Shown in pieces: positions 1-64,000 of a stretch of 64,000 nucleotides of DNA; the first letter of the stretch is position 1; the number at the start of each line of letters is the position of its first letter. The DNA comes from Phycisphaerales bacterium (GTDB lineage: Bacteria; Planctomycetota; Phycisphaerae; Phycisphaerales; SM1A02), in assembly GCA_022446965.1 (NCBI GenBank), contig JAKVBV010000003.1, forward strand, positions 1-64,000, read 5' to 3'. The position numbers and the translations under genes were made by a program. Below the pieces are notes generated by a model. That model had not been told where the DNA came from. It made no database searches and saw only the letters and a list, made by a program, of their open reading frames with translations.

Positions 1-2994
1 CCACTCATCAAAGTGAGCTCCACTGGCCTTGCCAGCCAGTGTCAATTCACACGCTACCTGCACACAGAGGCTATTCCAAGATGCTTCGCCGCCAAGGGTG
101 CAGCAGCCGGGCAGGATGGCATCGACAGCATCACAGCAATTGGCTTGATCGCATCCACCACCCACGTAGCACGCCTGAGATCCAGGAAAGACTGTGCGGT
201 TAGCCGTTTCCAGAATCGTCGGGAAGTAGTCGGTGTGGTGATAGAAGCAACTACCACTAATCCCGTCAGCCGCCGTCGGGAAGTAGGGCGCACCGTACTC
301 TCCATCGTTTGGTGGGATGGAGTTGTTCGCAGGCCATTGTGTGCCGTCGCCGATGTACATCCATTCGGTGTAACCAGCATCATCAGTTAAGAGGTACCGC
401 TCACCGCCAGCCCAGTCATAGGCCGGGGCCCAGCCGAGATTGTCGTTTTGCACCATGGTGCGGAGGACGTCGTAGAACTTCCAGTCGTCTTCCCAGCGGT
501 TGCGGCCGTACTCCCAGGGGAACACATTGTCAGGGAGTCCCTCTGGGCCTTCGTCTTGGAAGCCCGGATAGGGGTTGTTAATGCCCACACACTGCAGCTC
601 GAATACAAAGTTCTCGCCGTGGGGCTCGATGGGCCATGGTTCACCAGTTTCTGGATCCACCCATGGGTTGAAGATTTGCCCAGGCTGTTGTGGTAGTCCA
701 AGGTTGTAGGGAGGACCAACAAGTTCCAAGCACGTAGGTGGCATACCAAAGCGTTGGCAAGCGCCGTAGTCCGCGGGCGCGTAACTGTCGACAAATTCCC
801 CAAGCACTTCCTCAGCGTCCCCATCCCAGGGGAATGCAAGAGAGATGTTTACATCGGTGTCAAAGAGGGGGAAGACGGTGAGCAAATCATCTATGTTGTC
901 AATTCCCATGGGCTGGAATCCATTTGCAAACCAGCCTTGCGGATCCCAGCCAGTCCAAGGTGTATAGATCCCGACGTACTCCCAGAACGGGAGGAAAAAG
1001 ATTTCCTTAAGCGGGGCTTCCAGTGGATTGCCATCTGCATTTATCGTGGTATATGGACCAGCAGGCTGTAGCAGGGGGGACACGTTGGGACTGGGGCTTG
1101 ATGGTGGAAGGAAAGACTGGATCCAGAGAGGACGCCAGTTGCCTTGGTGAATAGCAAACCCTCCGAACAGCGGGTCCGGGTTGATTAAATCCCATTGCCA
1201 CTCCCCTCCATTATCACCAGCGCCCACGCAGTCTGATCGGAGAATCACGGCTGGTTGACCAACACCGCCCTCGCGATACACGCATGCTCCCAATGGGTCG
1301 CCACAAAAAGTACCGTCATTAGGGAACCCACCTGTGCCATTTGGCGGACCACCGGCATTCTGCCACGGGGAACCAGCAGGCTGTGGCGGAAGGACTGCCC
1401 ATGGGTCAAAGCCGTCCCAAGGCCTGGTGTTTGGTCGCGTGGAACGACCCTGGTACACGCCACCTTCCGCTTCGCAAACTTCCCGAGCGGATTCGTCATA
1501 CGTATTGGAAACCAATCGTGCAGAGACGATGAATCTTGGGTTCATCATCTGTGGTGGAGGGCCATCGGCATCCTGCCAGAACCAGATCACGTCGTTGTTG
1601 GCTGCACCAAGGACATCGATGGCTTCATCCCAGCCCAGATATGACGTCGAGGGGGGCTCGGTGAAGGGGCCCGGCCCCCAAAATGGGGGTCCGGCTCGGG
1701 TCGGGAAAGGACGCACTGGAGGCTCGTAGAACTGCGTCCATTGTGCGTTGCACTGGGACTTCTCCCATATAGGTCCACCGATTTCCCAGGGGAAGTTGTC
1801 CCAGATGAATTCGTCGTACTCGGAATTCACCGCCTCATAACAGCACATTCCGTACATCGGAACGCAAGAGTCGCAGTTCAGGTACGCATATGTCATGGCA
1901 GGGACGCCGGATTCGCCCGAGAACACCGAACCCGCCACGAGGCAATCGCTTTCAAGTTGGTCTTCGCCTTCGCGGACTACGCCAAATTCTGTTCGCAAGC
2001 AGCATGCACCGTATCTATTTGTGATTACCGCATCGTTCATGCATGCGTCAAAGCAGTTGTTCAACGTGTAGTCACCACGGTCGTAGGCGACTGTGCCGTC
2101 GTCGTCGTTGAGGGAATCACAGGCATCGGCTGTGACATCACCGAGTGAACCTTCGCAACGCTTCTCCCACATGAGGTCCGCGTTGAGTTGCCAGATGCAG
2201 CAGATCACGAATTCAGCACCACGCTCACCGCCACCTCCGCGTCGCTCGCGTGCTTCTTGGTTTGCCTTCTTGGCCCGCAACTGACTGTTGCGAAGCTTTT
2301 CCTGACCAATGGCCTCAGCCTCCAATTCGCTGATGCCGGTCCATGGTGCATCCGGAGGCATCTCATATGCGTCGTCCAGAACAGGGAATGGAATTTTCTC
2401 GACGGTAACCGAGGTGTCTACGCGACCATCTTTGGAGGGCACATGCGGCTTCGCCTCGGCGCGACGCTCCAGCTTGCGCAGCGGCTTGTAGGAGGCCATG
2501 GTGAGTTGGCCGCGAGCCTGGAACGCGGCCGCAGCCTTCTCCACCTGCTCGGGTGACCCGTCGAGCCACAACGTGCCGCCGATGTCTTCCATCGGCTTGC
2601 CTGTGCGTGCTTCGTACGAATTGCGGATCTCGGCGATCTGCGATTCGGGCATCGTGACCGCGGGTGTCACCTGGACATCGTGGGCGTTGAGCACGGATTG
2701 CAACGCGCTCACATCAGCGCCCGTCAGTGAAAGCAGTTGGCCATTGGGTAGCACGCGAACCGAGTCGGCGTCATTGAAGCGAATCTTCAATCGAGCATCG
2801 CGATCGGTTGGGCGGTGAAGGTCCACTGATGTGGCGACATCAACGGTGGCTGTGTCCCGGAATTCGACTACATCGGCGGTTGGCAACACAGGCGTCGTGT
2901 GACGCTGTTGCGCAGTTGTCGCCACGGCAATCGTGCCCAGCACGGTGCCTGCAAGTGCGGTCAATACGAAGGTGTGGATTCGCGCTTGGCGCAT
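1..2994 (-). CDS. Large secreted cysteine-rich protein, C-terminus beyond window
   Basis: An uninterrupted frame of 998 codons runs from ATG at 2994 to the left edge with no stop in the window. AGGAG at 3002-3006 lies 7 nt before the ATG. The N-terminus (MRQARIHTFVLTALAGTVLG...) is a signal peptide. Residues about 40-165 resemble the N-terminal propeptide-like region of planctomycete S8 peptidases, but no Asp/His/Ser catalytic motif appears in the visible part. A short charged linker (EARERRGGGG) is followed by a Trp/Pro/Cys-rich region with GACC and CCYE motifs. Near the edge is CDQANCCDAVDAILPGCC followed by SWNSLC, the CC..V....PxCC...WxxxC signature frequent in planctomycete surface proteins. 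Codon use looks less GC-rich at third positions than in rpoBC next door. Family assignment to an S8-type surface peptidase is inference only; reality of the gene is well supported. Confidence 0.85.
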   Translation of the reverse strand, partial: MRQARIHTFVLTALAGTVLGTIAVATTAQQRHTTPVLPTADVVEFRDTATVDVATSVDLHRPTDRDARLKIRFNDADSVRVLPNGQLLSLTGADVSALQSVLNAHDVQVTPAVTMPESQIAEIRNSYEARTGKPMEDIGGTLWLDGSPEQVEKAAAAFQARGQLTMASYKPLRKLERRAEAKPHVPSKDGRVDTSVTVEKIPFPVLDDAYEMPPDAPWTGISELEAEAIGQEKLRNSQLRAKKANQEARERRGGGGERGAEFVICCIWQLNADLMWEKRCEGSLGDVTADACDSLNDDDGTVAYDRGDYTLNNCFDACMNDAVITNRYGACCLRTEFGVVREGEDQLESDCLVAGSVFSGESGVPAMTYAYLNCDSCVPMYGMCCYEAVNSEYDEFIWDNFPWEIGGPIWEKSQCNAQWTQFYEPPVRPFPTRAGPPFWGPGPFTEPPSTSYLGWDEAIDVLGAANNDVIWFWQDADGPPPQMMNPRFIVSARLVSNTYDESAREVCEAEGGVYQGRSTRPNTRPWDGFDPWAVLPPQPAGSPWQNAGGPPNGTGGFPNDGTFCGDPLGACVYREGGVGQPAVILRSDCVGAGDNGGEWQWDLINPDPLFGGFAIHQGNWRPLWIQSFLPPSSPSPNVSPLLQPAGPYTTINADGNPLEAPLKEIFFLPFWEYVGIYTPWTGWDPQGWFANGFQPMGIDNIDDLLTVFPLFDTDVNISLAFPWDGDAEEVLGEFVDSYAPADYGACQRFGMPPTCLELVGPPYNLGLPQQPGQIFNPWVDPETGEPWPIEPHGENFVFELQCVGINNPYPGFQDEGPEGLPDNVFPWEYGRNRWEDDWKFYDVLRTMVQNDNLGWAPAYDWAGGERYLLTDDAGYTEWMYIGDGTQWPANNSIPPNDGEYGAPYFPTAADGISGSCFYHHTDYFPTILETANRTVFPGSQACYVGGGCDQANCCDAVDAILPGCCTLGGEASWNSLCVQVACELTLAGKASGAHFDEW

Positions 2995-3165
2995 CTCTCA
3001 TCTCCTGTGGGCCCACCATCCTGTGGGCCTTGGCATCAGTGCCGGTATGCACCCGATACGGCGTCTCCGAGCCGTTGGATCCCCCAGCTTGGGCGAGGGC
3101 ATACCTCCGTTTGGAGTGTACCAGTCCGCACTGGCCATAACCCCCGAATTGAGGTCATAAACGCC

Positions 3166-3193
3166 GACAGGCCGCCAGTTTTGGCGGCCTGTC
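3166..3193 (-). terminator. Hairpin terminator after rpoC
   Basis: GACAGGCCGCC (3166-3176) and GGCGGCCTGTC (3183-3193) form a perfect 11-bp stem with a 6-nt loop, 30 nt downstream of the rpoC stop. The T-tail on the minus strand is weak, so Rho-independent function is probable rather than certain. Confidence 0.65.
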
Positions 3194-3222
3194 GAGGTGG
3201 GTTCAGGATGGGAATCGCAGGG

Positions 3223-6200
3223 TCAGTCGTCGCCCAACACGGCGGCGGCCATGGGCGGCTCGGCGCCGATGGCTTCGGCCGTCTGGGCCGCCTCGGCGGC
3301 GACCAGCTCGAGGTCTTCCTCTTCGGTGCGAGGCGGCTCGGCCAGTTTGCGGACCACCATCTGCGTGTAGGGCTTGAAGCCGGTACCCGCCGGGATGAGG
3401 TGGCCCAGCAGCACGTTCTCCTTGAGTCCCTTGAGGTCGTCCGTGGCACCCCGCAGGGAGGCCTCGGTGAGCACCTTGGTGGTCTCCTGGAAGGACGCAC
3501 TGGACAGGAAGGAGTCGCTCTGCAGCGAGGCCTTGGTGATGCCCAGCAGACGGATCTCGTAGGTCGCCGCGACGCACTTCTTGGTCTTGGCCGGGGCCTT
3601 GCCCTCAGCGTCGGCCAGTGCGTTGGCTTCCTTCACTTCGGACCGCTCCACCAGATCGCCCTCCACGAAGGAGGTGTCTCCGGCGTTACTGATGCGAACC
3701 TGCTTGGCCAGCGTCATGTTCTTCTGACGCACGAGCGACCGGTCGACGATCTCCTCCGGGAGCAGATCGGTATCGCCAGGCTTGCGGACGAGCGCCTTGC
3801 TGAGCATGCAGCTGAGAATGGTCTCGATGTGCTTGTCTGAGATCGGCACGCCCTGGGCTCGGTACACGTTCTGCACCTCGTCCAGCATGTAGGAGAACAC
3901 CTTCTCCTCACCCTGAATCGACAGGATTTCCTGCGGATCCAGGGGGCCTTCGGTCAGCGGATCGCCCGCTTCCACCCAGTCACTGCGGTGGACGAGCAGG
4001 TGCTTGCCCTGCAGCACGTGGTGATCGGTTTCCACGCCGGTGTCGGAGATCACACGAATGGTCATTTTGCCCTTGCGGACGTCATCGTGCAGCTCGACGC
4101 GGCCGGAGACCTGGGCCATGACGGCCGGTTCCTTGGGCGTACGGGCTTCGAAGATCTCGGTGACGCGAGGCAGACCACCCACGATGTCGGCACTGCCGGC
4201 CACATCCTTGGGTTGACGGGCAAGCATCAAGCCTTGCTTGATCTCCTGGCCTTCTTCCACCTCGATGCGGGCCTTGGCCGGCAGGTGGTGGAAGTCGAGG
4301 ATCTTGCCTTCGCTGTCTTCGATCACGATCTGCGGGTGCAGTTCGCCGGTGTGCTCGATCACGATGCGTTCCGTCGTAGAGCCCTTGACGGCCTCCTCGC
4401 GGATCGTCTTGCCGATCTCGATGTCCTTGAAGCGGATCGTGCCCGATTCCTCAGCCAGAATCGGCGTGAGGTGGGGGTTCCACTCGCACAGGACCTGGCC
4501 CTTGCGGACCTTGTCGCCGTCGGCGAAGTGGATGATCGCACCGTAGGGCACCTTGAACTTCTCAAGTTCACGGCCTCGGTCGTCGAGAAGGGCGACTTCG
4601 CCTTGTCGCTTGAGCGCCACAAGATGGCTTTCACCATCGAGTTCCACCGGAACTTCGCGACAATCGCGAAGCTGGATGGTGCCGCCGGCACCAGCGCGAT
4701 AGCTCGTTTCGGTGAGGCTACGCGAGGCAATCCCGCCGGTATGGAAGGTTCGCATGGTGAGCTGCGTGCCAGGTTCACCGATCGACTGTGCAGCGATGGT
4801 GCCCACGGCCAGGCCGCCTTCGACCATGTTGCCGGTGGACATGTCCGTGCCGTAGCAGCATGCACACACGCCGCGGGGCGTATCGCACGTCAGTGGGCTG
4901 CGGACCTGCACGGAGTCGATGCCGAGCGATTCCAACGACTCGGCGATCGCACTGGTGATGGGCTGGTTCTCGGCCACGATGACCTCGTCGGTCATCGGGT
5001 TGACAATCGTCTGCCGCGAGGTGCGACCCACGATGATCTCACGCAGCGGCACGTCGACCTCTTCACCCTTGTAGATGGCTCGCTTGCTGATGCCACGCTT
5101 GGTGCCGCAGTCGTGCTCGGTGACAACCACCGATTGGGCGACGTCGTAGAGCTTGCGAGTGAGGTAGCCCGAGTCGGCCGTCTTCAGTGCGGTATCGGCC
5201 AGGCCCTTACGGGCACCGTGCGTCGAGGAGAAGTACTCCAACACGTTGAGGCCTTCACGGAAGTTGGCGCGAATGGGCGTTTCGATGATCTCGCCGCTGG
5301 GCTTGGCCATCAGACCACGCATGCCCGCAAGCTGCTGCATCTGGCTCACGTTGCCACGTGCGCCCGAGGTGGACATGAGATACACCGGGTTGAGGTACCG
5401 CTTGCCGTCCGTGGATTCGATCTCGACTTCCGAGAGCGTCTCGGGGTTGCGGCGGTCATCCGCGAGTGTCTTGACCAGTGCGCCGGTGAGTTCTTCACGG
5501 CACGTGGCCCAGATGTCCAGCAGCTGGTTGTGGCGTTCGCGATCGGTGAGGGCACCAACCTCGAAGTTCTTCTCCACACGGTTCGCCTTCTGCTGGGCGG
5601 CGTCGAGCAGCTCGCCCTTGCTGGAGGGAATACGCATGTCGGTGATCGCGATCGACAGCCCCGAGGTCGTGGCTCGCTTGAAGCCCGTTTCCTTCATGCT
5701 GTCGAGCAGCTCAAGCGTGGCCGGGCGGCCAAGACGCTTGTAGGTGTCGTCGATCACACGGCTGCAGCCCTTCTTGCCGAGCGTGCAGTTGAAGAACGGC
5801 ATGCCGTCGCCAAGGATGCGGCTGAAGATCACACGGCCGGCTGTCGTCACGATGCGATGGTTGTCAGCCATGGGCTCGGGACGACCAGTTTCCTTGGTGA
5901 CAACCTCAGCGAAGCGAGGCAGACGCACAAGGATGCGCTCATGCAGATCGATGACGCCGTGATCGTGGGCGAGCATGGCATCTTCGGCGCTGCGGTAGGC
6001 CTTCAGCTCGTTCTCGGGTCGCTGATCTTCCTGGTCCATGTGGGTCAGGAAGTAGACACCCATGATGATGTCCTGCGAAGGCGAGACGATCGGGTTGCCG
6101 TTGGCCGGCGAGAAGATGTTGTGCGTGGAGAGCATGAGGACATGCGCTTCCACCTGCGCCTCGATGGAGAGGGGCAGGTGCACAGCCATCTGGTCACCGT

Positions 6201-7572
6201 CGAAGTCGGCGTTGTAGCCGGTGCACACCAGGGGGTGCAGCGTGATGGCGTTGCCTTCCACGAGCACCGGCTCGAAGGCCTGGATACCCATGCGGTGCAA
6301 GGTGGGGGCACGGTTCAGCAGCACGGGATGCTGGTGAATGACCTGCTCAAGGATGTCCCACACTTCCGGATCACGTCGCTCGAGCATGCGCTTGGCCGAC
6401 TTGATGGTGTCGGCGAGGCCGTGCTCCTTGAGGCGACGGATGATGAAGGGCTGGTACAGCTCAAGGGCGATCTTCTTCGGCAGACCACACTGGTTGAGGG
6501 CCAGCTCCGGGCCCACCACGATCACGGAACGTGCGGAGTAGTCCACACGCTTGCCCAGCAGGTTCTCGCGGAAGCGACCCTGCTTGCCCTTGATCATGTC
6601 GGTGAGTGACTTGAGCGGACGGTTGCTCGACCCCAGCACGGGGCGGCGGCAGCGGTCGTTGTCGAACAAGGCGTCGACGGCCTGCTGCAGCATGCGCTTC
6701 TCATTCCGAATGATGACCTCAGGGGCGTTGAGATCCATCAACTTCTTGAGACGGTTGTTGCGGTTGATGATGCGGCGGTAGAGATCGTTCAGATCGCTCG
6801 TAGCGAAGTTGCCCGATTCCAGCAGCACCAGCGGGCGGAGGTCCGGCGGGATCACCGGAACGACGTCGAGCACCATCCACGCCGGATCATTGTGCGAGTT
6901 GCGGATCTGTTCGACCAACTTGAGCCGCTTGGCAAGGTCTTTGAGACGCTGCTTGCTGCGGGTCTTGTTGAGCTCTTCGCGGATGTCTGCCGCGGCGGCA
7001 TGCAAATCGAGTTGGCCCAGCAGTTCGAGGACAGCATCGGCACCCATCATCGCCTTGAAGGCGCTCGGGCCCCACTGGCGTTGTGCCTCGTGGTACTGGT
7101 CTTCGTCAATCACCTGACGCAGTTCCAGGTCCGTGTCGCCCGGATCGGTGATCACGAAGTCCTGAAAGTAGATGACCTTCTCGAGGTCGGCGGTCTTCAT
7201 CTGCAGCAGCGTGCCCAAACGGCTTGGCAGTGCCTTGAAGAACCAGATGTGCACGATGGGGGCGGCCAGGTTGATGTGGCCCATACGCTTGCGGCGGACA
7301 CGCGAGTGCGTCACCTTCACGCCGCAGCGATCACAGATGATGCCCTTGAATTTGGTGCCCTTGTACTTGCCGCAGCCGCACTCGTAGTCACGCTCGGGAC
7401 CAAAGATCCGTTCGCAAAACAGGCCGTCCTTTTCAGGGCGGTAGGTGCGGTAGTTGATCGTCTCAGGCTTCTTGACCTCACCGAAGCTCCAAGAGCGGAT
7501 GTCGGTGGGGCTGGCCAGTCCAATACGGACCGAGCTGAAGTCGTTGACGCGATCGAAGACGTTGTCGTTCAT
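3223..7572 (-). CDS. rpoC: DNA-directed RNA polymerase subunit beta'
   Basis: Encodes the 1449-residue beta' subunit, which forms half of the RNA polymerase catalytic cleft. The N-terminal zinc site is C65/C67 with C80/C83 (CGCGKYKG...CDRCG). The catalytic Mg-binding motif [12 protein letters not shown] lies near residue 453. The second zinc cluster ([11 protein letters not shown]) lies near residue 890. Length is close to E. coli RpoC (1407). The ATG at 7572 starts [20 protein letters not shown], which matches the family. The gene lies 56 nt after rpoB on the same strand and is followed by a hairpin terminator, so it ends the rpoBC transcript. No disruption was seen. Confidence 0.99.
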
Positions 7573-7628
7573 GGTGTCGCTTCCCGAAGGTGGCGTGTGT
7601 GTTAGGAAAGGAAGTCAGTCGGAGGTGA

Positions 7629-11429
<3,801 letters not shown>

Positions 11430-11523
11430 GCTTTCACCTCAAGAAGGGGGTCAGGTGCATGCAACGCCCGCGCATGGACGCGGGCGCTAAAAAGCGAGTT
11501 TCGGGTCTGATCGGCGAGCCGAA

Positions 11524-11552
11524 GAGTGTAGAACAGGCCAGTTTTTTTCTCA
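11524..11552 (-). promoter_or_regulatory. Sigma70-like promoter for rpoBC
   Basis: On the minus strand, TTGAGA (11547-11552) is separated by exactly 17 nt from TACACT (11524-11529). This is a good match to -35/-10 consensus about 95 nt upstream of the rpoB ATG. It lies downstream of the rplL terminator, which fits a separate rpoBC transcription unit. Confidence 0.6.
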
Positions 11553-11712
11553 AGGGTCGCAGCCCCCTGTAAAGCAAGTCATGTACCACTTTTTTACGCC
11601 AGAGGCTCATGTTCGGGATGTGTACGGGAGATATCGGGCCTTTTCGCTCCAGAGAAGGTGGTTTGGGGGGTCCGAAAACTTTGATTTGGGCCCGTGGCAG
11701 CTTCTGCTTTGG

Positions 11713-11733
11713 AATTGGGGTCAGACCCCAATT
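11713..11733. repeat. Perfect palindrome in rplL-rpoB intergenic region
   Basis: AATTGGGGTC-A-GACCCCAATT has 10-nt arms around one base. It lies in the 455-nt gap 11430-11884, which otherwise holds the rplL terminator and rpoB promoter and no supportable gene. The GGGGTCAGACCCC core resembles REP-type palindromes mobilised by RAYT transposases in many bacteria. No RAYT gene is visible in the window. Confidence 0.55.
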
Positions 11734-11785
11734 GTGTGTGTGGGGGCTGGGGGCAGGTGCCGGGAGGGCTATAGGGCCAGCTTCG

Positions 11786-11823
11786 AAAAAGACACCGACG
11801 ACCGCCAGAAGCGGTCGTCGGTG
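11786..11823 (-). terminator. Intrinsic terminator after rplL
   Basis: CACCGACGACCGC (11793-11805) and GCGGTCGTCGGTG (11811-11823) form a perfect 13-bp stem with a 5-nt loop. On the minus strand it is followed by TTTTT (11786-11790). It lies about 60 nt past the rplL stop and is a textbook Rho-independent terminator. Confidence 0.9.
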
Positions 11824-11884
11824 CGAATTGCAGCTTTGGGTGAGCGAGGGTGCGGCCGGCTGCCTGCCACACCGTGATCCAGGA

Positions 11885-12304
11885 TCACTTGAGGTTGCAG
11901 GTTGCGCCGGCTTCCTCGAGCTTGCTCTTGAGATCGTCGCCCTCTTCCTTGGAGACCTTCTCCTTGACGGGGGCGGGGGCAGCATCGACAAGGGCCTTGG
12001 CTTCCTTGAGTCCCAGACCGGTCGCCTCGCGGACGACCTTGATGACGGCGATCTTCTTGTCGCCAGCAGCTTCGAGAATGACGTCGAACTCAGACTGTTC
12101 GGCGGCACCATCATCGTCGCCACCACCGGCGGGGCCGGCCATCATCACAGCGCCGCCAGCGGCGGGCTCGATGCCGTAGGCATCCTTCATGTAGTCAGCC
12201 AGGTCGACGGCCTCCTTGAGGCTCAGACCGGCGATCTCGTCACCGATCTTGGTGACCTTGGCGTCGAAGCTCTTGGCTTCTGCGGTTGCGGTTTCTTCGG
12301 ACAT
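11885..12304 (-). CDS. rplL: 50S ribosomal protein L7/L12
   Basis: Encodes the 139-residue stalk protein that recruits translational GTPases to the ribosome. The N-terminal dimerisation domain is followed by an Ala/Gly/Asp-rich hinge ([15 protein letters not shown]). The conserved C-terminal domain carries [23 protein letters not shown] at 12304 is chosen because GGAG lies about 8 nt upstream and MSEETATA is a normal start; an upstream in-frame TTG at 12319 is less likely. It is the last gene of the rplKAJL run and is followed by a strong terminator. Confidence 0.98.
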
Positions 12305-12403
12305 GTGTCCAGTCTCCAAACATTGCCGGGCAACAGAGGGGCCGCCGTGCGACCTTTAACCCCGAAGGGCCAGTGTTGTCCGTGGTGAAAGTTGAATTCG
12401 TGA

Positions 12404-12949
12404 TCAGGCGATCTTCTCGATCGTCTCGCCCTTTTCGAGGCGTTCCTGAATCTCCTTGATGACACCGAGCAGCTTGCCGCCGGGACCGGTGGCTCCACCG
12501 ACGACGTTGCCGGCGGGGGCGAGCACCAACTGGACGACACGTGCCTTGGACTCTTCCTTGGTGGGGAAGTCGCTGAGTTGCTTTACGCCCTTGGCGCCTT
12601 CGAAGAACTCGCCGTCCAGCACTGCTGCTTTCAGTTCGAGTTGATCGATCTTCTTCGCCCAGTCGATCATCAACCGTGCGACGTCGACGACCGATTCACC
12701 GCCGTAGCACAGTGCCGAAGGGCCATCGAGCGCGGTGCTCATGGCTTCGAGTGGTGTGTCGGCGAATGCGGTGCGGGCCAGTGTGTTGCGAATGACCGTG
12801 ATCCGCACACCTTGAGCGTGCAGCGCCTGTCGCAGCTCGTTGTTGTCGTTGGCTTCGATACCACGAACGTCCACGAGCAGTGCTTCGGTGAGATCACCGA
12901 AACGCTTGCGGTATTCCGCGGCGATCATTGTCTTGATTGGCTTGCTCAT
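12404..12949 (-). CDS. rplJ: 50S ribosomal protein L10
   Basis: Encodes the 181-residue base of the L7/L12 stalk. MSKPIKTMIAAEYRKRF is followed by the conserved VRGIEANDNNELR and VIRNTLARTAF. The C-terminal helix (IKEIQERLEKGETIEK) is the expected L7/L12 docking region. ATG at 12949 overlaps the rplA stop as ATGA, implying translational coupling. A 99-nt gap precedes rplL. Confidence 0.98.
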   Translation of the reverse strand: MSKPIKTMIAAEYRKRFGDLTEALLVDVRGIEANDNNELRQALHAQGVRITVIRNTLARTAFADTPLEAMSTALDGPSALCYGGESVVDVARLMIDWAKKIDQLELKAAVLDGEFFEGAKGVKQLSDFPTKEESKARVVQLVLAPAGNVVGGATGPGGKLLGVIKEIQERLEKGETIEKIA

Positions 12950-13758
12950 GAGACTTCGACCTCCACGCCGGGCGTCATGGTTCCGCTGATCACGCACTTC
13001 TTGACATAGATGCCTTTGACCGACGCGGGACGAGCGTTCTCGACCAGCGTGAGGAAGTGCTGCAGGTTGTCGGTGAGTTGGTCTTCGGTGAAGCCCATGC
13101 GACCGATGATGATGTGCAGGTTGCCGCCATCATCGTTGCGGTACTCCGCCTTGCCCGCGGCGAATTCGGCGACTGCCGTTTCCACATCGGGCGTGACCGT
13201 GCCGGCCTTGGGGGAGGGCATGAGGCCCTTGGGGCCAAGCACGCGGCCGAGTTGGCCTACGACACGCATCATGTCCGGTGAGGCGATGGCGATGTCGAAG
13301 TCGAACCAGCCGCCCTTGATCTTCTCGCCGAGGTCATCGCTGCCAGCTTCGACGGCGCCGGCGGCCTTCACGGCCTCGACCTTGTCGTCGCTGCAGAAAC
13401 ACACGACGCGGGCGGACTTGCCCGTGCCATGCGGCATGGTGGTCGCACCGCGAAGCTGTTGGTCAGCCTGGCGGGGATCGATGCCTAGATGCACGCAGCA
13501 CTCGACCGCCTGGTCGAACTTGGGCTGCTTGAATTGCTTGAGCACCTTGACCGCCTCAGCAGGGCTGTGCGGGCCACGGTTCTCGGCGGCGATGTCGCGG
13601 TTGGAACGCTTGCGCCCGCTGGGGGTGCGGCGACGACGACGACGGAGGCGTGCCTTCCACGACGACGCCTCTTCAGTCATCGTCTTGGTGGGCGTGTCGT
13701 TGGATTCGACGGCCTCTTCTTGTGTTGCTTCGGTGGTGTCCACGTGTTCTTCGCTCAT
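12946..13758 (-). CDS. rplA: 50S ribosomal protein L1 with N-terminal extension
   Basis: Encodes a 270-residue L1 protein of the ribosomal L1 stalk, which moves E-site tRNA and can autoregulate its own mRNA. The L1 core starts around residue 60 (PAEAVKVLKQFKQPKFDQA). It contains LGIDPRQADQQLRGATTMPH, GRVLGPKGLMPSPKAGTV and KGIYVKKCVISGTMTPG. About 50 residues precede it: an acidic Ser/Thr/Glu-rich stretch, then an Arg-rich tract (ARLRRRRRRTPSGRKRSNR). E. coli L1 (234 residues) lacks these. The stop overlaps the rplJ start. Confidence 0.98.
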   Translation of the reverse strand: MSEEHVDTTEATQEEAVESNDTPTKTMTEEASSWKARLRRRRRRTPSGRKRSNRDIAAENRGPHSPAEAVKVLKQFKQPKFDQAVECCVHLGIDPRQADQQLRGATTMPHGTGKSARVVCFCSDDKVEAVKAAGAVEAGSDDLGEKIKGGWFDFDIAIASPDMMRVVGQLGRVLGPKGLMPSPKAGTVTPDVETAVAEFAAGKAEYRNDDGGNLHIIIGRMGFTEDQLTDNLQHFLTLVENARPASVKGIYVKKCVISGTMTPGVEVEVS

Positions 13759-13763
13759 CGTGC

Positions 13764-14189
13764 TCAGCTCCCCGTCACTTCAACGCCCATGGAGCGTGCA
13801 GTGCCTGCAATCATCAAAGCGGCGGAGTCAACGGTGGGGGCGTTGAGATCTTCGAGCTTCTCCTCGGCGATCGCGCGACACTGATCCATCGTGATGCTGG
13901 CGATGATGGTTTGGGGTTCACCAGAGCCCTTCTCGATACCGGCGGCCTCCTTGATCAGGGCCGCGGCGGGAGAGGACTTGATTTCGAAATCGAAGGACCG
14001 GTCGTTGAAGACCGTGATCAGGCAGGTGACTGCCTTCCCGTTGAGTTCCTTCGTCCGTTCATTGAACGCCGTGATGAACTGGCCGGGATTGATGCCATTG
14101 GCACCAAGCGCCGGTCCAAGCGGGGGCGATGGGGTCGCCTGGCCGCCGGGCGCAACGATCTTGAACTGCTTTTCAATCTGCTTGGCCAT
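13764..14189 (-). CDS. rplK: 50S ribosomal protein L11
   Basis: Encodes the 141-residue L11 of the GTPase-associated centre, which contacts 23S rRNA and RelA. MAKQIEKQFKIVAPGGQATP and PPLGPALGANGINPGQF are diagnostic. ATG at 14189 is preceded by a strong AGGAG; longer in-frame extensions upstream lack family similarity. It is first in the ribosomal run, 5 nt before rplA. nusG and secE, usual upstream partners, are absent; the next gene upstream is an unrelated M20 amidohydrolase. Confidence 0.98.
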   Translation of the reverse strand: MAKQIEKQFKIVAPGGQATPSPPLGPALGANGINPGQFITAFNERTKELNGKAVTCLITVFNDRSFDFEIKSSPAAALIKEAAGIEKGSGEPQTIIASITMDQCRAIAEEKLEDLNAPTVDSAALMIAGTARSMGVEVTGS

Positions 14190-14283
14190 TGAGAGTCTCC
14201 TGCCTCCCACCTCCGCTGGTGCTGTCTCAGGCCAATGAGAGGCAGCGGGAAGTGGTATACGGCGATGAAATATCGAGCCGCGG

Positions 14284-14311
14284 AGTATAGCAACCTCAGC
14301 TGCAGTGTCCA
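14284..14311 (-). promoter_or_regulatory. Sigma70-like promoter for rplK operon
   Basis: On the minus strand, TGGACA (14306-14311), a 16-nt spacer and TATACT (14284-14289) precede rplK by about 95 nt. The -35 has one mismatch to TTGACA. The position fits a start of the rplKAJL transcript within the 203-nt gap to the M20 gene. Confidence 0.6.
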
Positions 14312-14392
14312 CTTGCCAGCCGGAGGAGGGCGGGGTCGGGGCCTGACCCTAACGTCCGATAACCATAGGATTCTGGCCCCGATTGTGGACAG

Positions 14393-15589
14393 CTAGGCGT
14401 TCAGGGCCAGGCCGATGAACACTCGGATACCTATGGGCAGGGCGTCGTCGTTGAAGTCGAAGCACGGGTGATGCACGCTGGGCATCTCGTCCTTGTCTTC
14501 TGGGATCAATCCCAGGGCGAAAAAGCACGCTGGGACATGCTGTCCGTAGTAACTGAAGTCCTCCGCCCCCATGCACGGGAGGGGGAAGAGTGGGGCGTTG
14601 GCCTCCCCAATCAGGTCATTGGCCACCGCTTGGTAGGTCGTCACCGCCCCAGGATCATTCTTCGTGACGGGATAGCCATCCTTGTAGTGGATCTCGGCGG
14701 TGCACCCATGGGCGGCCGAAACCCCGTTGACGACCTCAAAAAGGCCGTTTTTCAATGTGTCATGGGCCTCATCGAAGAGCGCTCGCACCGTGCCTTGCAG
14801 CGTGACGGCCCCCGGAATGATGTTGTGGGTCGTTCCCCCGTGCACGGCGGTCACGCTGATCACCCCGCCCATGACCGGATCCACCCGGCGGGACACCACC
14901 TGCTGAAGGCTCTGAATCACCGCTGCGGCGGCCGCAATGGGGTCTTTGGTGGTGTGGGGCATGGCCGCGTGGCCACCGAGGCCAGTGATCGTGATGGTGA
15001 AGGCATCTGCAGCGGCCAGCATGGGGCCAGGCTTGCTGGACACCACACCTAGGGGCAGGCTCGGCCATCCGTGCAGCCCAAACATCGCTCGGGCAGGTGG
15101 ACCCAGAACCGAGCCATCGAGGCATCCGTCGTCACACATCCGCTCGCCGCCTCCGCCACCTTCTTCCGCTGGTTGGAACACGAAGGTCACGGGCTGCGGC
15201 AGGGGGCCTTCGTCCGCCAAGCGTTTGAGCACCTTGGCCGTGCCCAACAGCACGGTGGTGTGGCCGTCATGCCCACACGCGTGCATCTTGCCCGGGTGGG
15301 TGGAGGCATAGGGAAGGCCGGTCTGCTCTTCGATGGGCAGTGCATCCATGTCGGCGCGTAGTGCGATCGCGGAATCACCTTCGCCAGGGAGATGCGCCAC
15401 GATGCCGGTCCCGCCGGCGAGGCCCGATGTGTGCTCGATGCCCGCGGCGGTCAATGCGGCGCAGACCCGCTCGCATGTTCGATGTTCTTCGTACCCCAGC
15501 TCAGGATGGGCATGAAGATCGCGGCGAAACTCGACGAGCTCGGGGAGCAGTTCGTTGAGGGTGGATTCGGCAAGGTCAGGCAGTGGCAT
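14393..15589 (-). CDS. M20-family amidohydrolase (hippurate/IAA-amino-acid hydrolase-like)
   Basis: A 398-residue metallopeptidase-fold hydrolase that likely removes amino acids from N-acyl conjugates in the cytosol. Conserved elements are RRDLHAHPELGYEE near residue 23, ADMDALPIEEQTGLP, HACGHDGHTTVLLG with the metal ligands, FVFQPAEEGGGG, and near the C-terminus MGAEDFSYYGQHVPACFFALG. These match the M20D subfamily; length is typical. The substrate cannot be told from sequence. It is the last gene of a minus-strand run after the GGQ protein, with a 52-nt gap containing a small GTGTC-A-GACAC palindrome. Confidence 0.93.
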   Translation of the reverse strand: MPLPDLAESTLNELLPELVEFRRDLHAHPELGYEEHRTCERVCAALTAAGIEHTSGLAGGTGIVAHLPGEGDSAIALRADMDALPIEEQTGLPYASTHPGKMHACGHDGHTTVLLGTAKVLKRLADEGPLPQPVTFVFQPAEEGGGGGERMCDDGCLDGSVLGPPARAMFGLHGWPSLPLGVVSSKPGPMLAAADAFTITITGLGGHAAMPHTTKDPIAAAAAVIQSLQQVVSRRVDPVMGGVISVTAVHGGTTHNIIPGAVTLQGTVRALFDEAHDTLKNGLFEVVNGVSAAHGCTAEIHYKDGYPVTKNDPGAVTTYQAVANDLIGEANAPLFPLPCMGAEDFSYYGQHVPACFFALGLIPEDKDEMPSVHHPCFDFNDDALPIGIRVFIGLALNA

Positions 15590-15641
15590 GCCTGCAATGG
15601 TAGGGAAAAGGTGTCAGACACTCTTCGCTCGTTCGCGCTTG

Positions 15642-16181
15642 CTATCGCCGTAGTCGAGGCAGTCCCAGATCCTGCCGATACTGGTTCACTTGCTCGAGGG
15701 CGGCCGGGTGATGCCGCAGCAACTTGGTGAGCTGCGACATGGAAATGCCCAAGGCCCCGGCTGACTTGGCCACGTCCCAACGATGGCAGTTGATGCAATC
15801 CAATGCCTCGGACAGGATCGCAGGGAAGTCGCGGTGCTTGGGGTTGATGCTCATCTGCTTGCCCTGCCGCCGTGTTTCCCACAACGCAGTGACACCTCGA
15901 AAGCGTCCTTTGGTCCGCGCACGCAAGGCCAAGGTCAGCCGCAACCGTTTCAGCGCCATCCGCCGATTCTCCGCCTGCGAGCGCCGTTCCGATGCCGATC
16001 CATGCAGACCAGTGGGTTCATGTGTGAGCCGCGCCGCCGTACTGCGGCGATTGCGGTGCTGTCCACCGGGGCCTGAGTCGCGACCGAATCCGACCGTGCA
16101 CTGCTTGAGCAACTCGACGTCTTCCAATGTCGCTGGATGCGGGGCCTTCACCAACATGTAGTCACGCGGATCGAAGCCCAT
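15642..16181 (-). CDS. Release-factor-like GGQ-domain protein
   Basis: A 179-residue protein with a class I release-factor catalytic motif, GRDSGPGGQHRNRRSTAA (GGQ near residue 40), followed by a basic helix. Such proteins hydrolyse peptidyl-tRNA, as in ArfB-type rescue factors. The second half (about 100-179) is unlike ArfB: WETRRQGKQMSINPKHRDFPAILSEALDC leads into a helical stretch resembling an HTH (DVAKSAGALGISMSQLTKLL). It lacks the stop-codon-recognition domains of RF1/RF2. ATG at 16181 overlaps the tsaD stop by one base, so it is probably translationally coupled. Rescue function is inferred. Confidence 0.85.
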   Translation of the reverse strand: MGFDPRDYMLVKAPHPATLEDVELLKQCTVGFGRDSGPGGQHRNRRSTAARLTHEPTGLHGSASERRSQAENRRMALKRLRLTLALRARTKGRFRGVTALWETRRQGKQMSINPKHRDFPAILSEALDCINCHRWDVAKSAGALGISMSQLTKLLRHHPAALEQVNQYRQDLGLPRLRR

Positions 16182-17233
16182 CAGGAAGACACTCCCAGCG
16201 TCAGTCGTGCCAACGCCTGCAGATGCAGATCGGCATGGTGTCCACGTTCAAACTGTGCGAGCCCGGCGCCAGCGATCATGGCGGCATTGTCCACGCAGTA
16301 GGCCCGTGTAGGCAATCGCAGTGGCACCTGGGCATCGGACGCGACACGCTCGAGCATCGATCGAACCGCGGTGTTGGCAATGACGCCGCCACCAGCGATG
16401 AGTGCACCGAATTCTCCGGCATCATTCAGCGCGGCACGAAGCCCGCGTTCCAACCCAGCAACAGCCGCACTCTGGAACGCAGCGGCGTGGTTCGCTCGCA
16501 CCTCGGACGGCACGTCATCGAGTTCGCGGGGGAACACGGTTGTGCCGTCAACGCGACGTGGCTGACCACGCAGGGCATACAACAAGGCCGTCTTCAGCCC
16601 GCTGAACGAGAACCCACCGGCTTTGGGCCGACCGATGGGCAGGTCGATGCCGGTGCCGTCACCCGTCGCTGCGAGGGCTTCCACCGCTGGCCCACCGGGG
16701 TATCCCGCCCGGAGCATGGTGCCGGCCTTGTCGAAGGCTTCACCGATGGCGTCGTCGATGGTCCAGGTGAGGGCATTGGCTGTCCCGTCGTCATCGAGTC
16801 GATACACGTGCGTGTGCCCACCGGATGCGACAAGGCCCACCGCAGGCAGTGGCAAGGGGGGTGCATCCAATGCCGCGGCGTGCAAATGGGCGAGCACATG
16901 GTGCACGCCGATCAGGGGTACGCCCAATGACCAGGCCAATGCCTTGGCGGCGCTCGTGCCCACCAGCAGCGATCCGATCAGGCCCGGTGCGTTGCCCACC
17001 GCGATGGCATCGATGTCCTGCAGTGCAACCCCTGCGTCACGACACGCCTGTCGAATCACTGGACTAATGCACTCCAGATGCGCTCGAGAAGCTACTTCGG
17101 GCACGACACCGGCGTACACCTCGTGCAGATCGTGTTGCGAGGCGACGATGGATGACCGCACACACCGATCACCGTCGACGACCGCCGCGGCCGTCTCATC
17201 ACAACTCGACTCGATGCCGAGCATCAGCGTCAT
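16181..17233 (-). CDS. tsaD: tRNA N6-adenosine threonylcarbamoyltransferase TsaD
   Basis: A 350-residue universal enzyme that, with TsaB and TsaE, transfers threonylcarbamoyl to A37 of ANN-decoding tRNAs. MLGIESSCDETAAAVV is the ASKHA ATP-binding start. HHVLAHLHAA holds the metal-binding HxxxH. VGLVASGGHTHVY, GKAGTMLRAGYPGGPAVE-like and FSFSGLKTA segments follow. ATG at 17233 overlaps the S41 protease stop (ATGA); ATG three codons later is an alternative. It sits between an S41 protease and a GGQ rescue-like factor. Confidence 0.97.
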   Translation of the reverse strand: MTLMLGIESSCDETAAAVVDGDRCVRSSIVASQHDLHEVYAGVVPEVASRAHLECISPVIRQACRDAGVALQDIDAIAVGNAPGLIGSLLVGTSAAKALAWSLGVPLIGVHHVLAHLHAAALDAPPLPLPAVGLVASGGHTHVYRLDDDGTANALTWTIDDAIGEAFDKAGTMLRAGYPGGPAVEALAATGDGTGIDLPIGRPKAGGFSFSGLKTALLYALRGQPRRVDGTTVFPRELDDVPSEVRANHAAAFQSAAVAGLERGLRAALNDAGEFGALIAGGGVIANTAVRSMLERVASDAQVPLRLPTRAYCVDNAAMIAGAGLAQFERGHHADLHLQALARLTLGVSS

Positions 17234-18867
17234 GGTGCTTCGACACGCTCCAAGCGAGATTGATGCAGCGCTGAACGAGTGGCCTCGGGATGCACCGCGC
17301 GCCAAGTGCCCAGTGCGTTGCCGTCAGCGTCGCGGAGCGTGATTTCAAGCTCGCCCACGTGTACCTCCTCATCGAGCGACTCGAAGCCGGCTGGCGCATC
17401 AATGCCTGCATCGGTGAGCCGGGCGATTTCGCGTTCGACCAGTTCAAGCCGGTCGAGCAACATGGCGCGAGCGTCCTGCGCCGAAGTCAGGTCTTCCGAC
17501 GCGGGCGTGAAGGCCAGATCATCATCTTCGCCAAGTTCAGGCCATACGCGATCGGCGACACGCATCTGCAGGAGGTCGGTCGCCTCGGCGAGCGCGGCAT
17601 CCTTCAAGGTGTCGCGTATCCACTGCGCGTCCGTTGCGACATCGAGGGCAGGTTCCTCTGCCGGAATCACTCGCCAGGGTTCACGGGCTCGGATGCGATC
17701 AATGCGCTGCGATTCATCCTCAGCGACCACGCACCCGGTGGACGGATCCACGCCCCAATCGGCGAGGGGATCATCACTTCGGCGTTGCAAGATTCGACCG
17801 TCAGGCAGTGCGTAATGCGCCGTGGTGAACTTCACCAGGCCCAGGTCCTGGCCCAAGGGTCGCAGCTCCTGCACCGAGCCCTTCCCAAAGGTGCGTTCGC
17901 CAAGAATGCGTGCGTCTGAACCTTGTTGCAATGCGCCAGCGAGGATCTCACTGGCCGATGCGGAGTGTTGATCCACGAGCACGACCACAGGCACCCCTTC
18001 GCCCACATGCCCAGCCCGAGCGTCATACGTGCGTGATTCTCCGGCGCGGTCGGCACGATCGGGGCGAATGTGTACGAGCGCTCCGTCGGCCACGAACAGG
18101 TCGGCAGCGCCCACGGCCGCGGGCAGCGCACCGCCGGGGTTGCCGCGCACGTCGATGATGAGTCCCTTGAGCTGGGCTGCATGCCCGTCGAGCACGGCGG
18201 CGACCTCGTTCACCGTTGACTCTGTGAACTGATCGATTTCAAGGAAGGCCAGACCGGCAGATTGATCGATCCAGTGCCGCCATGTGCCGTCGCGTCGCAG
18301 CAGCCCTTCCACGGTTCGGGCGGCGATCGGCGCGCGGGTCACCACCACTTCGCCCTCGGTGCCATCGGGTCGGGTGATGTGCAGGACGACGTCGGTGCCA
18401 GGTTCGCCCAGCAGCAGATCGATGCAGCCTTGGGCGCCCAGACCCAGTGTGTCGGTGCCGTCGATCGACATCACGATGTCGCCAGCGCGTAGGCCCGCGG
18501 CCAGCGAGGGGGAGTCGTCGAGCGGCGTGATGATCTTGAGCCGGTCATCCACCTGGCGAATCTCGGCCCCGATGCCCGAGTATCGGCCGCTGAGTTCCTT
18601 TTCGAACACGTCCCGCTCGACCGGAGGGACGTACACGGTGTGCGGATCATCAAGTGAATCGACCATCGCCGCGATGGCGGCCTGCTGCATGACGTCGCCG
18701 TCCACCTCCCGCACGTACCGGTCGTCGAGCAAGGTGCGGACGTCGATCACGGGCGTGTACCAGTCGTAATCACGATCGCGACTGGCAATGGCCCGAGGCA
18801 CCTCCACGGCCAGCACGCTCAGCAACAGGAAGAGAAGCACTGGAACAGCGATCTTGCGAATGTTCAT
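17230..18867 (-). CDS. S41A C-terminal processing peptidase with PDZ domain
   Basis: A 545-residue membrane-anchored or periplasmic protease. MNIRKIAVPVLLFLLLSVLAV is a signal anchor. A PDZ domain spans roughly residues 95-185 (GIGAEI...SPSLAAGLRAGDIVMSIDG). The peptidase core contains LIIDVRGNPGGALP, the nucleophile region DQHSASASEIL and the Lys motif ERTFGKGSVQ, which together give the Ser-Lys dyad of CtpA/Prc enzymes. The C-terminal 130 residues are a charged helical region (LLDRLELVEREIARLTDAG) of unknown role. ATG at 18867 is chosen to start the anchor; an ATG at 18897 is in frame. It heads the S41-tsaD-GGQ-M20 run. Confidence 0.95.
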   Translation of the reverse strand: MNIRKIAVPVLLFLLLSVLAVEVPRAIASRDRDYDWYTPVIDVRTLLDDRYVREVDGDVMQQAAIAAMVDSLDDPHTVYVPPVERDVFEKELSGRYSGIGAEIRQVDDRLKIITPLDDSPSLAAGLRAGDIVMSIDGTDTLGLGAQGCIDLLLGEPGTDVVLHITRPDGTEGEVVVTRAPIAARTVEGLLRRDGTWRHWIDQSAGLAFLEIDQFTESTVNEVAAVLDGHAAQLKGLIIDVRGNPGGALPAAVGAADLFVADGALVHIRPDRADRAGESRTYDARAGHVGEGVPVVVLVDQHSASASEILAGALQQGSDARILGERTFGKGSVQELRPLGQDLGLVKFTTAHYALPDGRILQRRSDDPLADWGVDPSTGCVVAEDESQRIDRIRAREPWRVIPAEEPALDVATDAQWIRDTLKDAALAEATDLLQMRVADRVWPELGEDDDLAFTPASEDLTSAQDARAMLLDRLELVEREIARLTDAGIDAPAGFESLDEEVHVGELEITLRDADGNALGTWRAVHPEATRSALHQSRLERVEAP

Positions 18868-18961
18868 TGGGTAACTCACAGTTGCAGGACGTACCATGAC
18901 GTCGTGACGCCCCATCCTACGTCACGGCTGACAGGGCGTTTCAGGAGTTCAAGCCACCTTC

Positions 18962-20374
18962 ATGTCACAACAGCACCGTGAGCAGCTCAAAGTCGCCCGT
19001 GAACGGGCTGTGCTTGTCGCGGTGCAGTTGCCCGGCTCGGCGATTCCATTGGCTGCGCGTCTGGAAGAACTTCGTGCGCTGGCCGACACCGCCGGCGCGG
19101 TGGTCGTGGGCGAACTCACGCAGAAGCTGAGGCTCCCCAAGGGCCGCACGTTTCTGGGCAAAGGCAAGGTGGACGAACTCGCCGGTCTGCTGAAGATGGT
19201 GGATGCAGCCATCGTTATTTTCGATCACGACCTGACGCCGGCGCAAGTGCGCAATCTCGAGCGGGCCTGCGAAGTGAAGATCGTCGATCGCAGTGAGCTC
19301 ATTCTCGACATCTTCGCTCGTCGTGCCTCCACCCACGCCGCACGGTTGCAGGTGGAGATCGCACAACTGGAGTACACGTATCCGCGACTGCGTGCCATGT
19401 GGGATCACCTCGGGCAAGTCACTGGTGGTGCGCCGGTGGGCATCGGCACGCGCGGTCCGGGCGAACAGCAACTCGAGATCGACCGCCGCCTCGTGCAGCG
19501 TCGGCGCAAACAGCTCAAGCGAGAACTCGATCGCATTCACGACCGCACCGTGCGACAAGTGGAAAAGCGAAATGCCGATCATCACACGGTCGGCCTGGTG
19601 GGCTACACCAACGCGGGCAAGTCGTCGCTGTTCAACCGAGTCACGGAAGGCGGGGCCTTCGCCAATGACCAACTCTTCGCCACGCTCACCACACGGGTGG
19701 AGAAGTGGTCACTGGGATCCGGTGCGGATGTCCTGCTGAGCGACACGGTCGGTTTCATTCGCGATCTGCCGCACCATCTCGTGGCGTCGTTCCGCAGCAC
19801 GCTGGAAGAGACCATTCACGGTGACATGCTTCTGGTCATGGTTGACGTCTCTGAAGACGGCGCGAGAGAACGGCTCCGCACCGTGCTGGAAACCCTCGAC
19901 GCCATTGGCGCCGTGGACCAACGCCGGCAATTGGTGCTCAACAAGATTGATCGCCTCGACAGGCCGGATGAACTACTGGCCTGGCTCAGCGATCATCCCG
20001 ACGCCATTCCCGTGAGTGCGGCTACAGGTGAAGGCATGGACCGGCTCGCCGAGGTCGTTCGTGATGCGGTGTTTGGTCCGGTCAAGTCGCTGCAAGTGCG
20101 GCTGCCGATGTCTGAGGCGGCCGCGGTGGCCTATCTCGAACGGCGCACGGAAGTCGTCGGCCGCGACTACGACGAAGACGCTGTCATCATGGACGTGCGC
20201 CTAGGTCGCCGTCAGGCCGAAGAATTGCAGGCGCATACTTGCAAGGCCACGGTTGACGGCGCCCCGTTGCCCGCGTGTCTCGACACCATCTGGCCATCGC
20301 GGGTACTGAGCGAAGATTCGTGCCGAATTCCGCCCCACATGATTCAAGCGCCCGACCAAGGATGGGGTCGATGA
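18962..20374 (+). CDS. hflX: Ribosome-associated GTPase HflX
   Basis: A 470-residue GTPase that binds the 50S subunit and splits stalled or hibernating ribosomes. The HflX N-terminal domain includes TFLGKGKVDELAGLL, FDHDLTPAQVRNLE and DRSELILDIFARRAS. A coiled linker (GPGEQQLEIDRRLVQRRRKQLKRE) leads to the G domain: G1 GYTNAGKSSLFN, G3 DTVGFIRDLPHHLVASFRSTLEE, G4 NKID. The start is 94 nt from the divergent S41 gene. Its stop overlaps the ATG of the next gene. Confidence 0.97.
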   Translation: MSQQHREQLKVARERAVLVAVQLPGSAIPLAARLEELRALADTAGAVVVGELTQKLRLPKGRTFLGKGKVDELAGLLKMVDAAIVIFDHDLTPAQVRNLERACEVKIVDRSELILDIFARRASTHAARLQVEIAQLEYTYPRLRAMWDHLGQVTGGAPVGIGTRGPGEQQLEIDRRLVQRRRKQLKRELDRIHDRTVRQVEKRNADHHTVGLVGYTNAGKSSLFNRVTEGGAFANDQLFATLTTRVEKWSLGSGADVLLSDTVGFIRDLPHHLVASFRSTLEETIHGDMLLVMVDVSEDGARERLRTVLETLDAIGAVDQRRQLVLNKIDRLDRPDELLAWLSDHPDAIPVSAATGEGMDRLAEVVRDAVFGPVKSLQVRLPMSEAAAVAYLERRTEVVGRDYDEDAVIMDVRLGRRQAEELQAHTCKATVDGAPLPACLDTIWPSRVLSEDSCRIPPHMIQAPDQGWGR

Positions 20375-21300
20375 CCGACGCCATCGATCAGTTCGCCGAC
20401 GAACTCGATCCAATGCTCGTTGAGCACGTCCGCACCTGGACCCGGCATCGCGGGTTGGCGCCACTGGTGGAGTCGCTGCAGCGACAGACCGACCGCCGTC
20501 GGTTCCTTGACATCTGGATCGAGGCCATGGCAGCGGATCGATTGTTTGAGGCAGGATGGTCGCTGGATGCCGAAGTGCCCACGCCAAGTGGACGGCAGTG
20601 CGATCTACGGGCCGAGCGTGATGGCAAGGTGTTCTATCTGCATCTCAAGCGGCTGTACGAGCCCGAGGAGCGCAAGCCCGCTCAATTGGTGCTCTCCCCA
20701 CGACTGCGGGTGCTGGAACAGATTTGCCGGCCATACCTCGTTCGCATCCGCTGGCGCGAAGATCTGGATGACGAGCAGATGCAGCATCTCGTCGAGCGAG
20801 CGTCTGCATTTCTGCACGAGGCAAGACTGGGCGAAGAGCTCACGGTTCGCGACGCGCTCGGGCTGGAAATGGGCGGCGTACGAGTGGTGGGGCCATGGGC
20901 AGGGGATCACATTTCACTGGCCATCGGCTTACCTGGTGGCTTCATCGATCGCACCGGTCGCATCAAGGCGCTCTTGATGAAGGCCTACGAGCAGTTCATG
21001 CCTCGGGCGGCCAACGTGATTCTTGTGGCCGGGGCCCGCCCGGACGTGGCCGGCGAGTTTGAATCAGCAGTGTTGGGCACACCGGAAGAGCGGTGGGATC
21101 AACACCCAGCTCGTGGGTACCGCGTGGCATGGGGCCGGGCAGCGGACGGGTTTTGGAGCGGGGGATCACGTCCCGAGTCGCGGCTGTGCGGCTGGTGTCG
21201 TTTCCAACCCCACCTGCCGGTGCTGCGAGCCGACGTGCTGCCTCGTGAGCGGCCCAAGCCGGCCACATGGTTGGAAGAGGCCGTGCTGCCTCTGCGGTGA
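20371..21300 (+). CDS. Conserved hypothetical protein coupled to hflX
   Basis: A 309-residue soluble protein of unrecognised family. ATG at 20371 overlaps the hflX stop (ATGA). Residues about 65-95 read PSGRQCDLRAERDGKVFYLHLKRL, a D...xxK pattern recalling a PD-(D/E)XK nuclease core but with His where Glu is normal, so catalysis is doubtful. A C-terminal CGWCRF pair might bind metal. No signal peptide or membrane segment is visible. Coupling to hflX suggests a partner role in stress or ribosome processes, but this is context only. Confidence 0.8.
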   Translation: MTDAIDQFADELDPMLVEHVRTWTRHRGLAPLVESLQRQTDRRRFLDIWIEAMAADRLFEAGWSLDAEVPTPSGRQCDLRAERDGKVFYLHLKRLYEPEERKPAQLVLSPRLRVLEQICRPYLVRIRWREDLDDEQMQHLVERASAFLHEARLGEELTVRDALGLEMGGVRVVGPWAGDHISLAIGLPGGFIDRTGRIKALLMKAYEQFMPRAANVILVAGARPDVAGEFESAVLGTPEERWDQHPARGYRVAWGRAADGFWSGGSRPESRLCGWCRFQPHLPVLRADVLPRERPKPATWLEEAVLPLR

Positions 21301-21335
21301 GCCGGGTATCCTCCGCGGTCCCACAGGAGGCACTC

Positions 21336-22460
21336 ATGCTCGACCCCCGCATGACCACATTGGCACAGGGCCTTGTCGGCCACTCCACGCAGCTCAAGGC
21401 TGGCGAACATCTGTTGATCGAGGCATTCGATGTTCCGGACGCCATGGTGATTGCGCTCATTCGCGCGGCTCGCGCCGTAGGCGCGCATCCGCACGTGGCC
21501 ATTCGCAACAGTCGCGTGATGCGAGCGCTTGTGGAATCGGGTGAAGACGAACAGTTCGAACAGATGGCTGCTAGCGATCTGTATCGCATGCAACACATAG
21601 ATGCCTACATCGGGCTGCGTGGCGGCATGAATGCCAACGAGATGGCCGGGCTCGATTCCGAACGCCAGTTGGCCTGGGGTCGTCTGTACGGCCAGCCCGT
21701 GCACATGCAGGAGCGGGTGAAGAACACACGTTGGTGTGTGCTGCGCTGGCCCACGCCGGGCATGGCGCAACTCGCCAGTTCAAGCACGGAAGCGTTCGAG
21801 GACTTCTACTTCGACGTGTGCACGCTGGACTATGCAGCCATGGCCGATGCTGCGGAGGCCCTGCGGGCACGCATGGCCGGCGCCGACGCCGTCCATCTGA
21901 TCGGCCCGGGTGACACCGACCTCACCTTTTCGATCAAGGACATCGGCGCAGTGCCGTGCACCGGGTCGCACAACATTCCCGATGGTGAAGTGTTCTCGGC
22001 ACCGGTGCGTGACAGCGTGAACGGCGTGATCGCATTCAACACACCAACCGTGTACCAAGGCAACGCCTTCAAGAACGTGCGGCTCACCTTCAAGGACGGC
22101 GCGATCGTCGATGCGACCGCCGATCAGGGTGCCGAGCATCTGGAAGCGATCTTCAACACCGACGACGGCGCCCGCTACGTGGGTGAGTTCGCCATCGGGT
22201 TCAACCCGTGCATTCTCGAGCCGATGATGGACATCTTGTTCGACGAGAAGATCGCCGGGTCGTTGCACTTCACACCCGGTCAGGCCTACGACGATGCCGA
22301 TAACGGCAACCGCAGCGATATCCACTGGGATCTCGTGCTGATCCAGCGGCCCGAGCATGGCGGCGGTGAGATTCGCTTCGACGGCGAAACCATTCGCAAG
22401 GACGGTCTCTTCGTGGTGGACGACCTCCTTGCGTTGAACCCTGATCAGCTCAAGGGCTGA
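21336..22460 (+). CDS. M29-family aminopeptidase (AmpS/thermophilic aminopeptidase-like)
   Basis: A 374-residue metallo-aminopeptidase that trims N-terminal residues from peptides in the cytosol. An AGGAGG Shine-Dalgarno at 21325-21330 precedes ATG at 21336. Family motifs are NIPDGEVFSAPVRDSVNG near residue 215, YVGEFAIGFNP (metal-ligand Glu), and LHFTPGQAYDDADNGNRSDI followed by HWDLV carrying His/Asp ligands. Length is close to the usual 370-410. It lies 35 nt after the hflX-coupled gene on the same strand. Confidence 0.94.
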   Translation: MLDPRMTTLAQGLVGHSTQLKAGEHLLIEAFDVPDAMVIALIRAARAVGAHPHVAIRNSRVMRALVESGEDEQFEQMAASDLYRMQHIDAYIGLRGGMNANEMAGLDSERQLAWGRLYGQPVHMQERVKNTRWCVLRWPTPGMAQLASSSTEAFEDFYFDVCTLDYAAMADAAEALRARMAGADAVHLIGPGDTDLTFSIKDIGAVPCTGSHNIPDGEVFSAPVRDSVNGVIAFNTPTVYQGNAFKNVRLTFKDGAIVDATADQGAEHLEAIFNTDDGARYVGEFAIGFNPCILEPMMDILFDEKIAGSLHFTPGQAYDDADNGNRSDIHWDLVLIQRPEHGGGEIRFDGETIRKDGLFVVDDLLALNPDQLKG

Positions 22461-22573
22461 CAACCGCACCAGACCGCACAACCGGTACCTCGTCCTTCTG
22501 CAGGCCCGTGATAGGGCTGCAGTGGGGGGCTGTCGTGGCCGATTCGTGTCCCAGCATGGGAGATGGATTGCAC

Positions 22574-23023
22574 ATGGACATTCGACTCGGCGACGTACTC
22601 ATTCGACAGGGCGTGATGACCGCCGCGCAGGTGGACCACGTGCTGGTCCAGCAGCGTCGCACCGGCGATCCCTTCGGTGTGCTCTGTGAAAAGCTATACG
22701 ACGTTGATCCGCGTGCCGTGGAACACGCTTGGGGCACGCAGTACGCCACGCTGACCCAGCGGGTGGACCCGGCCACTGAAGCCGTGGATCCTGCAGCGCT
22801 GGGCCTGATCGATCGACGCCAGGCGTGGCAGTTCGGTTGCGTGCCCGTGCGATGGGACGGCGCCGAAGTGATGGTGGTCACCTCTGAAGCGAATCTCGTG
22901 CGGGCGCATCGATTCTGCACCCGCGCCATTGAACACCCGGTCTTTCTCGTGCTCTGTGAGCCCGAAGACCTGCACACGGCGCTGACGCGGTGGTATCCGC
23001 TGCCCGGCGCCGCGGCGGCTTGA
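22574..23023 (+). CDS. Single MshEN/GspE N-terminal domain protein
   Basis: A 149-residue protein consisting of essentially one MshEN (type II secretion ATPase N-terminal) domain. MDIRLGDVLIRQGVMTAAQV resembles the LGxxLxxxGxIxxxQ helix that binds c-di-GMP in MshE. The second half (FGCVPVRWDGAEVMVVTSEAN) corresponds to the usual PL...VAMADP segment. No ATPase domain follows. ATG at 22574 is chosen over an upstream ATG from domain similarity and a GGAG-like sequence. Nucleotide binding is inferred. Confidence 0.8.
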   Translation: MDIRLGDVLIRQGVMTAAQVDHVLVQQRRTGDPFGVLCEKLYDVDPRAVEHAWGTQYATLTQRVDPATEAVDPAALGLIDRRQAWQFGCVPVRWDGAEVMVVTSEANLVRAHRFCTRAIEHPVFLVLCEPEDLHTALTRWYPLPGAAAA

Positions 23024-23082
23024 TCCATACGGAACCCTGCGGCTTCTGGCCGAGGGCCTGCGATTCAGTCAACGCATCAACA

Positions 23083-23109
23083 CACGCCCCGCGGTGATCG
23101 CGGGGCGTG
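23083..23109 (+). terminator. Hairpin after MshEN gene
   Basis: CACGCCCCGCG and CGCGGGGCGTG form a perfect 11-bp stem with a 5-nt loop, 60 nt past the stop. The tail is only TGTT, so it is a probable terminator. Confidence 0.6.
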
Positions 23110-23154
23110 GTGTTGCGTGCGCCTGAGAGCACTTGAGCAGGAGAGCAGTAGACC

Positions 23155-23215
23155 GCAGGCGACGCGTTCGCGTCGCCTGCTTCATTGACATCGGCCGCCC
23201 TTGCGGGCGGCCGAT
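23155..23215. terminator. Two tandem hairpins between MshEN gene and tRNA-Phe
   Basis: The first is GCAGGCGACGCG/CGCGTCGCCTGC (23155-23180), a 12-bp stem with a 2-nt loop. The second is ATCGGCCGCCC/GGGCGGCCGAT (23190-23215), an 11-bp stem with a 4-nt loop, 5 nt past the 3' end of tRNA-Phe on the minus strand. They probably insulate convergent transcripts. Confidence 0.55.
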
Positions 23216-23220
23216 GACAA

Positions 23221-23293
23221 TGGCGAGACCCGGACTTGAACCGGGGACACCGGCATTTTCAATGCCGTGCTCTACCAACTGAGCTACCTCGCC
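23221..23293 (-). tRNA. tRNA-Phe (GAA)
   Basis: A 73-nt cloverleaf on the minus strand. The acceptor GGCGAGG pairs with TCTCGCC (one G-T). The D-arm is AGCTCAGTTGGTAGAGC, the anticodon stem-loop is CGGCA-TTGAAAA-TGCCG with anticodon GAA, and the T-arm contains GGTTCAAGTCC. CCA is not encoded. Confidence 0.95.
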
Positions 23294-23336
23294 GTTGTGT
23301 TGAACGGGTAAGCCTATCCGACAGCCCACGGCACGG

Positions 23337-24128
23337 TCAACGTGTGATGTGATGCACCGGTAGGTTGCCCTGCAGATCGGCTCTGGCATCGGGGAGACAG
23401 GGGAAGCGTGATCGCCAGTCACGGAGTGCCGCAAGATCTACATCAGCGCTGATGACGGCATCATCTTCACCACCCTCGGCGAGCACTTCGCCGTCGTGCG
23501 ACACGATCAATGAGCCACCGGGATAGTCGAGGTTGGGATCACTGCCCGTGCGATTGACAGCGGCCACGATCGCCTGATTCTCGATTGCCCGAGCAATCGC
23601 CAGCGCCCGCCAGTGATGCACCCGACGGGCCGGCCAGGACGCGCCCACAGTGAACACTTCGGCACCGGCAAGGGCTGCCTTGCGGAAGGCCTCGGGAAAG
23701 CGAAGGTCGTAGCACGTGAGGGGGGCGATGCAGGTGTCCGCGACATCGATGATCGTGAGGGCCTCGCCGCCGTCGTACACCTCGTGCTCCTTGCCTACGG
23801 AGAACGGATGCAGCTTGTGAGCGCACCCGAGCAGGGCGCCGTCGGGGGCGAAGATGCCTGCGACATTTCGACCTCGGCCGTTGGACGCTCGCTGGGCCCA
23901 CCCATGCTGCACCCAGCAGCCGGTACGGCGAGCCAGCGTCGACGCCCAGGCCTGCGATCGGTCATCCACGATGGCGTCCAGATCGAAACTGAACCCCGTG
24001 TCGCCCAGTTCCGGCAGCACGATCAGGTCGCCGGGCTGGACCCCGGCGGCATCAACGAGCGCATCGGCCCGGGCCTGTGCGGCGGGCTTGTCTTCCCAAG
24101 GAATGTCGAACTGGACCAGATGCAGCAT
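23337..24128 (-). CDS. Nitrilase-superfamily amidohydrolase (omega-amidase/YafV-like)
   Basis: A 263-residue carbon-nitrogen hydrolase, probably an omega-amidase that deaminates alpha-ketoglutaramate or similar amides. The catalytic triad is visible: Glu in VLPELGDTGFS, Lys in HKLHPFS and Cys in LTCYDLRFPE. WPARRVHHWRALAIARAIEN and GGSLIVSHDGEVLAEG are typical of the YafV/Nit2 branch. ATG at 24128 begins MLHLVQFDIPWEDK; longer frames upstream would run into the tRNA-His gene. It is flanked by two tRNA genes on the same strand. Confidence 0.93.
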   Translation of the reverse strand: MLHLVQFDIPWEDKPAAQARADALVDAAGVQPGDLIVLPELGDTGFSFDLDAIVDDRSQAWASTLARRTGCWVQHGWAQRASNGRGRNVAGIFAPDGALLGCAHKLHPFSVGKEHEVYDGGEALTIIDVADTCIAPLTCYDLRFPEAFRKAALAGAEVFTVGASWPARRVHHWRALAIARAIENQAIVAAVNRTGSDPNLDYPGGSLIVSHDGEVLAEGGEDDAVISADVDLAALRDWRSRFPCLPDARADLQGNLPVHHITR

Positions 24129-24183
24129 GCTCGGGGTCCTTGCGGCCGTTGACTCTGTGTTCAGGGGCCGAAACGGCGGGAAG

Positions 24184-24258
24184 GGCGACCGACGGGACTC
24201 GAACCCGCGACATCCTGGACCACAACCAGGTGCTCTAACCAACTGAGCTACGGTCGCC
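24184..24258 (-). tRNA. tRNA-His (GTG)
   Basis: The acceptor GCGACCG pairs with CGGTCGC, and an extra G(-1):C73 pair is present, as expected for tRNA-His. The anticodon arm is CCTGG-TTGTGGT-CCAGG with anticodon GTG; the T-arm contains GGTTCGAGTCC. CCA is not encoded. Confidence 0.95.
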
Positions 24259-24378
24259 GTAGATCGGGCAGGGTACGGGGCGAATCAACGGGGGTCAACG
24301 CGTCCGTCCATTGTTACAATGTTCCGCTTCCCATGGCCGATAGGCATGAGGCCCATCGACCCACGGAGTCACCCCCTG

Positions 24379-25953
24379 ATGCCGCCCGCCACAACCACCG
24401 ACATCCTCCAGTTCACCACCACGGTGCATGACAATTGCGCTCCGGCCAAGCTCGTCGAAGCAGCCCTGAAGCGAGGCGAAGGCGTCCTTGCCGCCAACGG
24501 CGCTCTCGCCGTCGACACGGGCGAACGGACCGGCCGCAGCCCCAAGGACAAGTTCCTCGAAGACACCCCGGGCGTGCATGACACGATCGATTGGGGTGCG
24601 GTGAACCGTCCGATTTCGCCCGAGAATTTCGCGGCCCTCGAGGCGTTGGCGCATGCCCACCTCGACAAGCAGCCCGAGCTGTTCCGCTTCGACGGTTGGT
24701 GCGGCGCCGACACTCGTCATCGTCTGCAGGTGACGGCGATCACCGAGTTCGCCTGGCACGCCCTGTTCGCTCGCACGTTGTTCATCGACGAAGACGACGC
24801 TCAGGACGCACCCACCGGCTGGACCATCCTCAACGCCGCCACGCTTCGGTTGAGCAATCCTGAGGACTACGGTGTCGACAGCCCCTTGGCGATCGTGCAG
24901 TCGCTCGAGCAGAAGAAGGTGATCATCATCGGCACCGAGTACGCCGGTGAGATGAAGAAGAGCATCTTCTATGCGATGAACTACGACATGCCCGATGTCG
25001 ACGTGTTCCCCATGCACTGTAGTGCGAACGTCGCCGTGGACGACCCGGCCAACGTCGCGTTGTTCTTCGGGCTCTCCGGAACTGGCAAGACCACGCTGTC
25101 GGCCGATCCCGATCGTCCACTGATCGGCGATGACGAGCACGGCTGGTCGGATGACGGCGTGTTCAACTTTGAAGGTGGGTGCTACGCCAAGTGCATCAAG
25201 CTCACCCAAGAGGGTGAGCCGCAGATCTGGAATGCCATCCGCTTCGGTTCGGTGCTTGAGAACACCGACATGTGCCCGGACACGCGAGTGCCCGATTACG
25301 ATTCAGCGCTCAAGACCGAGAACACTCGCGTCACCTATCCCGTGGACTACATCCCCGGGGCGGTCGTGCCGTCGGTGGGGGGGCATCCCAAGAACGTGAT
25401 CTTCCTCACGGCCGATGCGTTCGGTGTGCTGCCTCCGGTGGCCAAGCTCACTCGAGAGCAGGCCATGTACTACTTCGTCAATGGGTACACGTCCAAGCTC
25501 GCGGGGACTGAGGCCGGTGTCACCGAGCCCACGCCCAATTTCAGCCCCTGCTTCGGCGGGCCGTTCCTGCCGCGTCCTGCCATGGTGTACGCCCGCTGGC
25601 TGGCCCAACGCGTGGACGAGCACGACGCCGATGTCTGGTTGCTGAACACCGGTTGGACTGGCGGTCCCTACGGCACGGGTGAGCGGTTCAAACTGCAGTG
25701 GACGCGAGCGTTCGTCACGGCCATCCTCGACGGCTCACTGCGCGAGGCCACCTGGACACCGGACGACGTCTTCGGTCTGTGTACACCCGACGCCTGCGCC
25801 GGCGTGCCGGCCGAGGTGCTCGTGCCGCGGAACACCTGGGCTGACCCGACCGCGTGGGATGCCGCCGCAGCCGACCTCGCCGGTCGATTCCGTGACAATG
25901 CGGGTCGATACGAGCTAGATGCAGACGTGCTCGCGGCAGGCCCACCCGCCTGA
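24379..25953 (+). CDS. pckA: ATP-dependent phosphoenolpyruvate carboxykinase
   Basis: A 524-residue enzyme converting oxaloacetate plus ATP to PEP and CO2, a gluconeogenic entry step (E. coli PckA has 540). RTGRSPKDKF near residue 52, the Mn-binding MHCSANVA, the P-loop GLSGTGKTTLSADP, the kinase-1a-like LIGDDEHGW, and TGWTGGPYGTGERF are all present. ATG at 24379 follows GGAG at 24365-24368; an in-frame ATG at 24346 is possible. TACAAT at 24315-24320 may be the -10 box. A strong terminator follows. Confidence 0.97.
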   Translation: MPPATTTDILQFTTTVHDNCAPAKLVEAALKRGEGVLAANGALAVDTGERTGRSPKDKFLEDTPGVHDTIDWGAVNRPISPENFAALEALAHAHLDKQPELFRFDGWCGADTRHRLQVTAITEFAWHALFARTLFIDEDDAQDAPTGWTILNAATLRLSNPEDYGVDSPLAIVQSLEQKKVIIIGTEYAGEMKKSIFYAMNYDMPDVDVFPMHCSANVAVDDPANVALFFGLSGTGKTTLSADPDRPLIGDDEHGWSDDGVFNFEGGCYAKCIKLTQEGEPQIWNAIRFGSVLENTDMCPDTRVPDYDSALKTENTRVTYPVDYIPGAVVPSVGGHPKNVIFLTADAFGVLPPVAKLTREQAMYYFVNGYTSKLAGTEAGVTEPTPNFSPCFGGPFLPRPAMVYARWLAQRVDEHDADVWLLNTGWTGGPYGTGERFKLQWTRAFVTAILDGSLREATWTPDDVFGLCTPDACAGVPAEVLVPRNTWADPTAWDAAAADLAGRFRDNAGRYELDADVLAAGPPA

Positions 25954-25986
25954 TTCGCGACCAGATCACGCACGATTCACCGGCGA

Positions 25987-26023
25987 TCGCCGCCCGATAA
26001 CGACGGGCGGCGACGCTGTTTTT
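25987..26023 (+). terminator. Intrinsic terminator after pckA
   Basis: CGCCGCCCG (25988-25996) pairs with CGGGCGGCG (26004-26012), extended by one T-A pair. It is followed by a T5 run (26019-26023). It lies 35 nt past the pckA stop. Confidence 0.85.
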
Positions 26024-26180
26024 GCGTCCGTCTGTGCGGATTGCGCCAAATCGACGGCTGATCCGTGAAAGATTCGGCCACACAACTGGACTGTCCTCTA
26101 CGTCCGGTCGATCCCCGCATCGGACCAATGATCACGGCCCAGTTCGGGTCGCCACGAAGTTCCGCGAGGACAGACATACG

Positions 26181-26762
26181 ATGAATCCATTCGACAAGGA
26201 CGTGCTGACCACAGGCGAGGTCGCCAAGATCTGCAATGTCGCCGCCCGAACCGTGAGCAAGTGGTTCGATTCCGGCCAGCTGCAGGGGTACAGGATTCCA
26301 GGTTCCAAGGACCGCCGCATTCCCGTTTCGAGTCTGCAGCAGTTCATGCGAGCCCACGGCATTCCCATGGACGGCTTAATGGCCGGACGGACCCGCGTGC
26401 TGGTGGCCGACACCGACACCACCGTTTGCGACGCACTCGCCGATGTGCTTGGCGATGAAACCGACTACGAAGTGCGATGCTGCAGCAGCGCCTTCTCACT
26501 TGGTCTGGAATGCGAACGCTTCCGTCCTCATGTGTTGCTGCTCGATCTGGGCATGTGTGGCGGTAATCCCACCGACACCATCGCGTCAATCCGAGCCAAT
26601 GACGACCTGCAGGGCACCAAGATCGTGTGCATGGGCCGCACCTTGACCGATGGGCAGGCCGCAGCGCTCGGGCAGGGTGGCTGCGACGGCACGTTGCGCA
26701 AGCCCTTCACGGCTCGCCAGGCCGTCACCTGCATTGGCGACGCCGCCAACGTCGTGTGCTGA
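26181..26762 (+). CDS. Excisionase-type HTH fused to receiver domain
   Basis: A 193-residue regulator. Residues about 9-60 form a MerR/excisionase-like winged HTH: LTTGEVAKICNVAARTVSKW, then GYRIPGSKDRRIPVSSLQQF. Residues about 70-193 form a receiver-like domain: RVLVADTD (acidic pocket), VLLLDLGM (phospho-acceptor Asp), IVCMGRT, and LRKPF (conserved Lys). HTH first and receiver second is the reverse of ordinary response regulators. No histidine kinase is adjacent. ATG at 26181 follows GAGGACAG. The gene stands alone with a terminator on each side. Confidence 0.85.
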   Translation: MNPFDKDVLTTGEVAKICNVAARTVSKWFDSGQLQGYRIPGSKDRRIPVSSLQQFMRAHGIPMDGLMAGRTRVLVADTDTTVCDALADVLGDETDYEVRCCSSAFSLGLECERFRPHVLLLDLGMCGGNPTDTIASIRANDDLQGTKIVCMGRTLTDGQAAALGQGGCDGTLRKPFTARQAVTCIGDAANVVC

Positions 26763-26789
26763 TACACGCCGTCTGCTGAGTTCAACCCC

Positions 26790-26820
26790 ACGCGGGCCCG
26801 TCGATTCGGCGGGCCCGCGT
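26790..26820 (+). terminator. Hairpin after HTH-receiver gene
   Basis: ACGCGGGCCCG (26790-26800) and CGGGCCCGCGT (26810-26820) form an 11-bp stem with a 9-nt loop, 28 nt past the stop. The T-tail is short. Confidence 0.65.
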
Positions 26821-26857
26821 TGCATTCACAGGGGCCCCGCAGGGCTATCCTGTAGCG

Positions 26858-28519
26858 ATGCGCGTGGGGCTGCAGCAATTCGATCCGACCATCGGTGACA
26901 TCGCCGGCAACTCGATGGCCATCGCCAATGCGATTGCCCAGGCTGACGATCTGGACATACTGATGTTTGGAGAGCTCGCCGTGTGCGGCTACCCGCCGCG
27001 GGATCTGCTGCTGCGAGACGGCTTCGCGCATGCATGTCGCCGGGCTGTTGAGCAGCTCGCAGCCGATGTCCCCGACGCACTGCTGGTGGTGGTGGGTACA
27101 CCATGGCCCGTAGACGGTGGTGTGGGCAATGCGTTGGTCGCCTTGCGTGGCGGGCAGGTGGTTGATGTCGCCATCAAGACGCTGCTGCCGGCCTACGACG
27201 TGTTCGATGAAGACCGCTACTTCACACCAGGCACGACATCCACGTGTGTGGACCATGCCGGCCATCGCATCGGCCTGCTGGTGTGCGAAGACTGCTGGCA
27301 GGGCGGCGATGTGGACGCCGATCCATATCCCACCGATCCCGTAGCTGATGTCGTAGCGAATGGGGCCAATGTGCTCGCGGTGGCTTCGGCCAGTCCGTTC
27401 ATCGTGGGCAAGCACGAACGGCAGTGCCGGCGGCTCGCGGACATCGCACGGACGCACGGTGTGACCGTGTGCGCGGTCAATCAGGCTGGAGCCAACGACG
27501 ATCTCATCTTCGACGGCGACGCCGTGGTGATGTCACCATCCGGCGAGGTGATCGGGCTGCGTGAGCCCTTTGCATCGACCGAGCGTCTCGATGTTGATCT
27601 GGCTTCGCCGCACCCGATGGCTCAGCCGCCGCACGACGCCGACGCCCGCCGCGTGCATGCACTGTGTACGGCGATCGAAGGGTATGTGCGCAAGACTGGC
27701 GCCGAGCACGTGTGGGTCGGACTCAGCGGCGGCATCGATTCGGCCGTGGTCACCGCCCTCGCCGTGTCGGCGATGGGACCAGCTGCGGTGCGGTGCATCA
27801 CGATGCCTGCGCGGTACACCGGATCAGACACGCTCGGTGATGCGCAGGCCATGGCTTCGACCTTGGGCATCGACCTGGAGACGATTGCACTGGAGCCCCT
27901 GCACAGTGCCGTGCGCACGGCATTGGGTGAGGGCGTGATCGATGGCGACCTGGCTGATCAGAACGTGCAGGCGCGGCTGCGTGGCCTGCTGCTGATGGCG
28001 CGATCAAATGCCCAGGGCGGCCTGGTGCTGGCCACGGGCAACAAGTCGGAACTGGCCGTGGGCTACGCCACGCTCTACGGAGACATGAATGGCGCCTTGT
28101 GCCCGCTTGGTGACGTGCTCAAGACCGACGTCGTGGCCATGGCGCGGTGGATCAATGTCAACGCAAATGCCCTCGGTCTGCCCTCGGAACCCATTCCGGA
28201 ATCGATTATCGAACGGCCACCCACGGCGGAACTTCGTCCCGATCAACTTGATGAAGACTCCCTGCCGCCGTACGTCGTGCTTGATGGCATCGTGCGCGGT
28301 GTGGTGGAACATGAACACGATGATGCGACGATCGCCGCAACGCTCGATGTGGACGAGGCGCTCGTCGGCACATGGCGGTCCGCCATCGACCGGGCGCAAT
28401 TCAAACGCAATCAAGCGAGCGTGATTCCCAAGGTGTCGGCTCGTGCGTTTGGTCGTGGACGCCCATGGCCGATCGTGGCCCGACCCACTGGGGCTCCTGC
28501 ACCCGAGGTGGTGGACTGA
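26858..28519 (+). CDS. nadE: Glutamine-dependent NAD+ synthetase
   Basis: A 553-residue two-domain enzyme amidating deamido-NAD+ to NAD+ with glutamine-derived ammonia. The N-terminal nitrilase-type glutaminase has Glu in MFGELAVCGYPPRDLL, Lys in IKTLLPAYDVFDEDRYF and Cys in LLVCEDCW. The C-terminal synthetase has the PP-loop VGLSGGIDSAVVTAL near residue 290 and ATGNKSELAVGYATLYGDM. Length is standard for the fused bacterial form. Its stop overlaps mutL by one base (TGATG), so the two are likely coupled. Confidence 0.97.
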   Translation: MRVGLQQFDPTIGDIAGNSMAIANAIAQADDLDILMFGELAVCGYPPRDLLLRDGFAHACRRAVEQLAADVPDALLVVVGTPWPVDGGVGNALVALRGGQVVDVAIKTLLPAYDVFDEDRYFTPGTTSTCVDHAGHRIGLLVCEDCWQGGDVDADPYPTDPVADVVANGANVLAVASASPFIVGKHERQCRRLADIARTHGVTVCAVNQAGANDDLIFDGDAVVMSPSGEVIGLREPFASTERLDVDLASPHPMAQPPHDADARRVHALCTAIEGYVRKTGAEHVWVGLSGGIDSAVVTALAVSAMGPAAVRCITMPARYTGSDTLGDAQAMASTLGIDLETIALEPLHSAVRTALGEGVIDGDLADQNVQARLRGLLLMARSNAQGGLVLATGNKSELAVGYATLYGDMNGALCPLGDVLKTDVVAMARWINVNANALGLPSEPIPESIIERPPTAELRPDQLDEDSLPPYVVLDGIVRGVVEHEHDDATIAATLDVDEALVGTWRSAIDRAQFKRNQASVIPKVSARAFGRGRPWPIVARPTGAPAPEVVD

Positions 28520-30234
28520 TGCCCATTCGCATGCTGCCCATGCACGTGGTCAATCAGATCGCCGCCGGCGAAGTGGTGGAGCGACCGGCGAGCGTGGTGA
28601 AGGAGCTCATCGAGAATGCCCTCGACGCCGGCGCCACGCATGTCACCGTGGACCTCATGGATGGGGGGCTCGAATCGATCCGGGTGCGTGATGACGGCGA
28701 CGGCATCGTGTCCGATGAACTGCCGTTGGCGATCGCGCCCCACGCCACGAGCAAGGTGGAAACGGCGGAAGACCTCGACGGCATCGCCACCATGGGCTTC
28801 CGCGGCGAGGCGCTGGCCTCCATCGGCAGCGTGAGTCGGTTGGAAGTCGTGTCGCGCCCGCGTGACGCTGCAGCTGGTGCCAAGATCGTGGCCGACCATG
28901 GCGACATCGGGTCGGTCGAAGCCGCTGCGTCGCCTCCGGGGACGTGCATGACGGTGGGGCGGCTCTTCGCCCGCGTGCCGGCACGCCGCAAGTTTCTTCG
29001 CACACCCCGCGCCGAAACGGGTCGCGTGCGGCGAGTGATCCGCGATCTGGCTGCGGCCCATCCTGGTGTGCACTTCGTGATGACCAGCGACGGTGTGACA
29101 CGGCTTGAATTGCCCGCGCATCGCACGTTGCGTGACCGACTCGTGGCGATCCTCGGCCGCGAGCTGGCCGACAGCCTGATCGAGATCGAGGCGGTGCGAG
29201 ACGGCGTGTCGGTGACCGGAGTTGTGGGCACCCCCGAGACGGCCCGTCCCGCCTCGACGCATCAGATCATCTGCCTGAATGGTCGTCCCATCGCGGATCG
29301 CGCCATCAAGCAGGCATTGCGTGAGGCCTACCGTGGGTTGATCGAACCATCGCGGCATCCGGTGGCAGCGCTGTTCATCGGCGTGGATCCCAGCCGGGTG
29401 GATGTGAATGTGCATCCAGCCAAGACTGAAGTGCGGCTGCGGGATGAGCGGCTGATCTTCGTCGTGATCCGAGACGCGGCGCGCGAGGCGCTCAAGCAGC
29501 ACGATCTGGTGCCGACGATGCCGTTGCCCGAAGTGACCATGTCGCCGCAGCCTCGCCAGCTGTTCGGTTCAGGATTGACCGCGACCGAGCGCAGCGTGGC
29601 ACCCACGCCGCCGCCCCAGACAAGTCACGTGGCGTCGGTGCCGGTGGACGGCGTCCGTCCTGAAGTGCGGTGGATGCAGGTGCACGACATGTGGCTGCTG
29701 GTGGAAGACGAACACGGCGTGGTCGTGGTCGATCAGCACGCACTGCACGAGCGAGTGCTGTTTGAACAGGTGTTGGAGCGCATCGGCGAGTCACCATTGC
29801 CGGCGCAGCAGCTGATGGTGCCCGTGGCGGTGGATGTGAATAGCGACGCCGCCGAAGTCGTGACCGCCCTCACGCCACTGGCCCGTCGACTGGGGCTGGA
29901 TATTGCGCCGCTGGGGCCGTCCACGCTGGCTGTGCACGCGGCGCCCGTGTTGCTGGTGGAACGACGGGTGGACATCGCCTCCTTCGTGGAGGATCTCGTT
30001 GATCGAGCGGTCGCAATGCAGGGCGCCGATGATGAGACTGCCCTGCGAGATGTCGTCGACATGATGGCCTGCAAGGCCGCGGTCAAAGCTGGCGACCGAT
30101 TGAGCGATCGGGAGATTCGCGATCTGCTCGAGCAGCGTGAAGCCATCGAGCGATCGACGAACTGCCCACATGGTCGACCAACCTCAATGCGCTTGACCCT
30201 CGACGATCTTGAGCGCCACTTCGGTCGCAGTTGA
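28519..30234 (+). CDS. mutL: DNA mismatch repair protein MutL with endonuclease motifs
   Basis: A 571-residue mismatch-repair ATPase linking MutS recognition to strand removal. GHKL motifs are QIAAGEVVERPASVVKELIE, DAGATHV, RDDGDGI, ATSKVET and GFRGEALASIGSV. The C-terminal domain carries the metal-binding endonuclease motif DQHALHERVLFE (DQHAxxExxxxE). It also has ACKAAVKAG and the CPHGRPTS motif, so it should nick DNA as in organisms lacking MutH. ATG at 28519 overlaps the nadE stop. Confidence 0.97.
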   Translation: MPIRMLPMHVVNQIAAGEVVERPASVVKELIENALDAGATHVTVDLMDGGLESIRVRDDGDGIVSDELPLAIAPHATSKVETAEDLDGIATMGFRGEALASIGSVSRLEVVSRPRDAAAGAKIVADHGDIGSVEAAASPPGTCMTVGRLFARVPARRKFLRTPRAETGRVRRVIRDLAAAHPGVHFVMTSDGVTRLELPAHRTLRDRLVAILGRELADSLIEIEAVRDGVSVTGVVGTPETARPASTHQIICLNGRPIADRAIKQALREAYRGLIEPSRHPVAALFIGVDPSRVDVNVHPAKTEVRLRDERLIFVVIRDAAREALKQHDLVPTMPLPEVTMSPQPRQLFGSGLTATERSVAPTPPPQTSHVASVPVDGVRPEVRWMQVHDMWLLVEDEHGVVVVDQHALHERVLFEQVLERIGESPLPAQQLMVPVAVDVNSDAAEVVTALTPLARRLGLDIAPLGPSTLAVHAAPVLLVERRVDIASFVEDLVDRAVAMQGADDETALRDVVDMMACKAAVKAGDRLSDREIRDLLEQREAIERSTNCPHGRPTSMRLTLDDLERHFGRS

Positions 30235-30394
30235 TCTGATCAGGGATCACACGGATCCACCGTTGGGTCGCCGGTCAGATCACACGCCCCCCCCCGTCCG
30301 CAAGAATCGCCAGCAGATCAGCTACGAGCGGGGGCGTCAGTTATGAGCAGTGATCGCATCAAGGGGCCTCCGGGGACCTCCAGTCATACGACCA

Positions 30395-30416
30395 AAGCCG
30401 ACTTCAGGTCGGACTT
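30395..30416 (-). terminator. Weak hairpin after moaD
   Basis: CCGAC/GTCGG with an outer AAG/CTT extension and one bulge, just past the moaD stop. On the minus strand it is followed by TTTGG. The rest of the gap 30235-30422 shows only a C9 tract and a TGATCTGA/TCAGATCA inverted repeat. Confidence 0.4.
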
Positions 30417-30422
30417 CTTCGC

Positions 30423-30671
30423 TCAACCACCGCTGACGGGCGGAATGAGCACCAGCTGCATGCCGTCATGCACGGCTGCATCGGGGGCCAGGTAGGCGGT
30501 GTCGGTGGCCAGCGCGACGGCGCCGCCCAGGTCGGTGATCGCGGGGATCTGTGTCTGCAGCTGGTCCAGCACCGCGGCTGCGGTGGGGGCGCACATGATC
30601 GTCACGCCCATGTCGCCCAATGGCTCGCGTAGCTGGCCGATCCCACGGACAGTGAGGGTGACTTCGATCAT
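30423..30671 (-). CDS. moaD: MoaD/ThiS-family sulfur carrier
   Basis: An 82-residue ubiquitin-like protein ending VLIPPVSGG, the Gly-Gly terminus that is adenylated and thiocarboxylated to donate sulfur to molybdopterin. MIEVTLTVRGIGQLRE is the first beta strand. ATG at 30671 overlaps the moeA stop (ATGA), supporting a molybdenum-cofactor role rather than thiamine. It is the last gene of the riboswitch-led operon. Confidence 0.9.
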   Translation of the reverse strand: MIEVTLTVRGIGQLREPLGDMGVTIMCAPTAAAVLDQLQTQIPAITDLGGAVALATDTAYLAPDAAVHDGMQLVLIPPVSGG

Positions 30672-31840
30672 GTCATCAGCACCTGGACGCACGTGCCTGT
30701 GTCCAGTGTGTCGCCGTGCAGTGGCAATCGAGCGATGGCGTTGGTGGCACATGTGTGCACCAGATCGCCCGAGCCGTGCCAGGTGGGAATGGACACGATG
30801 TCGTCACACACGATCGCTGGACGGAGCAGTTGTCGTCGGGCGTTTGGGGTAAAGGCGTGCTGCAGGGGAACATCGAGCCACCGCGGGCCAGGCTGGCCTC
30901 GCCAGAGGGTCGCCGTCGTGGACACCAGCAGTGTGCCCATGACCAGCGCCGCCACGGGATTGCCTGGGAGGCACAGGACCAGTGTGTCGCCGAGGCGGCC
31001 GATCCGCACCGGCTTGCCCGGTTTGAGTGCGGCTGTGACCACGTACCACTGCACACCAAGGGACTCGAGTGCCGGGGCGACATGGTCGCGTGCACCAGCG
31101 CTGATGCCGCCGGTGGTCACAAGCAATGGTGTGGATGCCGCGGCCCGGGCAAGCGCCTCGATCGTGGCCTCGAGATCATCTGGAAGATGCTCGTGCACCG
31201 CCTGCATGCCGTGTTCGGCGAGCAGTGTGCACAGCATCGGGGCATTGCTGTTGCGGATCTGCTGCGCAGCGGGTGTCTGCTCGAGGGGCACCACCTCATC
31301 GCCGCTGGTGCATAAGGTGACGGCAACGTCCCCGGTAGGTAGGTCGATCGCCACGCCACACGATGCGGCAATACCCACTTCGGCTGGCCCCAGCGGTGTG
31401 CATGCGGGCAGCACAACGTCGCCGTGCTTGGCATCGGCGGCACGGCGGTGGATGTTGGCGCCGCGGTTCGCGGTGGCGGTAACCGTGATCGCATCGCGAT
31501 CGCCCGTGGTGTATTCATGAGGCACCACGGTGTCGAGCGCATCGGGAACGGCTGCTCCGGTGGCGATCGCGACGCATGTGCCCGGCGGGGCGGTCACGCT
31601 CGCGCATTGGCCGGCAGCCACGTCACCGACACAGGGCAGGGGGCCGGGCAGGTCGGCATGGCGAAGGGCGTAGCCGTCCATGGCACTGCGATTGAACGGG
31701 GGTAGATCACGATCGGCGTGCACGGCGGTCTGGGCGAGCGGACGTGGTTGGACACGGAGATCCGGCAGCGACACGTCGATGCCCGACGCCGCACTGCAGA
31801 GCGCCTGCATCAACTCGTCGAAGGTGGCGTCGTGAATCAT
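30668..31840 (-). CDS. moeA: Molybdopterin molybdenumtransferase
   Basis: A 390-residue MoeA, which inserts molybdate into adenylylated molybdopterin. Motifs are LPPFNRSAMDGYALRHADL, ATGAAVPDALDTVVPHE, LVTTGGISAGARDHV, ALKPGKPVRIG and VLCLPGNPVAALV. ATG at 31840 overlaps the upstream BFD gene stop (ATGA) and its own stop overlaps moaD. Its place downstream of a cobalamin riboswitch is unusual. Confidence 0.96.
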   Translation of the reverse strand: MIHDATFDELMQALCSAASGIDVSLPDLRVQPRPLAQTAVHADRDLPPFNRSAMDGYALRHADLPGPLPCVGDVAAGQCASVTAPPGTCVAIATGAAVPDALDTVVPHEYTTGDRDAITVTATANRGANIHRRAADAKHGDVVLPACTPLGPAEVGIAASCGVAIDLPTGDVAVTLCTSGDEVVPLEQTPAAQQIRNSNAPMLCTLLAEHGMQAVHEHLPDDLEATIEALARAAASTPLLVTTGGISAGARDHVAPALESLGVQWYVVTAALKPGKPVRIGRLGDTLVLCLPGNPVAALVMGTLLVSTTATLWRGQPGPRWLDVPLQHAFTPNARRQLLRPAIVCDDIVSIPTWHGSGDLVHTCATNAIARLPLHGDTLDTGTCVQVLMT

Positions 31841-32061
31841 GCCCCGGGCTTGTCTTGTTGCAGGACCAGCGGCACACGCGGTTCACCGGTCTCCAGCGAT
31901 GTCGTCAGATAGCGACGGCACATGCCGCACGAGCCGGTGCACCCGAACTGTGCTTTGGCGTCGTCCACAGTCATCGAGTCACGTGATCGCGCCCAATCCA
32001 GCACGGTGGCGAAGGACACGTCGTGGCACACACAGCGATCAACCATGACAGGCTTGGGCAT
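31837..32061 (-). CDS. BFD-like [2Fe-2S]-binding protein
   Basis: A 74-residue protein with the BFD-type cysteine set: DRCVCHDVSF then CTGSCGMCRRYL (C-x-C...C-x3-C-x2-C). Such domains bind a [2Fe-2S] cluster in bacterioferritin-associated ferredoxin, nitrite reductase and related proteins. ATG at 32061 (MPKPVMVDR) is chosen; an internal ATG at 32046 is possible. It lies 8 nt after the prepilin-like gene and overlaps moeA (ATGA). It may donate electrons to a molybdoenzyme or handle iron; neither is shown. Confidence 0.85.
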   Translation of the reverse strand: MPKPVMVDRCVCHDVSFATVLDWARSRDSMTVDDAKAQFGCTGSCGMCRRYLTTSLETGEPRVPLVLQQDKPGA

Positions 32062-32069
32062 GAGGCAGC

Positions 32070-32885
32070 TCAGCGTGGATCGTAGGCCGAGGCGTCGTCG
32101 GACAGGAATCCATTGGCGGGCCAGTCGAGTGTGTCCACGATCCACCCGGGCAGCGCATCGGCGTGCATGCCTCGGAATGCCTGTCGCGCGGTGTCCACCG
32201 AGCCATCCACGCGAGCCACGTTGGAGCCATCGCGAAAGGCCTGCCCGCCTGCGTAGGCGAGGTCGTATTGGGGGCTGACGTTCTCCGGCGATCGCATGAA
32301 CTTGTTGACGCCACCACGTCGTCCACCCACGCCAAAGAGGGCTGTGGTCGAGCCTCTACGGCATTGGGCCAGCGTGAGGTGTGTGTCGCCATCGAGATTG
32401 GCCTTGGGGGAGATCAAGTCCCATGCGCCAAGGCGTGCGTCTCCCGACCCGGGGGTGCGCGACTCACCGGCAATGAAGGCGACGTTGTAGTTGTATCCCG
32501 TCACAGGGTCACCATTCCAAGTGGCATCGATTGCGACAGCGGTTGGGCAGTGCATCACGCCTTGTGCGTTCACGCCGTTGACGTGTGACCACAACGTGCC
32601 TGGCTGCACCGTGCCATCGGGGCGACGATGCCAGTCCCATGCCCGCACATCGCCGCTGAGGCAGTTTCGATCCGTGCCGTGCAGCAAGGCCGGCGGCAGC
32701 GTGCCCTCATGTTCGGTGGCCCATGACAGCGCGCCCAGTGTCATCTGGCGAAGGTGCGCGATGCAGGTGGCTCGAATCGCCGCTTGCTGCGCCGCCGCGG
32801 ACATGGTGGCCACCACGCCGGCGATGACGCACAGGATGGCGATCACCACCAGCATTTCGATCATGGTGAAGCCTCGATGGATCAC
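32070..32885 (-). CDS. Prepilin-type N-terminal methylation protein
   Basis: A 271-residue type II pseudopilin-like protein. The short leader MIHRGFTMIEMLVVIAILCV carries the prepilin peptidase site G|FTMIE and the hydrophobic helix. The C-terminal region resembles planctomycete type II G-like/DUF1559-style proteins, with NVARVDGSVDT near the end. GTG at 32885 overlaps the upstream stop (GTGA); a GTG three codons earlier is in frame. It would be inserted in the inner membrane and assembled or displayed. It is the second gene after the cobalamin riboswitch. Confidence 0.88.
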   Translation of the reverse strand: MIHRGFTMIEMLVVIAILCVIAGVVATMSAAAQQAAIRATCIAHLRQMTLGALSWATEHEGTLPPALLHGTDRNCLSGDVRAWDWHRRPDGTVQPGTLWSHVNGVNAQGVMHCPTAVAIDATWNGDPVTGYNYNVAFIAGESRTPGSGDARLGAWDLISPKANLDGDTHLTLAQCRRGSTTALFGVGGRRGGVNKFMRSPENVSPQYDLAYAGGQAFRDGSNVARVDGSVDTARQAFRGMHADALPGWIVDTLDWPANGFLSDDASAYDPR

Positions 32886-33754
32886 GGCCAGCACTCCAGC
32901 ACCAGCAAGAGATCACCGACATCCACCACGCCGTCAGCAGTGCGGTCGGCCAGGTGCAGTCCGGTGTGGCCGAAGGCACCGACCACCGCGAGAATGTCGT
33001 CGACATTGACAAGGTGATCGCCGGTCGCGTCACCCCATCGGCCCACGTCGACCACGGCATCGATCTCCGGCGTGAGGAAGGCGTCATCAGACACGCTGAT
33101 GCGGACAAAGCTGATGGCGGCCAGTCCAGTTGGGGCGAGATCAACGCCTGTTCCACCAGCGCTCCCGTCGTACAGCGGCACGATGGCATCCCAGCCCTGA
33201 CCCATGATGTCGTCGACCGTGTGCGTTGGTGCCATGGGGCGAACCACATCGGAGGGAAGATCGCCCGGATCGACGGCATACGGGCCAGTGTCCCGCCAGG
33301 CCATGGTGGGCCACAACGCATCGGCGAGGGGGTCCACCTGGATCCAGGTCGTGCCGTCGGCGCTCACTTCCACCACGCCGCCGTCTCCCCCAAAGAGGCC
33401 AGCGCAGATGCCCGCGGGGTAGGCCCCGTCGATCAGGCCGGCGTTGCCAAAGAGCAGCAGGTCGACGCCGTAGAGATTGGCCGGGTCGTCGATCACAGGT
33501 TCATCAAACCCCAGCACGATGAAACCGCCAGCCCCCAGCGACACGAGTTCATCCGGGCTCCAGGCCGGAGCGAAGGGGGAGACCACCATCGGTTGGCCGG
33601 CGGCCTCACCGGTGAGGCGTTCAGGAGGGCCAAGTGCCGTGGCCGGTTGGTCGTAGCCTGGCGAGCCGCCTACACCTGGGGCGAAGTCCACCACCTGATC
33701 CGCAAACGGATCGGCGCAGAGCATGGCGAGAAGGCTCGTGGCGAGGGCCAGCAT
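32882..33754 (-). CDS. Secreted surface protein with dockerin-like C-terminus, riboswitch-controlled
   Basis: A 290-residue exported protein. MLALATSLLAMLCADP is a signal peptide. The body has a beta-rich domain: LGAGGFIVLGFDEPVIDDP, DLLLFGNAGL, then EVSADGTTWIQVDP. The C-terminus has two EF-hand-like dockerin repeats, GDATGDHLVNVDDILAVVGA and DRTADGVVDVGDLLLVLECW. It is the first gene after a cobalamin riboswitch whose aptamer ends 133 nt before the ATG. A role in capturing corrinoids at the cell surface is a hypothesis from context; no known cobalamin-binding fold is recognised. Confidence 0.88.
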   Translation of the reverse strand: MLALATSLLAMLCADPFADQVVDFAPGVGGSPGYDQPATALGPPERLTGEAAGQPMVVSPFAPAWSPDELVSLGAGGFIVLGFDEPVIDDPANLYGVDLLLFGNAGLIDGAYPAGICAGLFGGDGGVVEVSADGTTWIQVDPLADALWPTMAWRDTGPYAVDPGDLPSDVVRPMAPTHTVDDIMGQGWDAIVPLYDGSAGGTGVDLAPTGLAAISFVRISVSDDAFLTPEIDAVVDVGRWGDATGDHLVNVDDILAVVGAFGHTGLHLADRTADGVVDVGDLLLVLECWP

Positions 33755-33887
33755 GAGGGATCCAGGGGGGTGAGCGGCCCAAACACGTGCATTCCACGCT
33801 CAGCAGGGTCTGTCGGCGTCGACGGGCTCCCCGCAGGGCGGGCAAGGGCCACGGCGCCGACCCGATGCGCGCGGGTCGAAAAACCAC

Positions 33888-34077
33888 CGGCTCGGGCAGG
33901 TCTTCCGGCTCCGGGATTCGCCTCGCCTTCCCATCTTCGGCGGTGCGAAGACAGTGGCGTCTTGAGGCTCGTCAGCTGGCCCACGCAGGGGCTGAACCGA
34001 CCTTCCCGTCACGGCGGCGCGTCCGCGGTGGTTTTTCACCACGCTTCCCTGTTGCCACGACCCACTTGAGTGAGCCG
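33888..34077 (-). ncRNA. Cobalamin riboswitch
   Basis: The minus strand contains the conserved AdoCbl aptamer elements in order. CAGGGAAGCGTGGTGAAAA is the GGGAA..GGTGnnAA region, then GCCACTG and TGGGAAGGC. The terminal AGCCGGAAGACCTGCC completes the set. P1 closes by CGGCTC (34072-34077) with GAGCCG (33888-33893). A -10-like TATACT (34094-34099) lies just upstream, placing the transcript start next to the aptamer. Downstream, GGTGGTTTTTC (33878-33888) is exactly complementary to GAAAAACCACC inside the aptamer (34027-34037). A CGACCCG/CGGGTCG hairpin occupies 33858-33878. These are candidates for the expression platform. The rest of 33755-34203 holds no supportable gene. Confidence 0.93.
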
Positions 34078-34203
34078 TACCCGTGCCGGGGGCAGTATAG
34101 TGACCTCTCACAGTTCCACCCCCTTTGACGGTGAGGGGTGGTTGCATCGTGAAGCCGTCGCAGATTCGTGGTGAGTTGGGGCTCACCGTTGGAGATTGAC
34201 CGA

Positions 34204-36363
34204 ATGCAGTTCGCACACCGCCTTGGCCTTGCCGCCGTGCTCGCCGCTTTGCTCACCCTGCCTGCCCGTGCTGCCGATGCCGTGCAACTGCTGGATGACT
34301 TCGTGCACTACAGCCTGACCGCACAGGTCGACCTGGCGCAAGCCAGTGGGCAGCAACTGCTGGACAGTGATCTGTCTGATGCCGAATTGGCCAACATCGT
34401 CGACGATGATCCCAATCTCCGCGACCGCCTCGTGCGTGCCCTGCGATGGGGACGTGAAGTGCCCACGCTGGAAGAGATTTCCGGTCAGATCGAAGTGCGA
34501 GTCGAAGTGGGTCGCCTTGATCAAGCCCGTGACGAAGCGCGGCTCGAAGAAGCCATCACAATGCTTGGTGGCACACGCCGCGAGCGTCAACTGGGCGCTG
34601 GTCGCCTGCTCGCTGGTGGCGAGCATGCCGTTCCCGCCATGTTGCGTGCGCTGGACAGCGGTGATCTCCCGCAAGACATCCGTATGGAAGTGGTGCAGTT
34701 GCTGCCAGCCATCGGACGCGAAGCGGTCACTCCACTGGCGACGGCGCTGCCGCATCTCCCCCCGGATCAACAAGTGATCGTGGCGCATACGCTGTCGGAA
34801 ATTGGCTACCCCCATGCTGGACATGCACTGGTCACGCTGCATCAAGATGGTGGCTCGACCGACGTCACGTCTGCAGCCGCAGCCGACGCCCTTGAAGCTC
34901 TGGGCATGCGTGATCCTGCAGCCGCCGATCTGGCATCCATGCACTCACAGATGGCTCGTCAGTACCTCTCGGAATTGGAGCACCTGCGTGCTCGTCCGGT
35001 GCGTGTGCGTGATCAAGCCGGCGCTGTGGTCAAGCACAACGTCTGGAGCTGGGATCCAACCATCGGTCTGGTCACCGTGACCGTGCCCGAAGACCTCTTC
35101 TTCCCGGTGATGGCGGCTCGTCATGCCCATGCGGCCCGCTCCATGTCTCCGGAAGATCGTGCAGCCTTGGCTGCCTTTGTCGCCGCCAACTTGCGTCTGG
35201 CGCACCGCATGGGCGAGGCTGACCTCGCCGCCGTGTTGCCTGAGCTTGACCGGTCTCCAGCCTTCTATGCCACCGTGCACGGCCCCGATGTGGCCCGTGA
35301 CGTGCTGGCTATGGCGATGGACCAGCAGGATGTCGAACTGTCGCTGGATGCCCTGCAGGCCATGGGCCGCGTGGCGGGTGCCGACGATCTGGTCGGTGGC
35401 GGAGATCGTGAGCCGCTGGTCGAGGCCCTTGTCTTTGACGACCCCCGCGTGCGCTACGAAGCCGCGTTGGTCGCCGCGAGCGCCATGCCGTCGGGTGCCT
35501 TCGCCGGTGCCGAGCGTGTCGTGCCGCTGCTGGGCCGAGCCGCCTTGGGTGGCGCTGGTCGTCTGGCTGCCGTTGCTGCGGCCTCGGAAGCGGCTCGTGC
35601 CACCGCAGTCGAAGCCCTTGAGGCGGCCGGCTATCGCGTCGTTGCTGTAGGCAGCGGCCTCGATACGACGATGCCCGAGGGCGGTGCCCTTGATCTGGTG
35701 TGGGTCGAACTCAGCTCGCCCCAAAGTGCTGGTGCGGAGTACGCCGCGCCGTTGCTGGAGTCGCTTGGCCTGCCCGTCCTCATGGTGCTGCCCGAGGCGG
35801 ATCTGGCTCGTGCCCGACCCGTGCTCGAGACGGTCCCTGGGCTGACCCTCATGCAGCAGGGCACGTCTGCCGATGGCGCCGCGGCCGTACTGGGTGACAT
35901 CGCCGCACGTGACGCGCTCAGTGAAACCGATCGCCGCATGTATGCCGCTCGTTCGCTGGCCTTGCTTCGCGACATGGCGATGCACCGTCCCGATGGGCTC
36001 AGCACGATCGATGCCCTTGGCCCGCTGCGTCAATTGGTGCAGCACGGCGAAGGCGGGCAGCAGTTGATGGCCGGTGAAGTCCTCGCCTCGCTGGATGATG
36101 CTCAAGCACAGCGTGCACTGCTCGATGCGGCCCTAGCCCCCGAAGCGGGCGAAGACCGTGATCGACTCCTGGATCTTGCTGCCACCAGCGTGCGTCGCCA
36201 TGGCGACTTCTCCACGCGGCGCCAGCGTGCGGATCTCGAGGCGTTGCTGGACTCCAGCAGTGGTGCCGAGGCTGAAGCGGGTGCCCGATTGCAGGGATCA
36301 CTTGCGTCGTCCAACGAGCGGGCCTCGTCCAAAGATCAGATCGAGGCTGCGGCCAACCACTGA
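34204..36363 (+). CDS. Secreted HEAT-like repeat protein
   Basis: A 719-residue exported protein of unknown role. MQFAHRLGLAAVLAALLTLPARAADA is a clear signal peptide with an ARAADA cleavage region. Residues about 110-290 and 390-460 contain helical HEAT-like repeats (RQLGAGRLLAGGEHAVPAML, DPRVRYEAALVAASAMPSGA). A receiver-like or Rossmann-like alpha/beta segment follows (VEALEAAGYRVVAVGSG...LDLVWVELSS...LGLPVLMVLPEADLA), apparently lacking a phospho-acceptor. The tail is Ser/Glu/Ala-rich. ATG at 34204 is chosen to start the signal peptide. It diverges from the riboswitch operon. Confidence 0.85.
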   Translation: MQFAHRLGLAAVLAALLTLPARAADAVQLLDDFVHYSLTAQVDLAQASGQQLLDSDLSDAELANIVDDDPNLRDRLVRALRWGREVPTLEEISGQIEVRVEVGRLDQARDEARLEEAITMLGGTRRERQLGAGRLLAGGEHAVPAMLRALDSGDLPQDIRMEVVQLLPAIGREAVTPLATALPHLPPDQQVIVAHTLSEIGYPHAGHALVTLHQDGGSTDVTSAAAADALEALGMRDPAAADLASMHSQMARQYLSELEHLRARPVRVRDQAGAVVKHNVWSWDPTIGLVTVTVPEDLFFPVMAARHAHAARSMSPEDRAALAAFVAANLRLAHRMGEADLAAVLPELDRSPAFYATVHGPDVARDVLAMAMDQQDVELSLDALQAMGRVAGADDLVGGGDREPLVEALVFDDPRVRYEAALVAASAMPSGAFAGAERVVPLLGRAALGGAGRLAAVAAASEAARATAVEALEAAGYRVVAVGSGLDTTMPEGGALDLVWVELSSPQSAGAEYAAPLLESLGLPVLMVLPEADLARARPVLETVPGLTLMQQGTSADGAAAVLGDIAARDALSETDRRMYAARSLALLRDMAMHRPDGLSTIDALGPLRQLVQHGEGGQQLMAGEVLASLDDAQAQRALLDAALAPEAGEDRDRLLDLAATSVRRHGDFSTRRQRADLEALLDSSSGAEAEAGARLQGSLASSNERASSKDQIEAAANH

Positions 36364-36489
36364 TCCGGTGTTCACGTCAGGTGGTGAGTCGATCATCCCG
36401 GCATTGCGCCTTGGGACTTTCGGTCGACTTGGCCTCGTGGTATCCTTGTCATCTTGCAGTGGCACACCAAGCGGTGTTGCCGTCGACCT

Positions 36490-36562
36490 GCCGCCCTAGC
36501 TCAGTTGGTAGAGCGGAGCTTTCGTAAAGCTCAGGTCACCGGTTCGAGTCCGGTGGGTGGCT
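36490..36562 (+). tRNA. tRNA-Thr (CGT)
   Basis: The acceptor GCCGCCC pairs with GGGTGGC (one C-T/G-T type wobble position). The D-arm is AGCTCAGTTGGTAGAGC, the anticodon arm is GAGCT-TTCGTAA-AGCTC with anticodon CGT, and the T-arm is CCGGTTCGAGTCCGG. CCA is not encoded. A T6 run follows immediately. Confidence 0.94.
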
Positions 36563-36603
36563 TTTTTGAGGATCGGGGACAATCATGTGGCCGACAGGCA
36601 AAT

Positions 36604-36626
36604 GGGCCCGAGCCACGCTCGGGCCC
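36604..36626 (+). terminator. Hairpin between tRNA-Thr and next gene
   Basis: GGGCCCGAG and CTCGGGCCC form a 9-bp stem with a 5-nt loop. It may end the tRNA transcript; the tail is GTTGT. Confidence 0.5.
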
Positions 36627-36648
36627 GTTGTATGAGGAGCCGCCACAC

Positions 36649-37539
36649 ATGTCATCCCACCGATCACGGCCACGATTGATGTTCGCCTGGACTGCTGGAG
36701 GTTGCACCCATGCTATGGCCGGAGTCCTTGTGGCGAGTGTGGTGTTGGCCAGTGCCCCCGCCACAGGGCAGGACAGCCCGGCACCGGTACCCGCTGACGC
36801 CGCAGCCAGCACGGTTGGCGATGCGCAGGCGATGGCGGTGATCGACCGGTACATCGAAGCCACTGGGGGCGCCCAAGCGTGGGCTGCACTGACGAGTATC
36901 CGGGGCATGGGGCGAATCGTGATGCCGGGACTCCCGGTATCAGGACGATTCACGGTCGAGCAGACTCGCACGGCCTATCGCCTGTCCGTGGACATGTTTC
37001 AGATCACACCCGATGGTGAGACGCATGTGGCACATCAAGTCACGGTGCGTAATGGCGACCGCACATGGCGACAGCAAGGGGACGGACAGCCGGAGCCCTT
37101 GAACCGCGTGGCCCACGCCGATCTCATCCGAAAGCAGTACTTCAATCCACTGAGTGATGTGGCCGCCCGGTACTCATCGGTCACGCTGGAAGGCACTGAA
37201 GACGTGGACGGCATGCCGTGCATGAAGATCGCCATGGTGCCCAAGGACACTTCGGCACCCACTGAACTTCGGTGGTTCGATGTGGCCGAGGGCTTGCAGC
37301 GCAAGATCGCTGAGACGCCACGTGGTGGTGGCGTCACCGCCGAGGTCTATCTGTCGGACTATCGGCAGGTGGGCACGGTGAAACTGCACCATGCCATTCG
37401 CATTGCTTCGGTGGGCGCATCGATTGAACGCATCTTCGATGCGATGCAGACGAATGTCTCGATCGACGCGTGTCTGTTCGAACCGCCATCTGAGGCACCG
37501 ACGACACCTGGGGCACCGGCGGCACCGGCCACGCCCTGA
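36649..37539 (+). CDS. Secreted hypothetical protein (lipoprotein-sorting-like fold possible)
   Basis: A 296-residue exported protein. GAGGAG at 36634-36639 precedes ATG at 36649. The N-terminal hydrophobic segment (MAGVLVASVVLASAPATGQD) fits a signal peptide. The body begins VIDRYIEATGGAQAWAALTS, then GMGRIVMPGLPVSGRFTVEQ, a pattern common in exported proteins annotated as outer-membrane lipoprotein-sorting-like (LolA/LolB-type beta sheets), though identity is uncertain. The C-terminus is Ala/Pro/Thr-rich. No function is assigned. Confidence 0.8.
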   Translation: MSSHRSRPRLMFAWTAGGCTHAMAGVLVASVVLASAPATGQDSPAPVPADAAASTVGDAQAMAVIDRYIEATGGAQAWAALTSIRGMGRIVMPGLPVSGRFTVEQTRTAYRLSVDMFQITPDGETHVAHQVTVRNGDRTWRQQGDGQPEPLNRVAHADLIRKQYFNPLSDVAARYSSVTLEGTEDVDGMPCMKIAMVPKDTSAPTELRWFDVAEGLQRKIAETPRGGGVTAEVYLSDYRQVGTVKLHHAIRIASVGASIERIFDAMQTNVSIDACLFEPPSEAPTTPGAPAAPATP

Positions 37540-37554
37540 TGAAGGCAAGGGTAC

Positions 37555-39522
37555 TCAGCAGACCCCGAACCAGGCGATCACGATCAGCAGGTCTTCCACC
37601 GCGATTTCACCGTCGCCGTTGAGATCCCATTGGTTGTGACCGATTTCGCCCCAGTGGGCGATGATCGCTAGCACGTCGTCAGCCGTAGCTTCGCCGTCTC
37701 CGGTCACGTCGCCGGGGCAGCCGCACATCACATCTGCACAGGCCGAGTCGTCGCCTTGCCATTCGCCGCCGTCAGCAGCACATGAGGCCTCTGTGCCCAG
37801 CAGACACAGATCGTCCATGCAGCAGGCGCCAACCGGATCATTGCAGTCGATGTTGGTGCATCCCACGCCGATACCGAAGAACGTGCCGCCGAAGGCATCG
37901 CAGTCCGGACCACTGAGGTAGTTGCAGTCATCAACCAGGCAGCAGGCGCCAGTGTCCTGCGGATTGGCACAATCGATCTGCCCGCACTCGGCGCCGGGGA
38001 AGAACACGCCGCCGACCACTGCACAGGCGTTGCCCACGGTTTCAATGCACTCGGTGTCCGAGGTGCAGCAGGCACCCGGGAGATTGCCTGTGTCTTCGAA
38101 GGCGACATGCAACGTGCCGCTGCCTGAGGCGGCGTTCCAGCCACCAAGACGGAACCAGTATGTCTCGCCATAGGTGACCTGGATGTCGTCGATGAACGAG
38201 TAGTACGCTTGGCAGCCATCCATGCCTGAGCCGTCACCATTACATGCGATCTGCGTGAGCTGACCACAGTCGTCACCTTGATACACGGCCAGTGAAGTGT
38301 CGTAGGAGCCAGCTTGGCAGGTATCCAGCGTGATGATGCCGAAGCCGAAGCTCTCCCACTTGAACCACACGTCTTTGCTCTCTCCCCAATCGAGGTACGT
38401 GCCGCTGCACTGGGCTTCGCTCGGGGCGGGATAGCCACTGACCGATGCGGATGACGTGTTGAAGGGGTTGTTGCCGATGACAGCCTCGAAGGCGCTCTCG
38501 CAGGTGTCGCCGGGGTCATCGCTGCCACCACCGCCATCGTCACAGTCCACGTCGGCACAGGTGGAATCTGCACCTTGCCAATCGCCGTCATCCTGTGCGC
38601 ACTGCGTTTCGGTGCGGTCTTCGAGGCACTCGTCGTCCACACAGCAGGCGCCGTAGTCGGGACCGCAATCCTCCGCATCTGGATCATCGCATTGCACGCC
38701 GTAGCCGTAGAAGAAGCCACCAAGTGCGTCGCAATCGGCTTCACTGCCCACGAAGCAATCTTCAAACACACAACATGCACCGAGGAAGTCTGAGCAATCG
38801 AAGTCGCTGCACAGTGAACCGTCGCCGGCGTACAGCCCCGCCTGGTTGGTGCAGGCCTGTTCGCTGATCTGGTGGCAGGTGGAGCCGATGCAACAGGCGC
38901 CGGTGTACTGCATGCAGTCCACGTCGGCACAGATGGTGTCGGCCCCCGCGAAGATGCCGCCGCTGTCGAGGCAGTCGGCGAGCGTGCCTTGACTGCACAG
39001 GCCGTCGTCATCACAGCAGGCGCCGGGAATGGTCCCCGCGCCCGGGGTGATCGTGAGTGTGCCCGAACCGGACGCGCCCTGCCAGCCACCAAGTCGGATG
39101 TAGTAGGTCTGGCCCGGCGTGACGTCGAGGTTCTCGATGTAGGAGTAGTAGGTCTGGCAGCCATCTAGACCGGCCCCGTCACCACTGCAGGCGATCTGTG
39201 ACAGCGAAGTACAGTCGTTGCCTTCGTACACCACCAGAGAGGTGTCGTACGAACTGCTGTCACATGTATCGAGGTTGATCTGATCAACGTCGGGGACGAA
39301 GACAAACCACCGATCGGGGCTGTCCATCCAGTCGAGGAAGGGGTCCGGGCAGGCGTCTTCATCCGGCGCGGGATAACTACTCTGCGTTGCGTTGGAGGTA
39401 TCGAATGCGTTCTGCCCCCACACCGCTGACTGGGCCTCTTCACAGGTATCGCCGCCCTGCCCGGCCAGGGCAGTGCTCGAACACAACAGGGCCACGGTCA
39501 ACACTCTCCAGCAACGAAGCAT
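37555..39522 (-). CDS. Secreted GACC-repeat protein with dockerin-like C-terminus
   Basis: A 655-residue exported, cysteine-rich protein. MLRCWRVLTVALLCSSTALAGQ is a signal peptide. Two PPC-like beta domains lie at about 22-165 and 335-480, each with the SYDTSLxVYxGxDC and GCQxYYSxI pattern. Between and after them are seven modules of about 40 residues beginning GACC, with a regularly spaced C...C...GG.F.G....C...DC pattern. The C-terminal 50 residues are an EF-hand/dockerin pair (GDVTGDGEATADDVLAIIAH, DLNGDGEIAVEDLLIVIAWF). Function is unknown; surface display and Ca2+ binding are inferred. It shares architecture with the next gene upstream. Confidence 0.92.
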   Translation of the reverse strand: MLRCWRVLTVALLCSSTALAGQGGDTCEEAQSAVWGQNAFDTSNATQSSYPAPDEDACPDPFLDWMDSPDRWFVFVPDVDQINLDTCDSSSYDTSLVVYEGNDCTSLSQIACSGDGAGLDGCQTYYSYIENLDVTPGQTYYIRLGGWQGASGSGTLTITPGAGTIPGACCDDDGLCSQGTLADCLDSGGIFAGADTICADVDCMQYTGACCIGSTCHQISEQACTNQAGLYAGDGSLCSDFDCSDFLGACCVFEDCFVGSEADCDALGGFFYGYGVQCDDPDAEDCGPDYGACCVDDECLEDRTETQCAQDDGDWQGADSTCADVDCDDGGGGSDDPGDTCESAFEAVIGNNPFNTSSASVSGYPAPSEAQCSGTYLDWGESKDVWFKWESFGFGIITLDTCQAGSYDTSLAVYQGDDCGQLTQIACNGDGSGMDGCQAYYSFIDDIQVTYGETYWFRLGGWNAASGSGTLHVAFEDTGNLPGACCTSDTECIETVGNACAVVGGVFFPGAECGQIDCANPQDTGACCLVDDCNYLSGPDCDAFGGTFFGIGVGCTNIDCNDPVGACCMDDLCLLGTEASCAADGGEWQGDDSACADVMCGCPGDVTGDGEATADDVLAIIAHWGEIGHNQWDLNGDGEIAVEDLLIVIAWFGVC

Positions 39523-39620
39523 GGGCTTTCCTCCAGCATTGATCGTAGCCCCAATGGGAGGGGGTGCAAAACGTCCCGGCAGATGGGGTCGAATTCGTGT
39601 CCGATGTGGACGAGAGGGGC

Positions 39621-39660
39621 AAAAAAGACCGCGGGCACCGGCAAAAACCGGTGCCCGCGG
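39621..39660 (-). terminator. Intrinsic terminator after GACC-repeat gene
   Basis: CCGCGGGCACCGG (39629-39641) and CCGGTGCCCGCGG (39648-39660) form a perfect 13-bp stem. On the minus strand it is followed by T6 (39621-39626). Confidence 0.9.
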
Positions 39661-39686
39661 GGGTCAAACCCAGAGGGGTGACTGGA

Positions 39687-42062
39687 TCAGCAACTGCCGA
39701 ACCAGCTGATGACCTGCAGGAGGTCATCCACGTCGACGTCTCCGTCGCCGTCAACGTCGCCGCTACCAGCGCCGCCTCCGAACTGGCTGATGATCACGAG
39801 GATGTCATCGACATCGGCGTCACCATCATTGTCAGCATCGCCAGGACAGTTGTTTTCACACTCGTCCGGGATACCGTCGCCGTTGGAGTCTTCGGACGTG
39901 CCGTTGGCAATATCGCAGACGTCGTTGACGCCGTTCTCATTGCAGTCATCCATGGCCACGTAGCCAGCCTCGATGGACGTGGTCTCGTTGAAGAGCACGC
40001 CATTGGAATCGCGGCCCTGCACGACGCCTTCGAACATCACGATGTCAGTGACATCTTCCACGGTCAGTCGGGCAATGAGCACGCCGTACTGCATCGAGCA
40101 GTCGTCAGCCATGAACGGCTGCGCCGCACCCTGCTCCGCGGTGGGAAGCACGAACCAAGTGCCGTTGTCGGTGGCCATGTCGCCGCCGTCCTCGAACTCG
40201 GTCCAATCGATGCCCACGCTCTGCAGCTCGTTCTCGTCGAACGGGTTGCCGGAGCTGTCCAGCGCGCCAATGGTGACGCGGCTGTCCCATTCCAGATCGG
40301 GGAACTGGGAGTACAGGTTCGGGTTGACGCTGGTCGACTCGGCACCACCAATGAAGTTCTGGTAGAAGTCGCCAGAGCTGGCAAGCATCTTGGTCATGGC
40401 ACCGGTACCAGCGACCGCATCAAGGCGGCCACCTTCACCCGTGATCACGTACATGTCGATCGTGTACGAATCAGGCATGTCGGACACCAGGCCACGGCCG
40501 ACCGTGGTCGAAGCCATCGGATGGCCGTCGTTGCCGCCGCCGTCACATTCGACGTCGTTGCAGCTGCTGCCGTCACCGTTGTAGTCGCCGCCGGCGGCGC
40601 CGCAATCGTCGGCCGTCTGCTCGGAGCAGGCGTCGTCAATACAGCAGGCACCCACGGGTGCACCGGAGCAATCCACATCGTTGCAGCTTGAGCCATCGCC
40701 GTAGTAGTCACCGCCGAAGTCCGTGCAGTCGCTGCCGGACATCGTGGTGCACTGATCGCCGATGCAGCAGGCACCGGTATCGCCACCACTACCGCAATCA
40801 ATATTGCCGCAGTTGGTGCCGTCACCCTGATACTTACCGCCAAGGCTGATGCAGTCGCCGTTGGTCTGCAAGGAGCAGTCCATGCCAATGCAGCAACCGC
40901 CCACGGGGGTGCCGCCACCACTGAACGTGATGTTCAGCGTGCCGGTGCCGGTTGCTGCCTGCCAACCGCCGATGCGGATGTAGTACGTGGACCCTTCGGT
41001 GACGTATTGGTCGCCGATGTAGGACGAGTAGGTCTGACAGCCGTCAAGCGTGGTGTCATCACCATTGCAGGCCACCTGCACGAGACCACCGCAGTCGGCG
41101 CCTTCATACAGCACCAGAGAGGTGTCGTACGAGTTGGCGTCGCAGGTGTCGACGGTCAACGTGCCATCGCCAGTCGCCGTCCAGCGGAACCAACGATCGG
41201 GGCTGGCGGTCCAGTCCAGATAGGTACCTTCGCACTGTGAGTCATCGGGTTCGCCATAGCCACTATCCGTGGCGGTGCTGGTGTCGAACGCAGTCGCGCC
41301 CACACCAACTTCGATGGCGGTGCCGCAGGCATCGCCCGCATCGGCATCGCAAGGGCCGTCGGCACAATCAGTGCCGTCGCCGACGAAGCCGCCGCCGAGT
41401 GCTTCACAATCCGTGATGGTCGACTCCACGCAGTCGGTGCCCAGGCAGCAGGCGCCTTCGGGCTCGCCACCGCAGGGCCAACCCTCGCAGTTGGAGTTAT
41501 CACCAAGATAGGTGCCGCCATCGGCTTCGCAGTCAGCCTGCGTGCCAATGGAACACTCGCCGTCACCTAGGCAACAGCCACCGTAGGGATCGCCGTCGCC
41601 GGCCATCCCTTCAAGGACCAGAGTGCCGGAGAAGTAGTCAGCGGACGAACCTTGTGAGTAGCCATCGGCAAACTGCACGATCCATGCACCGCCGCCTTGC
41701 AGGCCACCGGCGGACAGCGAAAAGGCGTGCGAGTAGGAACCGCTGGACGAGCTGTCCCAACTGCTGGGGAAGTCGCCCGCTGAGGGGTAGCCGAAACTCA
41801 GGTCATAGCCGCCGAATTCAACTGCGGTGCCGTCAGGGGCGACCAGGCCGATGAGTAGATCGCCTGCCCACGTAAAGCCGCCTTCGTTGACGAAGTCGCA
41901 CGTAATGTTGGCCGTATCCAGAATGCCTGTCATCACTACTTCGTAATCAACTTGGTTGCCGCCCGGGCCAGTGACGTCGTACTCGACGCTCACATCGGCA
42001 GCCACCAGCGATCCCAATGCGACCGACGCGAAGCCGGCCGTCGTGATCATTAACTTGTTCAT
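39687..42062 (-). CDS. Large secreted GACC-repeat protein with P-domain-like N-terminus
   Basis: A 791-residue exported protein. GAGGAG precedes ATG at 42062; the signal peptide is MNKLMITTAGFASVALGSLVAA. Residues about 24-155 resemble a proprotein-convertase P-domain (GDLLIGLVAPDGTAVEFGGY). Five GGCC/GACC cysteine modules flank a PPC-like domain (about 245-385). Residues about 505-700 form a further domain (GRGLVSDMPDSYTIDMYVIT...). DCNENGVNDVCDIANG and NGDGIPDECE, planctomycete Ca-binding-type motifs, follow. Two dockerin-like repeats end the protein (GDADNDGDADVDDILVIISQ; GDVDGDGDVDVDDLLQVISW). Transcribed separately from the similar downstream gene, with a terminator between. Confidence 0.92.
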   Translation of the reverse strand: MNKLMITTAGFASVALGSLVAADVSVEYDVTGPGGNQVDYEVVMTGILDTANITCDFVNEGGFTWAGDLLIGLVAPDGTAVEFGGYDLSFGYPSAGDFPSSWDSSSSGSYSHAFSLSAGGLQGGGAWIVQFADGYSQGSSADYFSGTLVLEGMAGDGDPYGGCCLGDGECSIGTQADCEADGGTYLGDNSNCEGWPCGGEPEGACCLGTDCVESTITDCEALGGGFVGDGTDCADGPCDADAGDACGTAIEVGVGATAFDTSTATDSGYGEPDDSQCEGTYLDWTASPDRWFRWTATGDGTLTVDTCDANSYDTSLVLYEGADCGGLVQVACNGDDTTLDGCQTYSSYIGDQYVTEGSTYYIRIGGWQAATGTGTLNITFSGGGTPVGGCCIGMDCSLQTNGDCISLGGKYQGDGTNCGNIDCGSGGDTGACCIGDQCTTMSGSDCTDFGGDYYGDGSSCNDVDCSGAPVGACCIDDACSEQTADDCGAAGGDYNGDGSSCNDVECDGGGNDGHPMASTTVGRGLVSDMPDSYTIDMYVITGEGGRLDAVAGTGAMTKMLASSGDFYQNFIGGAESTSVNPNLYSQFPDLEWDSRVTIGALDSSGNPFDENELQSVGIDWTEFEDGGDMATDNGTWFVLPTAEQGAAQPFMADDCSMQYGVLIARLTVEDVTDIVMFEGVVQGRDSNGVLFNETTSIEAGYVAMDDCNENGVNDVCDIANGTSEDSNGDGIPDECENNCPGDADNDGDADVDDILVIISQFGGGAGSGDVDGDGDVDVDDLLQVISWFGSC

Positions 42063-42330
42063 GTCTACTCCTCGGTAGTGGTTCGTGTGCTGAACCCTGA
42101 GTGTTCAGCCGCCGGCGATTGACGCGTGCTTCAAAACCCACAAACACACGAGCCAAGCATTGCCCGGAGGCATGGTTACGATCGAATGGCTGGGTCCTTC
42201 TCTTCCAGCAACGAGATCGCTGCGTCGCCAACGATTGGCGAACTCCTGATCCTTGTGAATATAGGGCCTTCAGAGGTCTCGGCAAGCACAGATTGGACCC
42301 CAAACCCTCTTTCCCGCTAGTGTTGAGGGC

Positions 42331-43938
42331 ATGCTGCCGAGCCTTATTCAGACCGCCACGACAACCCCCAATCCGTATTGGGAGGTTTTTGGTCGCCTCC
42401 ACCCGCTTTTGCTGCACTTTCCCATCGCCCTGATCGTGATCGGAGCCTGCTGGGCCGTCGTCCTGTGGCTGCTCAGAAAGGACGATGGTGCCAGCACGAT
42501 TCTTCGATTGTGCATCTGGGGCGGCTTCGTCGGGGCCATCGCTGCGGCCTGGGCCGGCTGGACCCTCGCAGACCATCAACAGGATCAAGGGCGGCTGGTG
42601 GATCTCCACCGGTGGTTCTCCGTGGCCGTCGTGTCCACGATGGCCCTGACGGCGGTTTTGGACTGCCTGCGACGATGTGATCGCATGCCATGGGCAGCCG
42701 GTGGGCGTGTGCTGGCCTTGGTGGTGTCGGGCATCCTCGTGATGATTTCGGGCCACTTCGGTGCTGAGATGAAGTGGGGCACTGGTTGGGTGCTTGCACC
42801 CCTGCAAGAGCAGACCGCCCCTGCACCCACTGGCACACCGTCATTGGATGAGGTGCCATCGCCATCGACGGCGGACCAAGAGGCGGATTCTGACACTGCA
42901 CCAGTAACGAGTGACGACGCAGACGCGCAATCGAATGACACACACGATGACTCGGACACGCCTGGCGACACCACGAGCGAAGCGGTGGACGCACCAGCCG
43001 AGGCCACAGCTGCCGCGGTGACCTGGGCGCAGGCCGAGCCGATTCTCGACACGCACTGCGCACGCTGCCATGGACCTGATCGACAAAAGGCGGGCCTGCA
43101 GATCGTGCCGTGGGAAACACTCTTCCCCGACAATACGGCCTTGTGGGTAGTGGCCCCAGGCCAACCCGATGAGAGTTCGCTCTTGCATCGTGTGCAGTTG
43201 CCCGCTGATGACGCTGACATCATGCCGCCCGATGGTCCGCCACTGAGCGCCGAGGACCAGGCCACCCTCGTGGCGTGGGTTAAGGCTGGTGCGCCAGGGC
43301 CTGACGGCGCCACGCCGCCGACCAGCGATGATTCGACCCAATTGGCGCCCGCCGTTGGGGCATCCGTCACATCCAATCCTGCTGCGGCGACGCGCACGGA
43401 TCCGACCTCGGTTGCGCCTGAAGCACACGACACCGCTGCAGCGAACGCGGCCGTCGAGGCATTGCGTGCCCGAGGCATCACGGTGCGTCCCTTGCATGTT
43501 GGATCGCTTTGGCTGGAAGTGAGCCTCGCTCGAGTGCAGCCTGCCGTGACCGATGCGGATCTCGAGTCTCTTGCAGCATTGGCCCCGGTGCTGTGGTCAC
43601 TCGATGCCTCCGGGTCGGCCCTCACCGATGCGGGCATGGCCACGATCAACGGCTGCACGGCATTGCGATCACTTCGACTGGACCACACTGCAGTGGGCGA
43701 TGGCGGTGTGGCGGCCTTGATCAATCTGCAGAATCTTGAAGTGCTCAATCTCTACGCGTCGGGCGTGAATGAGGGCGGCTTGGCTGCGATTGAATCACTC
43801 GCGGCACTCAAGGGGGTCTATCTCGGCGGTACGAAGGTGACACTTGAAGGCCTTGCTCAACTGCGATCAGCTCGGCCGAACGTCGCTGTGCATGGTGACG
43901 CGGCCCTCGCAAGCCCGGATGAGCCAGCCGATGGCTAG
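42331..43938 (+). CDS. DUF2231 membrane / PSCyt1 cytochrome c / LRR fusion
   Basis: A 535-residue inner-membrane protein. Residues about 15-150 contain four hydrophobic helices of the DUF2231 type (LHPLLLHFPIALIVIGACWA, ISGHFGAEMKWG). An acidic low-complexity linker follows (about 160-225). A heme-binding CxxCH domain, DTHCARCHGPDRQKAG, with MPPDGPPLS as likely distal Met, matches planctomycete cytochrome PSCyt1. The C-terminal 140 residues are leucine-rich repeats (LRSLRLDHTAVGDGGVAALI). It probably exposes heme and LRR outside the membrane; electron donor and ligand are unknown. The stop overlaps the next gene's start region. Confidence 0.92.
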   Translation: MLPSLIQTATTTPNPYWEVFGRLHPLLLHFPIALIVIGACWAVVLWLLRKDDGASTILRLCIWGGFVGAIAAAWAGWTLADHQQDQGRLVDLHRWFSVAVVSTMALTAVLDCLRRCDRMPWAAGGRVLALVVSGILVMISGHFGAEMKWGTGWVLAPLQEQTAPAPTGTPSLDEVPSPSTADQEADSDTAPVTSDDADAQSNDTHDDSDTPGDTTSEAVDAPAEATAAAVTWAQAEPILDTHCARCHGPDRQKAGLQIVPWETLFPDNTALWVVAPGQPDESSLLHRVQLPADDADIMPPDGPPLSAEDQATLVAWVKAGAPGPDGATPPTSDDSTQLAPAVGASVTSNPAAATRTDPTSVAPEAHDTAAANAAVEALRARGITVRPLHVGSLWLEVSLARVQPAVTDADLESLAALAPVLWSLDASGSALTDAGMATINGCTALRSLRLDHTAVGDGGVAALINLQNLEVLNLYASGVNEGGLAAIESLAALKGVYLGGTKVTLEGLAQLRSARPNVAVHGDAALASPDEPADG

Positions 43939-44134
43939 GGCCACGCTGATTGTGTTGGCGCTGGTGCTCGCCGGCTGCGAGGTGGGGGAAACGCGGCGTG
44001 TGCAGCCTGAGCGAGGACGTACTGGTCTACGCGATGTCGAAGCATCCCAGCGTGATGTCGATCGCACGCTGCTTGAGTATCGGCGTCAACAGGAGCGTGC
44101 ACGACGCGATGCCCTGTTGGACAGCGACACATGA
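43931..44134 (+). CDS. Small lipoprotein
   Basis: A 67-residue lipoprotein: MARATLIVLALVLAGC carries a lipobox (LAGC) for lipid attachment. The remainder is a charged helix rich in Arg/Glu (VDRTLLEYRRQQERARRDAL). ATG at 43931 overlaps the end of the cytochrome/LRR gene; an in-frame ATG at 43919 is the alternative. Its stop overlaps the YjbQ-family start (ATGA). Confidence 0.72.
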   Translation: MARATLIVLALVLAGCEVGETRRVQPERGRTGLRDVEASQRDVDRTLLEYRRQQERARRDALLDSDT

Positions 44135-44547
44135 GCGTGCCGCTGATCATCGAGACACCCGGCCGCGGGTTGATCGAGGTCACGAGACAGGTGCAAGAGG
44201 CGGTCGCTGACATCGGTATCGACTGTGGTGTGTGCTGCGTGTTCATGCAGCACACCAGCGCCAGTCTCACCATTCAGGAGAATGCCGACCCTTCAGCGCG
44301 GCGTGACCTGGAGGCCTGGTTCGACCGCACGGTGCTGGATGACGATCCGGCCTGGACACATATCACTGAAGGCCCAGACGACATGCCGTCGCACGTGCGG
44401 TCGATGCTCACCGACGTCTCATTGACCATCCCGGTGCTGCATGGGCAGCTGGCATTGGGGACATGGCAAGGGATCTACGTGTGCGAGCATCGTGTACGCC
44501 CGCACCGTCGATCATTGATCGTGATGGTCACGCCGGCGGGTATCTGA
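44131..44547 (+). CDS. yjbQ: YjbQ/UPF0047 family protein
   Basis: A 138-residue protein of the YjbQ family; the E. coli member has weak thiamine phosphate synthase activity. Diagnostic segments are VFMQHTSASLTIQENADPS, TEGPDDMPSHVRSML, and LALGTWQGIYVCEHR with conserved His/Asp/Glu residues. ATG at 44131 overlaps the preceding lipoprotein stop. Length matches the family. Confidence 0.92.
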   Translation: MSVPLIIETPGRGLIEVTRQVQEAVADIGIDCGVCCVFMQHTSASLTIQENADPSARRDLEAWFDRTVLDDDPAWTHITEGPDDMPSHVRSMLTDVSLTIPVLHGQLALGTWQGIYVCEHRVRPHRRSLIVMVTPAGI

Positions 44548-44568
44548 TAGGACTGCGATATCCATACA

Positions 44569-44604
44569 CAGCGAACCGATCCGCCGCGGCGGATCGGTTC
44601 GCTG
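44569..44604. terminator. Bidirectional terminator palindrome
   Basis: A perfect palindrome with 18-nt arms centred at 44586/44587 (CAGCGAACCGATCCGCCG and its complement). It lies between the convergent yjbQ and HTH genes. T-tails are weak on both strands. Confidence 0.75.
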
Positions 44605-44629
44605 GTTCATGTTGATCTGGAGGTGCTTG

Positions 44630-45049
44630 TCAGAGCCGTGCGGCCACGGCCAGCAGCACCTGACGCAGTGCCTTGCGGGTGGTGGTGGGAAGCTCGTCGA
44701 ACTTCTTGATGAGCGGGTCCACCTTGGGGGCGGGCCGTTGACGGCTTGTATCGGGCAGCTTGGCGGCAGCTTCCTTCACCTTCTTGGCCGAGCGGCTGCC
44801 TGCAGCGATGAGGGCGCGAGAGCGACGTCCACGCTCGCACTTGATGCCTGCGTCTTTGAACGCCTTGTTGATGGTGACCAGTGAGCAGCCGAGCTGGGCC
44901 GCAATCTCACCCTGGCTCTTGCCTTCTTCCTTGTACAACCGACGGAGGAGAGACGCATCCTTCCAAAGCTTCTGTCGTCCGGTGCGTTGCTTTGCGGTGG
45001 GGTACTTCTTGATGACGCGGACGCGTCCTGCAGCTTTCTTGCGTGCCAT
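44630..45049 (-). CDS. HTH-domain DNA-binding protein
   Basis: A 139-residue very basic protein. MARKKAAGRVRVIKKYPTAK is followed by a helix-turn-helix: DASLLRRLYKEEGKSQGEIA, then AQLGCSLVTINKAFKDAGI. A Lys/Arg-rich linker and a C-terminal helix (KKFDELPTTTRKALRQVLLA) follow. It resembles short homeodomain-like regulators or resolvase-tail HTHs; target unknown. ATG at 45049 is chosen over longer in-frame starts because the basic N-terminus fits. It lies 41 nt after the thioredoxin-like gene on the same strand. Confidence 0.78.
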   Translation of the reverse strand: MARKKAAGRVRVIKKYPTAKQRTGRQKLWKDASLLRRLYKEEGKSQGEIAAQLGCSLVTINKAFKDAGIKCERGRRSRALIAAGSRSAKKVKEAAAKLPDTSRQRPAPKVDPLIKKFDELPTTTRKALRQVLLAVAARL

Positions 45050-45090
45050 AAATTGAACTCTTGTCTGATTTGTGCCAGATGCGACCAGTA

Positions 45091-45654
45091 TCACTCGGCC
45101 GAGCTCTTCCACTTGATGTTGCACCCCATTGACGGCACCTGATCGTCACACATGGGGGCCCCCGAAACCAAAGCAGCCATGGCTGAGCGGAGATCGACGC
45201 CGGTCACAAGAACATCCGAGCCGGGTCTGGAATCATCCATCTGCCCGCGATACACCAAGGCAAGGCTTGAATCATACAGAAAAAAGTCGGGCGTGCACGC
45301 TGCATTGAAGGCCGCGGCGACCTGTTGTGATTCATCTACGAGGTAGGGAAAGGGCAGCCCGTACTGCTCGCTGAACGCGGCCATCTTGTCCGGGCTGTCA
45401 TCCGGGTACGCGAGAAAGTCATTGCTGTTGATGGCCACGATGCCGATGCCCGAATCTGCATGGTCATGGGCCAATTCGGCGAGTGCCTTGGCCACATGCA
45501 CCACGTAGGGGCAGTGGTTGCACATGAAGATCACGAGGATGCCGGCGGGGCCGGCGCACGACTGGGCAGCGTGCACGGTGCCGGATGGATCCGGTAGCGC
45601 GAAGTCGGGCATGGGTGTGCCCAGCGGGACCATGGTGGACGGTGTTCGTGCCAT
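45091..45654 (-). CDS. Thioredoxin-fold (AhpC/TSA-like) protein
   Basis: A 187-residue redox protein of the redoxin family. MPDFALPDPSGTVHAAQS is the N-terminal strand. ILVIFMCNHCPYVVHVAKAL holds a CxxC pair in the CNHCPYV form typical of this planctomycete/cyanobacterial group. TPDFFLYDSSLALVYRGQMD is the cis-Pro region. There is no obvious signal peptide from ATG at 45654. Substrate is unknown. It is divergent from sucC. Confidence 0.9.
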   Translation of the reverse strand: MARTPSTMVPLGTPMPDFALPDPSGTVHAAQSCAGPAGILVIFMCNHCPYVVHVAKALAELAHDHADSGIGIVAINSNDFLAYPDDSPDKMAAFSEQYGLPFPYLVDESQQVAAAFNAACTPDFFLYDSSLALVYRGQMDDSRPGSDVLVTGVDLRSAMAALVSGAPMCDDQVPSMGCNIKWKSSAE

Positions 45655-45745
45655 CAGCAGGGGAAGAGGATAGGCGAATCCACTGTCCCTCGTGCCTGTG
45701 GCGTCGTGGTACGATGCCCCGCTCGAATTGGAGCCCACACCGACG

Positions 45746-46948
45746 ATGAAGATCCACGAATATCAGGCCCGAGCCCTGCTTAGTGACGGCGGTGTCCCCG
45801 TTCCCGACGGGGCCATGGTTGAAACCGTCGAGGCGGCCAGAGAGACCGCCCAAGCGCTGTTTGATGCGGGGACCTCGATCGTGGTGGTCAAGGCGCAGGT
45901 CCACGCCGGCGGCCGTGGCAAGGCTGGATTCGTCAAGGTGGTGTCGTCGGTCGATGAGGCGGTCGAAGCGGCCACCTTCATGCTGGGCAACACCATGGTG
46001 TCTCCGCAAACGCCGCCTGAAGGCATCGCGGTCACGCAGGTGCTGGTGGCTGCAGGCGTCGATATCGAACGCGAGCTGTACGTGGCCATCACCACGGATC
46101 GCATGCGTCGGACCAACTCGCTGATCGCCTCCGCTGAAGGTGGCGTGGAAATCGAGCAGGTTGCCCATGATCGCCCTGAGGCGATTCTCACCGTACCGCT
46201 GCATCCGCTGGATGGTCTGCGTGCCTGGCAGGCCACTGATCTGGCCTTCAAGCTGGGCCTCACGGGCAAGCAGGTGCGGCAGTTCACGGCAGTGTGCATG
46301 CGTCTGGCCGAGGTGTTCCTGAACACCGACGCCTCGCTGGCGGAGATCAACCCGCTGGTCATCACGCCCGCGAGTGACGCCCATTCGGACGGGCAGGTCG
46401 TGGCGATCGATGCAAAGTTCAACTTCGATGACAACGCGATGTTCCGACAGAAAGCCATTGCCGATTGCTTTGACCCGGCCGCAGAAGATCCCGATGAGTT
46501 GCGGGCCAATCAAGCGGGGCTGTCCTTCGTCTCGCTTGACGGTGATATCGGCTGCCTGGTCAACGGTGCCGGTCTGGCCATGAGCACCATGGACATCATC
46601 AAGTTGCACGGCGGCGAGCCGGCGAACTTCCTTGATGTCGGTGGCGACGCATCGCAGGAAGCGGTCACCGAGGCCTTTCGCATCATCCTCGGCGAGGACG
46701 GCTGCAAGGGCGTGCTCGTGAACATCTTCGGCGGCATCATGCAGTGCGATCGCATCGCCCACGCCATCGTGGCCGCCGCGGAAGAAGTGGGCTTCACAGT
46801 GCCGCTGGTCGTGCGACTGGAAGGCACCAATGTCGAAGCAGCTCGCGTCGTGCTCGACGAGGCCGCAACACGCCTGCCCACGATGATCACCGCCACCGAT
46901 CTGGAAGACGCTGCGGCGAAAGTCTGCCAAGCTGTGGCCACCGTCTGA
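45746..46948 (+). CDS. sucC: Succinate-CoA ligase (ADP-forming) beta subunit
   Basis: A 400-residue beta subunit of the TCA-cycle enzyme interconverting succinyl-CoA and succinate with ATP/GTP synthesis. MKIHEYQARALLSDGGVPVP starts the ATP-grasp domain; VVKAQVHAGGRGKAGFVK binds nucleotide; the flavodoxin-like C-terminal part has GGEPANFLDVGGDA, KGVLVNIFGGIMQCDRIA and LEGTNVEAAR. ATG at 45746 matches the family start. sucD, normally directly downstream, is absent; a DUF418 gene follows instead. Confidence 0.97.
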   Translation: MKIHEYQARALLSDGGVPVPDGAMVETVEAARETAQALFDAGTSIVVVKAQVHAGGRGKAGFVKVVSSVDEAVEAATFMLGNTMVSPQTPPEGIAVTQVLVAAGVDIERELYVAITTDRMRRTNSLIASAEGGVEIEQVAHDRPEAILTVPLHPLDGLRAWQATDLAFKLGLTGKQVRQFTAVCMRLAEVFLNTDASLAEINPLVITPASDAHSDGQVVAIDAKFNFDDNAMFRQKAIADCFDPAAEDPDELRANQAGLSFVSLDGDIGCLVNGAGLAMSTMDIIKLHGGEPANFLDVGGDASQEAVTEAFRIILGEDGCKGVLVNIFGGIMQCDRIAHAIVAAAEEVGFTVPLVVRLEGTNVEAARVVLDEAATRLPTMITATDLEDAAAKVCQAVATV

Positions 46949-47073
46949 CACGCGCAACACGCGAATCTGTTTGATCTTGCCTGCCTCAGCCAACAGCGCA
47001 GAGGCCTGATGCTGCGTTGTGGACAACCTCGCGTCGGCACCGTCTCGTGTGGTGGCGGCGGTACCGTGTCGCC

Positions 47074-48315
47074 GTGGCTGGAAAGGACGTCAGCCTGAAG
47101 CCCCTGCCGGGGCAGGAACGGATTCTCGCCATCGACGTGTTGCGCGGCGTGGCGGTGCTGGGCATTCTTGTGCTCAATATTCGCACGTTCGCCCAGCCGG
47201 GGCTGAGTTACTTCAATCCATCCGTCGCTGGCGTGGAGTCGTCAATCGACACATGGGTCTTCTGGATCGTGCAGTTGCTGGGCGAGCAGAAGTTCATGTC
47301 GATCTTCTCCATGTTGTTCGGGGCCGGCGTGGTGTTGATGGCCGAGCGTGTGCTGGCCAAGGGCGGCGCCGCCAAGGGCATGCACTACCGCCGCATGGGC
47401 TGGCTGTTGCTCATCGGGCTGGTACACGCGTACTTCATCTGGTGGGGTGACATTCTCGTGTCCTATGCCCTGTGCGGCATGATCATCTATCCCCTGTGGC
47501 GGTTGGCCCCTGGCAAGCAGGCTGTGTTGGGTGCAGTGCTGTTGTGCCTGGGCGCAGCACTGTGGGTGGGTATGGGGTGGTCGATGCAATTCATGCCTGC
47601 AGATGAATTCGCGGCGCTCAAACAGAAACTGATCGTGCCAACGGCGGCCATGCTGCAGGACGAAGCCGACATCATGCTCGGTTCGTATCTCGATCAGTTA
47701 CCACACCGCATTGGCGAAGCGATCGGGGCGCAGACCTTCCTGTTTCTCGCCTACACCCTGTGGCGGGTGTGTGGCTTGATGTTGCTAGGCATGGCGTTGT
47801 TCAAGTGGGGCGTGTTGTCCGCACGCCGGTCGGCTGGCTTCTACTGCACACTCATCGTGCTGGGCGGCGCAGCGGGCATTGCCCTGACCAGTTGGACACT
47901 GCAGGCCAATGAGGCTCAAGAGTGGGGCAGCATGGACATCATGTTCAGCAATGCCTGGCCGGCCTATCTCGGCGGCGTCGTCACCGCATTGGCGTGGATC
48001 GGACTCATCATGATGGTGTCTCGTTCGGCCTCCGGCCCATTGGTGCGGATGTTCGCCGCCACAGGCCGCATGGCGCTCACCAACTACATCATGCAGTCGG
48101 TGCTGTGCAGCATCGTGTTCTATGGCTGGGGACTCGGGCTGTACGGCCTGCTCAGTTATGCCGAGCAGTTCATCGTGATCGGCAGCATCTGGGTGGTGCA
48201 GTTGATCTGGTCGACATGGTGGTTGGGCCGATATCGATTCGGCCCGTTGGAATGGGCTTGGCGCTCATTGGTACTCAAGCAGCGTCAGCCCATGGCAAGG
48301 GAGTTGGCTTCATGA
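47074..48315 (+). CDS. DUF418 multi-pass membrane protein
   Basis: A 413-residue inner-membrane protein. GQERILAIDVLRGVAVLGIL is the DUF418 N-terminal signature. Eight or more hydrophobic helices follow (MGWLLLIGLVHAYFIWWGDI, MALTNYIMQSVLCSIVFYGW). The C-terminal FGPLEWAWRSLVLKQRQPM is typical. GTG at 47074 is chosen from family alignment; TTG and GTG codons up to 57 nt upstream are in frame. Function unknown; DUF418 proteins are suspected transporters or acyltransferase relatives. The stop overlaps the next gene (ATGA). Confidence 0.9.
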   Translation: MAGKDVSLKPLPGQERILAIDVLRGVAVLGILVLNIRTFAQPGLSYFNPSVAGVESSIDTWVFWIVQLLGEQKFMSIFSMLFGAGVVLMAERVLAKGGAAKGMHYRRMGWLLLIGLVHAYFIWWGDILVSYALCGMIIYPLWRLAPGKQAVLGAVLLCLGAALWVGMGWSMQFMPADEFAALKQKLIVPTAAMLQDEADIMLGSYLDQLPHRIGEAIGAQTFLFLAYTLWRVCGLMLLGMALFKWGVLSARRSAGFYCTLIVLGGAAGIALTSWTLQANEAQEWGSMDIMFSNAWPAYLGGVVTALAWIGLIMMVSRSASGPLVRMFAATGRMALTNYIMQSVLCSIVFYGWGLGLYGLLSYAEQFIVIGSIWVVQLIWSTWWLGRYRFGPLEWAWRSLVLKQRQPMARELAS

Positions 48316-49061
48316 CCGGTGTGGGGCAGATGCTCGAGGGCGCCGGCACCTTGTGCAGTGACGTGTTCGTGAACCAGCGACTGGCATTGACCATGGACCT
48401 ACCGTCGCGCCGCGAAACGGTGCTGGATCTCTTCGATCGCATGCGCAAGTCGTGTCCCGGCCTGACCGCATTGCGGCGCTACGACGGCGAGTACGCGCTC
48501 GAGTCCGAGGGCGACCCGCGACGCGCCTCGTGGGTATCGCTTCGTCGCACGTCCGTCCGCAGCGGCATGGTGAACCCACAGGACCTGTCCGAACCGTACG
48601 ACCTGCATCGTTCGGTACTGCGCACCGCGCCCTACTACTTGAGCATCACGCCACTGGACGTGGAGTGCATCGATCTCGTGTTCGGCTTCGATCTAGCTGC
48701 ACATGGCAACCACGATGAAGCAGTGTTCGAGACCTTCCTCGACCACTCTCCGCTGGCCGGTCTGGTGCGTGATGGTGATGTGCTGTGCGACGTGCAACCG
48801 TTGATGGCCTTCCATATCGAGGGCGACCCGTCGACCACGGCGGTCATCGAGGTGCGCACCAAGCAGACGCCGGGGACGGATGCCCGATCCGGTGCGCCCG
48901 TTAGCGTGTTTCTCACGGTGCGTCGACGTGGGCCGTTCAGTTCGCTTGACCAGTTCGACGAAGTCTTCGGATCGCTGGCCGGATGGGCGGAGCGGATCGC
49001 GGAAGATCGCGTGATTCCGCAAGTGGTGGCGCCACTGCATCAGCGCCTGTTGCTGGGCTGA
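48312..49061 (+). CDS. Conserved hypothetical protein coupled to DUF418 gene
   Basis: A 249-residue soluble protein without recognised domain. It starts at ATG 48312 overlapping the DUF418 stop. Notable segments are LFDRMRKSCPGLTALRRYDG near residue 42 and SVLRTAPYYLSITPLDVECI, then DLVFGFDLAAHGNHDEAVFE. The regular alpha/beta pattern, absence of signal peptide and tight coupling mark it as a real gene. The role is unknown. Confidence 0.8.
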   Translation: MTGVGQMLEGAGTLCSDVFVNQRLALTMDLPSRRETVLDLFDRMRKSCPGLTALRRYDGEYALESEGDPRRASWVSLRRTSVRSGMVNPQDLSEPYDLHRSVLRTAPYYLSITPLDVECIDLVFGFDLAAHGNHDEAVFETFLDHSPLAGLVRDGDVLCDVQPLMAFHIEGDPSTTAVIEVRTKQTPGTDARSGAPVSVFLTVRRRGPFSSLDQFDEVFGSLAGWAERIAEDRVIPQVVAPLHQRLLLG

Positions 49062-49064
49062 TGA

Positions 49065-49982
49065 TCAGGTGAACATGCGGGCCACGTGATCCACCTGTTC
49101 GACCTGGCCGGTGACACAAGACAACCGCAGCGTTTCGCACAGCAGTGCCACATCGGGCGATGGTTGTGGATCCGGCTTGTGGTCGCCCAAACGACACAGG
49201 TGCCATTGCGACAAGGCGCCAGCGGTGGCATGTGACTCTGTGGGCGGCGCTTCTTGTGCTTCGCCGTCCGGGTCGGTCCACGACACACCTTCGTCGGTCA
49301 CCATCACACGGCCGCCGGTGCCGAGCACCGTGGCACGCCGAACCCAGCTGCCGCCACCGTCACTCACGGTGATGCTCGCAGTGCAGCCATTGGCGAAACG
49401 CATGGTGGACGTGAGATGCCCCGCGATGCCGTCGGTGGGATCCGGCGTCATCGGGCCGCCACTCTGCGCCGCGAATACTTCTTCGGGCATGCCCGCCACG
49501 TGTACCACGAGGTCTGCAGCGTCCAGCAGCAGGGCCCGCAAGGATGTCTGATGGTCTCCGGCGGTCGCAGACACCTGAATGCAGTGCACGTCGCCGAGCA
49601 GTTCGATGCACCCCGATGCGGCCAGCCAGGTGGGGCCGCCACGAAGCAGGGGAATGAAGTGGACGTTGTCCTTGCCGTAGAGATCCGGCTGGAATCCCTC
49701 CACGAACGGGGCCGATGTGGCTACGGGTACGGGCAGGTCGCCGGCCATGGCGTCGATGTCGGCGTCGAGCACGCCAGGGGCGGCAAGCCATGCCGCGTCG
49801 ATCGATGGGCTGAGCAGCAATTGTCGAACGTCGTCCACCGGCTCAGCCTGGAATGCGGCAGCCATCGAGTCGCGTGCCGCAGGGTCGTTGCATCCCAGCA
49901 CGGCACACGTGAGGGCGTCGGTGTCAAAGGCCCGCTGCAGCAGTTGCAGTTGCTCAGGGGCTGCCCAAACGGCGCATCGCAT
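49065..49982 (-). CDS. Degenerate Gfo/Idh/MocA-like protein
   Basis: A 305-residue protein with traits of the Gfo/Idh/MocA oxidoreductase superfamily. RQLLLSPSIDAAWLAAPGVL resembles the nucleotide-domain end, and TSTMRFANGCTASITVSDGG plus VLGTGGRVMVTDEG the C-terminal sheet. The usual N-terminal GxGxxG and the catalytic EKP motif are not visible, so it may lack dehydrogenase activity. ATG at 49982 is chosen because longer starts would run into rnpB. Convergent with the unknown gene upstream, leaving only 3 nt between stops. Confidence 0.72.
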   Translation of the reverse strand: MRCAVWAAPEQLQLLQRAFDTDALTCAVLGCNDPAARDSMAAAFQAEPVDDVRQLLLSPSIDAAWLAAPGVLDADIDAMAGDLPVPVATSAPFVEGFQPDLYGKDNVHFIPLLRGGPTWLAASGCIELLGDVHCIQVSATAGDHQTSLRALLLDAADLVVHVAGMPEEVFAAQSGGPMTPDPTDGIAGHLTSTMRFANGCTASITVSDGGGSWVRRATVLGTGGRVMVTDEGVSWTDPDGEAQEAPPTESHATAGALSQWHLCRLGDHKPDPQPSPDVALLCETLRLSCVTGQVEQVDHVARMFT

Positions 49983-50010
49983 GAGCCGATGGTACACCAC
50001 CAACAGCAAC

Positions 50011-50030
50011 GGCCCCGCCGAAGCGGGGCC
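50011..50030 (-). terminator. Terminator hairpin after rnpB
   Basis: GGCCCCGC and GCGGGGCC form an 8-bp stem with a 4-nt CGAA loop just past the 3' end of rnpB. On the minus strand it is followed by GTTGCTGTTG. Confidence 0.6.
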
Positions 50031-50034
50031 GTGC

Positions 50035-50411
<377 letters not shown>

Positions 50412-50425
50412 TTCACATGCACAGT

Positions 50426-52399
50426 CTACTCGTTGCGGGCTTTGAGTTTCACATTGAGCGTCTTGATGGTGCCATTGCGGTTGATCTTGATCTTCACTTC
50501 ATCGCCAGGCTTGTGCTTGCGAAGTGCGTCCATCAAGTCTCTACCGCCTTCGAGTGTGGTGTCATCCCACGCCAGCAGAATGTCGCCGGGCTTGATGCCA
50601 CCCTCCGCTGCGGAGGTGTTGTCGGACACGGTTTCTACCAGGACACCCGTTTCGATGTCGGCGCCGTATCCGGGCATGACACCCAGCCGCACGCTCGCAC
50701 CTGTGCGTCGCGGGCTCGGTCCGGATGCGGATGTGTTGACGAAGGTCAGGTTCTCAGCTCTCTTGGCGATGTCCTTGATGACTGAGTCGGCCAGTTCGAC
50801 AATGCGAAGCCCGCCCTCCGGGTCTACGGTCCATGCTTCATCTTCAGGACGGTGGTAGTCGTCGTGCAGTCCTGTGAAGAAGAACAGCACCGGCATGCCA
50901 CCGCTGAAGAAGCTCGAGTGGTCGCTCGGGCCGGTTCCGCCACGCGTGGCCTGCACGGTGAGGCCGGTGGGTTCCACGTGGCCCGGCAGCATGTCGTCGA
51001 ACTCTTCAGCAGTGCCTGTGCCGCCGATCATGAGGGTGTCGTTGCGCAACCTGCCCACCATGTCGAGGTTGATCATCGCACTCACGCGATCCGTGTCGAT
51101 GGTGGGGTTGTTGACGAAGTAGCGAGAGCCGTGCAGCCCGGCTTCTTCGCCGCCGAATCCCATGAAGATGATGCTTCGACGATCGTCATCTGATTCCTCG
51201 GCCCAATCGTGCAGGCGTTCGGCGAGCACGAGCACGGCCGCGGTGCCCGACGCGTTGTCATCTGCACCGGGGTGAATCGCATGCACGCCAGGTGCTCGTG
51301 AACCCACGTAGCCATGGCCGATGTGGTCGTAGTGGCCGCCGATGACGATCCAATCGTCGGCGAGGTCGCCCGCACCGGGCAGGATGCCGGCGATATTGCA
51401 GGTGTGCAGGGCGCGGGTGGCGAGATCGGTGCTGAGATTCACCTTCAGGAGGCTCGACAGATCCTTGCAGCGAATCTCGCCGCGGTCTGCCTGCCCGACG
51501 AGGCGAGCAAGGGGTTGGCCTGTTTGTCGCAGCATGGTGTCGGCGGCTTCAGCTGTCATGTGCACCACTGGAATTGGCAGGGCACGTCCATACCCGCGTG
51601 TCGTGCTGGCGGACTCCAGCGCATGGGAGCCCTCTGCCAGATGCGGCGGTGTGACCATGATGAGGGCCACCGCACCTCGGTCCACCACGGCATTCATCTT
51701 GCTGCGGATGCTCGAGGCCGGCGAAAAGCCCGAATCACTCCATCGACTGGTGCCCTCGTCGGTGAGTGGTTCATAGCGCATCATCACGGCGATGCGGCCG
51801 TCCAGATCGGTGTCGTCATCAAAGCTCGTGTAGCCGTCGGGGCCTTCCTCGATCGCATAGCCCACGAACGTCAACGGTGCGGTGACATCATCGTTGCCAC
51901 TGTTGGCCAGTGCGTTGAAGTCTTCGCCGGCGATCATCGCCACCTGTCCAGACTGCATGCTCTGATGATTGACCACCCGCTCGCGCCCCAGACTGAAGTC
52001 GAAGTTCTGCCGCCAGGGGTTGTCACCATCCAACGCCGTGAAGGCCGGTTCCAAGCCGATCCTGTTCATGTGCCATTGAATGTAGTCAAGGGCAAGTTCA
52101 TCACCGCGCGTGCCAGGTGCACGGCCTTCGAACCAAGGATTGGCCAGCGTCTGTACATGTTGGTACCACATGCGGCCGTCGGGATGCAGGGCGCTGAGCA
52201 CCTTCTGTGTGGTGCTTCGTCCTTCATCGCCGGGCAGATCAAAGTCGCGAATGCCGCTGGTGGCTTCGACAATCTGGCCGCCACCTGGGCGGTAGATCGG
52301 CGCATGATCGGCATGATCATCGTGATCGTCGTGGGCATGCTGGGCGTGCAGCATGCCGGTGAGCGTGAGGGCGGCGAGGACAGCGAGGCGGGCGGACAT
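50426..52399 (-). CDS. Secreted M28 metallopeptidase with PDZ domain
   Basis: A 657-residue exported zinc aminopeptidase. The signal peptide MSARLAVLAALTLTGMLHAQ is followed by a His/Asp-rich stretch, HAHDDHDDHADHA, that may hold metal. A PA-like insert lies at about 160-320. The catalytic M28 core has GGHYDHIGHG, HPGADDNASGT (bridging Asp), FGGEEAGLHGS (catalytic Glu), INLDMVGRL and SDHSSF (final His). A PDZ domain ends the protein (about 565-650, GIKPGDILLAWDDTTLEGGR). It cleaves N-terminal residues outside the cytoplasm; the substrate is unknown. Confidence 0.95.
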   Translation of the reverse strand: MSARLAVLAALTLTGMLHAQHAHDDHDDHADHAPIYRPGGGQIVEATSGIRDFDLPGDEGRSTTQKVLSALHPDGRMWYQHVQTLANPWFEGRAPGTRGDELALDYIQWHMNRIGLEPAFTALDGDNPWRQNFDFSLGRERVVNHQSMQSGQVAMIAGEDFNALANSGNDDVTAPLTFVGYAIEEGPDGYTSFDDDTDLDGRIAVMMRYEPLTDEGTSRWSDSGFSPASSIRSKMNAVVDRGAVALIMVTPPHLAEGSHALESASTTRGYGRALPIPVVHMTAEAADTMLRQTGQPLARLVGQADRGEIRCKDLSSLLKVNLSTDLATRALHTCNIAGILPGAGDLADDWIVIGGHYDHIGHGYVGSRAPGVHAIHPGADDNASGTAAVLVLAERLHDWAEESDDDRRSIIFMGFGGEEAGLHGSRYFVNNPTIDTDRVSAMINLDMVGRLRNDTLMIGGTGTAEEFDDMLPGHVEPTGLTVQATRGGTGPSDHSSFFSGGMPVLFFFTGLHDDYHRPEDEAWTVDPEGGLRIVELADSVIKDIAKRAENLTFVNTSASGPSPRRTGASVRLGVMPGYGADIETGVLVETVSDNTSAAEGGIKPGDILLAWDDTTLEGGRDLMDALRKHKPGDEVKIKINRNGTIKTLNVKLKARNE

Positions 52400-52456
52400 G
52401 TGCGAACTCCAGATACAGAGGGTTCGCCATCCTAGAGGGTTGTGGTCCGCGCCGTA

Positions 52457-52930
52457 TCAGCCTGCCAGGAGGAGCCCGCCGGCGACAATCGCTCCGGCCA
52501 GGAGCCCGGCGGCCAGGTCATCCAGCAGCACACCCCAGCCACCAGCGCATCGCTGCAGGGCGTTGATCGGGCCGGGCTTGGCAATGTCCAACACACGAAA
52601 CAGCACGAAGGCGGCGGCCATCGCCCAGGTCAGGTGGGTCATCGCCGCGGGGACGGCGAACACGATCGCCAACGCCAAGGCCATGCCGGCGACCTCGTCG
52701 ATCACGATCTCCGAGGCATCATGCCGGCCGAACCGGGCTTCCGCCCAGGGTGTGAGCTGCACGCACAGCACGCTTGCGAGCACGGCCAACACGCCCATGA
52801 CGAGGGTCACGACGTCAGGACACCAGTGCCCACCGACGGCCGCAACGACGAGGGGCAGGATGCTGCCCCATGTTCCGGGGCCGGGTTTGCACAGGCCAAG
52901 CCCGAATGCCGTCACCAGCATCAATCGCAT
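52457..52930 (-). CDS. pgpA: Phosphatidylglycerophosphatase A
   Basis: A 157-residue membrane enzyme dephosphorylating phosphatidylglycerophosphate to phosphatidylglycerol. PGPGTWGSILPL, the acidic IVIDEVAGMALAL, FVLFRVLDIAKPGPI and GGWGVLLDDLAAGLLAG are the PgpA motifs. ATG at 52930 overlaps the pgsA stop by one base, so consecutive pathway steps are translationally coupled. Confidence 0.95.
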   Translation of the reverse strand: MRLMLVTAFGLGLCKPGPGTWGSILPLVVAAVGGHWCPDVVTLVMGVLAVLASVLCVQLTPWAEARFGRHDASEIVIDEVAGMALALAIVFAVPAAMTHLTWAMAAAFVLFRVLDIAKPGPINALQRCAGGWGVLLDDLAAGLLAGAIVAGGLLLAG

Positions 52931-53562
52931 CAGGACGCCCGTTCCAGGGCGACGATCGCCTTGATGTAGGGCACGGCGGACACCAACGTGACCACCACCG
53001 TGAGCCACACGAGGGCGTGGTTCACCCAGAAGGCCCACGCATGCGTTTGTGGAGGGGCGACCGCCAACAGAAACATGACGATGGGAATGCAGCCACTTTG
53101 CACCACCATCTTCACCTTGCCGGCGGTCTTGGCAGCGAATTCAGCGCCTTGAGACTCAGCCACCGACCGGATGGCCGTCACCGTGAGCTCACGAGACAGG
53201 AGGACGACCACGACCCACGTGTACACACCACTGGCGGCATCGAGGAGCGGGACAGGGTGTGTCTCGGGCGCCATCGCGAAGTGGGGGCCTGCCAGCACCA
53301 TGAAGCCGCCCAGGACAAGGATCTTGTCGCACAGCGGGTCCATGATGCGGCCGAACAGGCTGACCACTTTCCAGCGGCGAGCGAGCCAGCCATCGAGGGC
53401 ATCGGTGGCGGCGGCCGCCACGAACAGCACCAACGCGATCCAGAGCCAGAGCACGCCTGTGTCGGGCGCTTTGAAGAGGCTCAGCACCACGAAGAAGGCC
53501 GCCGCCATCGCGGCCCGGGCGAGGGTGATCAGGTTGGGGATGTGGCGACGATTCAGCGGCAC
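52930..53562 (-). CDS. pgsA: CDP-diacylglycerol-glycerol-3-phosphate phosphatidyltransferase
   Basis: A 210-residue membrane enzyme making phosphatidylglycerophosphate from CDP-diacylglycerol. It carries the CDP-alcohol phosphotransferase motif DALDGWLARRWKVVSLFGR, continuing IMDPLCDK (DxxDGxxAR...GxxxDxxxD). HIPNLITLARAAMAAAFFVV starts the membrane domain. GTG at 53562 gives a normal length; an in-frame ATG at 53649 would add 29 unconserved residues and consume most of the divergent promoter region before nuoJ. Confidence 0.94.
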   Translation of the reverse strand: MPLNRRHIPNLITLARAAMAAAFFVVLSLFKAPDTGVLWLWIALVLFVAAAATDALDGWLARRWKVVSLFGRIMDPLCDKILVLGGFMVLAGPHFAMAPETHPVPLLDAASGVYTWVVVVLLSRELTVTAIRSVAESQGAEFAAKTAGKVKMVVQSGCIPIVMFLLAVAPPQTHAWAFWVNHALVWLTVVVTLVSAVPYIKAIVALERAS

Positions 53563-53678
53563 GACAGGGATCCTATCCACCGCCCGGGAACCCTGCGCAT
53601 GGGCTTGCAGGGGCCGATTCAGCCCCTGTATCCTCCCCGTTCGCGCCATCTTGTGATGGGGCTGAATTGAACCCCCTG

Positions 53679-54617
53679 ATGCCTGGACTGCTCCCTCTAC
53701 TCGCTACTGGTGTCGCTGCACTTGGACTCCTCCTGATCCTGCTGCCAGGGCCGGTGGCGGTGCGTCGTGGTGGCGGCCTCGTGGCGATCGGTGGCGTGGT
53801 GTGGCTCATGCTGCAGACTGGGGCCATGCCGGGAGACGATGCCGTCGCGGCACTGGCGCGTCAGGCGGCGTTCGTGGTGTTTGCCGCCATGTCGTTGGCC
53901 GGCGCGGTGCAGATGATCTCACAGCAACGCCCGGTGTACTCGGCACTCTTCTTCGTGCTTGTGGTGTTGAGCACATGCGGTGTGTTGCTGTTGCTTGAAG
54001 CGTGGTTCATGGCGTTCTCGGTGGTCATCGTGTACGCCGGTGCAATTCTGATCACGTACATGTTCGTGTTGATGCTGGCGCAGCAGGCCTCCGACGCGGA
54101 CCACATCGGTGAGATTCCCGAGTACGACCGACGCGCCCACGAGCCAGTGGCCGGTGTCATCGTGGCAGCGTTGATGGCAGGTGGGCTCACACTCAGTGTG
54201 TTCACAGGCATCGCGGATCTTCCCAAGCCAGCCGATACCACCGAGCAGGTCAACGCGACGGCCACCTTGTTTGATCACCTGCCCCGCATGCGTGAGGCGG
54301 CCCTGGCCAAGGCTGGCGTGCCCGAGGGCACCGAGGTCACCATCACAGTGATCGACGATGTGGTGCATGCCGTGGGCGGGGGCCATGAAGTCATCATTCC
54401 GACGGAAGACCTGCCCGGGTCCACACGACAAGTGGGCTGGGATCTGGTCGCCCGATTCCCGGCGAGCCTCGAAGTTGCCGGTGTGGTGCTGTTGATGGCC
54501 ATGTTCGGCGCCGTCGTGCTGGCCCGTCGCCAGATTGACATGGGGGAAGACGCCCTTCGTGCGTCCGCCGGCCTGGACGTGATCGCCCCGGCCGAGGATG
54601 AAGGGGCGGCCTCGTGA
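53679..54617 (+). CDS. nuoJ: NADH-quinone oxidoreductase subunit J with soluble insert
   Basis: A 312-residue membrane subunit of complex I. The NuoJ core is seen in QAAFVVFAAMSLAGAVQMIS, RPVYSALFFVLVVLSTCGVL and VVIVYAGAILITYMFVLMLA. Between the fourth helix and the last (LEVAGVVLLMAMFGAVVLAR), about 85 hydrophilic residues are inserted (VTITVIDDVVHAVGGGHEVI). Typical NuoJ has about 170-200 residues. ATG at 53679 is preferred to an upstream TTG. It is first of the nuoJKLMN operon and overlaps nuoK as GTGA. Confidence 0.92.
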   Translation: MPGLLPLLATGVAALGLLLILLPGPVAVRRGGGLVAIGGVVWLMLQTGAMPGDDAVAALARQAAFVVFAAMSLAGAVQMISQQRPVYSALFFVLVVLSTCGVLLLLEAWFMAFSVVIVYAGAILITYMFVLMLAQQASDADHIGEIPEYDRRAHEPVAGVIVAALMAGGLTLSVFTGIADLPKPADTTEQVNATATLFDHLPRMREAALAKAGVPEGTEVTITVIDDVVHAVGGGHEVIIPTEDLPGSTRQVGWDLVARFPASLEVAGVVLLMAMFGAVVLARRQIDMGEDALRASAGLDVIAPAEDEGAAS

Positions 54618-54958
54618 GCGACTTGCTGCACATGACGCTGGCCTCAGCCATGACCGAGGCTGATCTTGCTCGATTCCTAGTCCTGTCGTCGCTGCTGTTC
54701 GCGGTGGGCCTGTGTGGCTTTCTGACGCGCCGCAACCTGATCGTGATGTTCCTGTGCACGGAGCTCATGTTCCAAGCCGCGGTGATTGCGTTTGTCGCCT
54801 TTGGCCGGTGGCACTGGGATTTCTCCGGTCAGGTGTTCGTGATCTTCATCCTCACCATCGCTGCGGCCGAAGCGGCCCTGGCCTTGGCGTTGGTCGTGCT
54901 GCTGCATCGTCGCCGCAACACGCTTGATGCCGATACGTGGACGGAGCTGCACGAATGA
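54614..54958 (+). CDS. nuoK: NADH-quinone oxidoreductase subunit K
   Basis: A 114-residue three-helix membrane subunit. FLVLSSLLFAVGLCGFLTRR, LIVMFLCTELMFQAAVIAFV (with the conserved membrane Glu in TELM) and FVIFILTIAAAEAALALALV (second key Glu) match MrpC/NuoK. The N-terminus is about 12 residues longer than usual. GTG at 54614 overlaps the nuoJ stop, and its own stop overlaps nuoL (ATGA). Confidence 0.95.
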   Translation: MSDLLHMTLASAMTEADLARFLVLSSLLFAVGLCGFLTRRNLIVMFLCTELMFQAAVIAFVAFGRWHWDFSGQVFVIFILTIAAAEAALALALVVLLHRRRNTLDADTWTELHE

Positions 54959-57096
54959 GCCTGCTCTCGATGCTGTCGTCTTCCGTGCTGACCGCGGCCC
55001 CCGTGCCGGTGGCCGACGTGCATCAGGCATTCGACATGGGATGGGCCGGGCTGATCCTCTGGCTGCCCCTGCTGTCGCTGATTGCGTGCGGCTGCTGCGC
55101 CATGATGCGATGCACCTCCAAACTGCCCGCGTGGATCACGGTGGGCTCGTTGGCGGGTTCATTCGTCACGGCGATGTTCCTGTACTTGAACTACGAACCC
55201 CCGGGCGATGTGGTGAACATCGTGCGGTGGATCGATCTGTCCTGGGTGGGCGGCGGATTCGAAGCGAACATCTCGTTCTACATCGACTCGCTGTCGCTGT
55301 TGTGGATTCTGTTCGTCACGGGTTTGGGCACACTGATCGCGTTCTACGCCAGCGAGTACATGGAGACCGACCTCGGCTCGGGCTACTGTCGGTTCTTTGC
55401 CGGCGTGAGCGTGTTCCTCTTTGCCATGTCCGCCTTGGTGCTGGCAGACAACCTCGTGCTGCTCTACCTCGGCTGGGAAGGTGTGGGCTTCGCCTCGTAC
55501 TGGCTCATTGGCTACTACTACACCAAGCCCGAAGCGGTGGCCGCGGCCAAGAAGGCCTTTATCGTCAACCGCATCGGTGACCTGGGCCTCGCCTTGGCGG
55601 TGTATCTGTGCTGGACCAGTTTCGGCACCGTGCAGTACGACGAATTGGTCACCGTGATCGAGAGCGGCGACTACGCCCGCATGACCGACGACTGGTCGGT
55701 GGCCGCCATTCCATGGTTGCTCATGCTCGCGGCCTTCGGCAAATCTGCCCAGTTGCCGCTGTACGTGTGGCTGCCCGACGCGATGGAAGGCCCCACGCCG
55801 GTGTCGGCGCTCATTCACGCGGCCACCATGGTGACCGCGGGTATCTACCTGCTCGCTCGCATGTACCCCGTGTTCCTGCTCGACGGTGACCACACGGCAC
55901 TGCATGTCGTGGCATGGGTCGGTGGCCTTACTGCACTGCTGGCCGCAACCATCGGCATGGCCCAGTACGACATCAAGCGCATCATGGCGTACTCCACGGT
56001 GTCGCAGCTGGGCTACATGTTCATGGGGCTCGGCGTGCTCACCACCTATGGCGCCGCGTATCACGTGTTCACGCACGCCTTCTTCAAGGCGGCGCTCTTC
56101 CTCACCTGTGGTGCAGTGATGCATGGGTTCGCCGGACAGCTTGATCTCCGCAAGCTCAGTGGCCTGCGTCACATGAAGGGCTGGAAGATCACCAGCTACG
56201 CGATGCTGATCGGGTGCCTGTGCTTGGCCGGATTCCCGTTCACGTCGGGCTACTTCAGCAAGGACGCCATCCTCGCCGAGGCCTTCGTCACACATGGTCC
56301 GGGCTTCCAGTGGCTGGGCTTCATGGCGTTGTTCACGGCAGGGCTTACCGCGTACTACACGTTCCGTGTGTGGTTCCGCGTGTGTGCTGGCCCGGTGTCA
56401 TACGAGGCAGGCGATGATCACCACGGTGACGACCACGGCCATGACGACGGGCACTTCCACCCCCATGCACCTCGCTTTGCGATGAACTCCGTGATGGCGA
56501 TCATCGCGATCGGTGCGTTGGTGGCTGCCGTGCCGTACTTCATGGACAGCGGTGTGAAGGGTGGCTGGATTGCCGACATGGTGAACGACTCCACTGCTTC
56601 TGAGGGCATCCCCGCCGTCCGGGCAGCCGCCGACCACGCGGCAGATCATGCCCATGGTTCGCTCTTCGGGTACGACCCACATGTGGCGATGTACTGGGTG
56701 TCCGGCGGCGTTGGCTTCATCGGCATCGCGATCGCCGCGTGGTTGCACCTGTTCCGCCGCGAAGACGCGGTGTCACTGCGTCGCGCCCTGCTGTCCCGAT
56801 CGGCCACGGCCTGGTTGCCACGGGCGATGGAACGGAAGTGGTACGTGGACGAGATCTACCACGCTCTGATTCGCGCCCCACTCTGGGTGGGATCGCACGT
56901 GTTGCACGGCATCGATCGCATCCTGGTCGACATGGTGCTTGTTGACGGCACCGCCAAACTGCCGCGACTGTTGGGCCGCTGGGTGCAGCCGCTGACCAAC
57001 GGCACGGTCCATGCATCAGCCACCGCTATGGCTGGTGGCGTGGCGTTGCTGGTCATCGTGGTCTTGCTCATCCTGCATCTGGGGGTGTTCGCATGA
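54955..57096 (+). CDS. nuoL: NADH-quinone oxidoreductase subunit L
   Basis: A 713-residue antiporter-like proton-pumping subunit. Conserved regions are YLGWEGVGFASYWLIGYYYT with KKAFIVNRIGDLGL, FGKSAQLPLYVWLPDAMEGP, PVSALIHAATMVTAGIYLLA, and IKRIMAYSTVSQLGYMFMGL. A His/Asp-rich loop (DDHHGDDHGHDDGHFHPHAP) sits at about residue 490, and a second His-rich patch (ADHAADHAHG) at about 565. The C-terminal region contains the long lateral helix. The start ATGA overlaps nuoK and the stop overlaps nuoM. Confidence 0.97.
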   Translation: MSLLSMLSSSVLTAAPVPVADVHQAFDMGWAGLILWLPLLSLIACGCCAMMRCTSKLPAWITVGSLAGSFVTAMFLYLNYEPPGDVVNIVRWIDLSWVGGGFEANISFYIDSLSLLWILFVTGLGTLIAFYASEYMETDLGSGYCRFFAGVSVFLFAMSALVLADNLVLLYLGWEGVGFASYWLIGYYYTKPEAVAAAKKAFIVNRIGDLGLALAVYLCWTSFGTVQYDELVTVIESGDYARMTDDWSVAAIPWLLMLAAFGKSAQLPLYVWLPDAMEGPTPVSALIHAATMVTAGIYLLARMYPVFLLDGDHTALHVVAWVGGLTALLAATIGMAQYDIKRIMAYSTVSQLGYMFMGLGVLTTYGAAYHVFTHAFFKAALFLTCGAVMHGFAGQLDLRKLSGLRHMKGWKITSYAMLIGCLCLAGFPFTSGYFSKDAILAEAFVTHGPGFQWLGFMALFTAGLTAYYTFRVWFRVCAGPVSYEAGDDHHGDDHGHDDGHFHPHAPRFAMNSVMAIIAIGALVAAVPYFMDSGVKGGWIADMVNDSTASEGIPAVRAAADHAADHAHGSLFGYDPHVAMYWVSGGVGFIGIAIAAWLHLFRREDAVSLRRALLSRSATAWLPRAMERKWYVDEIYHALIRAPLWVGSHVLHGIDRILVDMVLVDGTAKLPRLLGRWVQPLTNGTVHASATAMAGGVALLVIVVLLILHLGVFA

Positions 57097-58652
57097 TGGC
57101 CACTTTGCTCATCGCGTTGCCCCTGCTGGTGGGTGTACTCATTGCGGTCAGTCCGCAGCGTGTGTCGCGCAGCCTTGCGCTGGCCGGAACATGCGGCATC
57201 TTCCTGCTGTCCATCTGGGCCGCCGTGGACTTCCCCGGGTGGGGGACGACCAAGTGGGGCCTGATGGTCGACGCACCCTGGTCGGACACCTCCGCGTTCA
57301 CGTTTGATCTCGGCGCCGACTCGGTCGCCATGGTGCTGGTGTTGCTCACCACCTTCCTCATGCCGCTGGCCGTGCTGGGTTCGTGGACGGCAGTGACTAC
57401 GCGCCGCCGCGAGTTCTTCGCCTGGTTGATGGTGCTGCAAGCCGCCATGACTGGCGTGTTCCTCGCACGCGATCTGGTGCTGTTCTACGTGTGCTTCGAG
57501 TTCACGCTGGTGCCGATGTACTTCCTCATCGCCATCTATGGCAGCACCAATCGGGCCAAGGCGAGCCTCAAGTTCTTCGTCTACACGTTCACCGGTTCGC
57601 TGCTGGCCTTGGCCGGATTCCTCTATGTGGGCTGGGCCTACGCACAGGAGTACGGCGCATGGAGCTTCAGCATCGAGGCCCTGGCCGCATTTGCCCGCAC
57701 GGGCTTGTCCGCCACCGAAGCGGGCTTCGTGCTGTTGGCATTGATGGCAGGCTTCGCTGTGAAGGTGCCCCTGTTCCCGGTGCACACGTGGCTGCCGCTG
57801 GCGCACACTGAAGCGCCCACGGCAGGGTCGGTGATTCTGGCCGGCGTGCTGTTGAAGCTGGGTACGTACGGGCTGTATCGATTCGTGTTGCCCATGGTCC
57901 CCGCGGCGGTCATCGAATGGACGCCACTCATCGGTGTGCTGTCGATCGTGGGCATCATCTACGCCGGCCTGATCTGCTGGGTGCAGTCGGACGTGAAGAA
58001 GCTCGTGGCCTACTCGTCGGTGAGTCACCTTGGATTCTGCGTGCTCGGGCTGTTCGCGCTCAACCCGATGGGCCTGCAAGGCAGCGTGCTGTACATGGTG
58101 AACCACGGGCTGTCGACCGGTGCCCTGTTCTTCCTCATCGGCATGATGTACGAGCGGTATCACACCAGAGACATGGGCAGCGTCGGTGGATTGGCCAAGG
58201 TCATGCCGGTGTGGTCATGTTTCATGGTCTTCTTCGTGCTTGCCTCGGTCGGCCTCCCTGGCCTCAACGGATTCATCAGCGAGTTTCTCTGCTTGATCGG
58301 CGCGTTTGCTGGCGGTGCTGGCGGGGCATACCCCGGTCTGCTCGGACCCTGGTACGCAGCCTTTGCCGCCATCGGAATGGTGATTGCGGCGATGTATCTG
58401 CTGATGATGGTCGGCAAGATCGTGTTCGGGCAGCTGCGTGAACCAGCGGACCACCACGCGCATGAGCTGCTGCCAACGGATCTCAACGCCCGTGAGATCG
58501 CAGTGCTGGTGCCGTTGGCCATCGGCTGTGTCGTTCTGGGCGTTGCTCCCTGGCTCGCGACGGATGCAATCGCAGGGTCGATCACTGAAACACTGTCGTT
58601 GTATCCAGAAGCGGTGAATGCCGCGCATGATCTGATGGTGGTGGCCCGATGA
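57093..58652 (+). CDS. nuoM: NADH-quinone oxidoreductase subunit M
   Basis: A 519-residue antiporter-like proton-pumping subunit. FLARDLVLFYVCFEFTLVPM (conserved membrane Glu), GFAVKVPLFPVHTWLPLAHT, APTAGSVILAGVLLKLGTYG and VKKLVAYSSVSHLGFCVLGL are diagnostic. MMATLLIALPLLVGVLIAVS begins the first helix. Overlaps nuoL and nuoN by ATGA. Confidence 0.97.
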   Translation: MMATLLIALPLLVGVLIAVSPQRVSRSLALAGTCGIFLLSIWAAVDFPGWGTTKWGLMVDAPWSDTSAFTFDLGADSVAMVLVLLTTFLMPLAVLGSWTAVTTRRREFFAWLMVLQAAMTGVFLARDLVLFYVCFEFTLVPMYFLIAIYGSTNRAKASLKFFVYTFTGSLLALAGFLYVGWAYAQEYGAWSFSIEALAAFARTGLSATEAGFVLLALMAGFAVKVPLFPVHTWLPLAHTEAPTAGSVILAGVLLKLGTYGLYRFVLPMVPAAVIEWTPLIGVLSIVGIIYAGLICWVQSDVKKLVAYSSVSHLGFCVLGLFALNPMGLQGSVLYMVNHGLSTGALFFLIGMMYERYHTRDMGSVGGLAKVMPVWSCFMVFFVLASVGLPGLNGFISEFLCLIGAFAGGAGGAYPGLLGPWYAAFAAIGMVIAAMYLLMMVGKIVFGQLREPADHHAHELLPTDLNAREIAVLVPLAIGCVVLGVAPWLATDAIAGSITETLSLYPEAVNAAHDLMVVAR

Positions 58653-60136
58653 ACATCGTTGAGCTGCTGATTCCCGAACTGATCCTGCTGGCCGGCTCGG
58701 TGGCCTGCGCCATCGTGGGTGTATCCACACGTCGCAGCATGCGTGATGCACTGCCTGCCGTAGCGATCGCCGCGTTGGGCGCCGCGATCGCGTGGACACT
58801 CTGTTGCGGTGACACCCTGGCCGAAGCGGCGCCGATGCCCGCGTTGAGCAAGTGGGTCACTGTTGTCGGCTGCGGCCTGGGCATGCTGCTCGTACTGCTC
58901 AATGCTGGCACGGCTGATCGTGACTATGAGGCGGCGGTGGCCGCCGGACGTACGAAGTTCGATCCGCTTCGCACCACGCGAGGCGAGTTCTACGTGTTCA
59001 TGCTGCTGAGCATCGGCGGCCTGCTGCTGGCGGCCAAGGCTCGCGACCTGATCTGGCTGTTCCTCGCCTTGGAACTGACGTCCCTGCCCACCTACGTGAT
59101 GGTGGCGATGAGTCGTCGCGAGCAGCGGGCGCAAGAAGCGTCGATGAAGTACTTCTTCCTCGGGGCCATGTCAGCCGCGATGTTCCTCTACGGCTTCGCT
59201 CTGTTGTACGGGGCCACCGGCACCGTGGAACTGGCGGCCATGCACGAGGTGTTCACTGCCCAGCAGGGTGACGTGGGCATGATCGCCCTGGTGGGCATGT
59301 TGCTCGCCATCCTCGGTATCGCCTTCAAGTTGGCCGCCGTTCCCATGCATCTGTACGCCGCCGACGTGTACGAAGGTGCCGCATCTTCAGTGACAGCATT
59401 CCTGGGCTTCGTGCCCAAGGCTGCCGGCGCCATCGCCGTCATGGGTCTGTTGTGGACCATGGGCATGCACGCCGACGGCTGGCTGCTGCCGCCGATGGTG
59501 GAAGTGATGCTGTGGGTGATGGCCGTACTCACCATGACGCTGGGCAATGTTGCGGCGTTGCTGCAGTCATCAGCCAAGCGCATGCTTGGTTGGTCGTCAG
59601 TGGCCCACAGTGGCTACATCCTGATCGGTGTCATCGCAGGCCCGGATCATGGCGGCTGGGCCGCGGTGCTCGTGTATCTGCTGGGTTATGGCCTGTCCAA
59701 CACCGGCGCCTTCGCGGCGCTGGCGGCGTTGCGACGCGGCGGCAACGAGGTGGAGTCACTCGAAGATCTCTCCGGGCTGGCCGAACGCCATCGAGGTGCC
59801 GCATGGACGCTGGCGATTTCATCCGGCAGCCTGTTGGGCTTCCCGCCGCTGCTTGGCTTCTGGGGCAAGTTGCTGTTGTTCATTGCCGGCGTGTCTTCGG
59901 GTCACATCGTGCTGGTGGTGATCGCTGGTTTGAACTCCGCGATCAGCGCGGCCTACTACCTCAAATTGGTGGCATTGCCGTTGATGGGCGCCTCCACGGC
60001 GCGCAGTCGTGAAGTCGAGCCGCTGTCCGTGCAGTGGCCTCGCATCGCCGGGTTGATTGCCGCAGCTGCAGTGATTCTTCTGCCCATCGGGCTGCCCGCC
60101 ATCGCCGCCTGTGCCGCGGCGGTGCTGGTCAACTGA
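58649..60136 (+). CDS. nuoN: NADH-quinone oxidoreductase subunit N
   Basis: A 495-residue antiporter-like subunit. FYVFMLLSIGGLLLAAKARD, LIWLFLALELTSLPTYVMVA, FKLAAVPMHLYAADVYEGAA, and SAKRMLGWSSVAHSGYILIG match NuoN. It is the last gene of the operon; no nuoA-I genes are near, so the peripheral arm and NuoH must be encoded elsewhere if present. Confidence 0.97.
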   Translation: MNIVELLIPELILLAGSVACAIVGVSTRRSMRDALPAVAIAALGAAIAWTLCCGDTLAEAAPMPALSKWVTVVGCGLGMLLVLLNAGTADRDYEAAVAAGRTKFDPLRTTRGEFYVFMLLSIGGLLLAAKARDLIWLFLALELTSLPTYVMVAMSRREQRAQEASMKYFFLGAMSAAMFLYGFALLYGATGTVELAAMHEVFTAQQGDVGMIALVGMLLAILGIAFKLAAVPMHLYAADVYEGAASSVTAFLGFVPKAAGAIAVMGLLWTMGMHADGWLLPPMVEVMLWVMAVLTMTLGNVAALLQSSAKRMLGWSSVAHSGYILIGVIAGPDHGGWAAVLVYLLGYGLSNTGAFAALAALRRGGNEVESLEDLSGLAERHRGAAWTLAISSGSLLGFPPLLGFWGKLLLFIAGVSSGHIVLVVIAGLNSAISAAYYLKLVALPLMGASTARSREVEPLSVQWPRIAGLIAAAAVILLPIGLPAIAACAAAVLVN

Positions 60137-60150
60137 CCATCGTCAACGGA

Positions 60151-61062
60151 TCACGCGGCGGCTGGAGCGGCCTGCGGTGCAGGCTTCTTCTTCGTCGCCG
60201 CTTGGATAGCCATGCCCAGTACGGACATGCCAGCCCACGCGCCAACGGCCAACAGTGCCGTGGTGGATGGCGAAAAGCCTGGGTCCATGCCGCTGATCGA
60301 TGTCACGAGCCGGGGCACCGAGGCAACGACGAGCAGGGCGCCGCCGATGGCCGTCAGCAACACGGCCGCCAATGACTGCGCCAAGGCCGCGATGAGCAGG
60401 CCCAGCAGCGCCGCGGCAGCCGTGGCGATCAAGATGACCAGACGAGGCTCAGCAGGCACCGTGTCCCAAGCCGCTCGGACGGGCGCGAGATCTTCCTGTG
60501 CCGCGAGTTGATCGGCGAATTCTTGTGTGTGGGCACGTACTGCAGCTTCGGCCAGATCGCTGGGATTGAGACTCGGTGTGGCTGCTGGTGCCAGCACCGG
60601 AGTGATCGTGGCGTCGTCGTTCGTGCTGTCGACCGGCATCGGGGCCAGTCCGAACAGTGCCTGTATCGGTGGCGGAGCGACTTCATTCCCTTGATCGATG
60701 TGAATGGCGCCCCAGGCCACGGATCCGGCGAGCAGTCCGGCTAGGGCCGACAGCAGCACGCCTGATGCCAGATGCCAGGCGAGCAAGGCCACGCAGCACG
60801 TGACGAGGGCCGACCCAGCAGGCAAGGCCCACATGGGTCCGATGCCGGTCTGTTGCCAGGCCATCCATCCCCCCAGAGCGCCCAGGCCCAGCCCGAGGGC
60901 GCCCACCGCAGGTCGCATGATGCCGCCACCGGCGGCCCAGAGCACCAGCCCGGTGGCCAGCGCGGCCAGTGTGCTGATGAGTTCAGTGCCCAGCCCGGAG
61001 GGGGCCTCGGAGATGCCCGAGGCAGCCTCGGACAGCATGGCGATGACAGTGGTCTCAAGCAT
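60151..61062 (-). CDS. Hypothetical multi-pass membrane protein
   Basis: A 303-residue Ala/Leu/Gly-rich membrane protein. Several hydrophobic segments are seen ([60 protein letters not shown]). A hydrophilic loop lies at about 125-195. The tail is [17 protein letters not shown] at 61062 fits. It converges on nuoN with a 14-nt gap. No family recognised. Confidence 0.78.
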
Positions 61063-61133
61063 GTTTTCTCCATCGGCACCGTGGACGTCCGCTCGACAGG
61101 GAAGCCTGCGAGCAGGGGTACCATGCCCCCTCC

Positions 61134-63464
61134 ATGCTTGTTCCGATTCTCCTCAGCGTTCTTTCAGGTGCTCTGCTCATGGCCCCCGACGACCCGTCCG
61201 ACACACCCACGCATGCCGGTGCGCCCAATGCCCTGATTCACGAGACCAGCCCCTATCTGCTGCAGCATGCGTACAACCCGGTGCACTGGCAGCCATGGGG
61301 GGCAGAAGCCATCGAACAGGCCCGGCTGGAAGACAAGCCGATCTTTCTGAGCGTGGGCTACAGCACGTGCTACTGGTGCCACGTCATGGAGCGGGAGTCC
61401 TTCGAAGACGATGCCGTGGCTGATTACCTCAACACACACTTCGTTCCGGTGAAGGTGGATCGTGAAGAACGGCCCGACGTGGATGACATCTACATGACGG
61501 CCGTGCAGGTGATGAGTGGTCGCGGCGGATGGCCGATGTCGGTGTTCATCGAGCCGGTCAACATGGAGCCGTTCTTCGCCGGCACCTACTTCCCCACGCA
61601 TGACGTGGGCAATACGCCTGGCTTCTATTCACTGCTGGAGTCAGTGGTTGATGCGTGGACCGATCCCAAGAAGCGTCCGCAATTGGAGGGTGGGGCAGAT
61701 CGTCTCGCGACAGCCGTCCGTCAGCGTGTTGGTGCCATTCCCATGGCTGTGCAACCGGATCGATCGGTCGTCGACAGTGCTGTGAGCCAGATCATGTCAT
61801 CATACGACAGCACCGATGGCGGCTATGGCGGGGCACCGAAGTTTCCCATGCCGTCATGGCTGGAGCTGTTGCTGGTCGTCAGATGGGATCAGCCCGAGGT
61901 GCAGGCGTCGATCATGCACACGCTTGATCGGATGGCCATGGGTGGCATGTACGACCAGGTGGGTGGCGGATTCCATCGGTACAGCACCGACGCCCAGTGG
62001 CTGGTGCCGCACTTCGAAAAGATGTTGTACGACAACGGTCAATTGGCCGGTCTGTATGCCCGCGTGGGCGTGGCTGGCGGAAACGGGTTTCACCGCGCCA
62101 TTGCGGCGGAGATCTGCGATTACGTGTTGCGGGACATGCGTGATCCAAGCGGTGCGTTCTGGAGTGCGCAGGATGCCGAGGCCAACGCCCGCGAGGGTGC
62201 GACCTACATCTGGACACCGGACTCGTTCGAAGCAGCACTGCGAGCAGGTGGGCACGACGATGCCGACATCGCCTTTGCTCGATCGGCATTCGGGGTCGGT
62301 CCCGAGCCCAACTACATTGATCCCCATCACCCGCAGGATCCCACATGGGTGCTGCATTTGCCCGAGCAGCCCTCGGCGCTGGCCCGGTCGCACGGCATGT
62401 CTGGCCGGGCGTTCCACATGAAGTTGCTGCCGATCATGGCCACGCTCAAGGCCGCGCGTGATGCCCGTGATCAGCCCGGCATCGACGACAAGGTGCTCGC
62501 CTCGTGGAATGGCCTGATGATCGAAGGGCTCGCTGACACAGGTCGCCTGCTTGATCGACCTGATCTGGTGCAGGCCGCCGTCGAGGCCGCCACTGCGATT
62601 CAGGTACGGATGTGGTCCCAAGACGGGCTCAAGCGATCGATGCGGGGAGACACCGTCGCGATCGACGCCTTCCTCGAAGACTACGCTCTGCTTGCTGGTG
62701 GCGTGCTGGCCGTGCACCACGCCACAGGCGACGAGGCTTGGTTGCAGTGGGCCCAGGCGTTGATCGAGCAGGCCACGACCCGGTTCTGGACCGAGGGCGC
62801 TGGTTGGTACGACATGCCCGAGGACGACCCGTCGCTGTTCGTGCGTGGCCGATCGCTGCACGATGGGGCCATGCCCTGTGGAACGTCGGCCATGCTGCGC
62901 AACTTCGTCACGCTCGGTGAGCGTACTGGTGACGCCGCGTGGTTCGATCGAGCGCGTGCCACAGCCGTCACCATCGGCAGCGTGCTCAAGGCCTCACCGC
63001 GCAGCATGCCCGTGGCGATCGCCGCAGTCCACCGATTGAACCAGCTGCAACCCATTGCCGACGACCTTGCGTTGGCGTCGGTCACGCGAGGCGCCGTGAC
63101 GGCGTCGGTGCAGGACATGCCGGCCACGTTGGCCGAGGGTGAGACTGCACGGATGACAGTGACACTCAAGATGCAACCGTCTTGGCACGTCACGCTTCCG
63201 ACCACAACGAGCGAGTTCGCCATGCCTGTGCGTATCGAGGCTGGCGATGCATCGCTCTCCGTTGTGGTGGACTGGCCCGAGGGCCATGCATTCAGCGGCC
63301 CGGCAGGCACCATGCAGGTGCTGTCGGACACGGCTGAGATCCCACTGACCCTCACGCGCACACAGGCCTCCGATGAACCGGTCTCGATCATTGTCACGTT
63401 CCAAGCGTGCGACGACCGTGTGTGTGAGCCGCCCGTTACGCACCGATTTGGAGCGGATGGATGA
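61134..63464 (+). CDS. DUF255 thioredoxin-like protein with DsbD-N-like C-terminus
   Basis: A 776-residue protein of the YyaL/SPATA20 type. A short hydrophobic N-terminus ([18 protein letters not shown]) may be a signal peptide. [20 protein letters not shown] and [20 protein letters not shown] carry the CxxC redox pair, followed by [14 protein letters not shown]. The middle is an (alpha/alpha)6-type region ([40 protein letters not shown]). The last 120 residues resemble the DsbD N-terminal domain ([13 protein letters not shown]), an unusual addition. Function unknown, probably disulfide-related and extracytoplasmic. Stop overlaps the asparaginase gene. Confidence 0.93.
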
Positions 63465-64000
63465 CCAGCCTCACGCCTCAGAAGGCCTCCATTGCGCTGG
63501 TGCAGACCGGTGGCACGATCGATAAGACGTACGACGCGTGGGGCGGCACACTGGGCAACACTCACGGCGTGCTGGACCAGATGATCGACGCCCTGGTGCT
63601 CGAAGGTATTGAACTGCATCGCGTGGCTCTGCTGGCCAAGGACAGCCTGGATCTCACCGAGGCTGAAGTCGAATTGATCGTGTACACCACGCTGGATCTG
63701 GCCCAGTCGCACGATGGCGTGGTGTTGCTGCACGGGACGGATCGTCTCGCTCGCACCGGCGAGCAGCTGCATGCGGCCTGTGATGGGGTACCAGCGAGCC
63801 CGATCGTGCTCACTGGAGCCATGCGACCATGGATTTTGCGAACAAGTGACGCCCAGCAGAACCTCACGGAGGCGCTGCTTGCGGTACAACTGCTGCCCCG
63901 TGGTGTGCATGTGTGCATGCACGGGCGGGTGCTGGCATTTCCCGGCGTCGTCAAGGACACGAAGCAGCTGCGATTCGTTCGCTGTGAGACAACAGAGGAA
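63461..64000 (+). CDS. Asparaginase-domain protein, 3' end beyond window
   Basis: 180 codons are visible from ATG 63461 (overlapping the DUF255 stop as ATGA) with no stop before the right edge. [20 protein letters not shown] holds the catalytic Thr region and [17 protein letters not shown] the second Thr/Asp motif (HGTD). [20 protein letters not shown] and [15 protein letters not shown] follow. This matches the short single-domain asparaginase-like family of about 165-180 residues, so only a few codons are likely missing. Activity on asparagine is not certain because the family lacks the C-terminal domain of classical asparaginases. Confidence 0.9.

Follow-up and report, generated by a model that had tools for sequence, protein, structure and literature searches.

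A cobalamin-riboswitch operon encoding a BtuH-like exported protein and a prepilin-like partner in a marine planctomycete: a candidate B12-capture system

What does a cobalamin riboswitch control when the operon behind it carries neither btuB nor btuFCD? The question is raised by a locus of an uncultured marine planctomycete of the Phycisphaerales, found in the 64,000-nucleotide stretch of DNA analysed here (the window), which belongs to a metagenome-assembled genome of 112 contigs and 2.24 Mb (97% complete). As described in a first-pass annotation, and at the same positions, five tightly packed genes follow the riboswitch (Table 1). The first encodes an exported protein (designated SP) and the second, 3′ of it, a prepilin-like protein (PIL); a BFD-like protein, MoeA and MoaD complete the operon. 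SP and PIL were joined by a GTGA overlap, PIL and BFD were separated by an 8-nt gap, and the BFD/MoeA and MoeA/MoaD joints were both ATGA. PIL could start at a GTG at 32894, or at a GTG at 32885 that overlaps the SP stop codon (the GTGA).

Table 1. Features of the riboswitch operon and its divergent neighbour (positions in the window)
Feature	Position	Strand	Evidence or remark
Cobalamin riboswitch aptamer (RF00174)	33878..34099	-	cmscan 75.8 bits, E 7e-17
-10-like hexamer TATACT, 5′ edge of aptamer	34094..34099	-	sequence; no matching -35
SP: N-terminal hydrophobic signal, BtuH-like domain (residues ~18-239), dockerin-like tail (~240-290)	32882..33754	-	predicted structure, dockerin matches
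PIL: type IV pilin N-terminus and conserved globular C-terminal part	32070..32894	-	N_methyl, TIGR02532, model
BFD-like [2Fe-2S] protein	31837..32061	-	Fer2_BFD 5.5e-4, below curated cut-off
MoeA	30668..31840	-	MoeA_N 4e-34, MoCF_biosynth 2e-25; sole MoeA match found in window genome
MoaD / ThiS-fold sulfur carrier	30423..30671	-	ThiS 8e-8; moaD 32.1 bits, below cut-off
HEAT-repeat-like divergent neighbour	34168..36363	+	HEAT_2 weak; true start probably ~34204; outside operon

The B12 aptamer claimed at the head of the operon was confirmed by a full-length RF00174 match (model 1-189), whose score is to be compared with a gathering score of 31.5 bits. It had been called near-consensus, which was generous wording: the B12 box and core were intact, but several pairs were non-canonical. 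Likewise, the adjacent -10 box exists as a hexamer (34099-34094), but it overlaps the first, unpaired positions of the RF00174 model, and no sigma-70-type promoter pair was found. No clear terminator or other expression platform was identified: a single terminator-like site, within the 3′ strand of the aptamer, was seen against a chance expectation of 0.5, and folding was not unusual (z +1.09). One other RF00174 match was found in the window genome, on contig 102.

We looked for SP in 121 genomes from the family of the window genome and then compared the coordinates of the hits (RF00174 and protein searches were run with fast first-look filters). There were 108 SP loci, nearly always one per genome, and SP was present in 81 of 82 high-quality genomes. 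RF00174 matches lay upstream of SP on the same strand at 98 of the 108 loci, with a median distance of 166 nt to the match start, and PIL was encoded directly downstream of SP at 99. Three of the ten loci at which RF00174 went undetected came from one genus (g23); since the search filters were strict, some of the ten may be misses. Linkage of the riboswitch to SP is near-universal in the family. Many of the relatives found came from marine and freshwater metagenomes. The HEAT-repeat-like neighbour was syntenic in relatives too (L071, L085, L087, L089 and many named loci).

The linkage went beyond the family, to other families and class, with variation in the genes between riboswitch and PIL. 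The order was riboswitch-SP-PQQ-type propeller-PIL-BFD in family f2, riboswitch-second exported family-SP-PIL in families f9 and f5, and riboswitch-propeller-like protein-SP-PIL-BFD at locus L084; PIL was also followed by BFD in another family of this order. At order level, 26 of 29 riboswitch loci had SP, second-family or PIL matches nearby, and two of these 26 (L027 and L041) encoded the second exported family and the PIL family, SP being undetected within the stretch examined. The finding is thus more general than could be seen in the first-pass annotation.

Thirty-three riboswitches of the family lay away from SP, and 22 of the 23 examined preceded a gene for this second exported protein at a distance of 6-224 nt; therefore, nearly all cobalamin riboswitches of the family control one or the other of two families of exported proteins. 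Members of the second family have ~190 residues and a PEP-CTERM-like tail, and were also encoded inside SP operons in other lineages. Apart from the sorting tail and some weak matches, nothing in them was explained by Pfam or NCBIfam models, and a comparison with the PDB gave no significant match. Exported beta-propeller-like proteins stood behind the riboswitch in other operons of the order; no match of these proteins to BtuG was found by sequence.

SP itself had no Pfam match, and its relationships were seen in its predicted structure. An AlphaFold2 model, built from close homologs only, had a pLDDT of 93.9. Only three PDB matches were obtained with Foldseek at E <= 0.001, namely 8blw_B (1.5e-5) and chains B and A of 7biz (1.3e-4 and 2e-4). 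8blw_B is BtuGH (BT_1490, formerly BtuG1) of Bacteroides thetaiotaomicron, from the BtuB1-BtuG1 complex, and 7biz is BtuH2 (BT_1956). VIA-align of the model gave Z 11.9 for 7biz and Z 11.3 for 8blw, with 22% identity over 142-152 residues, so that the fold of the BtuH C-terminal domain provided the best structural matches of the SP model, above all others. With the SP sequence alone no BtuH match was seen, and a close-homolog profile had none among its best 60 PDB matches; a broader profile with divergent members matched 8blw at 1.6e-6. Two genomes of the same order had proteins in the SP slot that matched the Bacteroides proteins directly: one gave 8.5e-18 for 8blw and 1e-9 for BtuH2, and the other, with the riboswitch 5′ and PIL and BFD 3′, gave 2.8e-18 for 8blw_B and 1.1e-14 for 7biz_A. 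The sequence link of SP to BtuH thus passes through divergent family members.

In BtuH2, Asn399 touches the phosphate of B12 and Gln333 the ribose (PMC8941943). In the printed alignments Asn399 paired with Asn104 of the window SP, which was invariant (78/78), whereas the Gln333 position was not conserved and the Trp577/Leu578 loop differed. On its modelled structure, SP is a remote relative of BtuH with a predicted B12-binding-type domain; the earlier statement that neither of the first two genes is a known B12 gene was thus wrong in effect. SP shares with BtuH2 and BtuGH the domain fold, a homology traced through family members of the same order, by alignment the phosphate-contact Asn, and predicted control by a cobalamin riboswitch (PMC8941943 and PMC12751083 for the Bacteroides side). 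Cobalamin is bound by both halves of BtuGH (PMC12751083). SP has neither a PKD nor a propeller domain, and its cobamide binding is predicted. BtuH is a surface lipoprotein of a btu transport locus; SP, by contrast, had no lipobox by inspection and carried a dockerin-like tail instead, in an operon with a conserved prepilin-like partner and no btuB or btuFCD. The dockerin reported for the first protein was rightly called, since 26 of 39 family members matched Dockerin_1, but it was weak in the window copy (NF041540, 19.5 bits against a cut-off of 29).

The DUF4465/BtuJ proteins are riboswitch-associated surface B12 binders, reported in several phyla, PVC included (PMC13398666). SP and the second exported family resemble them in being riboswitch-associated exported proteins but had no DUF4465 match in Pfam scans; BtuJ (IPR027828) was rejected for both, and SP aligned with BtuH instead.

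PIL matched N_methyl (PF07963) at 7e-7, over its cut-off, and TIGR02532 at 33.8 bits (cut-off 16.3), and thus has the prepilin N-terminal cleavage/methylation motif. Its model (pLDDT 93.2) contained a pilin-like helix at residues 11-61. Against the PDB nothing significant was found, the best match being the pilin FimA at Z 2.7, and the C-terminal part was without a close solved relative. PIL therefore resembles type IV pilins and type II secretion pseudopilins in its prepilin N-terminus and long N-terminal helix, but differs in a C-terminal part that is large, conserved and unmatched, and in a gene placed behind a cobalamin riboswitch.

The window genome, one that needs B12, encoded a full B12-dependent MetH (1231 bits, over the equivalog cut-off), a FecCD permease that matched BtuC best among NCBIfam models, though below the equivalog cut-off, and two BtuF-type proteins encoded away from the operon; these BtuC/BtuF-like genes might act in the transport of iron or some other substrate. 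No TonB-dependent receptor was found with the single Pfam model PF00593 in this 97%-complete genome. The same model gave no match in 15 of 25 relatives either, some of them near-finished genomes of family f2. In a genome of family f5, of the same order (L040), the riboswitch preceded a BtuB-like ORF whose best NCBIfam match was TonB-B12 (3.6e-62); this ORF was below the equivalog cut-off and was cut by the end of the locus. The simplest reading is that one riboswitch-controlled surface system was swapped for another.

We consider it likely that the locus is a cobalamin-repressed operon for capture of B12 (corrinoid), standing in for BtuB. A surface system of this kind, not yet described, was one of two options raised by the first-pass annotation, and it has gained strong comparative and structural support. 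The reading builds on the riboswitch, the operon layout, the conservation of riboswitch, SP and PIL, the MetH and BtuC/BtuF-like genes and the missing PF00593 match; the second exported family and the modelled BtuH-like fold of SP also argue for it. In the mechanism that we infer, low cellular cobalamin would let the riboswitch permit expression of the operon, and exported SP would bind cobamides at the cell surface via its BtuH-like domain, held there by the dockerin-type tail. PIL, co-translated with SP and dedicated to it, would most likely form part of a pseudopilus that displays SP or assists the passage of SP or of bound ligand through the outer membrane. The cobamide would then be passed to the BtuF/BtuC-type ABC transporter in the periplasm and be used by MetH. 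In the window genome, where no BtuB was found, the SP-PIL system would thereby substitute for it. Such a system would be like BtuB-BtuG uptake in its control by a cobalamin riboswitch, in surface capture (as proposed here) and in the exported propeller-like proteins of operons in this order, but unlike it in that no TonB-dependent receptor was found in the window genome.

The part assigned to PIL may be read more simply. PIL could be a dedicated pseudopilin, similar to those of type II secretion, with the task of exporting or anchoring SP, while cobalamin would diffuse through porins in the outer membrane once SP has concentrated it at the surface. The adjacency of SP and PIL at almost every locus of the family, their overlap in the window, the prepilin leader of PIL and the signal and dockerin tail of SP are consistent with this, as are the 17 dockerin-like tail matches in the window genome; because such tails are common there, anchoring would be a general feature. 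However, L027 and L041 place the PIL family after the second PEP-CTERM family with no detectable SP in the stretch examined, which ties PIL to the regulon and not to SP alone, and we regard a role restricted to SP export or anchoring as rather unlikely.

SP might instead be a CBM32/discoidin-like carbohydrate binder that came under B12 control by chance, perhaps as a means of attaching to partners that produce B12. Its domain does belong to the discoidin/CBM32-like fold class, a common fold that does not fix the ligand; the next unrelated fold, of this discoidin/CBM32-like type, stood at VIA Z 9.8 and below, many CBM32 and F5/8-type domains scored Z 8-9, and dockerin tails, such as that of SP, often go with carbohydrate-active proteins. 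Both B12-binding proteins nevertheless outranked all such domains in both structural scans, the significant matches of syntenic homologs were B12-binding proteins (dockerin-region matches aside), the Asn contact was invariant and the riboswitch linkage near-universal, so that a carbohydrate ligand appears improbable.

The other option of the first-pass annotation, a link between B12 and molybdenum cofactor (Moco) in which the riboswitch deliberately lowers MoeA and MoaD when B12 is plentiful, is very improbable and was rejected as what the operon is for. At 41 of 108 family loci MoeA was encoded near PIL on the same strand, in many of them overlapping PIL or within 40 nt, but for 30 loci it was undetected in the genome, for 31 it lay elsewhere and at six it was convergent while riboswitch, SP and PIL stayed, and the operon of a second family stopped at BFD, without MoeA. 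Because the core persists without MoeA, the Moco genes are most likely passengers at the operon end. Co-transcription of moeA with the core is plausible in lineages where it adjoins PIL, and in the window genome Moco could genuinely respond to B12, because the operon MoeA is the only one found there.

The data thus favour capture of B12 by SP and PIL. What they support as new is B12 capture of the BtuH type, under riboswitch control, in a phylum other than Bacteroidota, where the anchor differs, a pilin-like protein is the conserved partner and BtuB went undetected; a literature search of open-licence papers found no description of the riboswitch-SP-PIL system in planctomycetes. More tentatively, and with somewhat less than even confidence, we propose a TonB-independent route for B12 across the outer membrane of planctomycetes without BtuB, made up of a pseudopilus-linked BtuH-like SP, the second PEP-CTERM family and sometimes a beta-propeller, all under the same kind of riboswitch.

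The proposal bears on how B12, given the size of the molecule, enters Gram-negative bacteria without TonB receptors. If it is true, it names specific B12-capture genes in a poorly understood phylum, and BtuH-type capture would occur in planctomycetes as well as in Bacteroidota, though anchored differently at the surface. The riboswitches would also point to a second candidate family of B12-binding proteins, and one of the many prepilin-like proteins of planctomycetes would have a job.

At 22 of the 23 cobalamin riboswitches examined in the family (121 genomes) that were not at SP (the exported protein with a BtuH-like domain and a dockerin-like tail), a second exported PEP-CTERM family of ~190 aa was encoded directly downstream. 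The contig 102 riboswitch of the window genome was counted among these, and three members are listed in the Table as examples, others being present. No known domain was found in this family, which was considered a candidate new B12-binding family.

Other genes also followed such riboswitches. At five loci of relatives (L020, L028, L043, L083 and L084), the first ORF encoded an exported propeller-like protein with a PEP-CTERM or dockerin tail. These proteins showed no sequence match to BtuG, and possibly have a BtuG-like role. In G048, a genome of the same order, a BtuB-like TonB-dependent receptor occupied the place of SP. A VWA-domain-like ORF, in place of SP or the second exported family, lay behind a strong riboswitch (90 bits) close to a contig end (G407:C206).

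Features located in the window and at riboswitches of relatives
Feature	Location	Strand	Score (bits)
RNase P RNA, bacterial class A	window 50045-50415	minus	275.4
Second exported family, behind riboswitch	L090:4413-5252		
Second exported family, behind riboswitch	L086:4332-4985		
Second exported family, behind riboswitch	L078:4593-5150		
BtuB-like receptor, downstream of riboswitch	L040:1586-3247		
VWA-domain-like ORF, behind riboswitch	L200:4322-5320		

RF00174 was undetected genome-wide in G007, G024, G360 and G383, three of them from a single genus (g23), although SP and the prepilin-like protein were present, suggesting a riboswitch either lost or divergent.

Proteins of the window genome carried at least 16 dockerin-like tails besides that of SP, and therefore this tail is a general anchoring device there, not a cellulosome mark.
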